Positions 1-64,000 of a stretch of DNA of 64,000 bases are shown piece after piece (the stretch's first letter is position 1; every line of letters begins with the position of its first letter). The notes beneath the pieces were generated by a model. That model ran no database searches and was not told where the DNA came from. It was given only the letters and a program-made list of their open reading frames with translations. The position numbers were made by a program, and so were the translations under genes. Origin of the DNA: Heliocidaris erythrogramma (taxonomy: Eukaryota; Echinodermata; Echinoidea; Camarodonta; Echinometridae); assembly GCA_025617745.1 (NCBI GenBank), contig CM046858.1, forward strand, positions 48,187,197 to 48,251,196. Reading direction: 5' to 3'.

Positions 1-1
1 A

Positions 2-148
2 CTTACAACAGACTCGTGCTCACCGCTGCATTCCGCGGGCGAATACCACGTGTCCATCTACGCTGTCCAAGGTTTCAACCAACATTCTGACTCTGTTGCT
101 GCCGTGAGTTTTACACCCAAACATTCTTGCCAAGCAACCCATAACTGA
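2..148 (+). CDS. C-terminal part of a fibronectin type III-like domain (partial, enters from left edge)
   Basis: The frame starting at base 2 reads a typical FN3 second half: a segment with AGEYHVSIYAVQG, then a loop with HSDSVAAVSFT. The Tyr-x-Val-x-Val-Tyr-Ala-Val pattern of the F strand and the following G strand are the family hallmarks. The frame can be read two ways. It may run through VSFT to a TGA at 146-148, making this the terminal exon. Or it may be spliced at GCC|GTGAGT (exon end at 103, phase 0). Only the last third of the domain is in the window, so the rest of the protein, its other domains and its location are unknown. FN3 domains are usually extracellular adhesion or receptor modules. 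No other FN3 piece follows in the window. Confidence 0.5.
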   Translation, partial: LTTDSCSPLHSAGEYHVSIYAVQGFNQHSDSVAAVSFTPKHSCQATHN

Positions 149-860
149 GGGCATATTATTTCTCGCTTCTTTTTGAGCAATTTATCGTATTGGTTGTACC
201 TTAAGTGCTGAATTAATTTAGTGATCATTTTTGTTAAAGAATTGTTAATCTGAATTGGCACCAGTTTTGATTGCCATCTTGCACCAACCAGGCGCACATT
301 TTTATATATATATATATATATTTACACATATATCGCATCATTTAAGCATTTAACGATTCCTTTTTTTGTATTTCGTTTACTCATATTTTGTGAGCCACAA
401 GTTTCGCCAAATTAGCTTGTGCTCACACTACTCTATTTTTTTATGCTTATTACAGCGGCGGCCTTCCGCTATAGAAACAGAGCCACTTAAGCATTTACTT
501 TGTATATTTATTGAAAATTGTTTTGGTGAATATATATAAAACATTAAACCACCAGCAATTAATTTGATTGTGTTAATGTTCATTCATTTCTTGTGAGATC
601 AAATTAAGTTTAAATTTCGTGAGGAGGTTGTTGAACACGCATATATATATTTTTAGTTTGAATTTTTTGTTAAATACACCATACCATCCCACAAGTTTAT
701 AACTTCCACTGGTAGCACGCCAGGCGCACGCCACAACGCCCAGTTATATGCAGTTATATGCAGTTTAGTGCAAGCTCTTAAATACCCCTTATAATTTTTT
801 TATGCATTTGGTGACAGTTATTAAAATCGGGCCACCCCAAACCATACGCTACTGAAAATT
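149..860. other. non-coding AT-rich stretch
   Basis: A short (TA)n run lies at about 303-322. No coding frame, RNA gene or repeat boundary that I can support is seen in the rest. Confidence 0.4.
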
Positions 861-861
861 C

Positions 862-1960
862 ATGAAAATTCATATAAGTGTTTTCCCCAATATTGAGGGA
901 AAAATACGAAAATGCATTTTTTTACAAAACCGTTTGCAAAACATTTTACTTAATGGCGACAAATTACATTGTGCATGTTAAATAAACTTAACGAAAAGGG
1001 CAATATTGCAAAATCTTTATGAAGAAATATCTTACAGCGTTATTTTGCAAGATTTGTTCAGTCAGTTTTACATAACTGTGTATCAAAATCATGTTAATGT
1101 CAACTGACATTCGTAAAATGTATTTTATACACAATAGTTTACAAAACATTTCACTTAATGATGACTTATAACATCTGCATGATAAAATTCCCTTTAAAAA
1201 AATACTTGTACTTAACACATTTTACATAATAGGCATTTCTTTTGCAAAATGAATTTTACTTAAATAGTGCTAAGTAAATGTTACATAAAATTTTACATTT
1301 TGCATGATATTATATGCGAAATGTAATTCATTACAAATATTTTTACAAAAATTATGTAAAAAATTATGTTAAATAGGAACTCCATAACTTTTTTGTAAAA
1401 TTTACTTAACAAAGTATTCGACGATAATTATGTAAAATGTCATGTTAAATATAGGTACTTAAAATTCATGTGTAAATTTTACCTAACAAACAAATAAACT
1501 TAACGAAAAGGGCAATATTGCTAAATCTTTATGAAGAAATATCTTACAGCGTTATTTTGCAAGATTTGTTCAGTCTGTTTTACATAACTGTGTATCAAAA
1601 TCATGTTAATGTCAACTGACATTCGTAAAATGTATTTTATACACAATAGTTTACAAAACATTTCACTTAATGATGACTTATAACATCTGCATGATAAAAT
1701 TCCCTTTAAAAAAATACTTGTACTTAACACATTTTACATAATAGGCATTTCTTTTGCAAAAGGAATTTTACTTAAATAGTGCTAAGTAAATGTTACATTA
1801 AATTTTGCATTTTGCATGACACATTATATGCGAAATGTAATTCATTACAAATATTTAGTATAATACTACATAAAAACATTTGAGACAATTTTACATATAT
1901 TAAGTAAAAATTTTACAAAAGGAAGTTTACATAATAAAATATTAAGTAAATATTTCTCTG
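862..1960. repeat. AT-rich word-repeat element with internal 512-bp tandem duplication
   Basis: The block starting near 981 (AATAAACTTAACGAAAAGGG) is repeated nearly identically from 1493, offset about 512 bases. The whole stretch is built from a few short words in both orientations (TTTTACATAA, TTTTACTTAA, AAGTAAA, TTACAAAA), giving many small inverted repeats. Short ORFs here repeat between the two copies and are not genes. It looks like a fold-back or MITE-type element; ends and target duplication were not resolved. Confidence 0.6.
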
Positions 1961-2560
1961 TGTGTGGTGGGGCACGCGAAGAGTGCGAAATTGGTGATGA
2001 GCACGCAAAGCGTGCTCCCTTGGGGTGGGTGCATGAAGGGGGAGTTTCCCCCTCCCGCGGGAAGCGCGAAAGCTCTTACGTTTTACAGCAAATTTGAGAG
2101 AAAGATAACGCCTCGCAACACCCTTTTAAAGCGGAAATTTAGTTTGCGGCCCTGGCTGCTTTTCAGTTATTTGGACGCAATACTGCACGGTATATAACAG
2201 GGGTGGTGCAGGGATGGGGAGTTTCCCCCCTTCCAGCGCAAAGCGCAAAAGCTCTGACGTTTTAGCAAATTTAAGAGAAAGATAAACGGCTCGTATCAAA
2301 CAATTATTTTTGAGGTGGAAAGTTATAGTTCGACACCCTGGCTGCTTATCAGTTATTTTGGACGCAATACTGCACGGTATGTAACAGGGGTTGGTGCAGG
2401 AAGGGGGAGTTTCCCCGTTAACGCGCGAAGCGATAAAGCTCTGACGTTTTAGCAAATTTGAGGGAAAGATAACGGCTCGTAGCAAACAATTTTTTAGGCG
2501 GAAAGTTATAGTTCTACGCCCGGGATGCTTTTCAATTATTTGGACGCAACATGCGAGGAA
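1960..2560 (+). repeat. tandem repeat, about 180-bp monomer, three copies plus a decayed fourth
   Basis: The phrase GGGGGAGTTTCCCC followed by GCGCGAAAGCTCT, ACGTTTTA and TTTGGACGCAATACTGCACGG recurs at about 2031, 2208 and 2396 (spacings about 177 and 188). A diverged continuation reaches about 2560. The repeated ORFs on both strands follow the monomer and show no protein family. A GC-rich tail with a C run follows (2620-2660). Confidence 0.7.
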
Positions 2561-2984
2561 GCCAAGCCAGTGGTGTATCTAGGGATTGTGGGGCCCGGGG
2601 CAAACAATGAAGTTATGCCCCCCCCCCCCCGCACCCTCCCCTCCCCGGAGTGCCCAAACTTATCTGCGTTATTGTACAAGCGAGGGAGGAAAGCGACCGA
2701 GCGGCAAAGTTTTCAATTTTAACCCTAAAAAACGCATTTTCTTGAGTGCATTTTATCCAGGAAATTTTGCATTTGACCACCGCAGTTGAGCGGTAGAGAA
2801 GCTCGACTTTTGTACATTGATAAATGGTTTTCTATTCACTCACTTCTACAATGGGGAGCAGAACTAACGAAAACCCTATAGGCTTGAGAAAGAGTCGAGA
2901 AATTCAGCAAGGCGACTTGCAGTTGAGATTTTCTTTCAAAAGTTGAACCTTTGCAAACGGGAGCGCAATATTTAGCAGGAATCT

Positions 2985-3538
2985 TATGAAACTTACAAAG
3001 CGGCAGCGAGCAAACCAATTATATCTATATTTTTCCAAACTTTATACATCATTGAATCGTTTTACCCCTCCATACCTCAGTAGACTCATATCTCGACGCA
3101 ATACCATGTACCCCAACAGACATCTTATATCTAACCAGCTATACCTACCTAAACCCCAAACTGAAAATAAAAAGCCCTTTGTCTCAGCCATACTTTGAAA
3201 CAAAACTATTTTACTCACTACCACTGTACATCCAAACATCCCCTTCTTTCCAAACTTTTAAACACGCCTTATACAATACCAGTCCATCCCTCGATTTGAA
3301 TTCATGTAATTGTAACCATATTTATTCTTTGACTCTAATTTATGTTTTTTTTTTTTGTATCATATATTTTATTTTTTTATTGTCTTCAGTTTCATTTCAT
3401 GTCGTTATTTTCATCATACAATTGCTATGTTATATTTGTGTTACCGCAGGGCTTCATTGTAAAGCAGGCCCTTTGTGGCTCTTTTATGAACCACCCTGGT
3501 TAAAAAAAAACAACACACAAATAAATAAACATAAATAA
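2985..3538 (+). pseudogene. LINE (CR1/L2-like) ORF2 C-terminus and 3' UTR, frameshifted remnant
   Basis: Two overlapping frames make up the usual C-terminus of a non-LTR reverse transcriptase protein. The first (2986-3198) contains FTPPYLSRLI and a ladder of basic residues. The second (from 3179) contains KLFYSLPLYIQ and SFQTFKHALYN, matching the family pattern of LWNSLP-x-xIR followed by a TFK motif. A frameshift near 3190 separates them. After the stop comes a pyrimidine-rich 3' UTR (3330-3430) and an A-rich tail of AAATAAAC units at 3500-3538. The RT core and endonuclease are absent, so this is a dead 5'-truncated insertion. Family placement rests on the motif pattern only. Confidence 0.7.
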
Positions 3539-3539
3539 T

Positions 3540-5330
3540 ATCCTCAGTCTCTCTTTCTTCATCTTTATACCGGTCTCCCTCATCTCCTTTTTTTTCGATG
3601 ACTCTTTCTCCTTGACATTTTTGTAATTCCCCGTAATTATTCTCTTTGTCACTTTGGCTTTCTAAGTCCCCTTAATATAAGCATATCTTTCTTATTTGGC
3701 CTTTTTTTACATTATACCCCATAATACTCCCTAGTCATAGCATCTTTATAGTCTCCTTCAGTTTCTTTCTCCTTCGTTAGGCCTACTATACCTTCTTCTT
3801 GCTAATCTATATTTACTCTTCTCTCTGCCTTGTTTATTTAGTTATGAAAAAAAAAAAATAATCAGCCGGGGGATATCCATTTTGTAGTCTAATGTTTTCA
3901 TCGGAGATCAACTGTTTTTTTAAACAAAGTTTATTTAAAAATCAGATCATTCGTGATGACATTGCTAACTTTAGTGTTAAAAATTGCTAAACGTCGAGAG
4001 CTGGGGGGGGGGGGGGGGGGGGGGCTTGGACCTTACCGCTGAGCCTAGCGCATACATATATCACTCGGAGACGCTCCCCATTTCTGTCGAGAAACTCCAA
4101 TGCATGACCCCCCCCCCCCCCCCCCCCCCCCCCCCATGTTAAAAACATATATATCGGCGCCACTTGTTCCACTACATATTATACAACAATTTTCATGATT
4201 TAAATAAAATAATGAAAGAAAACGTCTAGGAACTCAATTATATGCAATAGCTAGATGCTGAAATAGAGATAACCAAAAAGCGGTGGGCATTTTTGTATAA
4301 GAAATATATTTACATATGAATGTGCACCATCAGTATAGAAAAAATAACACCATACTAGAGTTAAACAATTCTGCTCGTTCGCTTTGCTTTCTTGCAAAAT
4401 TTAGAGAAGAAGGAAGTTGAATTTAAGAGGAAGAGGTTAACGGCCTTGAACAAGTATGCTCATCAATGAAAAAAAAAAAGCAAAGCAACACATGGGGGGG
4501 GGGGGGGGGGGGGGGGTCCTTCTCTTGATGCATGAGGTCCTATCATGCAATCATAACTATGGTGTGCCGCGTCTTTTTTTTTTAACCTGGGTCAGCTAGT
4601 GGAGAAAGGTACATGTGTTTGAAAAAATAAAATCACTAAATTGGTTGCTCCGAAAGCATCGATTTTATGATAATCATAAGACTTGATATTTTATGATTTA
4701 TCAATTAACCATGATATATTGTGTTACTGCTTATATTTGTTCATTGAATATCTCACCCATGACATTGCTTCAGAATTTACATTCCAAATTCTGACTCATG
4801 ACGGATAAAAAAGCAGCAAAATATTAGAATTTTAAAAAGGAAAACACGAATGGACTCACATGCAAGTGGTTAGAGGAATATCCTCGACCTAGATTGACAT
4901 CTATCATGTCTATTCAGTTAAAATCGGCTAGAGGCTATTGCGTAATACCGATTGTTGATTTGGTTTAAAACACCAAAAGAAAACCATTTTCACAGAATAT
5001 TTGGCCTAAGCCTACACTGTGTATTACATTGAATGGTATCATATTGCGCGGTTTGTGAAATACCTTCATTGCTGTCATACGAGCGTGATTTTTTTCTTTC
5101 AAACTATGACTACTACCTGTTTGTTTTAGTTAACAACAACGGAATCCTAATTATTCACGAATGTCAGAAATAAACAGTAATTGGAATTAACATAAACAGT
5201 ATGTAAATTAAAGGCATTTTACTGAACCATGGATATACTGTGTTTTGAAAAGAAACAACTTTGTGGATATATTGTGTTTTGCTCCCCCCCCCCAAAAAAA
5301 AAGAAAAAAAAAAAAAGAAAGAAAAGCAGA
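3540..5330. other. non-coding; pyrimidine-rich tract and long G/C homopolymers
   Basis: 3540-3840 is strongly C/T rich. Homopolymer runs stand at 4003-4024 (G22), 4108-4135 (C28) and 4494-4516 (G23). The rest is AT-rich with no coding signal found. Confidence 0.5.
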
Positions 5331-7262
5331 AAATAATTTATTTATTTATTTATTTCTGATATTTATACAGGGTGACTCATTATCACCAATATTGGTGGTC
5401 TTCCATGAGGCCCTGATAGCAATAGTAAGTAACAATAATAGCCAACAAAATCATGAAAATAAACTCATAACCCCCAAAAAATAAGAATAATAATAAATAT
5501 ATATATATACATGTATATACAAAGAATATGGTATCCTCGTAATCAAAATTGGTTTTACGAAAATGTTGAAATTGTTGCACATTCCTGTCATCTTAATTCA
5601 TAACGTATAGACGGTGATATTTTCAAAAATCTGTTGAAAAATAACCATTTATATATGGGTTATTTTGAAATGGCATTGTATAATTTTGAAAGTACATACA
5701 AGAAGTATAAAGACTACTTTAGCTCAGTATAGAAACAAAATTGTTATATACATATTTACAAAACATATTATAGGGTAGTATACTTATTCAAAGATTACAC
5801 AATGATTGCATGTAATATAGTATAACAATCGACTGTACAGTGTCTCTTATGAAACAATAAAATGCAAATTATTTATTGATTATAAATGATATGAAATCAT
5901 TCATACATTTTGAAAAGCATTATGTCATCGTACATTTTTGGGCAAAGAAACAAACCATCAAACATATTTTCCAAATCAGGGCAAAAAAAAATGACATATT
6001 ACTGATGAAGACAAATATAAAATAGCATCAAGTGAAATTTTCTAGCAATAATAATGAATATGACTCATTTACCATGCTGTTATGTAAACGAATCAAACCA
6101 ATCCTTTGCGATAAGGAATGAGAATAAAACTTCAGCTAAGAAACTGAATAAAATTTCTTATTGCGAACAGATTTTGCAAGATCTTTTGAACATATATTTA
6201 AAAGTGTTCACAGAGCTTGCCATTTTTAGTGATCTGTCCAACTGATTCCATGCTATAATTGAAGATACGAGGGGGCTATGTTTAAAGCATTCTGTTTTAT
6301 ACTTTGGCACAGAAAGTAAACCTTCATCTGCCTGCCTCGTATGATACTGATGAATGTCACTTACTTTAACTAAACTTTCTTGTAAATAGGATGGTGCCAA
6401 ATTGTGTGTACACTTGAACATCATAGTAACACGCTGAAATTCAAATCGTTTCTCAATTGGCATCCATTTCAGATTGCTAATTAATTCACTTGATGGAGTC
6501 TCATAACTTTTGTTTGAAATTATTCTAGCAGCTCGTTTTTGAACTTTCTGAAGCTTATACGTTTGTTCCTGATATCGATTTGACCACACAGAGGAACAAT
6601 AATCAAAGTGAGGCAACACGAGTGCATTATACAGCATCTTTAAAGATGTTAATGGTAAATAATCCTTCGCTCGTTTTATTACACTGACATTTCTCTGCGT
6701 TACCTTTGTTACTTTGTCAACGTGTTTGGACCAATTCAATTCTTCATCAATTAATATAACAAGACATTTGGCGACATTAACTCTTTTCAATACCTTTCCA
6801 TTTATAGAAACATTGAAGGATGTTATTTTGTTTAAATTAGCACGCGAAGCTATGACCATCACGCATGTCTTCTCCGTGTTTAGTACAAGGCGGTTTTGAT
6901 TAATCCATACCATTAATTCTTCCAATGCGAAAGAAAGTTTTTCTTCAACCTCAGCTACGCTACTTCCACTCACAGTTAAAGTGGTATCGTCCGCATACAT
7001 ATCAACATAACCATCAGATATACAATTTGGTAAAGTATTTACATAGATGGAAAATAATAACGGACCCAAAATAGACCCCTGTGGTACGCCCATCAATACA
7101 GTTAATGGATTAGATTTTGCACCTTGAAAATAAACAGACTGTTCACGACCTGTTAAATAAGATCTGAACCAGTTTACAATAATAGGAAATCACGTTTTTC
7201 AAGTAGATTAATAATAACAGATTTCTTTTGAAGACATCGTTATCTAATACATATTTCATAAC
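5331..7262 (-). pseudogene. 5'-truncated LINE with reverse transcriptase C-terminal half
   Basis: On the minus strand the frame from about 7193 to 6158 reads FRSYLTGREQ, then MGVPQGSILGPLLFSIYVN, the YADD catalytic box (VDMYADDTTLTV) and the thumb and C-terminal region with HFDYCSSVWS and an LQKVQKRAARI segment. Coding similarity continues upstream past a one-base frameshift near 7190 to about 7260, where it stops, so fingers and endonuclease are missing. The 3' end at 5355-5440 (a conserved 3' UTR mentioning GGGCCTCATGGAAGACCACC) ends in a (TAAA)n tail at 5331-5356. It shares this tail and protein with the longer copy at 18.96-22.0 kb. About 700 bases between the stop (6158) and the shared 3' UTR are unmatched there and may be an insertion. 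Confidence 0.8.
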
Positions 7263-7740
7263 TTCTTCTCCTTCTGCTCAGAACGCCTGCAATTGAGATA
7301 CTGCGTTTTGCGACGAAACTCTTCTTTTTCTACAATATTTACGAGTAATCAAGAATCCCGGACCCATAAAACAGTTTTACGAAATGTGTTTGAGATATTT
7401 TCTTTCTTTTTGAGATTGCAAAGTTAAATTTTGTTCTTTTTTCTCTTTGTAAATGTAACCTCGTCCTTATCTTTGAAAAAAAATGCCCATGGACATATGG
7501 CCTGTGAATTCTGCGCTTTTAAAGTCTGAATCGTTTTCTTATGCGACACTGGATATCAATATCAGATGTTTCGGTTTAGCTGAATAATATTTATGTTAAT
7601 ACTCTGGTTGGTAATTTTAAGTGTTAATATTCTTAATAGATATGTTGAAAAATTAGAGTGATTATTTTTTTGTATAAATTCTTAATTAGTGGTGAAGTAA
7701 TAAAGATATAAATTTGTTCTATTATTCCATTTAGATTATT
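7263..7740. other. non-coding AT-rich stretch
   Basis: No coding, RNA or repeat signal that I can support. Confidence 0.35.
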
Positions 7741-7786
7741 AAAAGTAAGCCTCCTTGTAGGCCCCAAAATTGAAAATTGTGCTTAC

Positions 7787-7860
7787 CTCAAGTCCGTCTG
7801 AGGTTGGTGAGTTTCCACTCATCTCCTCGCCATCTGTGTTCACTCCCATGGTGGAATCAC
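7787..7860 (-). CDS. possible Ser/Thr/Gly-rich exon, mucin-like (isolated)
   Basis: The minus strand shows a splice acceptor (ACTACTACAG) and a good donor (GAG|GTAAGC) around a 74-base segment. Only one frame is open (entry phase 1, exit phase 0). It reads DSTMGVNTDGEEMSGN followed by SPTSDGLE. Composition resembles the mucin-like exons of the LamG gene at 27.5-29.9 kb, especially its exon at 27507-27632. A decayed LamG copy lies upstream on the same strand (15.6-16.9 kb), so this may be a leftover exon of a duplicated gene. No adjoining exon was found, so it may be fortuitous. Confidence 0.35.
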
Positions 7861-7996
7861 CTGTAGTAGTAGTAATTGTATTTATTGATTAAAAAATCTG
7901 TTTAGCAGCCCGAAAGCTGAATTGCAGAAGAATTTACATAATAAATAACTTTAGAAATAAAATAAGAAATACACATCTACAGACACCATAATTAAA

Positions 7997-8285
7997 GGGT
8001 GCTGTACGGCGGGCCACATCTGCACAGTGCCAGGAATAATACTGCGCTATGGTCCTCCACGCCAGAGAGGGAAAGCCACGGGGAGACGCATTCTACGGTT
8101 CGCTGCGACAGGATGGGTAAACTACACAAAGATTCATTCATGCTTCCACCACTGGGATGCCCATTCGCTCACGGTCCGTGCACCAACCGAATGATATGCG
8201 CAGCGCACACCGCGCACAGACCATGAGAATGGATGGGCACATCAGTGCTTACACCAGCAGACTGATACAATACAATACAATGTAT
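7997..8285 (+). repeat. GC-rich retroelement 3' fragment with (ACAAT)n tail
   Basis: A GC-rich block unlike its AT-rich surroundings ends in a short array of ACAAT/ATACA units at 8264-8284, the layout of a retroposed 3' end. The 75-residue ORF at 7999-8226 has no recognisable domain. I cannot name the family. Confidence 0.35.
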
Positions 8286-8485
8286 GGATGATCATGTCTG
8301 ACTATATCCGTTATTATATCCCTCTCTAAAAAAAAATTGTTCTTGGATTGGTAAAGAGAAGTTCATGTGATTTATTTATAATTCTATTAGAAAAAGAAAT
8401 TCCTCCGGGGGAAAATTGGTCCTGTGATGTCAGACTTTTCAGAGCAAAATAATTTTTTTTGGTCCGCCATGGACAATAGTGGACA

Positions 8486-9135
8486 ATTTGTTTACAAATT
8501 AAAATTCCTCCCATTAAGCTTCTTCATTTACTAACTATTGTCCATGGCGGACCGTTGAATATTAATGAGCAAGAAAGAAGAGGTATTTGATTCCAGAAGA
8601 AGGGTATTATTTTGATTCTAGTTCATCGTGACTTGGCCGTGAATTAGAATAGCCTGGTGGTTAAGTCGCTGTCCGGCAAGCAGTAGATGCACTGACCTCT
8701 ACCACCTGGACGTTTCATTGGCTCAGAGAAGTGAAGTCGTGGTCCGCCATGTTGCACTTCTGAAAAATCAACGCGCGAGAAAGCTGGAATACAGATTTGT
8801 CAACAATCATGCGGACGCCCATGCGGACGCCCATGGTCAAAACGCGCAGACAAGTACAAATGTTCAGTGCGTAACGTGTAATAAACCACATCGCTCTCGG
8901 AAGAGTAACATGGCCGCGCCCACTTCAAGTGCTCGCACGTGCGGGAATGGGCGATGATCCGTCTAGGTGGTAGAGGTCAGTGAGTAGATGACAGGTTCGA
9001 ATTCCGCTGGTTCCAATTTTTTCTGACTTGTGATTCTCATTACGGGTCGAGCATACGATCTTTAACACTGGGAGTAACGCCTAAAAATTTGTTTACAAAT
9101 TAAAATTCCTCCCATTAAGCTTCTTCATTTACTAA
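8486..9135 (+). mobile_element. tRNA-headed SINE flanked by a 49-bp direct repeat, interrupted by a MITE
   Basis: The element body (8535-9086) contains a tRNA-like region: A-box TAGCCTGGTGGTTAAG at 8650 and, beyond an inserted MITE, B-box AGGTTCGAATTCC at 8992. The same sequence without the MITE is present in reverse at 17.03-17.27 kb. A 49-bp sequence ending in CTTCTTCATTTACTAA is found on both sides (8486-8534 and 9087-9135). Just upstream, 8461-8480 and 8533-8552 form a 20-bp perfect inverted repeat. Confidence 0.7.
8690..8982 (+). mobile_element. non-autonomous hAT-type MITE inserted in the SINE
   Basis: Terminal inverted repeats CACTGACCTCTACCACCTGG and its complement bound a 293-bp element. 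The flanks are the exact 8-bp direct duplication AGTAGATG (8682-8689 and 8983-8990). An 8-bp duplication and CA...TG termini are typical of hAT transposition. The internal 79-residue frame on the plus strand has no transposase motifs and is not a gene. Removing one AGTAGATG plus the element restores the SINE as seen at 17.1 kb. Confidence 0.85.
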
Positions 9136-11815
9136 GATGATTTTTGTTGTATTTTGCAGTCCGACTGCCTCTTATTCCCTAAAATCATTTCTTCTGACGC
9201 ATACGGCGAGCAGCCAGTAGTCTCCCTCGGATAACTTATCCTCCACTGCCTAATTTTCTTTTCGATTTTCACATCTACTTTATTTATTGATTTCCTTCCT
9301 TAGATGAAAAGAATCGTATTCGTAAAAGATAATCTTCTTACATATAACCTGTCTCCTTCCTTTGCTTTCCAGATTTTCGCGTCCTTCTATTTTGAGGGGT
9401 TTATACCTACTGTACTCATTAATATGTTCCATATTGTACCGATCATGAGCATGGTGAGAAGGAAATAAAAATGAAATTTTCAATCAACAAATAAATGTAT
9501 TTATCCCTTGAGGTTCAATATTGTGTATTTTTACTTCTGGTTGGCCACCTAATTATTGATAATTTATTGTGTATCTTTGAGACTTTATATATGACAATAC
9601 CGTTCAAGGCCTTGATGATTATTAGCATATTCAATAATAACACAAATTTTATGCCGAAATCTGTTTTTAAAGATTGCATTTCATTGTTGGATAGACAAAC
9701 TATGTTCATTTTACGGGATACATTATTCGAAGGGATTTATCTTTAGACATATTCATGGATTTAGTGTTAACCCAGTGAAATCAATAGTCAACTGGTCAAT
9801 ACACAGTACAAGCATTGCTCGAGTGCAGCTACAATATTTCAGTCAAATTCAGACCAGTCGACACTCTTTATCTCATTCCTCCAGTCACTGCTTGTTGAGC
9901 TTCATTCATCATTACTTTTTCTGCTTTAATCACGCTGAAATAGCACATTTCCCCTGCAGTGACGGCATTTCTGAAAATTCTTATATTGTATATTCTTAAT
10001 ACTTACTACTTGTAGGCCACTCCTAGATAGATGAGCCTACACGGCCTGGCATAAATCTAACCGTAAAGAAGTAGATTTCCTAGTCACGAAAAGTTGTCTA
10101 AACTTCGCGGTAGAGCAGCGCACAAACTGCTACAAGCAGTCTCAAAGTATTATGTGGCAACGCCTTTCCTCGTCATCATGCAATATAATGATTAATGTTA
10201 TGTCATCATTTCTTAGTCCCGTGATGTTGTGCTAACATAAGTTTACCTGGATTGGGTTCAAGGTCTGTTTTCTCTTCTATCATTCAGTGGTTAATCATTT
10301 CCAATTTTTCATGGCTGTAATCTCTCTGATCGTGTTATCACTGGTTATGGGTTCGGTATTGATATTGCAAACACAGCGCGGGTGTTTATCTAATATAATT
10401 TTGTTTGCTTTTAGATATGGGGCAAAAAAAAAATAATCGTTTTTCTGATGAATCAAAATATCTAATGGGTCTTTTTCACATGTTTTCAGATAATGTTTTT
10501 GCAAAATTCAGGATTGATTAACTTAGCCCATGCATTTTCCCCAGTCTGTATTTGTGATGGTTACTGAGCAATTCATTTTACTCTTTAGTCATCTACTCAT
10601 TTCTACAATTACATGGTCTTTGGCATTCGGAATACCAAATACTACTTTATTACTAATTGATTACAAGGAAGATGATTAATTATCAATTATTATTTTATAT
10701 TCATATCTCTTACGTATCTCGAACCAATTCCTGAGAATCCAATTCCTTGCTTGAAATGGAAACAAAAGTGACAGAAAATTACGATTTATTAAAAACAAAA
10801 TGCTTTGCGATTCCAGCAAATGGGAGTGGGAGTTGAAAGAATCGTGTCAATATAAAAAGAGAGAAAGAGAAAAAAAAAAGAGAGAGAAAAAAAGGAAAGG
10901 CAATCCCATCAGGGGCATTTCTTTCACTGTTTTAAGTTCGATATCTGTATGTTCTATTCATTTTTATTTTAATTTTAAGTGAGATATGGCTGCAGTTATT
11001 GCTGGGATATTACTTTTCTATTATATTTTCGGGTATGCTTAATAATCATATGCTTATGCGAATGGGGGGGGGGGTGTAGTACACCGCCCAATTCAACCTC
11101 CTAATTGGGACCATATTCTAAAATTGGAGCTGGTTTCTTGATTTTACATTCATATAGCCTAATGAACCTCAATGATACAACTGCATTGAAGTGTTATCAA
11201 TGAATGAATAAGCATCACAGCCGGCCATAAATTTAAAGGAAAGTTTTTTTGTGAAGGGGATAGTAGCCCCACCCTGGCAAAGAATATATATAACTCAATA
11301 TTCAACTTTATCTATTTTTAAATCAGATGGGGCAAATTGAATTACAAAGTGAATGTTGATTGTTAAACTTTGGAGATACAATAGAACTGTCCTGTATTTT
11401 GACAAAGATATAATCAGCCCACGTTTCATGTTATGTTTGTTAGTAGATATCTACAGGTAATCGAACAAGGTACAATTGCCATCGGGTGTTGGTTCTTATA
11501 ATTTTCTTGCTACGGGGCGATAAAATCTGAATTGTACAAATAAACAAATAGAACAAAATGTTTACTCTCGTCCCAATTTTTATAATGTTATGACAGTATA
11601 TTGCTTTCAAACTCTGCTCTTTATCATTGCGGGTGACCTTATCGTTCACGTTGCACAGAAATCAAACAATGTAAGATATTCTGCCCGTTGAAGATATAAA
11701 TCATTGACTAAAAACCCTACAGACAATCCTTGGGCTCTTTGCTTAAGAGATAGGAAAGTTAAAATAAAACTATAAATTTCACGTGCATCTTGCTACGTGC
11801 AGTTTAAGTCTTTTT
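9136..11815. other. mostly non-coding interval
   Basis: Apart from one weak exon candidate at 9160-9234 and a purine-rich tract at about 10850-10905, I see no supported feature. A G10 run is at about 11065. Several 60-80 residue ORFs have no domain signature. Confidence 0.35.
9160..9234 (+). CDS. weak candidate terminal exon
   Basis: A good polypyrimidine tract and acceptor (TTGTATTTTGCAG) precede a 24-codon open frame ending in TAA. It contains two Ser-Asp pairs and AYGEQPVVSLG at its end. Its entry phase (0) matches the possible exit phase of the FN3 exon at the left edge. The product is unrecognised and the interval is long. It could equally be chance. Confidence 0.2.
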   Translation, partial: SDCLLFPKIISSDAYGEQPVVSLG

Positions 11816-11868
11816 TTGTGTGTGTGTGTTTTTTTTTTTTTTTTTTTTTTTGGGGGGGGGGGGGGTTA
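11816..11868. repeat. poly-T then poly-G tract
   Basis: A short TG run leads into a run of about 20-plus T, then about 14 G. No coding meaning. Confidence 0.8.
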
Positions 11869-12384
11869 ATAAACATTGTGGTTTATGGTGATATGGTACA
11901 TGAAAGGAAGAAAAAAAAAAAACATTCTTTCCTGAAAACCCGTCTTTGACCGTCACCCTATTTCCTGCTTTAGAATCCAAGTCTGCCTTCCCGGTGGTAT
12001 CACTTCATAATGACTTTGAGTACGCATGACAGAAGTTTCACTCATGACGAAGTTTCACGCAAAAAGGGAGAAAAATTTCCGGGAATGTTGGCGAACATTG
12101 AAATGTTTCGAGGAATTGAAAAAAAGAGAGGATATTTACTGAAAAGGCAAGAAGTAGGGTGCGTTTTCGTGACACTCGTGAAGAGCTCACGATGGTTCAT
12201 GCCGAAATCATCGAAAAATATGCGAATTTCACTCATAAAATGAACTAAATCATTTTGCTTTGCACCCTAAAGACTTGGTTACACGACAGCTAAACGACAA
12301 GTCCTCTTGTTTAATCCATATTACGGTGTGATATCCAAACGTCTTTTTTTTTCTTAAAAAAGTCACCCTTGAACGTGTGAACGT

Positions 12385-13069
12385 GCGTTATGTAATCCTG
12401 ACATAACAAAATTTCGATGTAAAAAATTAGGTCATGAGTAGCAAATTTTATTTCTTTACCCAACTTCTTTTGCAAAATGGGCTCTAAAATTAATTCTAAT
12501 CTTGGCTCATCCAGTAAGCCAAATCACAAAAAGTGCCGAATATTACCAATGCCGGTACATACGCATTGACCAAAATAATACACAATTTTACACAAAAGAG
12601 GTACATAATGTGCAATATATATGAATTTTTTGTTCAGGACGTGCACAATTTTCAAAATTACCCAATTTTACGCAGATATATCAAATGAGATAAACTTTCT
12701 TTCGTATTTACAAAAGCAGATTTAAAAAGAGTTTGGGTAAAGAAACAAAATTTGCTACTCATGACCTAATTTTTACATCGAAATTTTGTTTTGTCAGGAT
12801 TACATAACGCAAGTAAATACGAAAGAAAGTTTATCTCATTTGATATATCTGCGTAAAATTGGGTCATTTTGAAAATAGTACCCGTCCTGTATATAACCCC
12901 CAAAAATCATATATATTGCACATTATGTACCTCTTTTGTGTAAAGCTCTAAAAGCTGTGCATTATTTTTGTCAATGCGTATGTACCGGCATTGGCAATAT
13001 TCGGTACTTTTTGTGATTTCGCTTACTGGATGAGCCAATATTAGAATTACTTTTAGAGCCCATTTTGCA
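12385..13069. repeat. two interlocked inverted repeats (order X-A-X'-A')
   Basis: Segment X (12385-12463) is the inverse complement of X' (12733-12810). Segment A (12471-12711) is the inverse complement of A' (12813-13069). The order is X, A, X', A', so the two hairpins overlap rather than nest. Shared landmarks include TTAGGTCATGAGTAGCAAAT in X and its complement in X', and ACGCAGATATATCAAATGAG in A and its complement in A'. Arms keep roughly 85-95 percent identity by eye. No ORF inside. Confidence 0.8.
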
Positions 13070-13189
13070 CCTGTTTTTACACAAAATAAGAGAGGTCATA
13101 CTTGTGGAAATTGCTCTTGGAATTACACAAAATAGGTCATGTGTTACGCCTTTATAAATACGAAGTTACACCACCGAGACCCAAATCCC

Positions 13190-14245
13190 TTCTCATGGCC
13201 TACCCTACCAACTCTTTCTCTTTCTCTATATCTCTCGTTTATCTCTAATTTTTTCATCCTTGGTTTAGACCACGCCTTTACTTGTGGTATCACCTTCACT
13301 CCATTCTAATTTAATCATGTAGCCTTCTCTTGTTCGATCTATCGACAACTCGACATCTTCACATCAGAATGTCTCGTCTAAGGTACAACTCTCGAGAACT
13401 AGAAGTATAATTTTATAGTGATAAGGCGGAAACACTCACAAGATACAAAATGATAAACCGTAACAACGATGCACTGATAAAAGCCTCCGAGAAAACAATG
13501 TCAAATTTATGATCGTTATTTCGATTGCTGGGAAAAATGAACACATGAAATTGTATATCACAATCGAAACCTAACCTTTCTATGACTGTAACAGTAAAAC
13601 TCGACTTAAGATACATCACCAGCGACACAGGTGACACTATAATAGCTATGCAAATAAAGTAATATGTGACCCCCGACAAAACGACCAATAAGTCGCAATT
13701 GGAGTTTCAGAGTAATCAGCTGGAAAAGGTTGTTTGCGGCGGAAATTTATATTTTAATCTTTTTTGTATTTTCTGAAAGTTAGTTTATCAATGTACCCTC
13801 TTAAAATGGTAACTCTAATTTAGAGCCAGTTTTCTCTATTGTTTTGGTCATTAGCCTGTCCGCAACTCTGACATTCTCATTGCAATTTAAAAGAGTTTGC
13901 TTATTCTATACAAGACCAGTAATATATCATTTTAAAGGTTAGAATCTAAGCTTTCAAACTGTGCTACAATTAAGAAAAAACAAATTTCCGACTTATTGGT
14001 CGTTTTGTGGTGGAGGGTCACTATATGGATAACTGTAAACTTTTTGTTGAATTTTCAAAAAAGATTGTGACAAATATTTGCATTGCATGCAGTAACAGAC
14101 AGGGCCTGAAAGTGAAATATATCATTTTCCATACATTAGATTCAACAAACTGACCATCAACGAAATATATCCGAAAGAGGAGAAAATCATTTATCATCAC
14201 ACTAGTTATATACGTAAACCTATAAATGCATTGGAGCAAATGATG
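13190..14245 (-). repeat. diverged duplicate of sequence downstream of the LamG gene
   Basis: Scattered matches run in the same order as 24.85-25.43 kb: GGTATCAC-TTCACTCCAT-CTAAT near 13286 versus 24862, ATGACACTA..CTATG.AAATAAA near 13630 versus 25210, and ATTCAACAAACTGA and ATATCCGAAAGA near 14140 versus 25352. After subtracting the MITEs at 13666-14021 and 14666-15045, the spacing to the LamG remnant at 15.64 kb is close to that in the intact locus. The 91-residue minus-strand ORF at 13413-13688 lies in this diverged flank and is not convincing. Confidence 0.5.
13666..14021. mobile_element. MITE with GTGACCC termini
   Basis: Terminal inverted repeats contain GACAAAACGACCAATAAGTC on the left (13675) and its near-exact complement on the right (to about 14010), with GTGACCC/GGGTCAC at the tips. 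It is 356 bp with no ORF. The flanks (TAT/TATA) would fit a TA-type target but are AT-rich, so the duplication is uncertain. Confidence 0.75.
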
Positions 14246-14626
14246 AAAAGTTGGGTCCTACTAAAACGTACCAAGAACAGTATCGATCATCAAGGCTTGG
14301 TCCTTATCTTCTTTTGTTAGTTCTAGGCCCTGATTTTCTATTTTGTTTTGCCCTAAAGGTACAGGCCACCGTCTGGTGTATTCTCGTACTGTCGATTTCG
14401 TGGTAAAACATTTACAGTAACCTTGTCGGCTTGTATCTGGATCTTGGCGGATCTTGGCTGCTTTTAGTTGGATCGATGACTATTATTTGATGCACACTAA
14501 CATTTCGTAACAGACTGACATGTATAGTTTAGACAAGAAAAATCAAACAGCAATAATAATTTATGTAATTTAATCAGATTATTGTATTGTCATGTAAATG
14601 TTTCAAGAGGTTAAAATAAATAAATA

Positions 14627-14630
14627 AATA

Positions 14631-14664
<34 letters not shown>
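14627..14664. repeat. (TA)n microsatellite
   Basis: A run of about 17 TA units directly abuts the MITE that follows. Confidence 0.9.
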
Positions 14665-14665
<1 letters not shown>

Positions 14666-14667
<2 letters not shown>

Positions 14668-15045
14668 CACACTTAGAAAAAAAGGTTCAGGTTTGCACCC
14701 TAAATGCAACACTGGCAGCACCTTTTTGGGTGCAATCTTGCACCGTACATGAAAAGGGTGCAAAAATGCACCTTTTTGTTCTTGTTTGCACCCTTTAATG
14801 CCCGTTTGCACCCTAAAAGGTGCAACTTTGCACCTTTAAGGGTGCAGAAGTTTTTGCATACAAAGGGTGCAAATTTGTACCTTTTCTAAAAGGTACAACT
14901 CTGCACCCTTTAAGGGTGCAAAATGTAGCTAACTGCACCCTTAAAGGTGCAAAAAGCTTCTTAGGGTGCAAAGTTGCACCCAAAAAGGTGCTGCCAGTGT
15001 TGCATTTGAAGGGTGCAAAATTGTACCTTTATTTCTAAGTGTGTA
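14666..15045. mobile_element. fold-back MITE built from GGTGCAA/TTGCACC words
   Basis: Ends TACACACTTAGAAA and its complement (TTTCTAAGTGTGTA) bound about 380 bp. The longer arms include the ATGCAACACTGGCAGCACCT region and its complement. The interior is made almost entirely of the 7-mer GGTGCAA, in both orientations, more than 20 times. ORFs of 61-88 residues crossing it are by-products of the repeated word. Confidence 0.85.
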
Positions 15046-15705
15046 CGTATATGTTTTCCGCCCAAAGAGAGAAGAGTTGAACTTTCATCATTCTGAAAGG
15101 AGGCAATGCTTGCGTTATTTGTATCGTATGACATGCCAATTTACATTAGTACAAATAATTTTAAGGTCTTCAGATAAAACAGAACGATTTATATTATATT
15201 TCGTTACATGTTGTATACCTCATGCGTTATGATCTTTTAGATAAAACGAGATAAAAAATTAAGAGACGTAAAATAACCTGCGACATACTATGTTAATAGG
15301 CCTATAGGGGTCTACACTAGATTTGTCACCTCACTTTGTAAGGAAAAAATTCTGACATATACGATTTACCGTATCAATTTGTTATCAATCATTCATGAGC
15401 AAAATATTGCCAATGATTCTCAAAAATGCAATACAATACAGGTTAGCATATTGTAGAACCAAATCGGTGAACAGACGTCTTTATAATAAGTGTAATCTAT
15501 ATAAAAAAATGCTGTCCATAATAAAAATAATAGGAAATCGGAAAGATAAAGGACGGAGTCCAAAACTGAGTAAAAGAAGAACCGTCAAGCTTCTACACTC
15601 CCTCCACCAAATATTATAAATGAATTGAGTTATGTATTATATTAAGCACTCGGCCATATAATTGACCTTGCCAATCAAGCCATATCAATACTCGTTATCG
15701 GTTCT

Positions 15706-16043
15706 AGGACTCCTACCCCCTGGACAACCACCCCCCGGATAACTACCCCTAGGATAACTACCCCCCTAGGACAACTACCCCCCGGATAACTACCCCCGAA
15801 ACAACTAACCCCTAGGACAACCACCCTCTAGGACAACTACCCCCGGATAACTACCCCCCATACAACTACCCCCTAGGACAACTACCCCGGACAACTACCC
15901 CCGGACAACTACCCCCCGGACAACTTCCTCCCGGACAACTACCCCCGGACAACCACCCCTAGGAAAACTACCCCCAGGACAACCACCCGCCGGACAACCA
16001 CCCCCTGGACAACCACCCCCTGGACAACCACCCCAGACAACTA
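15706..16043. repeat. minisatellite, about 15-bp monomer
   Basis: More than 20 imperfect copies of GGACAACTACCCCC (variants GGATAACTACCCC, GGACAACCACCCC, and CTAGGACAACTACCC). Spacing varies from 13 to 16 bases because of the C run. It is strongly C-rich on the plus strand with almost no G beyond the GG. Confidence 0.9.
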
Positions 16044-16813
16044 CCCTGATAGCAGAAAGTGGTAAAAATTACGTGATATTTACGTCGTGGTTTTCGTCTT
16101 TTTTACGTCCTGTAATTACGTCAATAAGACGACAACTTGCACCAACGCAAGACGTCAAGGGGACGTCTTATTTTGACGTCATCTGTTCACTGTAAAAACT
16201 GAAGTGCTGTATATAGCACTTTTTGAGGGCATGCATAGGGACTGCACTCAGAGTGCTATTGAATGCACACATTGTGCTATTTCAGCACTTTCACGGGAGC
16301 TGGACCGGCTCCTTAAACTGCTAAACATTCATTAAAAAAATGATTTTGGCGAGCCTCGAACCAGGGTCCGCTGATCGAGAATTGCTGGCATTACCGCTAG
16401 ACTAACTCACATCGTACGATTTAGAGCAGATCATATTGTTACATAGGGAATTTACGACACCACATAGTTCATGTTATCTACTTGACTCCCATGACTAAAC
16501 TGGATTGCAAGAAGCATTCGTTAGTCCATCGGTAACGTCAGCTCCTCTCAATCAGCGGAACCTGGTTCGAGGCTCGCCACGGTCACATTTTTTTTTGCTG
16601 GTAAATTAAGGTGCAGTTACTATACATGCCCCTAAAAGTAGCACTTTACTTTTTACAGTGTAGAAGACGTAGAGATGACGTCAAAATAAGACGTCCTCTT
16701 GACGTCTTGCGTTGGTGCAAGTTGTCGTCTTATTGACGTAATTACAGGACGTAAAAAAGACGAAAACCGCGACGTAAATATCACGTCATTTTTAACACTT
16801 TCTGCTATCAGGG
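16044..16813. mobile_element. MITE with about 140-bp terminal inverted repeats rich in ACGTC
   Basis: Tips CCCTGATAGCAGAAAGTG (left) and its complement (right end 16813) are flanked by TA on both sides, suggesting a TA target as in the Tc1/mariner group. Arms are nearly perfect over about 140 bases and full of ACGTC/GACGT words. A second element (16188-16660) sits in the loop. Confidence 0.85.
16188..16660. mobile_element. nested element with two inverted tRNA-like modules
   Basis: Tips CACTGTAAAAA and TTTTTACAGTG define a 473-bp element inside the 16044-16813 MITE. Each arm carries a tRNA-like block: on the minus strand at about 16344-16405 and on the plus strand at about 16518-16580. Each has an A-box-like TTAGTC(C/T)A(T/G)CGGTAA and a B-box CTGGTTCGAGGCTCG or its variant. 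The two blocks face each other across about 110 bases. No matching 5' acceptor stem was found, so they are tRNA-like rather than tRNA genes. Confidence 0.7.
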
Positions 16814-17029
16814 TATAGGAAACGTCACCGGTCGTGGCTCCGTCGCGCTTGTTACCGGAGCTCTCACGGGCGTCTCCCTCAAACTGGTAGTAAGCTGTGT
16901 AACAAAACGAATCAGAAACAACAACAACAACAAACAGGAATAACAAAATACATGTTTATAAATCAAATTCTAAGTCTTGGTAAAATGAAAAACAACAACA
17001 ACAAGAAGAAATAATTTGTAAAAATTTTT

Positions 17030-17270
17030 TTTAGGCATTTTACTCCCAGTGTTAAAGATTGTATGCTCGATCTGTAATGAAAAACACAGGTCAGAAAAAA
17101 TTGGAACCAGCGGGGTTCGAACCTGTCATCTACTGCTTGCCGGGCAGCGACTTAACCACCAGGCTATTCTGGTTCACGGCCAAGTCACGATGAACTGGAA
17201 TCAAATACCCAAGATCCCCTTCTTTCTGACTCATTAATATTCAACGGTCCGCCGTAGATAATTTACTAAC
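17030..17270 (-). mobile_element. tRNA-headed SINE, intact copy of the 8.5-9.1 kb family
   Basis: The reverse complement matches the SINE at 8.53-9.09 kb from GGCGGACCGTTGAATATTAA through the tRNA-like region to AACACTGGGAGTAA. The tRNA-like part is 17104-17175 on the minus strand. It has a perfect 7-bp acceptor stem (GAACCAG/CTGGTTC), A-box TAGCCTGGTGGTTAAG, an anticodon-type stem-loop with loop CCGGCAA, and B-box GGTTCGAACCC. The T-stem is imperfect and it sits in a repeated unit, so this is a SINE head and not a working tRNA gene. Confidence 0.75.
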
Positions 17271-17593
17271 AACAAATAAGAAATACAAAATTCATCTGAC
17301 TTGAAAAAAGTGTTGTAAATTTAAGAATCTTAAATTTGATACAGATGTACTGATAAACAATGTTGTTCCAACTATGAACGCACAAACTGCCAAAAGTATG
17401 TGTAATCGTCTGCGTAGTTTTCTTCGGTATACGGTATATGTATACTCGCTCGCGCTCGTGTGCCACAGTCTAGTACGCTAGAGTCTTGTTGTTAAATACA
17501 AGTGTCCTGGGATTCGTACATCATTTCTTGTTAGTGGGAATTGTTTTATTTAGAGTGAGTACGTGTAAAAATATATAACATTTCATATGAATA

Positions 17594-17813
17594 TACAGCC
17601 ATGAACAAAATTATTAGACCAAGAATGGTCACTGATAGCCTACTTTTATTTTGTGGTAAGAAGGAAATAAAATATCATAAAAGCAAGGTACATTTACTGG
17701 AATTTGGTATTCATTCAGTGAAATACAAAGACAAATCATTTTTTATAATGCTGTATGCATTATTATAGTACCCTTATTACAGAAGCTTGGTCTAATATTT
17801 TTCCAGGGCTGTA
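17594..17813. mobile_element. mariner-like MITE, copy 1
   Basis: Tips TACAGCC...GGCTGTA. Each arm continues with ATTAGACCA or its equivalent (TTATTAGACCAAGAATGGT on the left, AGCTTGGTCTAATATTTTTC on the right). Flanking bases read ATA and TATG, consistent with a TA target. No transposase. A related shorter copy lies inverted at 34496-34671. Confidence 0.8.
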
Positions 17814-18129
17814 TATGTTTGTACAAACATTTAAAGTAAAACTTTTGTACTCACAAAAGTGGAGCTAAAAGTGCGCTCCTATTTAACTATTAAAAACCGC
17901 ATTCATAATCTTTAAAATAAAAACAGTCGCTGATTTGCAACCTTCAGTTAATTATCGCCGATAAATCGACAACTTACAAACATGCACGGGTGTATTATTT
18001 ACAAAATCTTTGATGATTGGACAATGATCGTGAAGCCTGACGCATATACCATCTCACTGCGACCCGATGTTGGAAGAATTTAAAATAGCATTTCATATGA
18101 ACATTCAAACAGCTAAATATAAATGTTTC

Positions 18130-18378
18130 CAAATAATACTAACAATAATCCACTCCAAATTTTATTAACCGAAATGGAAATTCTTTTTGCCCAATTGATC
18201 GTGGGCCCGGCAGCCACTGTGCAGCGCCAGATCGACGTTGTTCTATCCTTTCAATTGTTGAACGCCAAAAAAGGTAGCAGCAACTCCCATCTTTTAGTAT
18301 GACGCGGCCGAGGTTCGAACCCACGACCTCCCGATTGTGAGGCGGACGCTCTACTGACTGAGCCAACACATTGGTATA
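18130..18378 (-). mobile_element. tRNA-derived SINE (GTGGCTCAG / GGGTTCGAACC type)
   Basis: On the minus strand the head shows A-box TTGGCTCAGTCAGTAGAGCG and B-box GTGGGTTCGAACC about 35 bases later, with a CTCACAA anticodon-type loop (CAC, Val-like). A body with GATGGGAGTTGCTGC, ATTGAAAGGATAGAACAA and CTGGCGCTGCAC follows. This head and body combination is a recurrent SINE type in marine invertebrate genomes. The apparent ORFs of 80 and 106 residues here are translations of the SINE. Confidence 0.75.
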
Positions 18379-18956
18379 ATGGAAGTTCTGAATAGTCATA
18401 TGAATAATAACATCGAAATTTTGAGATATTGCAAGTCTCTTTGTGGAAATAAAACCCATTTGGTTCCGTAGCGTAGTGACGTCCCACCTGCATGACCTGT
18501 TCAGCGATTATCTACGATATGGCCTTTACTCTGACTAGTAGATACATCAGTTTCAGTTTCAGTGTATTCCATATTTGATATCACATAAATGGAACATAAA
18601 CTATGACCAGTGTATTATTACAACACTATACGAAAACATGTTCAATACTTCCAACAAAAGAAAAAAAATGCAAATGAAATACAGTTAGACTAATCAATAT
18701 TCCATTATTTTAAAGTTGGGATAAGGCAAACAAATTTGGTGTGAAATATGAAGGAATCTAGTAACAAATTTGACATTTGAAATAATTACGTGTAATTATG
18801 TGAGATTATCTCATTATTCAGAACTTCAGTCTGCTATAGATAATATCTGTTTAAATTTCCATATCTCATTTCTTTTAAAAAAAATCACATCGCGTCGTGT
18901 GATCGTATAGTGTGCGGTGGGTTTAAGACAATCTGCAACCTGTCATAAAACTGATC

Positions 18957-21900
18957 GGCAACTGATATATTTATTTATTTATTTTATTTATTTATTTATT
19001 TATTTCTGATATTTATACAGGGTGGCTCATATCACCAATTTGGTGGTCTTCCATGAGGCCCTGTTTGGTAACAATAAAACAAATAACATCAACAATAATC
19101 AATATATATAAATACACAAGCATAAACACGTATAATACACATTAATTGGTAGATTAACAGAGCTTTTAGAGTGTATTTGAAAGTAGTCAACATTTTGATA
19201 AAAGTTTCAATTCCAGATATTAGGGGACTATGTTTGTATGTGTCCGTCCTAAATTTAGGTACACGCAATGTATCTCTTACAGCATGTCTTGTGCTGTGAT
19301 CATGTAGAGAGCTGACATGTTGTAAATCTTTTTTTAAGTATTCTGGTGCCACGCCATGCATTGCTTTATACATCATCACTGCACGCCCACCCTGGAAACG
19401 TGTCTGAATAGGCATCCAACCTAACCGACTAAACACATCTTTTGAGGATGCATCAAATCCTTCTCCCACCACTATACGGGCCTCCCGTTTTTTAACCTTT
19501 TGTAGTTTAATAGTTAGTCTTTGAAATCTTTCGGACCAAACAGAGGAACAATAATCAAAATGAGGAAGGACGATGGAATTATATAGAAGTTTCAGAGACC
19601 TGGTTGGAACATAACTTTTTGCTCGCTTAATTACACTAATATTTTTTTGAGCAGTCTTAATAACTTTTTCCACATGTTCCGTCCATCGCAACTCCTCATC
19701 GATCATGACACCTAGACACTTGGCAACTTTAACTCTTTTCAGACAACTGCCGTTTAGTGTGACAGAAAAATCCTTTACACTATTAAGAATTGATCGTGGT
19801 CCAATAAGCTTCACATTTGTCTTATCTGCATTAAGAACTAGACGGTTTTTTGTTACCCACGAAAAAACATTTTCTAAACCTTTTGTTAGCTTTCGCTCTA
19901 CTTCTGCAACACTTCTTCCGTTAACTGTTAGAGTGGTGTCGTCGGCATACATATCAACAATACCATCAATACATTTTGGTAAGCTATTAATGTAGATAGA
20001 AAAAAGAAGTGGCCCAAGAATTGAACCTTGTGGGACACCCATCACAATTTTTGAGGAACTTGAAGTGGTCCCTTTAAAACAAACCGTCTGTTCTCGGTTA
20101 GACAGATATGATACAAACCACTGAACACTTCTATCAGAACAGCCGATGGCTTTCAGTTTATGTAACAGAATATTGTGATCAACAGTGTCAAATGCTTTCC
20201 TCAAATCAATGACAGCAACACCTGTTAATTCATTGTTATCAAAATTCAATGACCATTGGTTAACTAATTTCATAAGAGCTGTTGCAGTAGAGTGAAGGGT
20301 ACGAAAACCTGATTGGATAGCGCACACTATTTCATATTTGTCGAGAAAATCACATAGTTGGAAATGCACAGCTTTTTCTAGAATCTTGTTTACTACGGAT
20401 AATATCGATATTGGTCTGTAAATACTGGGAGTGGACATATCACCAGCCTTGTAAATTGGAATAACTCTTGCTTTTTTCAAGATTGTAGGCACTTGTCCTG
20501 TTGCAATTGACTTATTGATAAGGCACGTTAAAGAGTCAACAATGACATATTTCGCCATTTTCAAAAGACGGCAACTTATTCCATCATCACCTGTTGCTTT
20601 ATCGTCACTCATGTTTTCAATTTTTTTTAAACAAATGCGTTCGCGACTTGCTGTAGCTCAAACTTTTCTTCAGTATTAGCTAGCTCATTTTCTTCTAGAA
20701 TGATTTCAGCGTGTTTCGGGATATCACGCGTGATATTTTGAGCACAAGTAACAAAATATTCATTAAATGTTTGATCAATACCTTTGTCATCATTAAATTT
20801 GTCCCAATCACGTCTAGGCTGCTGGGTAAGACATGATTGGATTTTGGAATAATGTGCTTGATACTCTGCCACATTTTTTTGCTATTCCCTTTACTCATAT
20901 CTATCTGAGAACTGTGATAATTTCTTTTTTTCTTTTTTCAAAAGATAATTCACTTTGTTCTTCAGTTCTTTGTACCTAGCCCATGATATGTCACCACCTT
21001 TCTTAAGCGCCACATCAATGACATGATCTCTTTCACGCATTGTTTCAATTATATCGTCATTAATCCAAGGGCACGCATTATTTCGTATTCTTTTTTCACA
21101 TAACGGCACATGTTTATCAACAACATGCATAAATAAATACTTTATGCCACGTCTCCCATGCAATGTCAATATTATCAAAATTTACATTATGATCTCCATG
21201 GAATTTTTTGAAGATCATAAAAATTATAGAAAATCTTTGAGATCGAGGTTTTTTAACGAACTTTTTGTACTTCATTGTAAACTATTATTATTTTTAATTT
21301 GGGTATTTATTGAAATTTACCAAAATACTTGTTTGTTTTTTTGTTGTTGTTGTTGTGGGTCAGGCTCGACTAGCACATGTGCTATTATCTGGCCCATTTT
21401 ACCAACCAATGCTTTTCTTCATTTATATGTAAATTGTATGTAAACAAAATGTATTGTAATTAAATGTTGTTGGTGGTAAAATAAATCAAATCAATCAATC
21501 AATCAATCAGATTTGCCCTTAGCGGATTTTTTATTGTTATTGAAACTTCTCATAGTATAGACTAGATAATGGTCACTAATGCTAGTCTTAAAAACACCAG
21601 TCTCAGAAAACAACTCGGGATTAGTGACAAAAATCAAGTCAATGATTGAGCATGTATTTTGAGTTATACGGGTAGGCGTGTCAACCAATTGCTTAAGACC
21701 ATATAACTCAAATAGGAATTGTATTTTTTCTGCATTTGTATCTCTTTTATCACTGATAAAATTACAGTTAAAATCTCCCAAAATAGCACAACAACTAATA
21801 TTTTCAGATAACTCAATTATCAACATCATAAAAAAACAATGCTCTCTTCAAATGCAATGTCAGAATAGATTATAATGTTTGGTTCATGGGCAACAAGTCA

Positions 21901-22030
21901 TGAGGTGGGGTCTATACTAATATCCATTTTTGTAATTTTACAAGCAAACAATTCTACATCTTTTAGTGACATAAAGGTGGATTGTAATGTATATCCATGT
22001 GCAGCCTTTCATAATTTACAAGACATAACA
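18957..22030 (-). pseudogene. near-complete CR1/L2-type LINE, frameshifted and interrupted
   Basis: Read on the minus strand. The endonuclease runs from about 22030 to 21503 and includes GDFNCNF, ITQNTCSIIDLIFV and the catalytic ISDHYLVY. A linker with WINDDI and a Lys-rich helix follows (21178-20891), then a broken frame to 20627. A 507-residue frame (20612-19089) holds the reverse transcriptase: IPIYKAGD, YRPISILS, RKAFDTVDHNILLHKL, MGVPQGSILGPLLFSIYIN and the YADD box in VDMYADDTTLTV, then the C-terminal HFDYCSSVWS and LQKVKKREARI region. The short 3' UTR (19080-19010) ends in a (TAAA)n tail at 18966-19005. At least three frameshifts and a stop in the endonuclease inactivate it. A foreign retroelement tail is inserted at 21187-21508. 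The RT core itself is open, so decay is moderate. Confidence 0.85.
21187..21508 (+). mobile_element. LINE/SINE 3' end with (ATCA)n tail inserted into the LINE
   Basis: The insert lies between LINE frames ending SAKGKSD and beginning NFDNIDIAWETW. It runs opposite to its host and ends in AAATAAATCAAATC followed by four to five ATCA units. It contains TTGTTGTTGTTGTGGGTCAGGC and a 3' UTR-like stretch. No coding part is retained. Confidence 0.65.
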
Positions 22031-24540
22031 TTACAGCCCAAAATAATATGAGCAGATGGTTGTCCAAACAGTAGTTTTAGCAATTTGGGGGTGGGGCTGA
22101 AACTCCCTAGCCATTGACTTATCTGCCTAGAAAATGCCCCAGAATGGTGAAAGGGATTACCACTTCAAGGTTCAAAGTTCAAGATTATATAAAATGTCAT
22201 GATTAAATCGGAATGCACTATTTCTGCTTACAATTATTGATACAATAAGCATTAATGATGATTTAACTAATGTAGTCATGCCACAATTTTCAAAAACTTT
22301 TTCTAATTTACAATGGAAATAAAAAGAAAATAATTTGACAGCATTAGCTTGAGGTGACATGACAATTGACGGTGCCTAACATTAAAAGTTTTGATGAAAT
22401 ATGTGAAGTGTGAAAAGAATTCACGAATTATGCTCAAGATTTATCACTGGAATGTCAAACTATGTGTACCTATAAGAGGGACACCACTGGTAGTCAATGT
22501 CATGGCTTTTATCATATCAAAAATACATATTTTTGGGTGTATCTATAAAGAGGCTATAGGAGTGAAATGTTAACTGCCTGCAATAACACACCCCCACCCC
22601 CCCCCCAAAAAAAAGGGTCAGATTTATTGGTCTAGTTGGACAAACACTTAGGTGTTTGCAATTGACCCACATTTTGACATTCAATGTCCAGCTCAGAAAT
22701 ATATGCATTCCTTAGATTTAGAATATTCGCCATTATGTTAACTAGCAATAAATCTCAAAAAAATATCATTTAAAACTTGAAGTATATTTAAGAATACTTT
22801 GATCCTTTGTGACCTCAACAAGCCATGTACCGTAACTGAGCTTCATTGGGCAACCTGTACAATGAAGACAAAAAGAAAGGGAAAGAAATATTAAACTTGA
22901 TGTAAACTGTAGACTTGGTTTTCGGGAAGAAAAAGAATTGGTACATTTCTAGTTTTATGTCACATATGCTTTTGTTTTCTTATTTTTTCCTTGATAGTCA
23001 ACATGTAGTAGACATGTACATTTAGGTTTAAATCTTAACAGAAGTAAATATTTTTATCTTCTATTCCAAATTAGATCCTAGACCTAGACCTCTAGTAACT
23101 AAGTAAGCAGGTACTCTCAACATAATCTACATGACTCTTTTGAACGTAGACTATACTCTATAGGGTCTACAGAAAACAGATACAATGTACATGTACATGT
23201 CTATTATTTAAAGTCTAAATATTTATAATCTAATCTAGTAACAGAGCTTACTGGACTAGGCTATGACTATGTCAAAAACAAATCATAAGGTTTTAGAGTT
23301 CTCTATTTTCCAAAATCAAGTTTACCTTGCCAGTTCAACTTGGGTTTCCTGCAGTGAGTAGATGACAAAGTCTACAGGTATCACGATATAGGATGATCTG
23401 GTCCTGGTCCCATTGCATTACTTTAGTCCATTTTACCATAGATAGCTCTGTAATTAAAAGAGAACAGATACGATTCTGGTGGTAATAAAGGCATAGTACA
23501 GTCTAGATTATCATAATTACAGATATTTCACTTATTAACATAAATCATAAGTTTAACCCTTACTAGGGTTTAATAGCGGTAGACTAAATTATGCCTAAAT
23601 TATGCCACGGTGCTTAAGTTAGGGTAATTAAATTAAGCACCATGGCATTAGGGCCTAGGCATAAATCTAGTCGACCGAGGGCCCTGGCCCTGGACCTGCA
23701 CAGATTAACCCTCTCATTCTTACTCTCAGACTTCTTGGAGGATAGATCACATTTCACTTTGTCTTTAATTGATCTTGACTTCAGTAAAAAAAAGTGTCAG
23801 TATAAAATATTTGCTGAGGGAAAAGTGAGAGGATCAATTGATGGAAGCTGGGGCTTTAATTTTCGCCTTATCAAGATATTGCACAGAAATAGGACAGACT
23901 GAAATAAAATCACACTATGAATTAGACAGAAATAACCGTCAGTTATGGGGAATTATTCATATTTAAAACGTATTTGTCAACCTTCCCCATAGATGAGCCA
24001 TACATAGTCGCAGACTCAGTGGAACAACCGACGATACAGAGTCAGACCCAGAGAGACTGAGACTGTCCGAGTCTGAAGACAGCTTTTGCCTTTGTTTTGG
24101 TCTAAGACAGTGGTCTCGTAACTGCACACCAACAGGTATCAACTTGCATTTTGATGACAGGGCCCTGTAAGTAGATATTTACAGGGATGTAACAAGGTAC
24201 ATTTTTTTATTGCGATCAGAAGTTCAAAGTATGAACTGAAAAAATATTTACTCTCGTTATCATAATATCATTGATAGCAGATTGCATAAATTATTTGCTC
24301 TTTGTATCATTGCGCGTAAGCGTATCGTTAGAGTTGTACATAGTTCGAAAGTGTAAGCTAATTTAAAATGGCTTAATTTTTTTTTTTACAAAATTTATTG
24401 ACCCAAAATTTACAGACCAAGCCTCAGCTCATTCTAGTAGTAGGAAGTTGATATGAAATGTAATTTCTACCTGCCTTGTATTTCTTTTGTCTTTCTAAAA
24501 TGAACACCGATATGATAGATGTATTTGTTTATTAATTTCA
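22031..24540. other. non-coding interval with one hairpin
   Basis: No supported gene. A C10A8 run is at 22590-22615. An imperfect inverted repeat is at 23580-23675. Pyrimidine-rich low complexity begins at 24590. Confidence 0.4.
23580..23675. repeat. imperfect hairpin, arms about 40 bp
   Basis: TAGACTAAATTATGCCTA and ATGCCACGGTGCTTAA on the left pair with TTAAGCACCATGGCAT and TAGGCATAAATCTAGTC on the right, with a loop of about 13 bases. It may be the end of a small transposable element. Confidence 0.6.
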
Positions 24541-24589
24541 GATGGAATTATTAAAAATGATTATTCTGTCCTGGAGAGCCAATTATCAT

Positions 24590-24835
24590 AGTCCCCTTCC
24601 CCGTTTCTCAGCTAAATTCTGCCCTCTCCCTTTGTCTTCTCCTTCTCCTTTATTCATCATCTCCCCTACTTCTTTTTCTTCTTTCTCCTTTGTGTTCTCC
24701 TTCTTCTTATTTCGTCTTTTTCTCCTTTGGGTTTTCCTGCTTATTTTGTCTCTTTCTTCTTATCATTTATCTTCTTCTTCTCCTTCTTTTTCTTCACTTC
24801 TTTTTCTTCCTCTTTCTCTTTCTCTTTCATAGTTC
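24590..24835. repeat. CTT/TCC-rich low-complexity tract
   Basis: Almost pure pyrimidine on the plus strand. It produces the false Ser/Phe/Leu-rich ORFs at 24542-24881. Confidence 0.85.
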
Positions 24836-26012
24836 ATTAAAACAATCCATTTGCCTGCGGTATCACTTCACTCCATGCTAATTTTACTCTCTTTTTCGCT
24901 TTACCGAATCAGCTGGACAGCTTTACACCACATCAAATCATTCAAACTTTAGTTCTCGAGAATGAGATAACATATTGGATAATGATACCAGGAGAACTAT
25001 CACAAAATGCAAACTGATATACTATGGCGATTCCCAAAAATCCAGACGGAGAGGAAAAAAGGGTACTTTGAAGTTACCGTTCTTTCTGATCTCAGTTACG
25101 TAAAATCGAATGCAATCTGACTTGAACAAAGAGAAGAGAAGATCAAAATTTTAAACTACCTTTAATCATACCAATAAGTTTGGCTTATGATACATTTACC
25201 AGTGTTACAAATGACACTAAATCTATGTAAATAAAAGATTTAAGCAATGTACTGATAACAGCAAACTGTTGGTTCAACTTTCCAAGAAAATCTGCACTAC
25301 ATTGACTAAGAGCAAAATCTGATAAAAATCTATTCTTTCCCCAATTTCAGATTCAACAAACTGAAAATCACGCATATCCGAAAGAAGAGAAAAAACACTT
25401 TTAATCACTCTACATCATACGCGTAAATTTCAAATGTTTTAGTACACAAATGAAAACTCGTAAATACTTGATAACTGTTTTATGATGCACTCTCACACTT
25501 CTGGACAAAATAACATACATGTACATGTATATTACAGTATATTATAGTATATTATATACAACCAAATAAAGTTGCAACATTAATGTTATTCAATCAATTT
25601 GCAAACGGTTGAGATAGTGAGTGGTTTAAACGGTTCATTTGTTAAGGGAAGTGAAAGTGCTCTGACAGGGCTACTGGAAATACATTTATATGCTATGAAA
25701 TACGTATTTTGGTATAATTGTGCTCCGATGTCTCTCTATTTAAGCTAATGTGTAGCGTGAATACAACTAAAGCTTGAATATACCTGAATGGCCGTCTAAA
25801 ATATGTAATGAGAGCGTAACTGAATGAGCCTAAAAAAATGTTGTTCAAAGTTCATAATCATATGATAGTTGGAATTTAAATTCTGACAATTTATCATATC
25901 ATTCTGTAACACAACACAACCATTCATATTTTTATCCTCTGAAAAGGATAGTTTGACTTTAATGATTCCGAAAAGGGGTCGTATTACGTTTTTTTATCGT
26001 ATGACATGTCGA

Positions 26013-26130
26013 GCTGCTGGGAATATCCGGGTTCGAAAGCAAGTGGGTGCGCTAGAGCCCTTTGGTAAAGCATTAATCCACATTGCCAAGTCCCTAGAGA
26101 CGACTTAAAGCAGTCATAAACATCCAATCA
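26013..26130 (+). mobile_element. SINE fragment (B-box plus body)
   Basis: A B-box-like CCGGGTTCGAAAGC is followed by GTGGGTGCGCTAGAGCCC, TTTGGTAAAGCATTAATCCA and CATTGCCAAGTCCCT, a body shared by common tRNA-type SINEs. The A-box end is degraded. Confidence 0.6.
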
Positions 26131-26296
26131 ACCAACGAACATATTAGATGTATTGGATTACATACAATAAGGATAATGACGCAAATTATCAAAATAATAG
26201 CCAACAGGAATGGACAACACGACGAGTCCGAAAATCTCAAAAAAGATGAACAAGTATACTACCCTCCCCTAATTCAATCAAATCGAGTTATACATT

Positions 26297-26919
26297 TTAA
26301 AGACATGGGTCGTTTGCCTTATTTTGGACCTCGACAGCAGCGAGGACTCGGCCATATATCTTGACCTCATCAATTAAGCCATATAAATACTCGTTATCCT
26401 TCCCCGACCCTGCTTGACCAATAGTGACCGGGGTATTGCGTGTCAGGATAGCACCGGTACAGCAGTTCTGGTTGGTCATATTCTGCTGCTGACCGTTCAG
26501 GTAATAGAGCAGTGCAGAACCGTCGTAAGTCATCACCACGTGGTTCCAGGTATTAGGCGGAGCGACGAGATCTATGTAGTCCCAGGTAGTTCCCGTAGCA
26601 GTTGTAATGACGCCACCACCCAACATCTGACCGCTGTTCTCCCTACCCATTCTGATCTCCCAACTCCCTGTATTGCTCCACCCATTGTTGACAATTCCTT
26701 GGTAGTTCTCCCATTGACCGGTGCGCTTGAACCAGACACTAACACTGAACTCAGTGCCCCAGGTGAAGTTGGCAAACGACTGGACACTTATTTTAGATGC
26801 ACCGCTGAAGGACGCTGCCTGACCGCATTGACCAGCTGTGAAGGAAACATCGCCAGTCGTGGTTCCGTCGCGGTTGTTACCAGAGCTATCAGTAGTGTCT
26901 CCCTCAAACGCGTAGTAAG
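26297..26919 (-). CDS. terminal exon: LamG-like (concanavalin A-like jellyroll) domain of a secreted mucin-like protein
   Basis: The exon starts after a clean acceptor (TTCCTGTTTTTCTTATAG) in phase 1 and ends at TAA. About 206 residues form a LamG/Laminin_G_3-type jellyroll. It begins AYYAFEGDTTDSSGNNRDG, the usual first strand with the D-x-SGN-x-x-x-G motif. FSVSVWFKRTG and TWNHVVMTYDGSALLYYLNG are family core strands, and LIDEVKIYGRVL is the closing I/LDEV-x-IY-x-R-x-L motif. Cys pairs are present at GQCGQ, NCCTG and DPCL. Such domains bind sugars, matrix or partners outside the cell. It follows the Ser/Thr-rich exons upstream on the same strand, all phase 1, giving a stalk-plus-lectin-like layout. 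The track-style start further upstream (to 26950) would include intron sequence. Confidence 0.75.
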
Positions 26920-26971
26920 CTATAAGAAAAACAGGAATAACGAAAGGCATGTTTCTAAATTATTGTTATTT

Positions 26972-27000
26972 TTTTTGGGGGGGGGGGGTGGGGGTGAGAA
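26972..27000. repeat. poly-T/poly-G tract in the intron
   Basis: TTTTTTTT then about ten G, a TGGGGGTG tail. Lies in the intron before the LamG exon. Confidence 0.7.
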
Positions 27001-27506
27001 AAGGATGTAAAAAGTCCATCTAACTTAAAAGAAGATGTTGTGAATTGTAAAAATTACAAATCTAAGTTTGGAATTGAGAAATGAATTCATAACAAAAAAA
27101 TCTGCGATAGCTAAGGACTACTGTCTGAGAGAATAGCAGAGTGGTCGTACGATTTGAATAATATTTTCAAGTATGGTTCATGAAGCCTTTACAAAAAAAC
27201 AAACAAACAATGGAAGCTCGGCATTAAAAAAAGAAATGAAGAAAAACCTTATCCTTCTGAAAGAGCACCCTCTTCAAACTGTTTACCTGTTAGGATGTCT
27301 AATTTGATATTGTGGTGTAATTTGTACTACTTTGTAAAAATGTGCAGGAAATAATGTCAGTTTTCGTATTCAAAAGACAATATTAAGAAGGGAGAGAAAT
27401 TTCAACAAATTTCGTAATAAACAATAGCTCGAGCTTTCACGGCCAATGCAAACACACCTCTGGTCTTTTCAGAGTTATTTTATCTGTACATCTAAAAATT
27501 GCTAAC

Positions 27507-27632
27507 CGATAGTGGTCGCTGGATCCAATGTCGATCGCTGCATATCTCCGGTCGTCATGGACATCGAGTCTGTGGTGGACAAGGCTGTTGTATCACCTCC
27601 ATCATTTAAGTCTCCACTGGTGGTAGTTGATT
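27507..27632 (-). CDS. mucin-like Ser/Thr-rich exon 4 of the LamG gene
   Basis: Acceptor TTCATGCAG and donor ATCG|GTTAGC bound 126 bases (42 codons), phase 1 in and out. It reads STTTSGDLNDGGDTTALSTT, then DSMSMTTGDMQRSTLDPATT and IG. Nearly 40 percent Ser/Thr with no Cys, as in an O-glycosylated stalk. Skipping or duplicating this exon keeps frame. It is the last stalk exon before the LamG exon. Confidence 0.6.
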
Positions 27633-27750
27633 CTGCATGAAGAAATCAATCGAAGAGAATGAATGATACATATTGGTGAAAGAATCTAATCATCGATTAA
27701 AAAAAGTTTTTGTACGTTTGCAGTGCTTACAGTTTTGACAGTGTTAAAAT

Positions 27751-27955
27751 GGGGGTCCGCTCGCTGTTCATAAGGACCGCTATTCATAGAAAACCGCTAT
27801 TCAAGTAACACACGTTATGAATAGTGGTCCTTATGAGTGGAGGTCCTTATGAATAGCGAGGTTATTTCTCTATGGTTTGCTCGCTATTTAGAAGGACTGC
27901 TATTCATACAAAACCGCTATTCATTTAGTCACGCGTTATGGATAGCGGTCCTAAT
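27751..27955. mobile_element. fold-back element of GAATAGCGGTCC words, copy 1
   Basis: Begins GGGGGTCCGCTCGCTGTTCA and consists of repeats of ATGAATAGCGGTCCTTATGA and the complement CATAAGGACCGCTATTCAT in both orientations. A second locus lies at 59.88-60.17 kb. Located in an intron of the LamG gene. Confidence 0.8.
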
Positions 27956-28328
27956 GCCTTTTGACGTGGTTTCTGAGTCGCACATAGGTTCTCCCCCTTT
28001 CTTCTTTTTTGCCATTCGACGAAAGCGGGATACGTACGAAAATTGGAACAGAAACTAGAAAGGAAGGACGAGACAGAATGTTTGAAATAAAGCAAGAGGA
28101 TTGGTGAAAAAATTGTATTAAAAATAAAATGAATATGGTGCTGGGTAAAATAATACATTTAAAAAGAAAATTGGGTAAATTTATCCCATTTTTAGTAAAG
28201 AGGGAACATGATTGTTTAAAAAAAATTATTCGGGTTTCGGTGCATTTTACATAGAATTGAATTACAGTTTATCCCCAAAAGGTGCATGGTCCCTCTTTAC
28301 TCATAATGGTAGCCCCATTATTGTTTAC

Positions 28329-28427
28329 CAAATGTGTTTGCTACATTCGATGTCGGTTTCACTGATGATATTATTATGTAAGATGTAGAGTCTGACGTAG
28401 ACAATGTGTTAATGATTGCTGTTGACT
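28329..28427 (-). CDS. mucin-like Ser/Thr-rich exon 3 of the LamG gene
   Basis: Acceptor TTTATCGCAG and donor TTTG|GTAAAC bound 99 bases (33 codons), phase 1-1. Reads STAIINTLSTSDSTSYIIIS, then SVKPTSNVANTFG. It shares the LSTSDS phrase with its neighbours, so the stalk exons probably arose by duplication. Confidence 0.55.
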
Positions 28428-28679
28428 CTGCGATAAAATGGTAAAAAACCCCAAAAGCAACAATACACACAGCAATGTGGAGCAATACAAGGGAAATAAA
28501 TTAATTATAGAAGACTTATTTTTCTAGTTTCTGTAGAATTTATTCAAATATACTGAGAATGAAATGATATGTATAACATCGGTGATACATTGAAATTGGA
28601 AACAAACTGCAGGCAACTGGTGAAGAAAATGACCGAACGACAGTGGACCAGACCATTCTAAGGGAAAACAAAAAAGAAT

Positions 28680-28860
28680 AAGGAGAGAGAGAGAGAGAGA
28701 GATACAACAAAGAAAAGAACAGGAGCGAAACGACTAGTGAGAGTGGAGGAGAGGGAGAAAGAGAGAGAGAAAAGTGAGAGAGGGAAGTGACAGAGGGAGA
28801 GAGGAAGAGAGAGAGAGAAAAAAAAAGAAAGAGAGAGAGAGAGAGAGGGGGGGGGGTGAG
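28680..28860. repeat. (GA)n-rich low-complexity tract
   Basis: Purine-rich GAGA repeats with a G8 run. Source of the false Ser/Leu-rich minus-strand ORF at 28540-28896. Confidence 0.85.
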
Positions 28861-28923
28861 CGTAAATAAGAATTGTGTTTCCATAGTTAAGGACAATCTA
28901 CATTATTTTTCATTTACATATAC

Positions 28924-29028
28924 CTGTCGTGCTCGATTGATAAGATGTCGATGCCGGTGGTTTTGCTGTCATCGCAGACTCCAATTCAGACGTAGATAAC
29001 ATCATTCTATCACTGGTCGTAACTGATT
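28924..29028 (-). CDS. mucin-like Ser/Thr-rich exon 2 of the LamG gene
   Basis: Acceptor TTTTTTCTGCAG and donor ACAG|GTATAT bound 105 bases (35 codons), phase 1-1. Reads SVTTSDRMMLSTSELESAMT, then AKPPASTSYQSSTTG. Composition and phase match the other stalk exons. A LINE fragment follows directly on the other side (29.09-29.40 kb). Confidence 0.6.
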
Positions 29029-29090
29029 CTGCAGAAAAAAGAATTAAAAAAAATGAATCGTAGCTCAGCTACCCAATGACCCGAAATCTG

Positions 29091-29402
29091 TCAGGTGATA
29101 GGACTTTCACAGTTACTGCATCTAGGCTATGGAATAATCTCCCCTTGACCATTAGACAGTCAGCATCCATAAAGACCTTCAAAAAAGCTGTGAAATCATA
29201 TTTATTTTAAATCCGCTATCAAACTTTGTAACAGGTACATTCACTTTGTCTCCATAAAACCACCTGGTAGTTCCCACATGGACGATTGAAGAGTTTTCTG
29301 ATTTGTGTTTATATACAAATTATAATGTGTTCTATAATTTAAATAACGCTCCGAGCCTTATGGGAAGGGCGTACTATAAATGCTTATTGTATTGTATTGT
29401 AT
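29091..29402 (+). pseudogene. LINE ORF2 C-terminus and 3' UTR with (TATTG)n tail
   Basis: Plus-strand frame from 29095 reads DRTFTVTASRLWNNLPLTIR, then TFKKAVKSYLF and a TAA, the standard C-terminus of CR1/L2 LINE ORF2. The 3' UTR has GCTCCGAGCCTTATGGGAAG and ends in five TATTG units. Inserted in an intron of the LamG gene, opposite strand, 5' truncated. Confidence 0.8.
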
Positions 29403-29554
29403 TGTATTGTATATTCAACTTTGGAAATATTAAAACGTTGAAAGGGAGTGCAGCCGAATTTCGAGAAATTACAGCAAGATAGGACGGAATAGATGTAAAG
29501 ATTAATATTGGGATATATGTTAGATAAAATAATATAAAGAAACGAAAGAGGGAT

Positions 29555-29575
29555 CAGAAAGAAAGAGAGAGAGAC

Positions 29576-29610
<35 letters not shown>

Positions 29611-29640
29611 GACAAAGACAGAGACAGAGAGACATACAGG
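29555..29640. repeat. GA/GACA microsatellite
   Basis: Runs of GAGA and GACA units. The overlapping ORFs are artefacts. Confidence 0.85.
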
Positions 29641-29697
29641 AAATAGATGATATAGCGCATACTATTAATCGGTATTAAACCAGACTTCGATGATGAT

Positions 29698-29841
29698 CCT
29701 GGGGAGCGTTTGATCAAGTGTCTTGTCAGTGATATTTACTGACAAATTTGCTTTCAGCCAATCAGATGCAAGGATTTCAATAGCTTATAACAGTTGTCGG
29801 TAAAAATCACTGACAAAACGCTTGATGAAACGCTCCCCAGG
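29698..29841. mobile_element. MITE with CCTGGGGAGCGTTT termini, abutting an exon
   Basis: Left CCTGGGGAGCGTTTGATCAA and right complement of CCTGGGGAGCGTTTCATCAA, followed by TTGTCAGTGAT words inside, give a 144-bp element. Its right tip sits exactly at the 3' side of the mucin-like exon at 29841-29900. Confidence 0.75.
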
Positions 29842-29900
29842 TATCGTGGTCATGGAGTACGACGTAGATATGGACATTGAGTCACTGGTCGCACTAACTG
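29842..29900 (-). CDS. mucin-like Ser/Thr-rich exon 1 of the LamG gene, donor side lost in a MITE
   Basis: Reading leftward on the minus strand from 29900 (acceptor ending TATATAGAG, entry phase 1) the frame is VSATSDSMSISTSYSMTTIP, the same style as the other stalk exons (compare DSMSMTT). No GT donor is found at the expected point. Instead the MITE begins, and the open frame would continue GERFIKRFVSDFYRQLL and stop inside it. So the exon is either skipped, spliced through a cryptic site, or dead in this allele. Skipping would keep the frame because its neighbours are also phase 1. Confidence 0.45.
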
Positions 29901-30326
29901 CTCTATATACTGGAGAATAATAATAATAATGAAAACCGAGGGGGAATAAAGTCACAACCATAATAGAATGCATAAGGAATACGTTTAGTTTTTTATTTGA
30001 AAAAGAATGTGAGAAATCTGTTTGTTTGCACATCTAATACAAGAAAATAAATTTGAATACATTAATAAACGAAAACAAAATGACGTAACCAGGGATCTGT
30101 CGTGTACTTTATTTTCACTGGCTAACGGCACTTTCAAAGAAGAAAACCAGAAGTTAATGTTATGGACATTTAATATTTATCACGATGTACCCAAAAATAT
30201 GATTCATTACCTTCGAGCATGCCCAAACTGTACTCTTCCAAAATAAGCTATAAATGAGTGAGGTTTTTGTTTTTGTAAACTACTTCTAGAGTTTGACTCA
30301 AATGATGGCGCTGTTTAGCATTACCA

Positions 30327-30510
30327 ACTAGAGTCCCTTTGTAGATAGAGTAACGACATGGACGTCCTATTTTTGGCACCGAAATGGCGTTCGAATTCTT
30401 TAGAACACTCAGGTGCTCATCGGAATTGAACAGAAATGATACGTAATAGTGGCACCAAAATAGCGTTAAAATCACGGGTTGTCGTAACTTTTCAATGACG
30501 GGACTCTAGT
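30327..30510. mobile_element. MITE with ACTAGAGTCCC termini
   Basis: Perfect 11-bp inverted termini ACTAGAGTCCC / GGGACTCTAGT bound 184 bp, with TACGACA words continuing the arms. In an intron of the LamG gene. The 75-residue minus ORF is not coding. Confidence 0.7.
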
Positions 30511-30710
30511 ATCAACCATTGTAATCCAACAATCAACTGCAGATAATTGTAAAGATGTAAAGTGATGATGGTTTGAATTTATATTTCATATTTTCCCCCG
30601 CCTATGTTTAATCAGTTATTCTATTAAACCAATGGTGCAATGTTGTGCCAACATACTAATAATGTATGCCAAGTGTTCTCATTTAACTGTAAACTGCATT
30701 TTAAACTTAC

Positions 30711-30755
30711 TCTCATCGTTATCGTTGCCATTGACAACATAACAACTTGTCTTGT
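30711..30755 (-). CDS. possible 45-bp micro-exon of the LamG gene
   Basis: A strong donor (GAGA|GTAAGT) and an acceptor after a T run (ACAAAGAATAG) bound 45 bases, phase 1-1. Reads KTSCYVVNGNDNDE. It would join the Cys-rich exon to the stalk in frame. The short polypyrimidine tract keeps confidence modest. Confidence 0.35.
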
Positions 30756-31647
30756 CTATTCTTTGTAAAAAAAAAAGTCCATATCCTTAAATAACTCTCT
30801 CATGTGAGTGCAGTTAAAACAGTTGTCTTTCTTTGGCATGTAGAATATTTATTAACGTGGTATGTATGGAGAAAGCTAAATCACCGAAGCAGAAGAAAAA
30901 GAAACACAGATAACCGAAATTGATATCAATATGATGTGTTCTAATTATGTCACGTAATCGATGTTATCATTGTTTCTGTTCTACTTCGTCTTTCAAACTA
31001 TGCATGTGCTTTTAATTGTACGTTAGTATAAACAATAATACATTAAACTTTTGACAAGTACCACAATTACTGAATGAAAAATAAACGTTCAGTGAAAATC
31101 TAAATTATTGATACTTCAATAGTGACTATCGCTGAATAGGCTCCACCATGTATGAGCCGTTCCTATGACAACCTAAACGGTCACAGTTTAGCTGAAAGGT
31201 CTATTGTGTTTTTAAATATGTATTATATACTTCCAGACGTTTACAAAGTACCATGAAGGTAATAATCAGAAAATAGATGTAATCAAATTCACAGGGTTGA
31301 TATTTTAGCAGAAATACATTTGCTAAAGATTTATAAGTACCATAAAAAGAAAGGTTCACATTTATATAGCATGGGTTTTTTTTACATCGTAAGTGTTTAT
31401 CTGTCCGGCTGGTACAAAATATTGTTCCCCCTTTTAAAGACGGTGATCTCATTTGTTAAATCCTAATAACTCGCTATTTCTAAAATATAAATACAAAAAT
31501 GTATGGTGAAAACCCCTTTTAAGATTTTAAGATCTGTACCAAGTGATAATAAGTGCGGTCGATAAATAAGAGAAAAGTGTTGAAATAAAATATAAAATTT
31601 GCAAATGAAACATCTAAAATGCGCTTGTATTTCAAATAGAGTAAATC

Positions 31648-32565
31648 CATGGTCTCACTGGCCTTACAACAGGTTGCCCACTTCTGACAACCACTGGTCG
31701 GTAATTGGTTTTCTAAGATCGCAAACAGTTTTCATCAATCTTCATTTGGTTGTCAACGGTCGGCAACCGGTTGTCGGAGCATTTTGGTCGGCTGGATGTT
31801 TACGCTCCTGCATCAAAAAACTTTTGCAGACCAAACTGGTTGTTGGGAGGTTTTCCTTGGTTTTTCTAAAGGTGGGCGACTGGTCTCAGACTGATCGTAG
31901 ACTGATCTTAGTGCTCGTCGACCATCGCCAAACGGATTTGGGTTGAAAATAAGGTCAGTGAATGATCGTCAAATAATAAACTACCAGTCGCCGATTGATT
32001 CCCAAACCATTACCGAGCACTGGCAGCCAACAGTAATCAAAAATTTCCAAAGCTTTCATGAAATCAACTCAAGGGTAATTTTGGTTGTATTGCCTATTGA
32101 AAAATAATTTTGCTTATAAAATATATGATTTGATAGACCACACACTTTCAACAGATGTTAGTAATGTGAGAATCATACTGAGCTGTTTACTACTCATGAG
32201 CTTATTAAATTTGAGTAATTTATCCAGACAACGTCGGATATATGCTTCCTTAGTTTTCACTGTTTCAATTATGTATTATTTATGTTGGTGATCTATTCAT
32301 CATATCCTGGCATAAATACATAATTTAGACATTTTTTCACCAATGATTCATAGCCTTCCCGAATATCTCCGACTGCCGTTAGAACATCGGCCATGAGTCT
32401 ACGACCGGTTGTTTCTATAATCGCCGATCAATTGAAGACAGTTCCTACAAGCGGTGGCCTATACGCATGATCAGTCTTTGATGATCGGCGATTAATTGGT
32501 CTACAACCAAACGGCGACCATCCTACAACCGATGGGCAGCCGGTCGTAAGGCCAGTGAGACCATG
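31648..32565. mobile_element. non-autonomous DNA transposon with CATGGTCTCACTGGCC termini
   Basis: Tips CATGGTCTCACTGGCCTTAC and its complement at 32548-32565 bound 918 bp. Subterminal words built on CGGTCG, GGTTGTCGG and GATCGGCGATTA recur in both orientations near each end, as transposase-binding repeats do. The ORFs inside have no transposase motif. Target duplication not clear. In an intron of the LamG gene. Confidence 0.75.
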
Positions 32566-32627
32566 ACATTATAAAATTTTAAGCTTAAAATACACAAAAT
32601 ACTTGTTCACATTTAAAGTATGATTAC

Positions 32628-32855
32628 CAGGGAATCTGCACACTCTGTGTCCGGGTTTTATCCCAAGTTTCCTCTTCCTACTTGGGCAAGCAGCTTCCTT
32701 TGGTGTATAAGGGATGAGCTTTGGGATGGTCTGTACCATACTACCATTTGGATGTAGTTTCTTCTTACACACACTGAACATGGGTAAGGTGTAATTCAGC
32801 CCAAACCCGTCAGTACAAAACGATGCCTCGATTGCATCCAATGATAGGAGTAAGG
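32628..32855 (-). CDS. exon with end of a signal peptide and Cys-rich segment, upstream part of the LamG gene
   Basis: Acceptor TTTTTCTCCGCAG and donor CCTG|GTAATC bound 228 bases (76 codons), phase 1-1. It opens with ALLLSLDAIEAS, the hydrophobic end and cleavage region of a signal peptide. A small domain with four Cys follows (FCTDGF, FSVCKK, AACPSRK, HRVCRFP), N-glycosylation sites NYT and NGS, and a basic stretch SRKRKLGIK. The initiating Met would be in an earlier exon, not found here. The Cys-rich fold is unrecognised. Same strand and phase as the stalk and LamG exons to its left, so I read it as the N-terminal part of that secreted protein. Confidence 0.5.
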
Positions 32856-33000
32856 CTGCGGAGAAAAACAAAATCAACAAAACAAAGAAAAAACAAAAAC
32901 AAAAGAGAGATAAAAAAAGAAAGCAATTGCCATCAGATAAATTAAATGTTATCGGAGAGATTGTGCGCGTTGATACTTTACAGGGGCTTTCATTTAGATA

Positions 33001-34294
33001 TACAGTGCGTCCCAGGAAAAAACCAACAACGAAACCCTAAAACAAAGGGTTATTGTGACTACACTATATGCTCTATGACAATAATCATCTATTTTCCATG
33101 TACTAGAAGTATTATGCTTTTAAATGATACCTTGATGGCATCCATCTGCACATGCTTTACCGAGCAGCAGTATTTTGAAAACAGCATGTAAAAACTCAGT
33201 TGTGCCGGATTTGGGTAAAACCGTGAAAAAGTTTGATTCACATGCGAACATGACCCAAATGTAACACGACTTTTAAAACCCTATGAGAAGGGTGTTTTCA
33301 ATATTGAGGGCAAGAATAATGCCCTCATAAAACAAATGATGGCCAATGTATTGTCGATGTTTGGGGTAAACAAAGGGCATGTTTTGTATTGAAATGGTAC
33401 CTGCAATCGAAATGAAAATATTTTTTGGGCATTTTTCTGATATTCTTTTAAGAACAAAGCGGACAGAAAGGTGATATTTTTCATAAAATTAAAGTAAGTA
33501 GCAGTTTGCATTGTCATCAAATTGAAAAACAAAGTAAAAAGGGCACATAAAGCAGAAAAAATATCAAGATTATGGCAATTTCCAACCTCAGGAGGGGCAC
33601 CCTTTTTTATCACATAGAGGGCACTTTTTAATATTTTGAGTGATATTTATTGATTTTGGAATAGGGGGAGGGGGGGGGGGGGGGCTTATGCCCCTGCCAC
33701 CACTGGAAATTGTATTGACCCCCGTTTTTATGAATTTCTGATTGAATGCATGCCATCACACAAGGGAATTTCACATCCCATATCTCTTAAAGCTGGTATT
33801 TCCCTTTAGTCATTTTCGCATGTGATAACGTCTTCACGGTTTTACCCATATCCGGCAAAATTAAGCTTTTAAATGTCATTGCCAAAATGCTGCTGCTTGG
33901 TAAAGCATGCACGGATGGATGCCATCAATGAATCATAAATAATAATTATCTGAATATGATTGGGTTGCCACATCATCAAGCACTTGCTTATAGTGACAGT
34001 CCATCTTCTGCTTTTCATTAAAATATCAGTAAGTTGGCAAAGGTTAATTTATGATTAATTACTACCGCCTATTCATTTTATACTCATTGTTTCCCCGAAT
34101 ATGATTATAATTATATTTGTTATACTTACGTCGAATTGTGCCTATACCTTTGTAAAATGTGAAACTTGCAGAAGAAAATAATTAAAATCAAATCAAATCA
34201 AATTTAAAAGCATAATACTTCTAGTTTATGGAAAATAGATTATTGTTGTCATAGAGCACATGGGATGGTCAGAATGACCCTGAGACGCACTGTA
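33001..34294. mobile_element. Tc1/mariner-like non-autonomous element with long inverted arms
   Basis: Tips TACAGTGCGTC at 33001 and GACGCACTGTA at 34294. Arms match over about 240 bases (ACTAGAAGTATTATGCTTTT, GATGGCATCCATC, GGTAAAACCGTGAA). The right arm is interrupted at about 33950-34200 by a retroelement 3' end. The loop (33260-33830) includes a minus-strand ORF of 110 residues (33281-33613) with no recognised motif, and a G-rich run at 33662-33684. Confidence 0.75.
33960..34200 (+). mobile_element. LINE 3' end with (AATC)n tail, inserted in the right arm
   Basis: Unmatched sequence in the right arm of the 33.0-34.3 kb element ends in AAAATCAAATCAAATCAAAT at about 34175-34195, a retroposed tail similar to the one at 21.5 kb. 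Confidence 0.55.
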
Positions 34295-34495
34295 TACTAT
34301 TATACAGATTCTTGTTTTCTTCACCAAATATGTAGAGGATACAAATGTATTATATATATTACATTAGTTTTTGTAATAAGTGATAATGTCTATAAATTTC
34401 CTCCCAATTTTTAAAAACTTAATCCCTCCCCAAATACATCAGTATATCATAGAAACTACCTCCACTTTGTTCACACTAAAGGACTGTGGGCTATA

Positions 34496-34671
34496 TACAG
34501 CCCTGGAAAAATATTAGACCAAGCTTCTGTAATAAGGGTTCTATAATATGCATACAAAATTATAAAAAAATATTTACCATTGTATTTCATTGAATGAATA
34601 CCAAATTCATTTACTAAATTCATTCATTAATTAAATTCAGTTACCATTCTTGGTCTAATTCCATGGCTGTA
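34496..34671. mobile_element. mariner-like MITE, copy 2 (inverted relative to 17.6 kb)
   Basis: TACAGCCCTGGAAAAATATT at the left matches the complement of the right end at 17813. The right end TTGGTCTAATTCCATGGCTGTA-type sequence matches the left end at 17594. Internal sequence is partly deleted and has gained an ATTCATT run. Confidence 0.8.
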
Positions 34672-34679
34672 TGTTTGTA

Positions 34680-35724
34680 GGATATCTGTAGTTATAGTAG
34701 ATTATGTAATTTTTAAGTTGAAAACAATGCATTCGGCATAAGTATTTTACAAATAGTATGATATTGCATATTCGTACCATACATCCCAAAGGACAAGTAG
34801 GTCACGATGCCAAAAAAGAACTTGGAAGATAGGATCTTTCTCTTTCCCTATGATCAAAATAAAGCACAAAATTATTGCTATGTCATTTGTCATGATACCA
34901 TTTATTTCTTTAAAATAACTGGCTGTCCGATAAACTTATAATAGTATAAATCAATAAAACGGAAACCCCTATTGAAGTCCATTCACTTTTAAAGAAAACT
35001 TGTTGAAATATATATCATACAATGGTATAATGGTTGAAAATGTCTTCTTTAATTTGATAGGCTGCTCATGATCGTGGATGGGTGGTAAAAATCGCCTTTT
35101 GCCAAGTTTGGGATGAATAGTGGTTAGGAGTTGCCTTCAAAATATGTGAGTGCATTTCACTGGAATGGAGACAGTTCAAATAATTCTTGGGATGACTATC
35201 CATTTCATTCAAAACTTGGGCAGTTACAAACTTGAAATGAATCAGGAAAAATACTACTCTTAAAGATAAAGTTGAGTTCTGGTCATGAGATTGACTTGTG
35301 AAAGAAACTCTCTCAAAGCAAATGGGAAAGGTTGATTATAAAGCACATAAGAATTGGTATATGCTGCAAGGTTTTGGAATCACCAAAATGATAAGAAATT
35401 TACTCAATCCTGCTGAGAGATACATGCACTGCACACACGAATGAGTATATGGGACTACACACAAATGTTCGGCCCGAACATTTCAGCTGTTTCTCGTCAT
35501 ATTTTAAATGTGAGGGCATTTGAATAGCTATCCTTTTCAGGGGACATTTCTACTTTGATAATCTTCCAAACTAACATAATAAGAATGAGAGAGCTCACAA
35601 ATTATTTTTACCTTTCCCAGAAGTCAAGCTTCCCTTTAAGCTATCCATGATAAGATATTATCGATCAAGGTGTCAAATGAAAGGAAAAGTGATTTATGAC
35701 TAGATCAATATGTACTGTACTGAA
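34680..35724. other. non-coding interval
   Basis: AT-rich with no exon, RNA or repeat signal that I can support. Confidence 0.35.
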
Positions 35725-37446
35725 TGTCATGATATTAATGTAAGGCTCATCAGAATGAGAGAATGGCTGCTGGAGGAGCAAAAGTGAAAAACAAAACTGA
35801 CGAATGCTCGTATGGGACCATTCAAAGAGGCAACACGCGATAGATCGATCAGTTAAAGAAAGACACTTATTTGGCAAGGCGGGAGCTCCCAATGATAATG
35901 GAGAATAGAATTACGTGGTCTAAAATAGTGAGGTTAGTTTGGATACGATCTACCTTGTGTAACTTTCGAATTTAAACGCATTTTACTTCACCGAGCTTCC
36001 TCACGAACTATACATTCATATGTATAGCAGTTATGGTACAAGGAAGCATACATTTTTTGACATTTTCTGGGTTTTTTTTATCATGATCGTTAAAGGGTAG
36101 AAACATTGTGATAAGAACTTGATTTAGGTCATATTAAAACAAGCATTTAAGGCTTGATATGAATGAAAATGGTGATGATTTGATAATAATATTCATAAAA
36201 TTATGGCCTTTGACAATACTCACCATTGTGAAAATTTAAAACTTCACAAGAATTACTTGATATCATCCAACTGTTCTGCCGAATTGTAACACCTAAGTCT
36301 ATCCCGGTGATGACGAAGTTTTTAATGCAATATGATTATTTCAATGTTACTCAACATAAGACACCGGAATGAAGATTTGGAAATCAAGTTTTATCAATTC
36401 AGACTTTGTAAAAGCCAGCAATGTCTAGAGCTTCGAACACTCGATTTCCCACAAATGAAGTCCACTGCATGGAGAGCGTTCAAAACCCGTTGCTAGCTTC
36501 TCTGGATGACTGCCCGAAATGCAGAAAACTCTCATTTGATTGGTGGATGAAAACGACTACAACTCCAAAGCTTTAAAAAATTAACCATCGCCATTCATAT
36601 AGCAAAATAAAGAATGCTGTAAAGTTGCTATGGAAACCGGAAGCAGAGTGGTGCGAACACTGTTAACGTTAAATAACCGTGGAAGGGGCTCATGAGACCG
36701 AATCAATTAAATGAATTTAATTAAATTTCATTTTACTGTCCACTGCTCACATTAAAATAATATATATACTTGTAGTTATCAAAATAACGTTACAGACATA
36801 TATTGGATATAAGACATGACATAGACATTTTTCAATGTATTTTATTTTACCTGCATGATTATGACAAGAAATAAGTGAATGTTCAAATGTTCCACATGAT
36901 CTAGGAAACTAATACATAAAGAAGAAGAACATAACAATTAGGTAGCATTTTGATTCATGATGTGCGGATAGAAAAGGGAACGAAGGAATTTAGAAAACTT
37001 TGAGTACGGCACTTCACTGATTGAAGCCATTTACCGGAACGCATATAAACGTTATATGGAAATTACAGAGGGTGATTTTCATTTTTATGTACTTCTTTGA
37101 TTCGCATGCTTGTTTGAGATTCGGAATTTCTCCGTTATCTTCCCTGCTTGCTTGGTGATTATTTCTACATCCCCCGTACCAGAATCATGTAGATGCATAG
37201 TTCAGTGAAACCAAAATTGATCTAAGATATAACTTTTTGCTTACCTCCATTAATGCGCATCCCTATTTTAGTTTCAGTTTCAGTTTCAGTTTAATGTATA
37301 TACAAAATGTGTGGTATCGTTTTCATCGTTTTCTTTTCAGTTTCAACTCCAAAATCTGCATTAAAAAAAGTTTTTTTTAATGTAATCCAATCAGGAAAAC
37401 TGCATTAGTGTGTATTTAGGGTATTTTGTATTTTATACGTATTTAT

Positions 37447-38464
37447 AGCCTAGGTCACAACCCGCCGTACTTGCAAGTGCGTGCTGTCTGCGTGCAAAAA
37501 CGTGGGCAAAATTTGTGGATCCGTACGTGGTGAGTACTGCCTCCGTACGGATTTGGGGCACGCAGACAAGACGTAGAATTTTTAGTGCAGTAGGAACTTT
37601 CGCTGCGTTCGGGCTGCGGGCGGTCTACGGATTCACCCCCAGTACGGGTGACGTGCGTTGACGTGCGTGCCCTCTGCTGCTAACGAGCGCACAACGCACG
37701 GACTCCGTGAGTTTTTGAAAAAAATTTCCCACAGTTACTTGCTCTACGGACAAAGCACCTAGCACGTGCGTGCTCCGCACGTGATAAGTGCGGGGTCCGT
37801 GCTTATTCGGCGCTTCTCCAGTTCAATTGTCCAGTGAGCACGCAGAACTCACGTAAACCGCACCGAGGAAGTACGTGCTATGCACTTACAACGCACGTTG
37901 TGCGCGCTGATTTCTGCAGGATAAAAGCCGAGTAGACTGACGAGTATCATCATTTCGTCTCCAAGATGCCCAAGAAGCTTAACAAAAAGGGGTCAGCTCA
38001 AAAGACAGCTAATAGGGCCAGAGAGGCCCAACAGAAACGGGCCGTAGATGATGTAAAGGCAGGCAACGAACAGATGAGGAGCGACATAGGGCGGGAAAAC
38101 TCACGTTTATCGCACTTGCACGCACTTATTCCCTGCAAGTCAGTAAGGACACCGTACGTGAAAGTACGGCCTCCGTACGATAACGAGGCAACCGCACGGC
38201 GATCGTACGTTGTAAGCACGTTGTAAGCACGTACAACTCACTTACCAGGTGCGCAACGTACGATGCACGCAACCACTCACGTCCAGGCGTAGCGTGCGGG
38301 CCACGTACTTACACCTTGCGTTGTAGTGCGTGTGAAGTGCGTTGACGTACTCCTTCCCTGCTCTTGCTACTCCCTCCCCACGTTTTTCAGAAAAACGTGG
38401 CGGACGTGGCCTCCGCAGAACACGTACGGACTAAAAACACGCACGGCGGGTTGTGACCTAGGCT
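37447..38464. mobile_element. PIF/Harbinger-like non-autonomous transposon, copy 1
   Basis: Tips AGCCTAGGTCACAACCCGCC and its complement at 38445-38464. The empty site in copy 2 reads GTATTTAAGATAC at 40485. Here it is split with TAT on the left and TAA on the right, a 3-bp TAA target (one base mutated), as in PIF/Harbinger. The body is GC-rich and packed with ACGT, CGTGCG and GTACGG words. The core carries a plus-strand ORF (37966-38226) starting MPKKLNKKGSAQKTANRARE, a Lys/Arg-rich N-terminus unlike the rest of the window, possibly the 5' end of a transposon gene. Confidence 0.75.
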
Positions 38465-38584
38465 TAAGATACAAAGCTGTGGTTATGGGGACGAATACAA
38501 TGCGATTTATTCCGTAGGTTGAAAACAATCTGATTTCGGAGACATTGGAATGACGTATAACAATTAATGGGAATGTCTCCATAA

Positions 38585-38707
38585 AGCCTAGGTCACAACC
38601 CGCCGTACTTGCAAGTGAGTGCTGTCTGCGTGCAAAAACGTGGGCAAAATTTGTGGATCCGTACGTGGTGAGTACTGCCTCCGTACGGATTTGGGGCACG
38701 CAGACAA
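38585..38707. mobile_element. truncated Harbinger-like transposon at the duplication junction
   Basis: The first 123 bases of the family (AGCCTAGGTCACAACCCGCC onward) after a TAA, ending abruptly at CGCAGACAA where copy 2 of the segmental duplication begins. It occupies the same site as the full element at 40610, so the duplication breakpoint lies inside that element. Confidence 0.8.
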
Positions 38708-39034
38708 TGAGTGTCATGATATTAATGTAAGGCTCATCAGAATGAGAGAATGGCTGCTGGACGAGCAAAAGTGAAAAACAAAACTGACGAATGCTCGTAT
38801 GGGACCATTCAAAGAGGCAACACGCGATAGATCGATCAGTTAAAGAAAGATACTTATTTGGCAAGGCGGGAGCTCCCAATGATAATGGAGAATAGAATTA
38901 CGTGGTCTAAAATAGTGAGGTTAGTTTGGATACGATCTACCTTGTGTAACTTTCGAATTTAAACGCATTTTACTTCACCGAGCTTCTTCACGAACTATAC
39001 ATTCATATGTGTAGCAGTTATGGTACAAGGAAGC

Positions 39035-39100
39035 GCCTTGAGCACTGTATTTTAGTGGATGTGGCGCTTTATAAATATTCATTATTATTATTATTATTAT
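39035..39100 (+). mobile_element. SINE 3' tail insertion private to copy 2
   Basis: GCCTTGAGCACTGTATTTTA, GTGGCGCTTTATAAAT and an (ATT)n run. Copy 1 reads straight through (GGAAGCATACATTTTTTG at 36050). Confidence 0.75.
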
Positions 39101-40609
39101 ACATTTTTTGACATTTTTCTTTTTTTTACCATGATCGTTAAAAGGTAGAAACATTGTGTTAAGAACTTGTTTTATGTAATATGACCTAAAACAAGCATTT
39201 AAGGCTTGATATGAATGAAAATGGTGATGATTTGATAATAATATTCATAAAATTATGGCCTTTGACAATACTCACCATTGTGAAAATTTAAAACTTCACA
39301 AGAATTACTTGATATCATCCAACTGTGCTGCCGAATTGTAACACCTAAGTCTATCCCGGTGATGACGAAGTTTTTAATGCAATATGATTATTTCAATGTT
39401 ACTCAACATAAGACACCGGAATGAAGATTTGGAAATCAAGTTTTATAAATTCAGACTTTGTAAAAGCCAGCAATGTCTAGAGCTTCGAACACTCGATTTC
39501 CCACAAATGAAGTCCACTGCATGGAGAGCGTTCAAAACCCGTTGCTAGCTTCTCTGGATGACTGCCCGAAATGCAGAAAACTCTCATTTGATTGGTGGAT
39601 GAAAACGACTACAACTCCAAAGCTTTAAAAAATTAACCATCGCCATTCATATAGCAAAATAAAGAATGATGTAAAGTTGCTATGGAAACCGGAAGCAGAG
39701 TGGTGCGAACACTGTTAACGTTAAATAACCGTGGAAGGGGCTCATGAGACCGAATCAATTAAATGAATTTAATTCAATTTCATTTTACTGTCCACTGCTC
39801 ACATTAAAATAATATATATACTTGTAGTTATCAAAATAACGTTACAGACATATACATGATATAAGACATGACATAGACATTTTTCAATGTATTTTATTTT
39901 ACCTGCATGATTATGACAAGAAATAAGTGAATGTTCAAATGTTCCACATGATCTAGGAAACTAACACATAATGAAGAAGAACATAACAATTAGGTAGCAT
40001 TTTGATTCATGATGTGCGGATAGAAAAGGGAACGAAGGAATTTAGAAAACTTTGAGTACGGCACTTCACTGATTGAAGCCATTTACCGGAGGCATATAAA
40101 CGTTATATGGAAATTACAGAGGGTGATTTTCATTTTTATGTACTTTTTTGATTCGCATGCTTGTTTGAGATTCGGAATTTCTCCCGTTATCTTCCCTGCT
40201 TGCTTGGTGATTATTTCTACATCCCCCGTACCAGAATCATGTAGATCCATAGTTCAGTGAAACCAAAACTGATCTAAGATATAACTTTTTGCTTACACCC
40301 ATTAAATGCGCATCCCTATTTTAGTTTTAGTTTCAGTTTCAGTTTCAGTTTAATGTATATATAAAATGTGTGGTATCGTTTTCATCGTTTTCTTTTCAGT
40401 TTCAACTCCAAAATCTGCATTAAAAAAAGTTTTTTTTAATGTAATCCAATCAGGAAAACTGCATTAGTATTTTGTATTTTATACGTATTTAAGATACAAA
40501 GCTGTGGTTATGGGGACGAATACAATGCGATTTATTCCGTAGGTTGAAAACAATCTGGTTTCGGAGACATTGGAATGACGTATAACAATTAATGCGAATG
40601 TCTCCATAA

Positions 40610-41570
40610 AGCCTAGGTCACAACCCGCCGTACTTGCAAGTGCGTGCTGTCTGCGTGCAAAAACGTGGGCAAAATTTGTGGATCCGTACGTGGTGAGTAC
40701 TGCCTCCGTACGGATTTGGGGCACGCAGACAAGACGTAGAATTTTTAGTGCTAGAGGAACTTTCGCTGCGTTCAGGCTGCGGGCGGCCTACGGATTAACC
40801 CCCAGTACGGGTGACGTGCGTTGACGTGCGTGCCCTCTGCTGCTAACGAGCGCACAACGCACGGACTCCGTGAGTTTTTGAAAAATTTTCCCATAGTTAC
40901 TTGCTCTACGGACAACGCACCTAGCACGTGCGTGCTCCGCACGTGATAAGTGCGGGGTCCGTGCTTATTCGGCACTTCTCCAGTTCAATTGTCCAGTGAG
41001 CACGCAGAACTCACGTAAACCGCACCGAGGAAGTACGTGCTATGCACTTACAACGCACGTTGTGCCCGCTGATTTCTGCAGCACTTGCATCATCAGAACC
41101 CGGAGTCTGTGCGTTAAAAGGGCGGCATGTCTAGCAGCAGCAGCTTTGACTTCTAGTGAACGTCGAAAGTTCTCATAATGTGCCCAACTATATAGGGCGG
41201 GAAAAACTCACGTTTATCGCACTTGCACGCACTTACTCCCTGCAAGTCAGTAAGGACACCGTTCGTGAAAGTACGGCCTCCGTACGATAACGAAGCAACC
41301 GCACGGCGATCGTACGTTGTAAGCACGTTGTAAGCACGTACAACTCACTTACCAGGTGCGCAACGTACGATGCACGCAACCAAGCACGTCCAGGCGTGGC
41401 GTGCGGGCCATGTACTTACACCTTGCGTTGTAGTGCGTGTGAAGTGCGTTGACGTACTCCTTCCTTGCTCTTGCTACTCCCTCCCCACGTTTTCAGAAAA
41501 ACGTGGCGGACGTGACCTCCGCAGAACACGTACGGACTAAAAACACGCACGGCGGGTTGTGACCTAGGCT
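40610..41570. mobile_element. PIF/Harbinger-like non-autonomous transposon, copy 2
   Basis: Same tips as 37447-38464, with a perfect TAA on both sides (40607-40609 and 41571-41573). Outer 450-500 bases on each side match copy 1. The core (about 41080-41195) differs: on the minus strand it is open and reads FRRSLEVKAAAARHAALLTH then RLRVLMMQVL. The two elements thus keep different internal parts of what may be one autonomous parent. Confidence 0.8.
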
Positions 41571-41989
41571 TAAGGCTTAACCTTACCACACATAATTGGA
41601 TCATTTTTAATGTCAGCATATCACTTCACATCCTTTCAAATTCAATGGATTGTTTGAAGTTTCTGTTTGATTAAATATATTATGTTTAATAGCAAAATTT
41701 GTATCATTATTATATTTTCGATGTGTGTATGTGGGGTGGATGTGTGTGCGTGTGCGTGTGTGTCTAATAAATGGATTTTTCACCTGTTCATAATACCTCG
41801 TCAATTTTTTTTGGTGCCATTTCTTTGATGAAACCCGGTGCTATCATTCAGGATGAAAGTTTTCCTGAAAATATTCAGAAATATACATTTTGGTAGACTT
41901 TGCACAGTCATGTTAACTTTAACTATGCAAATGTGATTTGAACGGTTTATTAACTCTTACTGTGCCAAGGGGTTTAGCTCTCTTATGAT

Positions 41990-42205
41990 CTGAAAATTCC
42001 ATACTGTGGTAATACTGTGAACACAGGGTTTACACATAGTTCAATACATACCACACTGTGGTAAATGTGTGTCACTCTGTGTTCAGTATGTCAACTATGT
42101 GGGAATTATGTGGTAGACCACATGATCTGAAATCCGACACTGACCACACTGTGAACACATAATTTACACATAGTTAACACATAAACAACTATGTGAATTA
42201 TTCCA
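41990..42205. repeat. word-repeat element (ACACATAGTT / CACACTGTGG)
   Basis: CACACTGTGG, TACTGTGAACACA, TTTACACATAGTT and related words recur in both orientations over about 215 bases. Fold-back type; tips not resolved. Confidence 0.5.
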
Positions 42206-44940
42206 ATAAGCAAATGTTAGTTTAAGCATAAAAATGTAACTTAAAGATAAGCTGGTCATGCAAATGCATAGTGACTATAACTGTTTAGATGTTATTCGGG
42301 AAAGCTGATCATGGTAAAAAGATAAGAAGAACTATATATCGTAACTGACTGACTAAATGTTGCTGACAAAGTACAGTGATAAACCTTGCACAATGTTACA
42401 TAAACACATTCGTCATACCCAAATTTTGTCCAAAATATCAAAATAATAATGCCTTATATTTTAAATATAAGATTATATCGAACAATCGATTTCAGTTGGC
42501 TTTTCTACTATGATATTCTTCCCCTAGGAAAAAAAAAAGAATAAAAAATGAGAAAGCTGATATGTCATTCTTTATCCTTTACCAGCACCCAACCTCCTCT
42601 TTTACAACGTGTTTTAATTTTATGGAATGAAAGATGACATTGTATTCAAAATGAATGAAACACAGTTGACAGAGAATTATATTCATGCATTTATTATCAT
42701 GAGTAAATGTTATTATATATCTTTCCAATGGTAAATTCTGAGCTTTCATTCTTCATAAACATGATAATTGAAATGTTTAGAATATCGATATTAAATCTGC
42801 GGTTATGGAACAAGTTCACATGCATAATAACTTTTAGAAATTGATTAAATTTTATTAAAAACAGTGTTAATCATCAGTATTGTAAACAATCACTGTTACC
42901 TGTTCATAACCTACTTACACGTGTGGAACATACTGATTACATTCAGTTAAGTTTTCAGTAATGACTGATGCCCGTCTTACATGACATGTCAATCACAATT
43001 ATAATTTTAATGATGATAAAATATATTCATTTATTTCAATTTCATACATACCTTACTGTATACTGTGTAGTGTTATATCAGGATCTATTCAGATCTATTT
43101 GAATCATTTCACCATTTTCTCTCAACATGTAATTATTTCTTGGGGCCTGTGCTGTATAATTCTTTTTTTCTGAATAGTTGTCCGTTTTTGCCTTTTTAGT
43201 TTTACATCCTAAGTTTAAAAACACAAAATAGTTTAATGAAGAAAAAGGTTCTATACCTTTTCCCTTATTCTTAAATTGTAAATTCGACCTTTTGCCGGTA
43301 TCGACATATTCTACGACAGGTTGCCATATATACGATCTTTAATACCTCAGACACATCACCAAAGCAACTTCCAACCAAGCAAACCAACCGATATTTGGCC
43401 ATTTAGGAAAACATAATTTTTCGTTTGGCCTGTTGTCTGGTGTCAGTGAACAGGGTATAAATACAACGCAAATCAGGTACGTTTTTATTTGATAATAATA
43501 GTAACTGTGATAAATGGTCAAATATATGAGGAAGCCACACATGCAAGTGAATATCACAGACTACTGCACAGTGTGCAAAATAATTATAAAGCATTCTACC
43601 TCCTCTAAGATTTATAACATGTTACTTCTATTTAAAACACACGCTGCAAATAGAAAAATTCATTTTCATTTTGCAACGATGCTATTACAAATCATATTGC
43701 AGTACTAATCATTAGTTATCCATGTAAATAGCTCACAATTTACAATTTTTTTTAAACTGAAAAAAAAATAAATACAGCATTACAGATTATTATGGATATA
43801 ACCCTTGCTCGAAATTCTATATCTTATGATTAAAACTAGAAATGTAAGAAGCTTTGCAAAAATAATGACAATTATGCAAAATTACAAGACCGATAAACCT
43901 ACACAAAGACTGTATAAAACTATGTCCACATACCTAAACATTTGGCTGTATTTGCAATCCGTTTAACTAGTTTATTCCACGTATGACCTTATACTACTGA
44001 TATTTATACTAACACCATATACAATCAATATAATGTTTCCTATATTTAGTCAGTACAAATCTTTAAATACCAGGTTAATGAACTTACTTTAGTTCATGGC
44101 AGATGGGTACACAATTACCAACCTTAAAATAGCATGGCTACAAAATACCATTGCAATAAGGTGCTTGGAATATATTAAGTATAATTCACATCTTCCCAAA
44201 ACAGAAATAAGAATAACAAAACTTATAGAAACTGGATTATCCACAATGGTTGAATGAGATATTGGATATAGATTCCGTTTCATCCGTCAATAATTAGTCG
44301 TGGCTCTTTTTGGTGCATATTTAAAGCTTTAAGTATGCCACCCATATCATAATATCGATTATTCTCTCAATCACTATACGTGTGTATTTCTATTTACAAA
44401 CATGAGAATTATCAATACAAGGAAATGAAATAAAGTGAAGGCACTTCTTTTTTGAAGTTTGAAAAATCTAAACCCTATGTTTGTACGTGAGGTGTCAAAG
44501 ACACATTACTAGGTCTATATGTCTAAAAGTTATACAATGTTAAGTTCATGATATGCTATGGAGAAATAAAATTACTCTTTCATAGGCCCTTCTTTTCTTT
44601 TTTGTTCGATATACAGTGTGAGTGAAAAAAGGGAACACATGTTAAACTGTAAAAAAATTCTACACGCAGACGCTCAGAAAAGGTCGCGGATGAAAGTCGA
44701 GTCCGACCCGCTTTCCAGGTTTTACGACGCCCACAAACACCTTAACCGTTGACATAAAGAATGCCAGGCAAAGATGTTCGTCGGAGTTAATTTCATACAC
44801 GAAAGCTATTCACAAATAATATATATTTTTTGTTTATAGAGTGATTAGTCCCCTTTGGATATTCTGCTACAGGACATCACTATCGGTACCACTAAACGTC
44901 AAAGATACACGTACACTTCCATCGTGCTGCGGCTTTAGAA
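42206..44940. other. non-coding AT-rich flank of the tandem array
   Basis: Contains a diverged fragment of the array monomer at 42713-42945. A diverged copy of the sequence found right of the array lies at 44376-44940. No gene seen. Confidence 0.5.
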
Positions 44941-47900
44941 ACTCATATGCGTTTCCTTTTAGTTCACCTAATATAAATGCTCCATAACTAAATCTTATAA
45001 ATACAAATAATCAAATCGTTACATTAATTACGATACAAAAAAAATCTTGTTACAATGTGGAAAACACCTACGCCTTTGTAAGTGATTCTTAGCCTATATA
45101 CAAAGCAAGTAATTTGATTATGATATATCCATATTTACAGGCCTTATACTGCCATAAGTTTTATATAAGTACTTTGATATATTCATCATAATCTGCAGAT
45201 ATATGACATTGTACAATCATTGTATTTACAAGTGATTATATAGCCCCGACGTTGTGAAATGAGACTCCTGTGCTAATTCAAATTTATGTACTTGAATTCG
45301 AATACATTATCACGAGTGTACAAAATAACATTTACAAGAAGGATGACAAAAATATTGCCGTGGCAACATTCTGCATTATAACATCATGTGGTATATTTAG
45401 ATGGAAATCTTTGAAATGAGTATTCTCTCTTTTGTGTAATATACCTAATTTTCATTTCATGTATGAACTTTTCTGTGAAATACAAAGGAGTACTCTACAT
45501 TTCTCTTCCTCATTTGTATACTATTGTTTCTAACATGAGAAGAAATCCTGTACAGAATCTGATGTATATTTCAAGCGCAAAGTATGAAAAACGATGGTCT
45601 CTTATTCATTCTTCTCTCAGTCAATCTAAGTTTGAGTCTTTATTTACAAATATGAGAATCACCAATGTGTGAATGTGATTATATATTTTTCCAATGGTAA
45701 ATTCTAAGCTTTCATTCTTTATAAACATGATAATAGAAATGTTTCGAAAATCGATATTAAATCTGCGGTTATGGAACAAGTTCACATGCATAATAACTTT
45801 TAGAAACTGATTTAATTTTATTAAAATCAGTGTTAATCATCAGTATTGTAAACAATTACTGTTAACTGTTCATAACCTTCTTAGACGTGTGGAACATACT
45901 GATTACAAAAGAAAATTATCATAACTTTATGTAATAAGATTTCGAGCTAACAATACCTCTGTATTAGGTTTTCAGTAAAAAACTCATGTGCGTTTCCTTT
46001 TAGTTCACCTAATATAAATGCTCCATAACTAAATCTTATAAATACAAATAATCAAATCGTTACATTAATTACGATACAAAAAAAATCTTGTTACAATGTG
46101 GAAAACACCTACGCCTTTGTAAGTGATTCTTAGCCTATATAAAAAGCAAGTAATTTGATTATGATATGTCCATATTTACAGGCCTTATACTGTCATAAGT
46201 TTGACATACATACGTACTTTGATATATTCATCATAATCAGCAGATATATGACATTGTACAATCATTGTATTTACAAGTGATTATATAGCCCCGACGTTGT
46301 GAAATGAGACTCCTGTGCTAATTCAAATTTATGTACTTGAATTCGAATACATTATCACGAGTGTACAAAATAACATTTACAAGAAGGATGACAAAAATAT
46401 TGCCGTGGTAAAATTTTTCTGTATTATAACATCATGTAGTATATTTAGATGGAATTATACTGGTTCTAGAAGAAAAAAAAACATCAACTGATTTGTTATC
46501 TTCATGTTATTATGGTAGCAAAATGGTATCCAAAATGCTTTCAAGACAATACCTGACAATATTATAGCCAAGTGGACATGGCTCCGATTTCAAAGCATCT
46601 GAAAATGGTAAATAAGAGCAAAAGACGACAAAGCACATACCGTACATATATCCCCAACATAATAATTAAAATTCAAACTAGTATAATACACATGTGTGAT
46701 GAACTACTTCCTACACATCATCACATGAAAACCGTCGTATACGAAACATAGCAAATGAATCAATCTTTGAAATGAGTATTCTCTCTTTTGTGTAATATAC
46801 CTAATTTTCATTTCATGTATGAACTTTACTGTGAAATACAAACGAGTACTCTACATTTCTCTTCCTCATTTGTATACTATCGTTTCTAACATGAGAAGAA
46901 ATCCTGTACAAAATCTGATGTATATTTCAAGCGCAAAGTATGAAAAACAATGGTCTCTTATTCATTCTTCTCTCAGTCAATCTAAGTTTGAGTCTTTATT
47001 TACAAATATGAGAATCACCAATGTGTGAATGTGATTATATATTTTTCCAATGGTAAATTCTGAGCTTTCATTCTTTATAAACATGATAATAGAAATGTTT
47101 CGAAAATCGATATTAAATCTGCGGTTATGGAACAAGTTCACATGCATAATAACTTTTAGAAACTGATTTAATTTTATTAAAATCAGTGTTAATCATCAGT
47201 ATTGTAAACAATTACTGTTAACTGTTCATAACCTTCTTAGACGTGTGGAACATACTGATTACAAAAGAAAATAATCATAACTTTATGTTATAAGATTTCG
47301 AGCTAACAATACCTCTGTATTAGGTTTTCAGTAAAAAACTCATGTGCGTTTCCTTTTAGTTCACCTAATATAAATGCTCCATAACTAAATATTATAAATT
47401 CAAATAATCAAATCGTTACATTAATTACGATACAAAAAAAATCTTGTTACAATGTGGAAAACACCTACGCCTTTGTAAGTGATTCTTAGCCTATATAAAA
47501 AGCAAGTAATTTGATTATGATATGTCCATATTTACAGGCCTTATACTGTCATAGTTTGACATACATACTTACTTTGATATATTCATCATAATCAGCAGAT
47601 ATATGACATTGTACAATCATTGTATTTACAAGTGATTATATAGCCCCGACGTTGTGAAATGAGACTCCTGTGCTAATTCAAATTTATGTACTTGAATTCG
47701 AATACATTATCACGAGTGTACAAAATAACATTTACAAGAAGGATGACAAAAATATTGCCGTGGCAACATTCTGCATTATAACATCATGTGGTATATTTAC
47801 ATGGAACTTACACTGGTTCTAGAAAAAAAAAAAACCATCAACTGATTTGTTATCTTCATGTTATTATGCTAGCAAAATGGTATCCAAAATGGTTTCAAGA

Positions 47901-50900
47901 CAAAACCTGACAATATTATAGCCAAGTGGACCTGGTTCCGATTTCAAAGCATTTGAAAATGGTAAATAAGAACAAAAGACGACAAAGCACATACCGTACA
48001 TATATCTCCAACACAATAATTAAAATTCAAACTAGTATAATACACATGTGTGATGAACTACTTCCTACACATCATCACATGAAAACCGTCGTATACGAAA
48101 CATAGCAAATGAATCAATCTTTGAAATGAGTATTCTCTCTTTTGTGTAATATACCTAATTTTCATTTCATGTATGAACTTTACTGTGAAATACAAACGAG
48201 TACTCTACATTTCTCTTCCTCATTTGTATAATATTGTTTCTAACATGAGAAGAAATCCTGTACAGAATCTGATGTATATTTCAAGCGCAAAGTATGAAAA
48301 ACGATGGTCTCTTATTCATTCTTCTCTCAGTCAATCTAAGTTTGAGTCTTTATTTACAAATATGAGAATCACCAATGTGTGAATGTGATTATATATTTTT
48401 CCAATGGTAAATTCTGAGCTTTCATTCTTTATAAACATGATAATAGAAATGTTTCGAAAATCGATATTAAATCTGCGGTTATGGAACAAGTTCACATGCA
48501 TAATAACTTTTAGAAACTGATTTAATTTTATTAAAATCAGTGTTAATCATCAGTATTGTAAACAATTACTGTTAACTGTTCATAACCTTCTTAGACGTGT
48601 GGAACATACTGATTACAAAAGAAAATTATCATAACTTTATGTAATAAGATTTCGAGCTAACAATACCTCTGTATTAGGTTTTCAGTAAAAAAACTCATGT
48701 GCGTTTCCTTTTAGTTCACCTAATATAAATGCTCAATAACTAAATATTATAAATACAAATAATCAAATCGTTACATTAATTACGATACCAAAAAAAATCT
48801 TGTTACAATGTGGAAAACACCTACGCCTTTGTAAGTGATTCTTAGCCTATATAAAAAGCAAGTAATTTGATTATGATATGTCCATATTTACAGGCCTTAT
48901 ACTGTCATAGTTTGACATACATACTTACTTTGATATATTCATCATAATCAGCAGATATATGACATTGTACAATCATTGTATTTACAAGTGATTATATAGC
49001 CCCGACGTTGTGAAATAAGACTCCTGTGCTAATTCAAATTTATGTACTTGAATTCGAATACATTATCACGAGTGTACAAAATAACATTTACAAGAAGGAT
49101 GACAAAAATATTGCCGTGGCAACATTCTGCATTATAACATCATGTGGTATATTTAGATGGAACTTACACTGGTTCTAGAAAAAAAAAACAACCATCAACT
49201 GATTTGTTATCTTCATGTTATTATGGTAGCAAAATGGTATCCAAAATGGTTTCAAGACAAAACCTGACAATATTATAGCCAAGTGGACATGGCTTCGATT
49301 TCAAAGCATCTGAAAATGGTAAATAGGAGCAAAAGACGACAAAGCACATACCGTACATATATCTCCAACACAATAATTAAAATTCAAACTAGTATAATAC
49401 ACATGTGTGATGAACTACTTCCTACACATCATCACATGAAAACCGTCGTATACGAAACATAGCAAATGAATCAATCTTTGAAATGAGTATTCTCTCTTTT
49501 GTGTAATATACCTAATTTTCATTTCATGTATGAACTTTACTGTGAAATACAAACGAGTACTCTACATTTCTCTTCCTCATTTGTATAATATTGTTTCTAA
49601 CATGAGAAGAAATCCTGTACAGAATCTGATGTATATTTCAAGCGCAAAGTATGAAAAACAATGGTCTCTTATTCATTCTTCTCTCAGTCAATCTAAGTTT
49701 GAGTCTTTATTTACAAATATGAGAATCACCAATGTGTGAATGTGATTATATATTTTTCCAATGGTAAATTCTGAGCTTTCATTCTTTATAAACATGATAA
49801 TAGAAATGTTTCGAAAATCGATATTAAATCTGCGGTTATGGAACAAGTTCACATGCATAATAACTTTTAGAAACTGATTTAATTTTATTAAAATCAGTGT
49901 TAATCATCAGTATTGTAAACAATTACTGTTAACTGTTCATAACCTTCTTAGACGTGTGGAACATACTGATTACAAAAGAAAATTATCATAACTTTATGTA
50001 ATAAGATTTCGAGCTAACAATACCTCTGTATTAGGTTTTCAGTAAAAAAACTCATGTGCGTTTCCTTTTAGTTCACCTAATATAAATGCTCCATAACTAA
50101 ATCTTATAAATACAAATAATCAAATCGTTACATTAATTACGATACAAAAAAAAATCTTGTTACAATGTGGAAAACACCTACGCCTTTGTAAGTGATTCTT
50201 AGCCTATATAAAAAGCAAGTAATTTGATTATGATATGTCCATATTTACAGGCCTTATACTGTCATAAGTTTGACATACATACGTACTTTGATATATTCAT
50301 CATAATCAGCAGATATATGACATTGTACAATCATTGTATTTACAAGTGATTATATAGCCCCGACGTTGTGAAATGAGACTCCTGTGCTAATTCAAATTTA
50401 TGTACTTGAATTCGAATACATTATCACGAGTGTACAAAATAACATTTACAAGAAGGATGACAAAAATATTGCCGTGGCAACATTCTGCATTATAACATCA
50501 TGTGGTATATTTAGATGGAACTTACACTGGTTCTAGAAAAAAACAACAACCATCAACTGATTTGTTATCTTCATGTTATTATGGTAGCAAAATGGTATCC
50601 AAAATGGTTTCAAGACAAAACCTGACAATATTATAGCCAAGTGGACCTGCTTCCGATTTCAAAGCATTTTGAAAATAGTAAATAAGAGCAAAACCCGACA
50701 AAGCACATACCGTACATATATCTCCAACACAATAATTAAAATTCAAACTAGTATAATACACATGTGTGATGAACAACTTCCTACACATCATCACATGAAA
50801 ACCGTCGTATACGAAACATAGCAAATGAATCAATCTTTGAAATGAGTATTCGCTCTTTTGTGTAATATACCTAATTTTCATTTCATGTATGAACTTTACT

Positions 50901-53775
50901 GTGAAATACAAACGAGTACTCTACATTTCTCTTCCTCATTTGTATAATATTGTTTCTAACATGAGAAGAAATCCTGTACAGAATCTGATGTATATTTCAA
51001 GCGCAAAGTATGAAAAACGATGGTCTCTTATTCATCCTTCTCTCAGTCAATCTAAGTTTGAGTCTTTATTTACAAATATGAGAATCACCAATGTGTGAAT
51101 GTGATTATATATTTTTCCAATGGTAAATTCTGAGCTTTCATTCTTTATAAACATGATAATAGAAATGTTTCGAAAATCGATATTAAATCTGCGGTTATGG
51201 AACAAGTTCACATGCATAATAACTTTTAGAAACTGATTTAATTTTATTAAAATCAGTGTTAATCATCAGTATTGTAAACAATTACTGTTAACTGTTCATA
51301 ACCTTCTTAGACGTGTGGAACATACTGATTACAAAAGAAAATAATCATAACTTTATGTTATAAGATTTCGAGCTAACAATACCTCTGTATTAGGTTTTCA
51401 GTAAAAAACTCATGTGCGTTTCCTTTTAGTTCACCTAATATAAATGCTCCATAACTAAATCTTATAAATACAAATAATCAAATCGTTACATTAATTACGA
51501 TACAAAAAAAATCTTGTTACAATGTGGAAAACACCTACGCCTTTGTAAGTGATTCTTATCCTATATAAAAAGCAAGTAATTTGATTATGATATGTCCATA
51601 TTTACAGGCCTTATACTGTCATAAGTTTGACATACATACGTACTTTGATATATTCATCATAATCAGCAGATATATGACATTGTACAATCATTGTATTTAC
51701 AAGTGATTATATAGCCCCGACGTTGTGAAATGAGACTCCTGTGCTAATTCAAATTTATGTACTTGAATTCGAATACATTATCACGAGTGTACAAAATAAC
51801 ATTTACAAGAAGGATGACAAAAATATTGCCGTGGCAACATTCTGCATTATAACATCATGTGGTATTCTAGAAAGAAAAAAAACAACCATCAACTGATTTG
51901 TTATCTTCATGTTATTATGGTAGCAAAATGGTATCCAAAATGCTTTCAAGACAATACCTGACAATATTATAGCCAAGTGGACATGGCTCCGATTTCAAAG
52001 CATCTGAAAATGGTAAATAAGAGCAAAAGACGACAAAGCACATACCGTACATATATCTCCAACATAATAATTAAAATTCAAACTAGTATAATACACATGT
52101 GTGATGAACTACTTCCTACACATCATCACATGAAAACCGTCGTATACGAAACATAGCAAATGAATCAATCTTTGAAATGAGTATTCTCTCTTTTGTGTAA
52201 TATACCTAATTTTCATTTCATGTATGAACTTTACTGTGAAATACAAACGAGTACTCTACATTTCTCTTCCTCATTTGTATAATATTGTTTCTAACATGAG
52301 AAGAAATCCTGTACAGAATCTGATGTATATTTCAAGCGCAAAGTATGAAAAACAATGGTCTCTTATTCATTCTTCTCTCAGTCAATCTAAGTTTGAGTCT
52401 TTATTTACAAATACGAGAATCACCAATGTGTGAATGTGATTATATATTTTTCCAATGGTAAATTCTGAGCTTTCATTCTTTATAAACATGATAATAGAAA
52501 TGTTTCGAAAATCGATATTAAATCTGCGGTTATGGAACAAGTTCACATGCATAATAAATTTTAGAAACTGATTTAATTTTATTAAAATCAGTGTTAATCA
52601 TCAGTATTGTAAACAATTACTGTTAACTGTTCATAACCTTCTTAGACGTGTGGAACATACTGATTACAAAAGAAAATAATCATAACTTTATGTTATAAGA
52701 TTTCGAGCTAACAATACCTCTGTATTAGGTTTTCAGTAAAAAACTCATGTGCGTTTCCTTTTAGTTCACCTAATATAAATGCTCCATAACTAAATCTTAT
52801 AAATACAAATAATCAAATCGTTACATTAATTACGATACAAAAAAAATCTTGTTACAATGTGGAAAACACCTACGCCTTTGTAAGTGATTCTTAGCCTATA
52901 TAAAAAGCAAGTAATTTGATTATGATATGTCCATATTTACAGGCCTTATACTGTCATAAGTTTGACATACATACGTACTTTGATATATTCATCATAATCA
53001 GCAGATATATGACATTGTACAATCATTGTATTTACAAGTGATTATATAGCCCCGATGTTGTGAAATGAGACTCCTGTGCTAATTCAAATTTATGTACTTG
53101 AATTCGAATACATTATCACGAGTGTACAAAATAACATTTACAAGAAGGATGACAAAAATATTGCCGTGGCAACATTCTGCATTATAACATCATGTGGTAT
53201 ATTTACATGGAACTTACACTGGTTCTAGAAAAAAAAACATCAACTGATTTGTTATCTTCATGTTATTATGCTAGCAAAATGGTATCCAAAATGGTTTCAA
53301 GACAAAACCTGACAATATTATAGCCAAGTGGACCTGGTTCCGATTTCAAAGCATTTGAAAATGGTAAATAAGAGCAAAAGACGACAAAGCACATACCGTA
53401 CATATATCTCCAACACAATAATTAAAATTCAAACTAGTATAATACACATGTGTGATGAACAACTTCCTACACATCATCACATGAAAACCGTCGTATACGA
53501 AACATAGCAAATGAATCAATCTTTGAAGTGAGTATTCTCTCTTTTGTGTAATATACCTATTTTTCATTTCATGTATGAACTTTACTGTGAAATACAAACG
53601 AGTCCTCTACATTTCTCTTCCTCATTTGTATACTATTGTTTCTAACATGAGAAGAAATCCTGTACAAAATCTGGTGTATACTTCAAGCGCAAAGTATGAA
53701 AAACGATGGTCTCTTATTCATTCTTCTATCAGTTAATCTAAGTTTGAGTCTTTATTTACAAATATGAGAATCACC
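44941..53775 (+). repeat. tandem array of seven about 1.35-kb monomers
   Basis: Units begin (at ACTCAT(A/G)TGCGTTTCC) at 44941, 45982, 47338, 48693, 50050, 51408 and 52743. Lengths are 1041 (internal deletion of about 340), 1356, 1355, 1357, 1358, 1335 and about 1033 (truncated). Inner units differ by a few percent or less. Each has a 69-codon frame starting MNF(S/T)VKYK, at 45463, 46819, 48173, 49530, 50889 and 52224; the copy in the seventh unit stops early. Changes in it are mostly amino-acid altering and no family is recognisable, so I treat it as non-coding satellite. Sequence is AT-rich with no transposon tips seen. Confidence 0.9.
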
Positions 53776-54765
53776 CAATATTAATAAATAATAAAGTGTA
53801 GGCACTTCTTTTTTCGAATTCTAAGAAATAGAAAAATAAGATATCTGTACGTGACGAGTCAAAGACACACCACTATAGCTCTATCTAAAAGTTATACAAT
53901 GTTAAAGTGATTTGGTAACTTTGTAGAGGCTTGATAAAATCTCAGCTGCCCGGCCTTACATGCTATCTGTAATATGGTGCAAAAATGAAGCCCAGGAAAA
54001 AAAAATCACTTCAAAATCATCATGTGCTTCACAAAAGTAAACATATACAAGTGATAAGTCCACTAATAATATTCTTCCACAGGATTTCACCATCATTAAC
54101 TCTAAACTTCCCTGATATACATTTATACTTCCATCGTGCCACGGCTTTAGACACCCATATGCGTTTCCTTTTAGTTGACCTAATTATTAAATGCTGCACA
54201 ACTAATATTTATCAATAGAAAATATTCAAATCGTCACATCATTTACGATATGAGAAGTCATGTTACCATGTGGAAAAACACCCTTGTAAGGGATTCTTAG
54301 CCTATATACAAAACAATCAATTTGATAATAGCCCAACTGAAATGAGGCCCCTGTGCTAATTTAAGTCTAGGCACTTGAATTCAAATATACACCACGAGTA
54401 TACAGGAGTAACATTAACAAGAATAATGACAAACATATTGCTCTGGCCATATTCTGCATACTAATATCATTGGGTATGTTAAAATGGGACTTGCACTGAT
54501 CTTAGGAAATAACGAACCTTTCGTCATTAAGCTAGTAAAATGGTATCCAAATGGTATCAAGAGAAAACATGACAATAATGCCAAGTGGACATGAATCCAT
54601 TTTCAGAGCATCTGAAAACGGAAAATGAAAGCGAAAGACGACAAAACACATGCATGTATAGAATAATTCAAACTGACTCTAGTATTATACACATGTGTAA
54701 TAAAAAGCTACATGCACATTAACACATGAAAATGTCGTATACGAACAATTGTAAGCCAGTTGAAG
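53776..54765. repeat. older diverged copy flanking the array on the right
   Basis: 53776-54140 matches 44376-44940 left of the array (GGCACTTCTTTTTT, GTCAAAGACACA, AAGTTATACAATGTTAA, ACTTCCATCGTGC). 54150-54765 is a diverged monomer (CATATGCGTTTCCTTTTAGTT, GGAAAAACACC, ACACATGTGTAAT). A short inverted piece of the monomer is at 55285-55400. Confidence 0.7.
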
Positions 54766-57700
54766 CAAAAGGAGGACAAAGTCGCACATTGAGTGCAAAA
54801 GGGAATGTGCTACATCTCAATACTTATACATATGTATTACATTAGGCTATAAAACAAATCGTTCGGTATCTTTTAGTAAGTGTGTATAATTTCGTGACTG
54901 AAAAAATATCTTAGATTCAGAGATTTAAGGATTCAGATATTTCAGAGCATAGCTTACCTAAAATGGACATACCAACCTCCAAAATATACAAATCACTTTA
55001 TAAACAAATTTCTATCAAATTATAACAGTCATAAATAGTAAGCCTCAGCTCAAAACCTAATCTAAACTGAAGAGCCCAAAACAAATATAAATCCTACAAA
55101 AGAGTAATATTCACAAGACGGTAACAGAATATTGTTTTAAAACAAACAAAATATGTACTTTGCTAATGCTACAAAACCGAATAAGGAGGAATATGATCAG
55201 TAGGATAATATTATAAACTTTCCATAGTTTCCATTTTAAGAAAGCGAGACAGTGTAAATCCATATGTGCTTTTAAAAATCAAATTACAATACTGATGATT
55301 AACACTGATTTTAATAAAATTAAATCAGTTTCTAAAAGTTATTATGCATGTGAACTTGTTCCATAACCGCAGATTTAATATCGATTTTCGAAACATTTGA
55401 ATCAAATTCCTATCTCTCTGTACATGACACAAGGATGATGTAGGAAACCCTTGCTATAGTACACGGTCTTAATACATTTTCTTTTGACTGACAACTTATC
55501 CAAACCCAAGTGATTTAAAGGTTATCGTAATGCAAAACGTGTATTTTCTTCCCTGATAGGCACTGCATAAAATTAAGTGAAATAAAACGTCTACATTACT
55601 TCATGCTCTGGAATGAAGTACATTGTCTTTACAGTATGTGTATGCAGTATGTGTTGGGCACGCCCTTACGTAAAGTAATGAAAATACTATATTTACCTTA
55701 CAAAATTACACTAATATCAATACATGTCATTTTGTATGTACACGCTTTAGCAACGTAGAATAATATGGAGAAATGCACTAAAATACACTAAAATGAATCA
55801 AGCGAAAATCTTTTCCGATTCAAATGTATTGTGTAAAGTATTTTTCCCCTTAAAAAATCAGGTCTGAAAAAGGGCCAGCAAAAGGAACTATCTGTTGAAA
55901 AAATGTACAAACTGTTTTTTGTGTGTTGTTGCAGGACTTGGGATTTCACATGCGGGTAATGTGGCCCTTCGATGTATAAACCCTACCTCTGGGCCGTACA
56001 ATTTTATACGCAGTCAAGACAGCTAAACTAATAACTCAACTCGCATCCGCCTAGTTGGGTATTTGTAAGGTTTCATAATAGATTTGATACAGGAGTACGA
56101 AGCGATAGTACCAGAAAATATGTTAAAATACAACAACAGCAAAAATACATCTCATGTAAGCAACAGTTATAAGTTAATTCTGAAATATCAAAGTTTATAA
56201 CCAAGATGATATATGGTACAGTTGAATAAATGCTTTAGTAATGTCCTTGACATTTTGAACGTGTTTAAAATATTACGTCAGAGGATGATATATCCAAAAA
56301 TGCAATCACATGTTTAAAGAAATATTCAAGCTTACCTTCGCTATGTAAGAGAGAAAAATCAAGAAAATGTTATACAACGATGCTATGGAAAGTAAAGATT
56401 GAATTCATATATACGAGGCAGCATTAAAAATGTGAAAAAATGTCTGCTGATGTATGTTTTAACGATTCAACTTCACTTTTGTACCTCGATGACGCCACTA
56501 TGTCAGTGAATGATATTTACATTTGGCCTCAAATCGAGGCTCATTATTAATAACATAAATGCAGTTCAGGTAAAATATAAATCCCCATAAATCACATGAA
56601 AAGTACCATGTCTATGACTGGTGATAAGCCATTGCAAACATGGGTATCATAGACTTTGCAGTATTTTGAGCCCTCGTTGGACGGAGGACTAATAGTAAGT
56701 TTATAATCCCGTTGGTTTCATGCCATTATTAAATATTTATTCCAGAATTTAGGACCAAACGTGGTTAGAGGTTAACCTTGATTCTTAGGATTTTGTCTGA
56801 ATTCGTGGCTCCTTTTTCAGATATTTACACTGATCTGTAGTAATTCATAGATGGAATGTAAAATATTTTGCAAACCAATAATTGTATAAACATTATTCAA
56901 TAAGTTTAACATCACTTTATACCTTTTTAGGGGGGGGGGGGGGAGAAGTGCTTCGTCCCCGTTTCTGAATAATGCGGGTCAGAAATATGCATGTGCAGAG
57001 AACCCTTATCTGTCATACAAAATTTTATCATTAACGAATAAAACTTTACTTTAAATTTTACTTTAATTAAAGACAATTATACATTATTTTTTTTATTTCA
57101 TTGCAAATGAATACATGTCAGTTATTATGAAATATAGCCAAATATTTAAGATATTTTTATGCACACGTATAGTAAATATGAATGTAATTTGTGTGTTATT
57201 TGCTGTCATTCAACAATTCTGTAACATTCTAAATCACCACATAACAACGCAACATAAAAGAAAATAAACCAAGCACATAATCATCCTCGTTACGAAAAAA
57301 AATCACTACTTAGGGTTGTAGATGGGCTGGTCACCTTGCAAGATTATATGACAATAGATGGACCAACATTAATAAATAACATTTTTAGTTAAGAAATTAT
57401 TTTCTGCTGAAACGTGTGTCAACATTTTACAAATGGTCTATTTTACATCAACTTAGTAATGAAAATTCCATCAGTTAATTTAAACGAAATATTCCTTTCA
57501 AGCATTGAAATTTTGAAGATTATAGACTGTTAGACCGTTCTTTGTCCATAGAATGTGAATATTGTATGACTAATTTCAGTTGATGACATCATAATAAGAT
57601 CATATTTTAAATATATTGTTTTAAATACAGCCATTCATGCCCCTTTAGCAGCGAAAGAAAATAGCACTTCCTTTGGAAATATATACCTTAATGAAATTTA

Positions 57701-57818
57701 CATTTGATCCACAGTATGTCACTTAGAAGTAGGATAATTTTTCCATTTAGTTTGTTAGTATTTTACATTATTGTAGGGTGTGAATCACAGGTACCTCTTA
57801 CATGTGAACATTTTGTGT
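54766..57818. other. non-coding interval
   Basis: Apart from the inverted monomer fragment at 55285-55400 and a G15 run near 56930-56942, I see no supported exon, RNA gene or mobile element. Confidence 0.4.
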
Positions 57819-58745
57819 TCAGTAAATTGCAACAAAAGAGAACAGATATATCAACGTGAAGTGCCAAAGAGAAGGAAGCATGAATTGCCTACAAACCCCT
57901 GATTCTATTTGAGATTTTATTTTGGGCGTGGGAGTGATTTCAGGCCTACTGATGTTGTTAGTAGCCGATGTAGTGATAGTATTAAGAGGAATTCTCGTGT
58001 GAGTTACGGGTTTCCCACTTGGTGGCCACCCGAAGTCATTACATAGAGCTTCACTTACATTTGAGGTTACATCATGTGAGCAGCAAGAGAAATGACTGTT
58101 ATGAGGTAGTAAGAATGCTCCCCTCATAACGTGGCCATCATCCGTAATCTCAACTTTGACGTCAATCTTATGACTGTTCTGGTAACAAGTTATTGTATCT
58201 TTGGCACTTCCAGTGGTGGCTCGACAATGTACTTCGTACGAATAGTTGTCGTTATCACTTAAAGTGATGAAGCACTTTGCAGGTCCAGGGGGAAAGTGGA
58301 CCCGAATCTCCTTTCTTAAAGTTTCGAACAAAACGTCTTCGAAACCAGGTTTGATTACAGTTAATAAATACACATCCTCGTCTATAGTATCAACACTATC
58401 TATGACAATGTTTATGCAGGGGGACGTCGTTATCCAGTTGAATGAGGTCGTAAATCTTGGGAACTGGGATGGGCTTTTAAAGCCCTTGATATCGAAGTCT
58501 CCATTGTTACAGAATGGTCGAGACATGGATCCGAACCGAGCTATAAAATATGGGACATCATGGGATGTATTATTATTAGGTGGGAGATAGAATGGAACCA
58601 CACCAGATTTGCCTGCTTGAAGAGTTACTCGTTCGGTACTGGCACTGCCTGCTACTAGAACCGGATTGCCTGCTAGAATGATAGCCAATGCGATAATCAT
58701 CTGGAGGAATCTTTGTGTGAGGACCCGGAGTATAGGATTTTTTTT
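57819..58745 (-). CDS. exon encoding hydrophobic segment plus Ig-like extracellular region
   Basis: A strong acceptor (TTTTTACTTCATCCCCATTCAG) precedes an open frame ending in TGA. It begins KKNPILRVLTQRFLQ, then the hydrophobic MIIALAIILAGNPVLVAG. About 270 residues follow that look like two Ig-like modules: the first ends near DTIDEDVYLLTV, the second runs from KCFITLSDND through SYEVHCRA and ITCYQNS to HFSCCSHDV. N-glycosylation sites NNTS, NYS, NVS and NIS, a Ser/Thr/Pro stalk, and a hydrophobic C-terminus (LPSLWHFTLIYLFSFVAIY) complete it. Two readings fit. As the last exon of the ankyrin gene (phase 0 entry) it is a signal anchor with an extracellular C-terminus. Starting at the ATG at 58698-58700 it is a 293-residue secreted or GPI-anchored protein. 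The Ig assignment rests on pattern, not search. Confidence 0.6.
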   Translation of the reverse strand, partial: KKNPILRVLTQRFLQMIIALAIILAGNPVLVAGSASTERVTLQAGKSGVVPFYLPPNNNTSHDVPYFIARFGSMSRPFCNNGDFDIKGFKSPSQFPRFTTSFNWITTSPCINIVIDSVDTIDEDVYLLTVIKPGFEDVLFETLRKEIRVHFPPGPAKCFITLSDNDNYSYEVHCRATTGSAKDTITCYQNSHKIDVKVEITDDGHVMRGAFLLPHNSHFSCCSHDVTSNVSEALCNDFGWPPSGKPVTHTRIPLNTITTSATNNISRPEITPTPKIKSQIESGVCRQFMLPSLWHFTLIYLFSFVAIY

Positions 58746-59620
58746 CTGAATGGGGATGAAGTAAAAACAGAAAGGAGTACAAAATATAATTAATTTAATT
58801 CGCAAAAACTATACACAAGTAACATTTCTAGAGGCCGTGTACATAGTAGATTTGAATAGTTGGGACTGAACTAAAGACGCCTAATAATTATGGCGAGGTT
58901 GCACCAATGAAAATGAATAGATATATTGAAGGTACAAAGTCAAATACAATAGAAAGGAACCAACAACCAACAAACTATTTTAGTCTGTATGTAAGGTGTT
59001 GCATGTCGCTATTCTATATTCAAAATATGAGCTAAAACTTCTACAAGTCAAGGCACCCGTATATACGCGTTCATATAGAAAAGATACGACTTGGGATCCT
59101 TGCTTGGGGTTTTATGCTATCCTATATTTTCTTCATAATCCTTAACCATTAACCCATAGAATGCCAGGTACATATTGTGAGGTTCATATTATACATTTTA
59201 GCTGTACACAATTTTTTTGCAGGTGGTTAGTACCCTTCAAATTAAACCCCATAAGTGCCTACTTATGTTAACATACTTATTACTCACATAATCTACTTGC
59301 ATTTTACAATAATGCCAATTATGAGCATTCCATTGAAATTATGTATTTACAAAATAAATAGAATTTTCATATCTATTTACCATTCGAAATCGCGAGTTAC
59401 CTTTATATTTTTTAAATAACCACCGGGTTTTATACTCCGTAATGTCTCCATCTATAAGGTTCCCGTACAGGTCTGATTAAGGTATCAAAATGGTCGAATC
59501 GTAACACTTGTATAGTAATGCGTTAAATAATAAACATATGAGCCTGTAAAATTACTTTAAAACTTCAGAAATTACCCATTCATCTATTTGTAAAGAATAC
59601 AATACCAGTCTTTGCTTTAC

Positions 59621-59720
59621 CTTGATTTTCCATCCTGAGTTTAAGGAAGTTCTTCCGGCAGAGAAAGGATCGACATTTTTCGGTTTCGGGGGAACAATAG
59701 TCAGTGAATCTGTCAGGACA
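59621..59720 (-). CDS. linker exon of the ankyrin gene
   Basis: Acceptor AATTGTTTTTCAG and donor ATCAAG|GTAAAG bound 100 bases. With entry phase 2 from the exon at 60477 the frame reads VLTDSLTIVPPKPKNVDPFS, then AGRTSLNSGWKIK, and leaves in phase 0, joining KKNPILRV of the next exon. The junction makes a basic KIKKK cluster just before the hydrophobic segment, as expected on the cytosolic side. Another frame (CPDRFTDYCSPETEKCRSFL) is also open and Cys-rich, but does not match the phases on either side. Confidence 0.5.
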
Positions 59721-59876
59721 CTGAAAAACAATTGTAGATATAATTTTTTAGGTGAAAGGAAGATTTAATTGGCTAAGTTGTACAACTGTAGATATAATTT
59801 TCAGGTGAAAGGAAGATTTAATTGGCTAAGTTGTACAATGGCTGTGATATTATACAGTATAGGACCCAAATCAGTA

Positions 59877-60168
59877 GGGGGTAACCTCGCTAGTCATAAG
59901 GACCGCTATTAATAAGGACCACTTATTCATAAGGACGGCTATCCATAACGCGTGACTAAATGAATAGCGGTTTTGTATGAATAGCGGTCTTTATGAATAG
60001 CGAGCAAACCATGGACGAATTACCTCGCTATTTATAAGGACTTCCATTCATTAGGACCACTATTCATAACTCTTCATAACCATTCACAAGGACCACTCTT
60101 CATAACGCTTGTTAAATGAATAGCGCTTTTCAATGAATAGCGGTCCTTATGAATAGCGAGCGGACCCC
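59877..60168. mobile_element. fold-back element of GAATAGCGGTCC words, copy 2
   Basis: Ends in ATGAATAGCGGTCCTTATGA and GAATAGCGAGCGGACCCC. Interior repeats both orientations of the word, as at 27.75-27.95 kb. Located in an intron of the ankyrin gene. Confidence 0.8.
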
Positions 60169-60476
60169 ATCAGTAGTACTTTGGAGTTAAACTATTACTA
60201 ATATTACTTCCATGATATAATCATACACATATGATGCTCGGAATGTCCAGCACATAGAAAGAATCTGATTTGATAACGGTTATGTAACTACTTACTGCAA
60301 TAAAGACACATCATTATTATTTATTATTAATGAATCTAAATCATTATTATTGTTATCAATTCATCATCATCATCACTATTAATTATCATTATTATTGAGA
60401 ATGCCAACATTATTATTGTTATTATGATTATTGATACCACTGTTACCTCGAGATAAAAGGAACAAATGGCTATTAC

Positions 60477-60544
60477 CTCTTGAATTTCTTTGAATTATCC
60501 TTAGTTGGTTGATCATTTTGAGCATTCTTCAGTAAAAACGGTTC
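60477..60544 (-). CDS. short linker exon of the ankyrin gene
   Basis: Acceptor TTTACTGCCGACAG and donor AAGAG|GTAATA bound 68 bases. The only open frame enters in phase 0, matching the donor at 61035, and reads EPFLLKNAQNDQPTKDNSKK then FK, leaving in phase 2. Hydrophilic and Lys-rich; no domain. Kept because both phase joins agree. Confidence 0.5.
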
Positions 60545-61035
60545 CTGTCGGCAGTAAATCACACCCAATACAGAGAAAATTGATTAGAATGCGGTATAGG
60601 GATATGAGTTTAGAGCCACCATATCTTCAGTCATTTAACATTTAACTCGATGAAAATATACAATCCAATGTTTAATTTAAGCCTGCATTTTTATGTCAAG
60701 GGGTTTTTCTTTTGTCAAATAGAATGGAAAATTCTATTTTTTTAAATGTTGCTTACTTTCTTAGTCAGGAAAATAGTTTTATGCTCATTATGATTTTAAG
60801 GCTACACCAATGAGACAATATCAAGAGACACTATGCGTAAATATTCAAATTTGAATGACGAGCGCCGCTAAACCTAAAACAACAACAACACCACAATATT
60901 ATGGAAATGCACAATAGTTTGACACGTTTCTATATCAGCTATTCTTTGCATATGCAAACGTACTGATGTAAAAAAAAAATAAAAAAAATGAAAACAACAA
61001 ACACATAAACAAACAAACGGTAAGTATTTACTCAC

Positions 61036-61893
61036 TGTCAATAAAGCGTGGCATCTTGAATCAATTTCTTCATATGGATGGCCATTCGTCTCTTTCGTAT
61101 TTAGGAAGGATTGGTCAAATCCGTCATGTTCCCATGTGCCAGGTACATTCAGTAATGATGACGCATCGTGGACTGTTCTGTTTGTTAAGCTGTCAAATTG
61201 TACATGAGCGAAATCTCCCATAAGGTCTCCACATGATTCCCTTGCTACAGAACCTTTCAATGCTTCGACATGAACTTGCTCTGCGGTTTTGGCACTTTTG
61301 TCGGGACATTTCTGTTTAGCAGTAATGAAAGGAGCTATTTCATCCTGTTCTCCCTTTTCTACAAGGGGGGATATGGTGGGTAGATGTTCATTGTGAACTG
61401 CTTCGGCCTCTTTTTCATCCGCAACTGCGAGAGTACAGTTATTCATGTTGTCCATACTGGCTACTCCAGATGGTTGTTCAGGATCAAAGCGTTTGGCTGG
61501 ACACTTAAGAAGTGACTTCCCTTCACTGCAACACCTGTCTTTATGCTCTTGTAGTGCCTCAGATCTTCTGGTGGTAAGATATTTTGTACAACCTAGATAG
61601 CTTCCAGGATCACCCGTCTCGTCACCTCCATGTTGGGTCAGATGCTTCACAACTTTTGAATGACCTGCATCTTCTGCTCCTTGAAGAGGAGTCAAGCCTT
61701 CAGTGTCTCTGGCGGTGAGGTCAGCTCCCTTCATTGCAAAGAACTCGACTACGTCTCGGTGACCTTCCTGTTCAGCAGCATAGTGTGGCGTCCATCCATC
61801 TCTATCTGGTTCACTAGTATTGTGGCCTACTAGGTATTTCACGATATCGATATCAAAATTGTAAAATGCTATGCCACATTCTCTTCTTCCATC
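61036..61893 (-). CDS. ankyrin gene: last two to three repeats and disordered linker, downstream of an in-frame TAA
   Basis: This is the same frame as the ankyrin repeats to the right, separated from them by TAA at 61894-61896. It has a damaged repeat (IVKYLVGHN), then DGWTPHYAAEQEGHRDVVEF and EGLTPLQGAEDAGHSKVVKH, each with the TPL-x-x-A...GH-x-x-VV ankyrin core. About 190 hydrophilic residues of linker follow (Cys-containing CTKYLTTRRSEAL and KCPAKRFDPEQPSG, and an acidic EKGEQDEIAPF). The exon ends at CHALLT|GTGAGT, a strong donor in phase 0. That some 280 codons stay open after the stop suggests the stop is recent, an error, or avoided by some means. The tail beyond 61036 (Phe/Cys-rich) is intron. 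Confidence 0.6.
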
Positions 61894-64000
61894 TTACCCC
61901 TTGGAGATGAGAAACTTTGCCACTTCAGTGTATCCATAATGTGTTGCCATGAAAAGTAGGGTCAATTCGTCAGACCTGGTAACGTAAGCTCCATTCGCCA
62001 CAAGAAATTTGACAACTTCTAAATGGCCATTTAGAACGGCAGCATGTAATGGTCTCCAACCACTGTGATCTGTCTTGTTCACATTAGATCCTTGTTGAAC
62101 GAGGTATTGAACTAGGTCAAGATGACCAATAGCAGCTGCACTATGCAGTGGAATCTTACCTACACTAACATCATTTTCCACGTCGGCTCCCTGGGATATA
62201 AAGTATTTGACGATGTCTAAATGACCAAAATGTACTGCGGCACAAAGAGGGGTCATTCCGTCATATCTGTTCCTCGTTATCCCGTACGTCTGGAGATATT
62301 TTACGGCTTCCAACTGGCCATGTTGAACTGCAGCATTGAATGGTGTCCATCCAGTGCGATCTTTCTTGTTCACATCGGATCCTAGGTGAATGAGATATTG
62401 CATCATTTCAATGTCACCTTGGATAGCTGCTCCGTGAAGTGGAATCTGACCTTTATCATTTTCATCTTTTACGTCAGCTCCTTTAGAAATAAGGAATTTG
62501 GCGATCTCTAGATGACCGAATCTTGCTGCGGTAAAGAGTGGTGTGATTCCATTATACGTGTTCTCCGTCACACCTTCAGTCTGAAGACATTTTACAGCTT
62601 CCAAATGGCCATACTGAACAGCAGTATGGAATGGTGTCCATCCAGTGCGATCTTTCTTGTTCACATCAGCTCCATGTTGAATGAGATATTCCATGACTTC
62701 GATGCGACCATTACCAGCTGCAGCGTGGAGAGCAGTCATTCCTTCGTCATCTTTATTGTTCACATCAGTTCCTTGGGAAATGAAGAATTTGACGAGATCT
62801 AAATGGTCACATTGTGCTGCGGCATAGAGTGGGGTCATTCCGGCATATCTGTTCTGCTTTGCTCCATTAGCCATGAGATATTTGACGGCTTCTAGATGAC
62901 CATATTGAACTGCAGCATTGAATGGTGTCCAACCCTTGGCATTACCCTTGTTCACATCAGATCCTTGCTGAATGAGATATTCCATGACTTCTATGTGACC
63001 GTTAACAGCTGCTCCATGAAGAGGAATCCGACCTGTATCATTTTCCTCGTTCACGTCAGCTCCTTTTGAAATGAAGAACTGGACAAGATTTAAATGCCCA
63101 AATTTTGCAGCAGCATAGAGTGGGGTCATTCCGTCATATCTGTTCTGCTTTGCCCCTTTAGTCATGAGATATTTGACGGCTTCTAGATGACCATTTTGAA
63201 CTGCAGCATTGAATGGTGTCCAACCCTTGGGAGTACCCTTGTTCACATCAGATCCTTGCTGAATGAGATATTCCATGACTTCTATGTGACCGTTAACAGC
63301 TGCTCCATGGAGAGGAATTCGACCTGAATCATTTTCCTCGTTCACGTCAGCTCCTTTGGAAATGAAGAACTGGACAAGATTTAAATGCCCAAATTCTGCA
63401 GCAGCATAGAGTGGGTTCACTCCGTTATATCTGTTCTGTTTTGCCCCTTTAGCCATGAGATATTTGACGGCTTCTTGATGACCACATTGAACTGCAGCAT
63501 TGAATGGTGACCAACCCTTGGCATTACCCTTGTTCACGTCAGATCCTTGCTGAATGAGATATTCCATGACTTCTATGTGACCGCGAATAGCTGCTCCATG
63601 AAGAGGAATCTGACCTGAATCATTTTCCTCGTTCACGTCAGCTCCATTTGAAATGAAGAACTGGACAAGATTTAAATGCCCAAATTTTGCAGCAGCATAG
63701 AGTGGGGTCATTCCGTCATATCTGTTCTGCTTTGCCCCTTTAGTCATGAGATATTTGACGGCTTCTAGATGACCATTTTGAACTGCAGCATTGAATGGTG
63801 TCCAACCCTTGGGAGTACCCTTGTTCACATCAGATCCTTGCTGAATGAGATATTCCATGACTTCTATGTGACCGTTAACAGCTGCTCCATGGAGAGGAAT
63901 TCGACCTGAATCATTTTCCTCGTTCACGTCAGCTCCTTTGGAAATGAAGAACTGGACAAGATTTAAATGCCCAAATTCTGCAGCAGCATAGAGTGGGTTC
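61894..64000 (-). CDS. ankyrin repeat protein, about 21 repeats, N-terminus beyond right edge
   Basis: A continuous minus-strand frame enters from the window edge and ends at TAA (61894-61896). It is a chain of 31-33 residue ankyrin repeats arranged in superunits of three (33+33+31 residues, 291 bp). Typical members are GRIPLHGAAVNGHIEVMEYL, GWTPFNAAVQNGHLEAVKYL and GMTPLYAAAKFGHLNLVQFF. All have the TPLH-like turn, the A-A helix and GH-x-x-(V/I)-x-x-L. The superunits are very alike, showing recent internal amplification; 63120-63418 is identical to 63702-64000 at 582-bp offset. Ankyrin arrays bind other proteins in the cytosol or at membranes. No start codon is in the window. The stop falls within a repeat (FLISKG), unusual for a natural end. 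Confidence 0.85.
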   Translation of the reverse strand, partial: NPLYAAAEFGHLNLVQFFISKGADVNEENDSGRIPLHGAAVNGHIEVMEYLIQQGSDVNKGTPKGWTPFNAAVQNGHLEAVKYLMTKGAKQNRYDGMTPLYAAAKFGHLNLVQFFISNGADVNEENDSGQIPLHGAAIRGHIEVMEYLIQQGSDVNKGNAKGWSPFNAAVQCGHQEAVKYLMAKGAKQNRYNGVNPLYAAAEFGHLNLVQFFISKGADVNEENDSGRIPLHGAAVNGHIEVMEYLIQQGSDVNKGTPKGWTPFNAAVQNGHLEAVKYLMTKGAKQNRYDGMTPLYAAAKFGHLNLVQFFISKGADVNEENDTGRIPLHGAAVNGHIEVMEYLIQQGSDVNKGNAKGWTPFNAAVQYGHLEAVKYLMANGAKQNRYAGMTPLYAAAQCDHLDLVKFFISQGTDVNNKDDEGMTALHAAAGNGRIEVMEYLIQHGADVNKKDRTGWTPFHTAVQYGHLEAVKCLQTEGVTENTYNGITPLFTAARFGHLEIAKFLISKGADVKDENDKGQIPLHGAAIQGDIEMMQYLIHLGSDVNKKDRTGWTPFNAAVQHGQLEAVKYLQTYGITRNRYDGMTPLCAAVHFGHLDIVKYFISQGADVENDVSVGKIPLHSAAAIGHLDLVQYLVQQGSNVNKTDHSGWRPLHAAVLNGHLEVVKFLVANGAYVTRSDELTLLFMATHYGYTEVAKFLISKG

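Follow-up and report, generated by a model that had tools for sequence, protein, structure and literature searches.

The window, i.e., the whole stretch of 64,000 nucleotides analyzed here (C6:48187197-48251196, contig CM046858.1), originates from the genome of the sea urchin Heliocidaris erythrogramma, which comprises 1.06 Gb in 26 contigs. COX1, located on contig C24, contains 11 TGA codons, is open when translated by the echinoderm mitochondrial code, and looks echinoid in sequence. On its minus strand, one end of the window carries a chain of candidate exons in the order ankyrin exon, small exon 1, small exon 2 and a last exon with a hydrophobic segment and an Ig-like part (Table 1). We denote this window locus by W, and further loci of the same genome by other single letters.

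Table 1. Features of the exon chain at locus W. Positions refer to the window.
Feature	Position	Strand	Basis and remarks
Ankyrin-repeat exon, 3' part	61036..64000	-	Pfam Ank hits; donor ACA/GTGAGT in phase 0, last base 61036
In-frame TAA in ankyrin exon	61894..61896	-	287 codons ahead of the donor
Small exon 1	60477..60544	-	68 nt; phase 0 in, phase 2 out
Small exon 2	59621..59720	-	100 nt; phase 2 in, phase 0 out
Last exon	57819..58745	-	Phase 0 in; 308 codons plus stop (stop at 57819-57821)
Basic segment (KKNPILRVLTQRFLQ) ahead of hydrophobic stretch	58701..58745	-	
Met and hydrophobic segment, 18 residues	58647..58700	-	Hydropathy; comparison with unlinked relatives
Ig-like domain 1, V-type	58287..58646	-	Family alignment, Pfam V-set in relatives, weak PDB profile hits; limits set by us
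Ig-like domain 2, cysteine-rich	58023..58286	-	Alignment and PDB profile; limits set by us
Hydrophobic C-terminal tail after SG motif, GPI-signal-like	57822..57890	-	Hydropathy, alignment, by eye

The Ankyrin Exon

The assignment to the ankyrin repeats is given by a repeated motif of approximately 33 residues and a Pfam Ank_2 match at 1.2e-213, and the exon closes with a tail that is free of such repeats. Its open frame extends beyond the window end, to about C6:48254369. Inside this exon, a 291-nt tandem unit is repeated from 62216 to 63997 with 6.1 copies and an 85% match, representing a recent internal repeat expansion.

A sequence-only reading of this DNA had implied that the window copy yields a full protein, but it overlooked the in-frame TAA. 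Ahead of this stop, 701 codons are open inside the window and 1759 in all; a shortened repeat adjoins it, and the places aligned to it read through at loci A, C and D. Due to the stop, the W copy is probably broken or truncated and not functional as a full-length protein. We lean slightly towards regarding W as a pseudogene, which would be compatible with a real family: the TAA next to the shortened repeat speaks for it, while the rest of the W chain is open and the stop could be a polymorphism or an assembly error.

Phase of the Small Exons

All borders proposed by the sequence-only reading, from the ankyrin donor to the start of the last exon, sit where it had placed them, and its phase claims hold as well. 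The ankyrin exon exits in phase 0; small exon 1 contains 0, 1 and 3 stops in its three phases, is thus open in phase 0 only, and exits in phase 2. Small exon 2 (0, 3 and 0 stops) is open in the required phase, plus one other, and restores phase 0. A cysteine-rich frame of small exon 2 was rejected, as it contains stops at loci C and D and, with the acceptor unchanged, is out of step with the phase in which small exon 1 exits. Moving the acceptor inwards by 11 bases would bring the phases together, and what counts against that variant are the stops.

When the 2290-base intron was shuffled with dinucleotide composition retained, at least one phase-closing two-exon chain appeared in 5 of 200 shuffles, compared to two such chains in the real intron, with splice-site weights that are approximate. 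By itself, the phase match of the small exons favors a real chain without deciding it: because five shuffled introns also gave a chain, phase alone is suggestive. The case for the exon chain is carried by its conservation in paralogs.

Paralogous Loci on the Same Contig

For the comparison, stretches of about 9.9 kb were read at ten loci (A to J), with more sequence upstream of W and A to D, and stretches of 7.1 kb at K, M, N and O. The exon chain of W recurs at five further loci on C6, namely A, B, C, D, and E. A genome-wide search with the ankyrin tail (nine candidates, all nine scored) gave five matches, all of them on C6; each pairs with one of the five Ig matches of highest score and lies 1.9-3.1 kb upstream of it. 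Locus E is the sixth with the chain; its ankyrin tail has diverged (27% identity, 7.8e-8). Relatives with the same exon order, on which the sequence-only reading had made its proposal depend, are thus found at A to E, which are paralogs within the same genome.

In the order W, A, B, C, D, E, small exon 1 measures 68, 77, 68, 71, 71 and 68 nt, and small exon 2 measures 100, 106, 103, 85, 103 and 103 nt; within each series, the lengths are congruent modulo 3. AG/GT borders and an open joined frame into the last exon are present at all six loci, where the borders of A to E were chosen by eye to match W and not predicted blind. The ankyrin donor reads GTGAGT or GTAAGT and lies in phase 0 in six of six cases; at E it is the sole phase-0 donor out of four candidates. 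Likewise, the stretch from the last-exon acceptor to the start of the hydrophobic segment is open in the same phase throughout the six loci. In blastn comparisons of W against each of A to D, islands of similarity cover small exon 1 in all four cases and small exon 2 in all four, the latter only partly in C. One additional island, in W against A alone, lies at 60198-60300, outside the exons of the chain. At E, none of the three phases of small exon 1 contains a stop. By our approximate weights, some splice sites score poorly: the small exon 2 acceptors range from -2.7 to 0.1, and the Ig acceptor of E scores -1.9.

Ahead of the donor, the ankyrin exons are open over 2551 codons in A, 1138 in B, 1216 in D and 1863 in E, in each case as far as the sequence was read; therefore, the linked family as such is no relic. 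Locus C carries a frameshift in its ankyrin exon. At a seventh locus, H, both an ankyrin and an Ig exon are present and both are broken, while no trace of the small exons was found there; for these reasons, the counts on the exon chain and on dN/dS do not include H. In the ankyrin search, every C6 match among those listed (126 of 1566 candidates scored) falls on one of these seven linked loci. Considering the stop in W, the frameshift in C and the damage to both parts of H, the copies of the linked family likely undergo birth and death.

The Last Exon and Its Predicted Protein Parts

At all six linked loci with the chain, the hydrophobic stretch reaches a hydropathy of 2.2-2.8 over 19 residues and is preceded by a flank with more basic than acidic residues. 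By charge and hydropathy, the protein may have a type II topology, i.e., an internal signal-anchor with a cytosolic N-terminus. Judged by eye against unlinked relatives, the hydrophobic segment of W appears to be a secretory signal peptide. The sequence-only reading, which had placed a hydrophobic segment after a basic cluster, did not consider an origin as a signal peptide. The hydrophobic stretch extends beyond the signal-like segment in A, B, C, and D, where the residues preceding the old Met are also hydrophobic; in W, it is broken up by basic residues.

An SG motif is found in seven of ten alignment rows, and a hydrophobic C-terminal tail is present at six of six linked loci. Hydropathy and alignment, assessed by eye, would suit a GPI-signal-like C-terminus.

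The assignment of the middle part to the Ig superfamily is supported by profile similarity for the family, and by homology for the W copy. A Pfam scan of the W last-exon protein returned no family, and no usual Ig cysteine pair was seen in Ig-like domain 1. Among ten family members, W not included in the positive cases, Pfam V-set matches three (best 2e-5), and weak matches were obtained to Ig_3 in two and to I-set in one. Profile matches of the Ig part in the PDB are headed by two-domain receptors of the Ig superfamily, junctional adhesion molecule A (JAM-A) and CAR, and by the polymeric Ig receptor, at E-values of 0.006-0.024 with none below 0.001. A phmmer search of the W ORF against the PDB gave nothing convincing (four matches, best E 0.3), and an AlphaFold single-sequence model of the W Ig ORF is poor, with a mean pLDDT of 38.7.

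Taken along the chain, the product of the open copies would consist of an N-terminal region, the ankyrin chain, its tail, a basic segment, the hydrophobic segment, two Ig-like domains, a stalk and a hydrophobic end. In the N-terminal region, scanned in A and W, no Pfam domain was found; a related stretch is present in B, C, and D.

Unlinked Ig Relatives

The Ig part has at least 150 matches in the genome (150 of 314 candidates scored), all at E 0.001 or better. Nearly all of them are single frames that stay open over about 170-430 codons; two contain an inner TAG. This single-exon, secretory Ig-like family is homologous to the last exon of the linked loci, but differs in what lies upstream: the ankyrin query matched nothing within the 6-8.5 kb read upstream of any of the eight distant members F, G, I, J, K, M, N, and O. 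By eye, the unlinked relatives K and M have a type I look, with a membrane segment and a cytoplasmic tail.

In the Ig tree, the seven linked exons form one clade with a support of 85/94, which is recovered in 88% of 200 bootstrap trees. The tree is midpoint-rooted, has one unlinked row on a long branch, was built without locus M and partial match rows, and represents H by its first piece only. A single clade is as would be expected if the linked Ig exons go back to one capture event. Within the clade, the last exons of W and D are 97-100% identical over their 3' half and 72-85% over most of the 5' half, while the first 60 columns, which contain a length difference, show 40% identity and the ankyrin tails differ strongly. 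This suggests gene conversion between W and D in the 3' half of the last exon (about 57819-58286 of the window).

Taken alone, the last exon has the layout of a secreted protein: a signal-like segment, Ig and a GPI-like tail. Together with the distant relatives, which show no ankyrin match in the upstream sequence read, this agrees with two neighboring genes that were duplicated as a block, an ankyrin gene ending at or before the small exons and, independent of it, an Ig gene for a secreted or GPI-anchored protein that starts from the Met at 58700. Five of the seven linked loci (W, A, B, C, and D) keep the Met at the start of the hydrophobic segment, which would allow such an own start. However, it is lost in E, whose frame is otherwise open, and in the broken H, and both small exons as well as the stretch from acceptor to hydrophobic segment are open in the same phase at all six loci, so that we regard separate neighbors as unlikely. 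The single-gene reading of ankyrin repeats, hydrophobic segment and Ig part, as first proposed from the window alone, is supported by the chain, its phases, the open frame and the lost Met; a full protein from W is not supported.

Selection and Drift

Selection differs between parts of the chain. The hydrophobic and Ig part evolves at a dN/dS of 0.37 (0.31-0.44), and the ankyrin tail at 0.69 (0.54-0.92; five loci, E left out). For the two small exons, the ratio is 0.84 (bootstrap 0.56-1.22), and for the segment ahead of the hydrophobic stretch 0.64 (0.36-1.17), neither being clearly below 1. These linkers are free of stops all the same, and thus the frame is kept open while the sequence changes fast. 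When the small exons and the pre-hydrophobic segment were left to drift neutrally in simulation, they stayed stop-free in 0 of 20000 runs at the full distance and in 5 of 20000 at half of it. The simulation started from A and assumed a star tree, although the loci are not independent; because they share descent, it is too strict by an uncertain amount.

Among five parts of the last exon that were compared, the signal-peptide-like segment has the lowest dN/dS, 0.26. This value, along with the Met and signal-peptide-like segment remaining in W, A, B, C, and D, would suit a dual use of the exon, in which one transcript gives the fusion and an internal promoter gives a short secreted Ig protein. 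The absence of the Met in E and H speaks against it, and we consider such a dual use possible but doubtful.

Interpretation and Known Systems

That the exon chain recurs with its phases and an open frame is evident from the genome sequence at six loci. With good confidence, we read W as belonging to a small family of chimeric sea urchin ankyrin-Ig genes that is clustered on one chromosome and arose when an ankyrin-repeat gene captured, as its last exon, a secretory Ig gene of one exon situated 3' of it, with two short linker exons joining both. With more reserve, we favor the view that this capture gave rise to a lineage-specific receptor family, in which the formerly cleavable signal peptide would have turned into the internal signal-anchor of the fused protein.

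The product may be a long cytosolic ankyrin protein with the internal hydrophobic stretch as its anchor. In open copies, the cytosolic ankyrin part would reach about 2,500 residues at most, and two Ig domains would lie outside the cell; the latter would be the sensing part, and the ankyrin chain an intracellular scaffold. Given the kinds of domain and the expansion of the family, a role in recognition, either in immunity or in cell contact, is most likely. In case signal peptidase still cuts the protein, one mRNA would give a membrane ankyrin stub and a separate GPI-anchored Ig protein. If the capture scenario is true, the locus documents a recent gene capture making an unusual receptor layout, in a genome that still retains the unfused relatives. 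The case would also exemplify how a signal peptide is recruited to anchor a protein in the membrane from within its chain, and the large repertoire of Ig-like genes in the sea urchin would gain a further type of receptor.

JAM-A, CAR and the polymeric Ig receptor, which the Ig part of the family resembles by its top profile matches, are type I proteins whose signal peptide is cleaved, and they are not known to carry ankyrin repeats. Cytosolic ankyrin repeats tied to a membrane, as proposed for the fused protein, are found in TRP channels, KIDINS220 and the plant protein ACD6. Unlike the proposed fusion, these proteins cross the membrane several times and are not known to carry Ig domains outside the cell.

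Among open-licence PMC papers, considered by title and the start of the abstract, we found no description of an ankyrin-transmembrane-Ig protein. From a sea cucumber, an Ig-NACHT receptor, NLRC4, is reported, a chimeric echinoderm protein with Ig on an intracellular-type module (PMC8699970). As described there, NLRC4 has NACHT in the place where the proposed urchin fusion has ankyrin repeats.

Further Features of the Window

From 59884 to 60166, a CGCTATTCATAAGGAC-like unit recurs within the intron of the chain as short repeats in direct and inverted orientation, which gives this stretch the look of a small mobile element. An ORF at 26300-26959 on the minus strand encodes a Laminin_G_3 (concanavalin-like) domain (E 9.9e-23). 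Two ORFs with a reverse transcriptase domain, at 6161-7189 and 19092-20657 on the minus strand, are probably retrotransposons. Between 50588 and 53736, near-alike open frames spaced about 1.35-1.37 kb apart suggest a tandem repeat.
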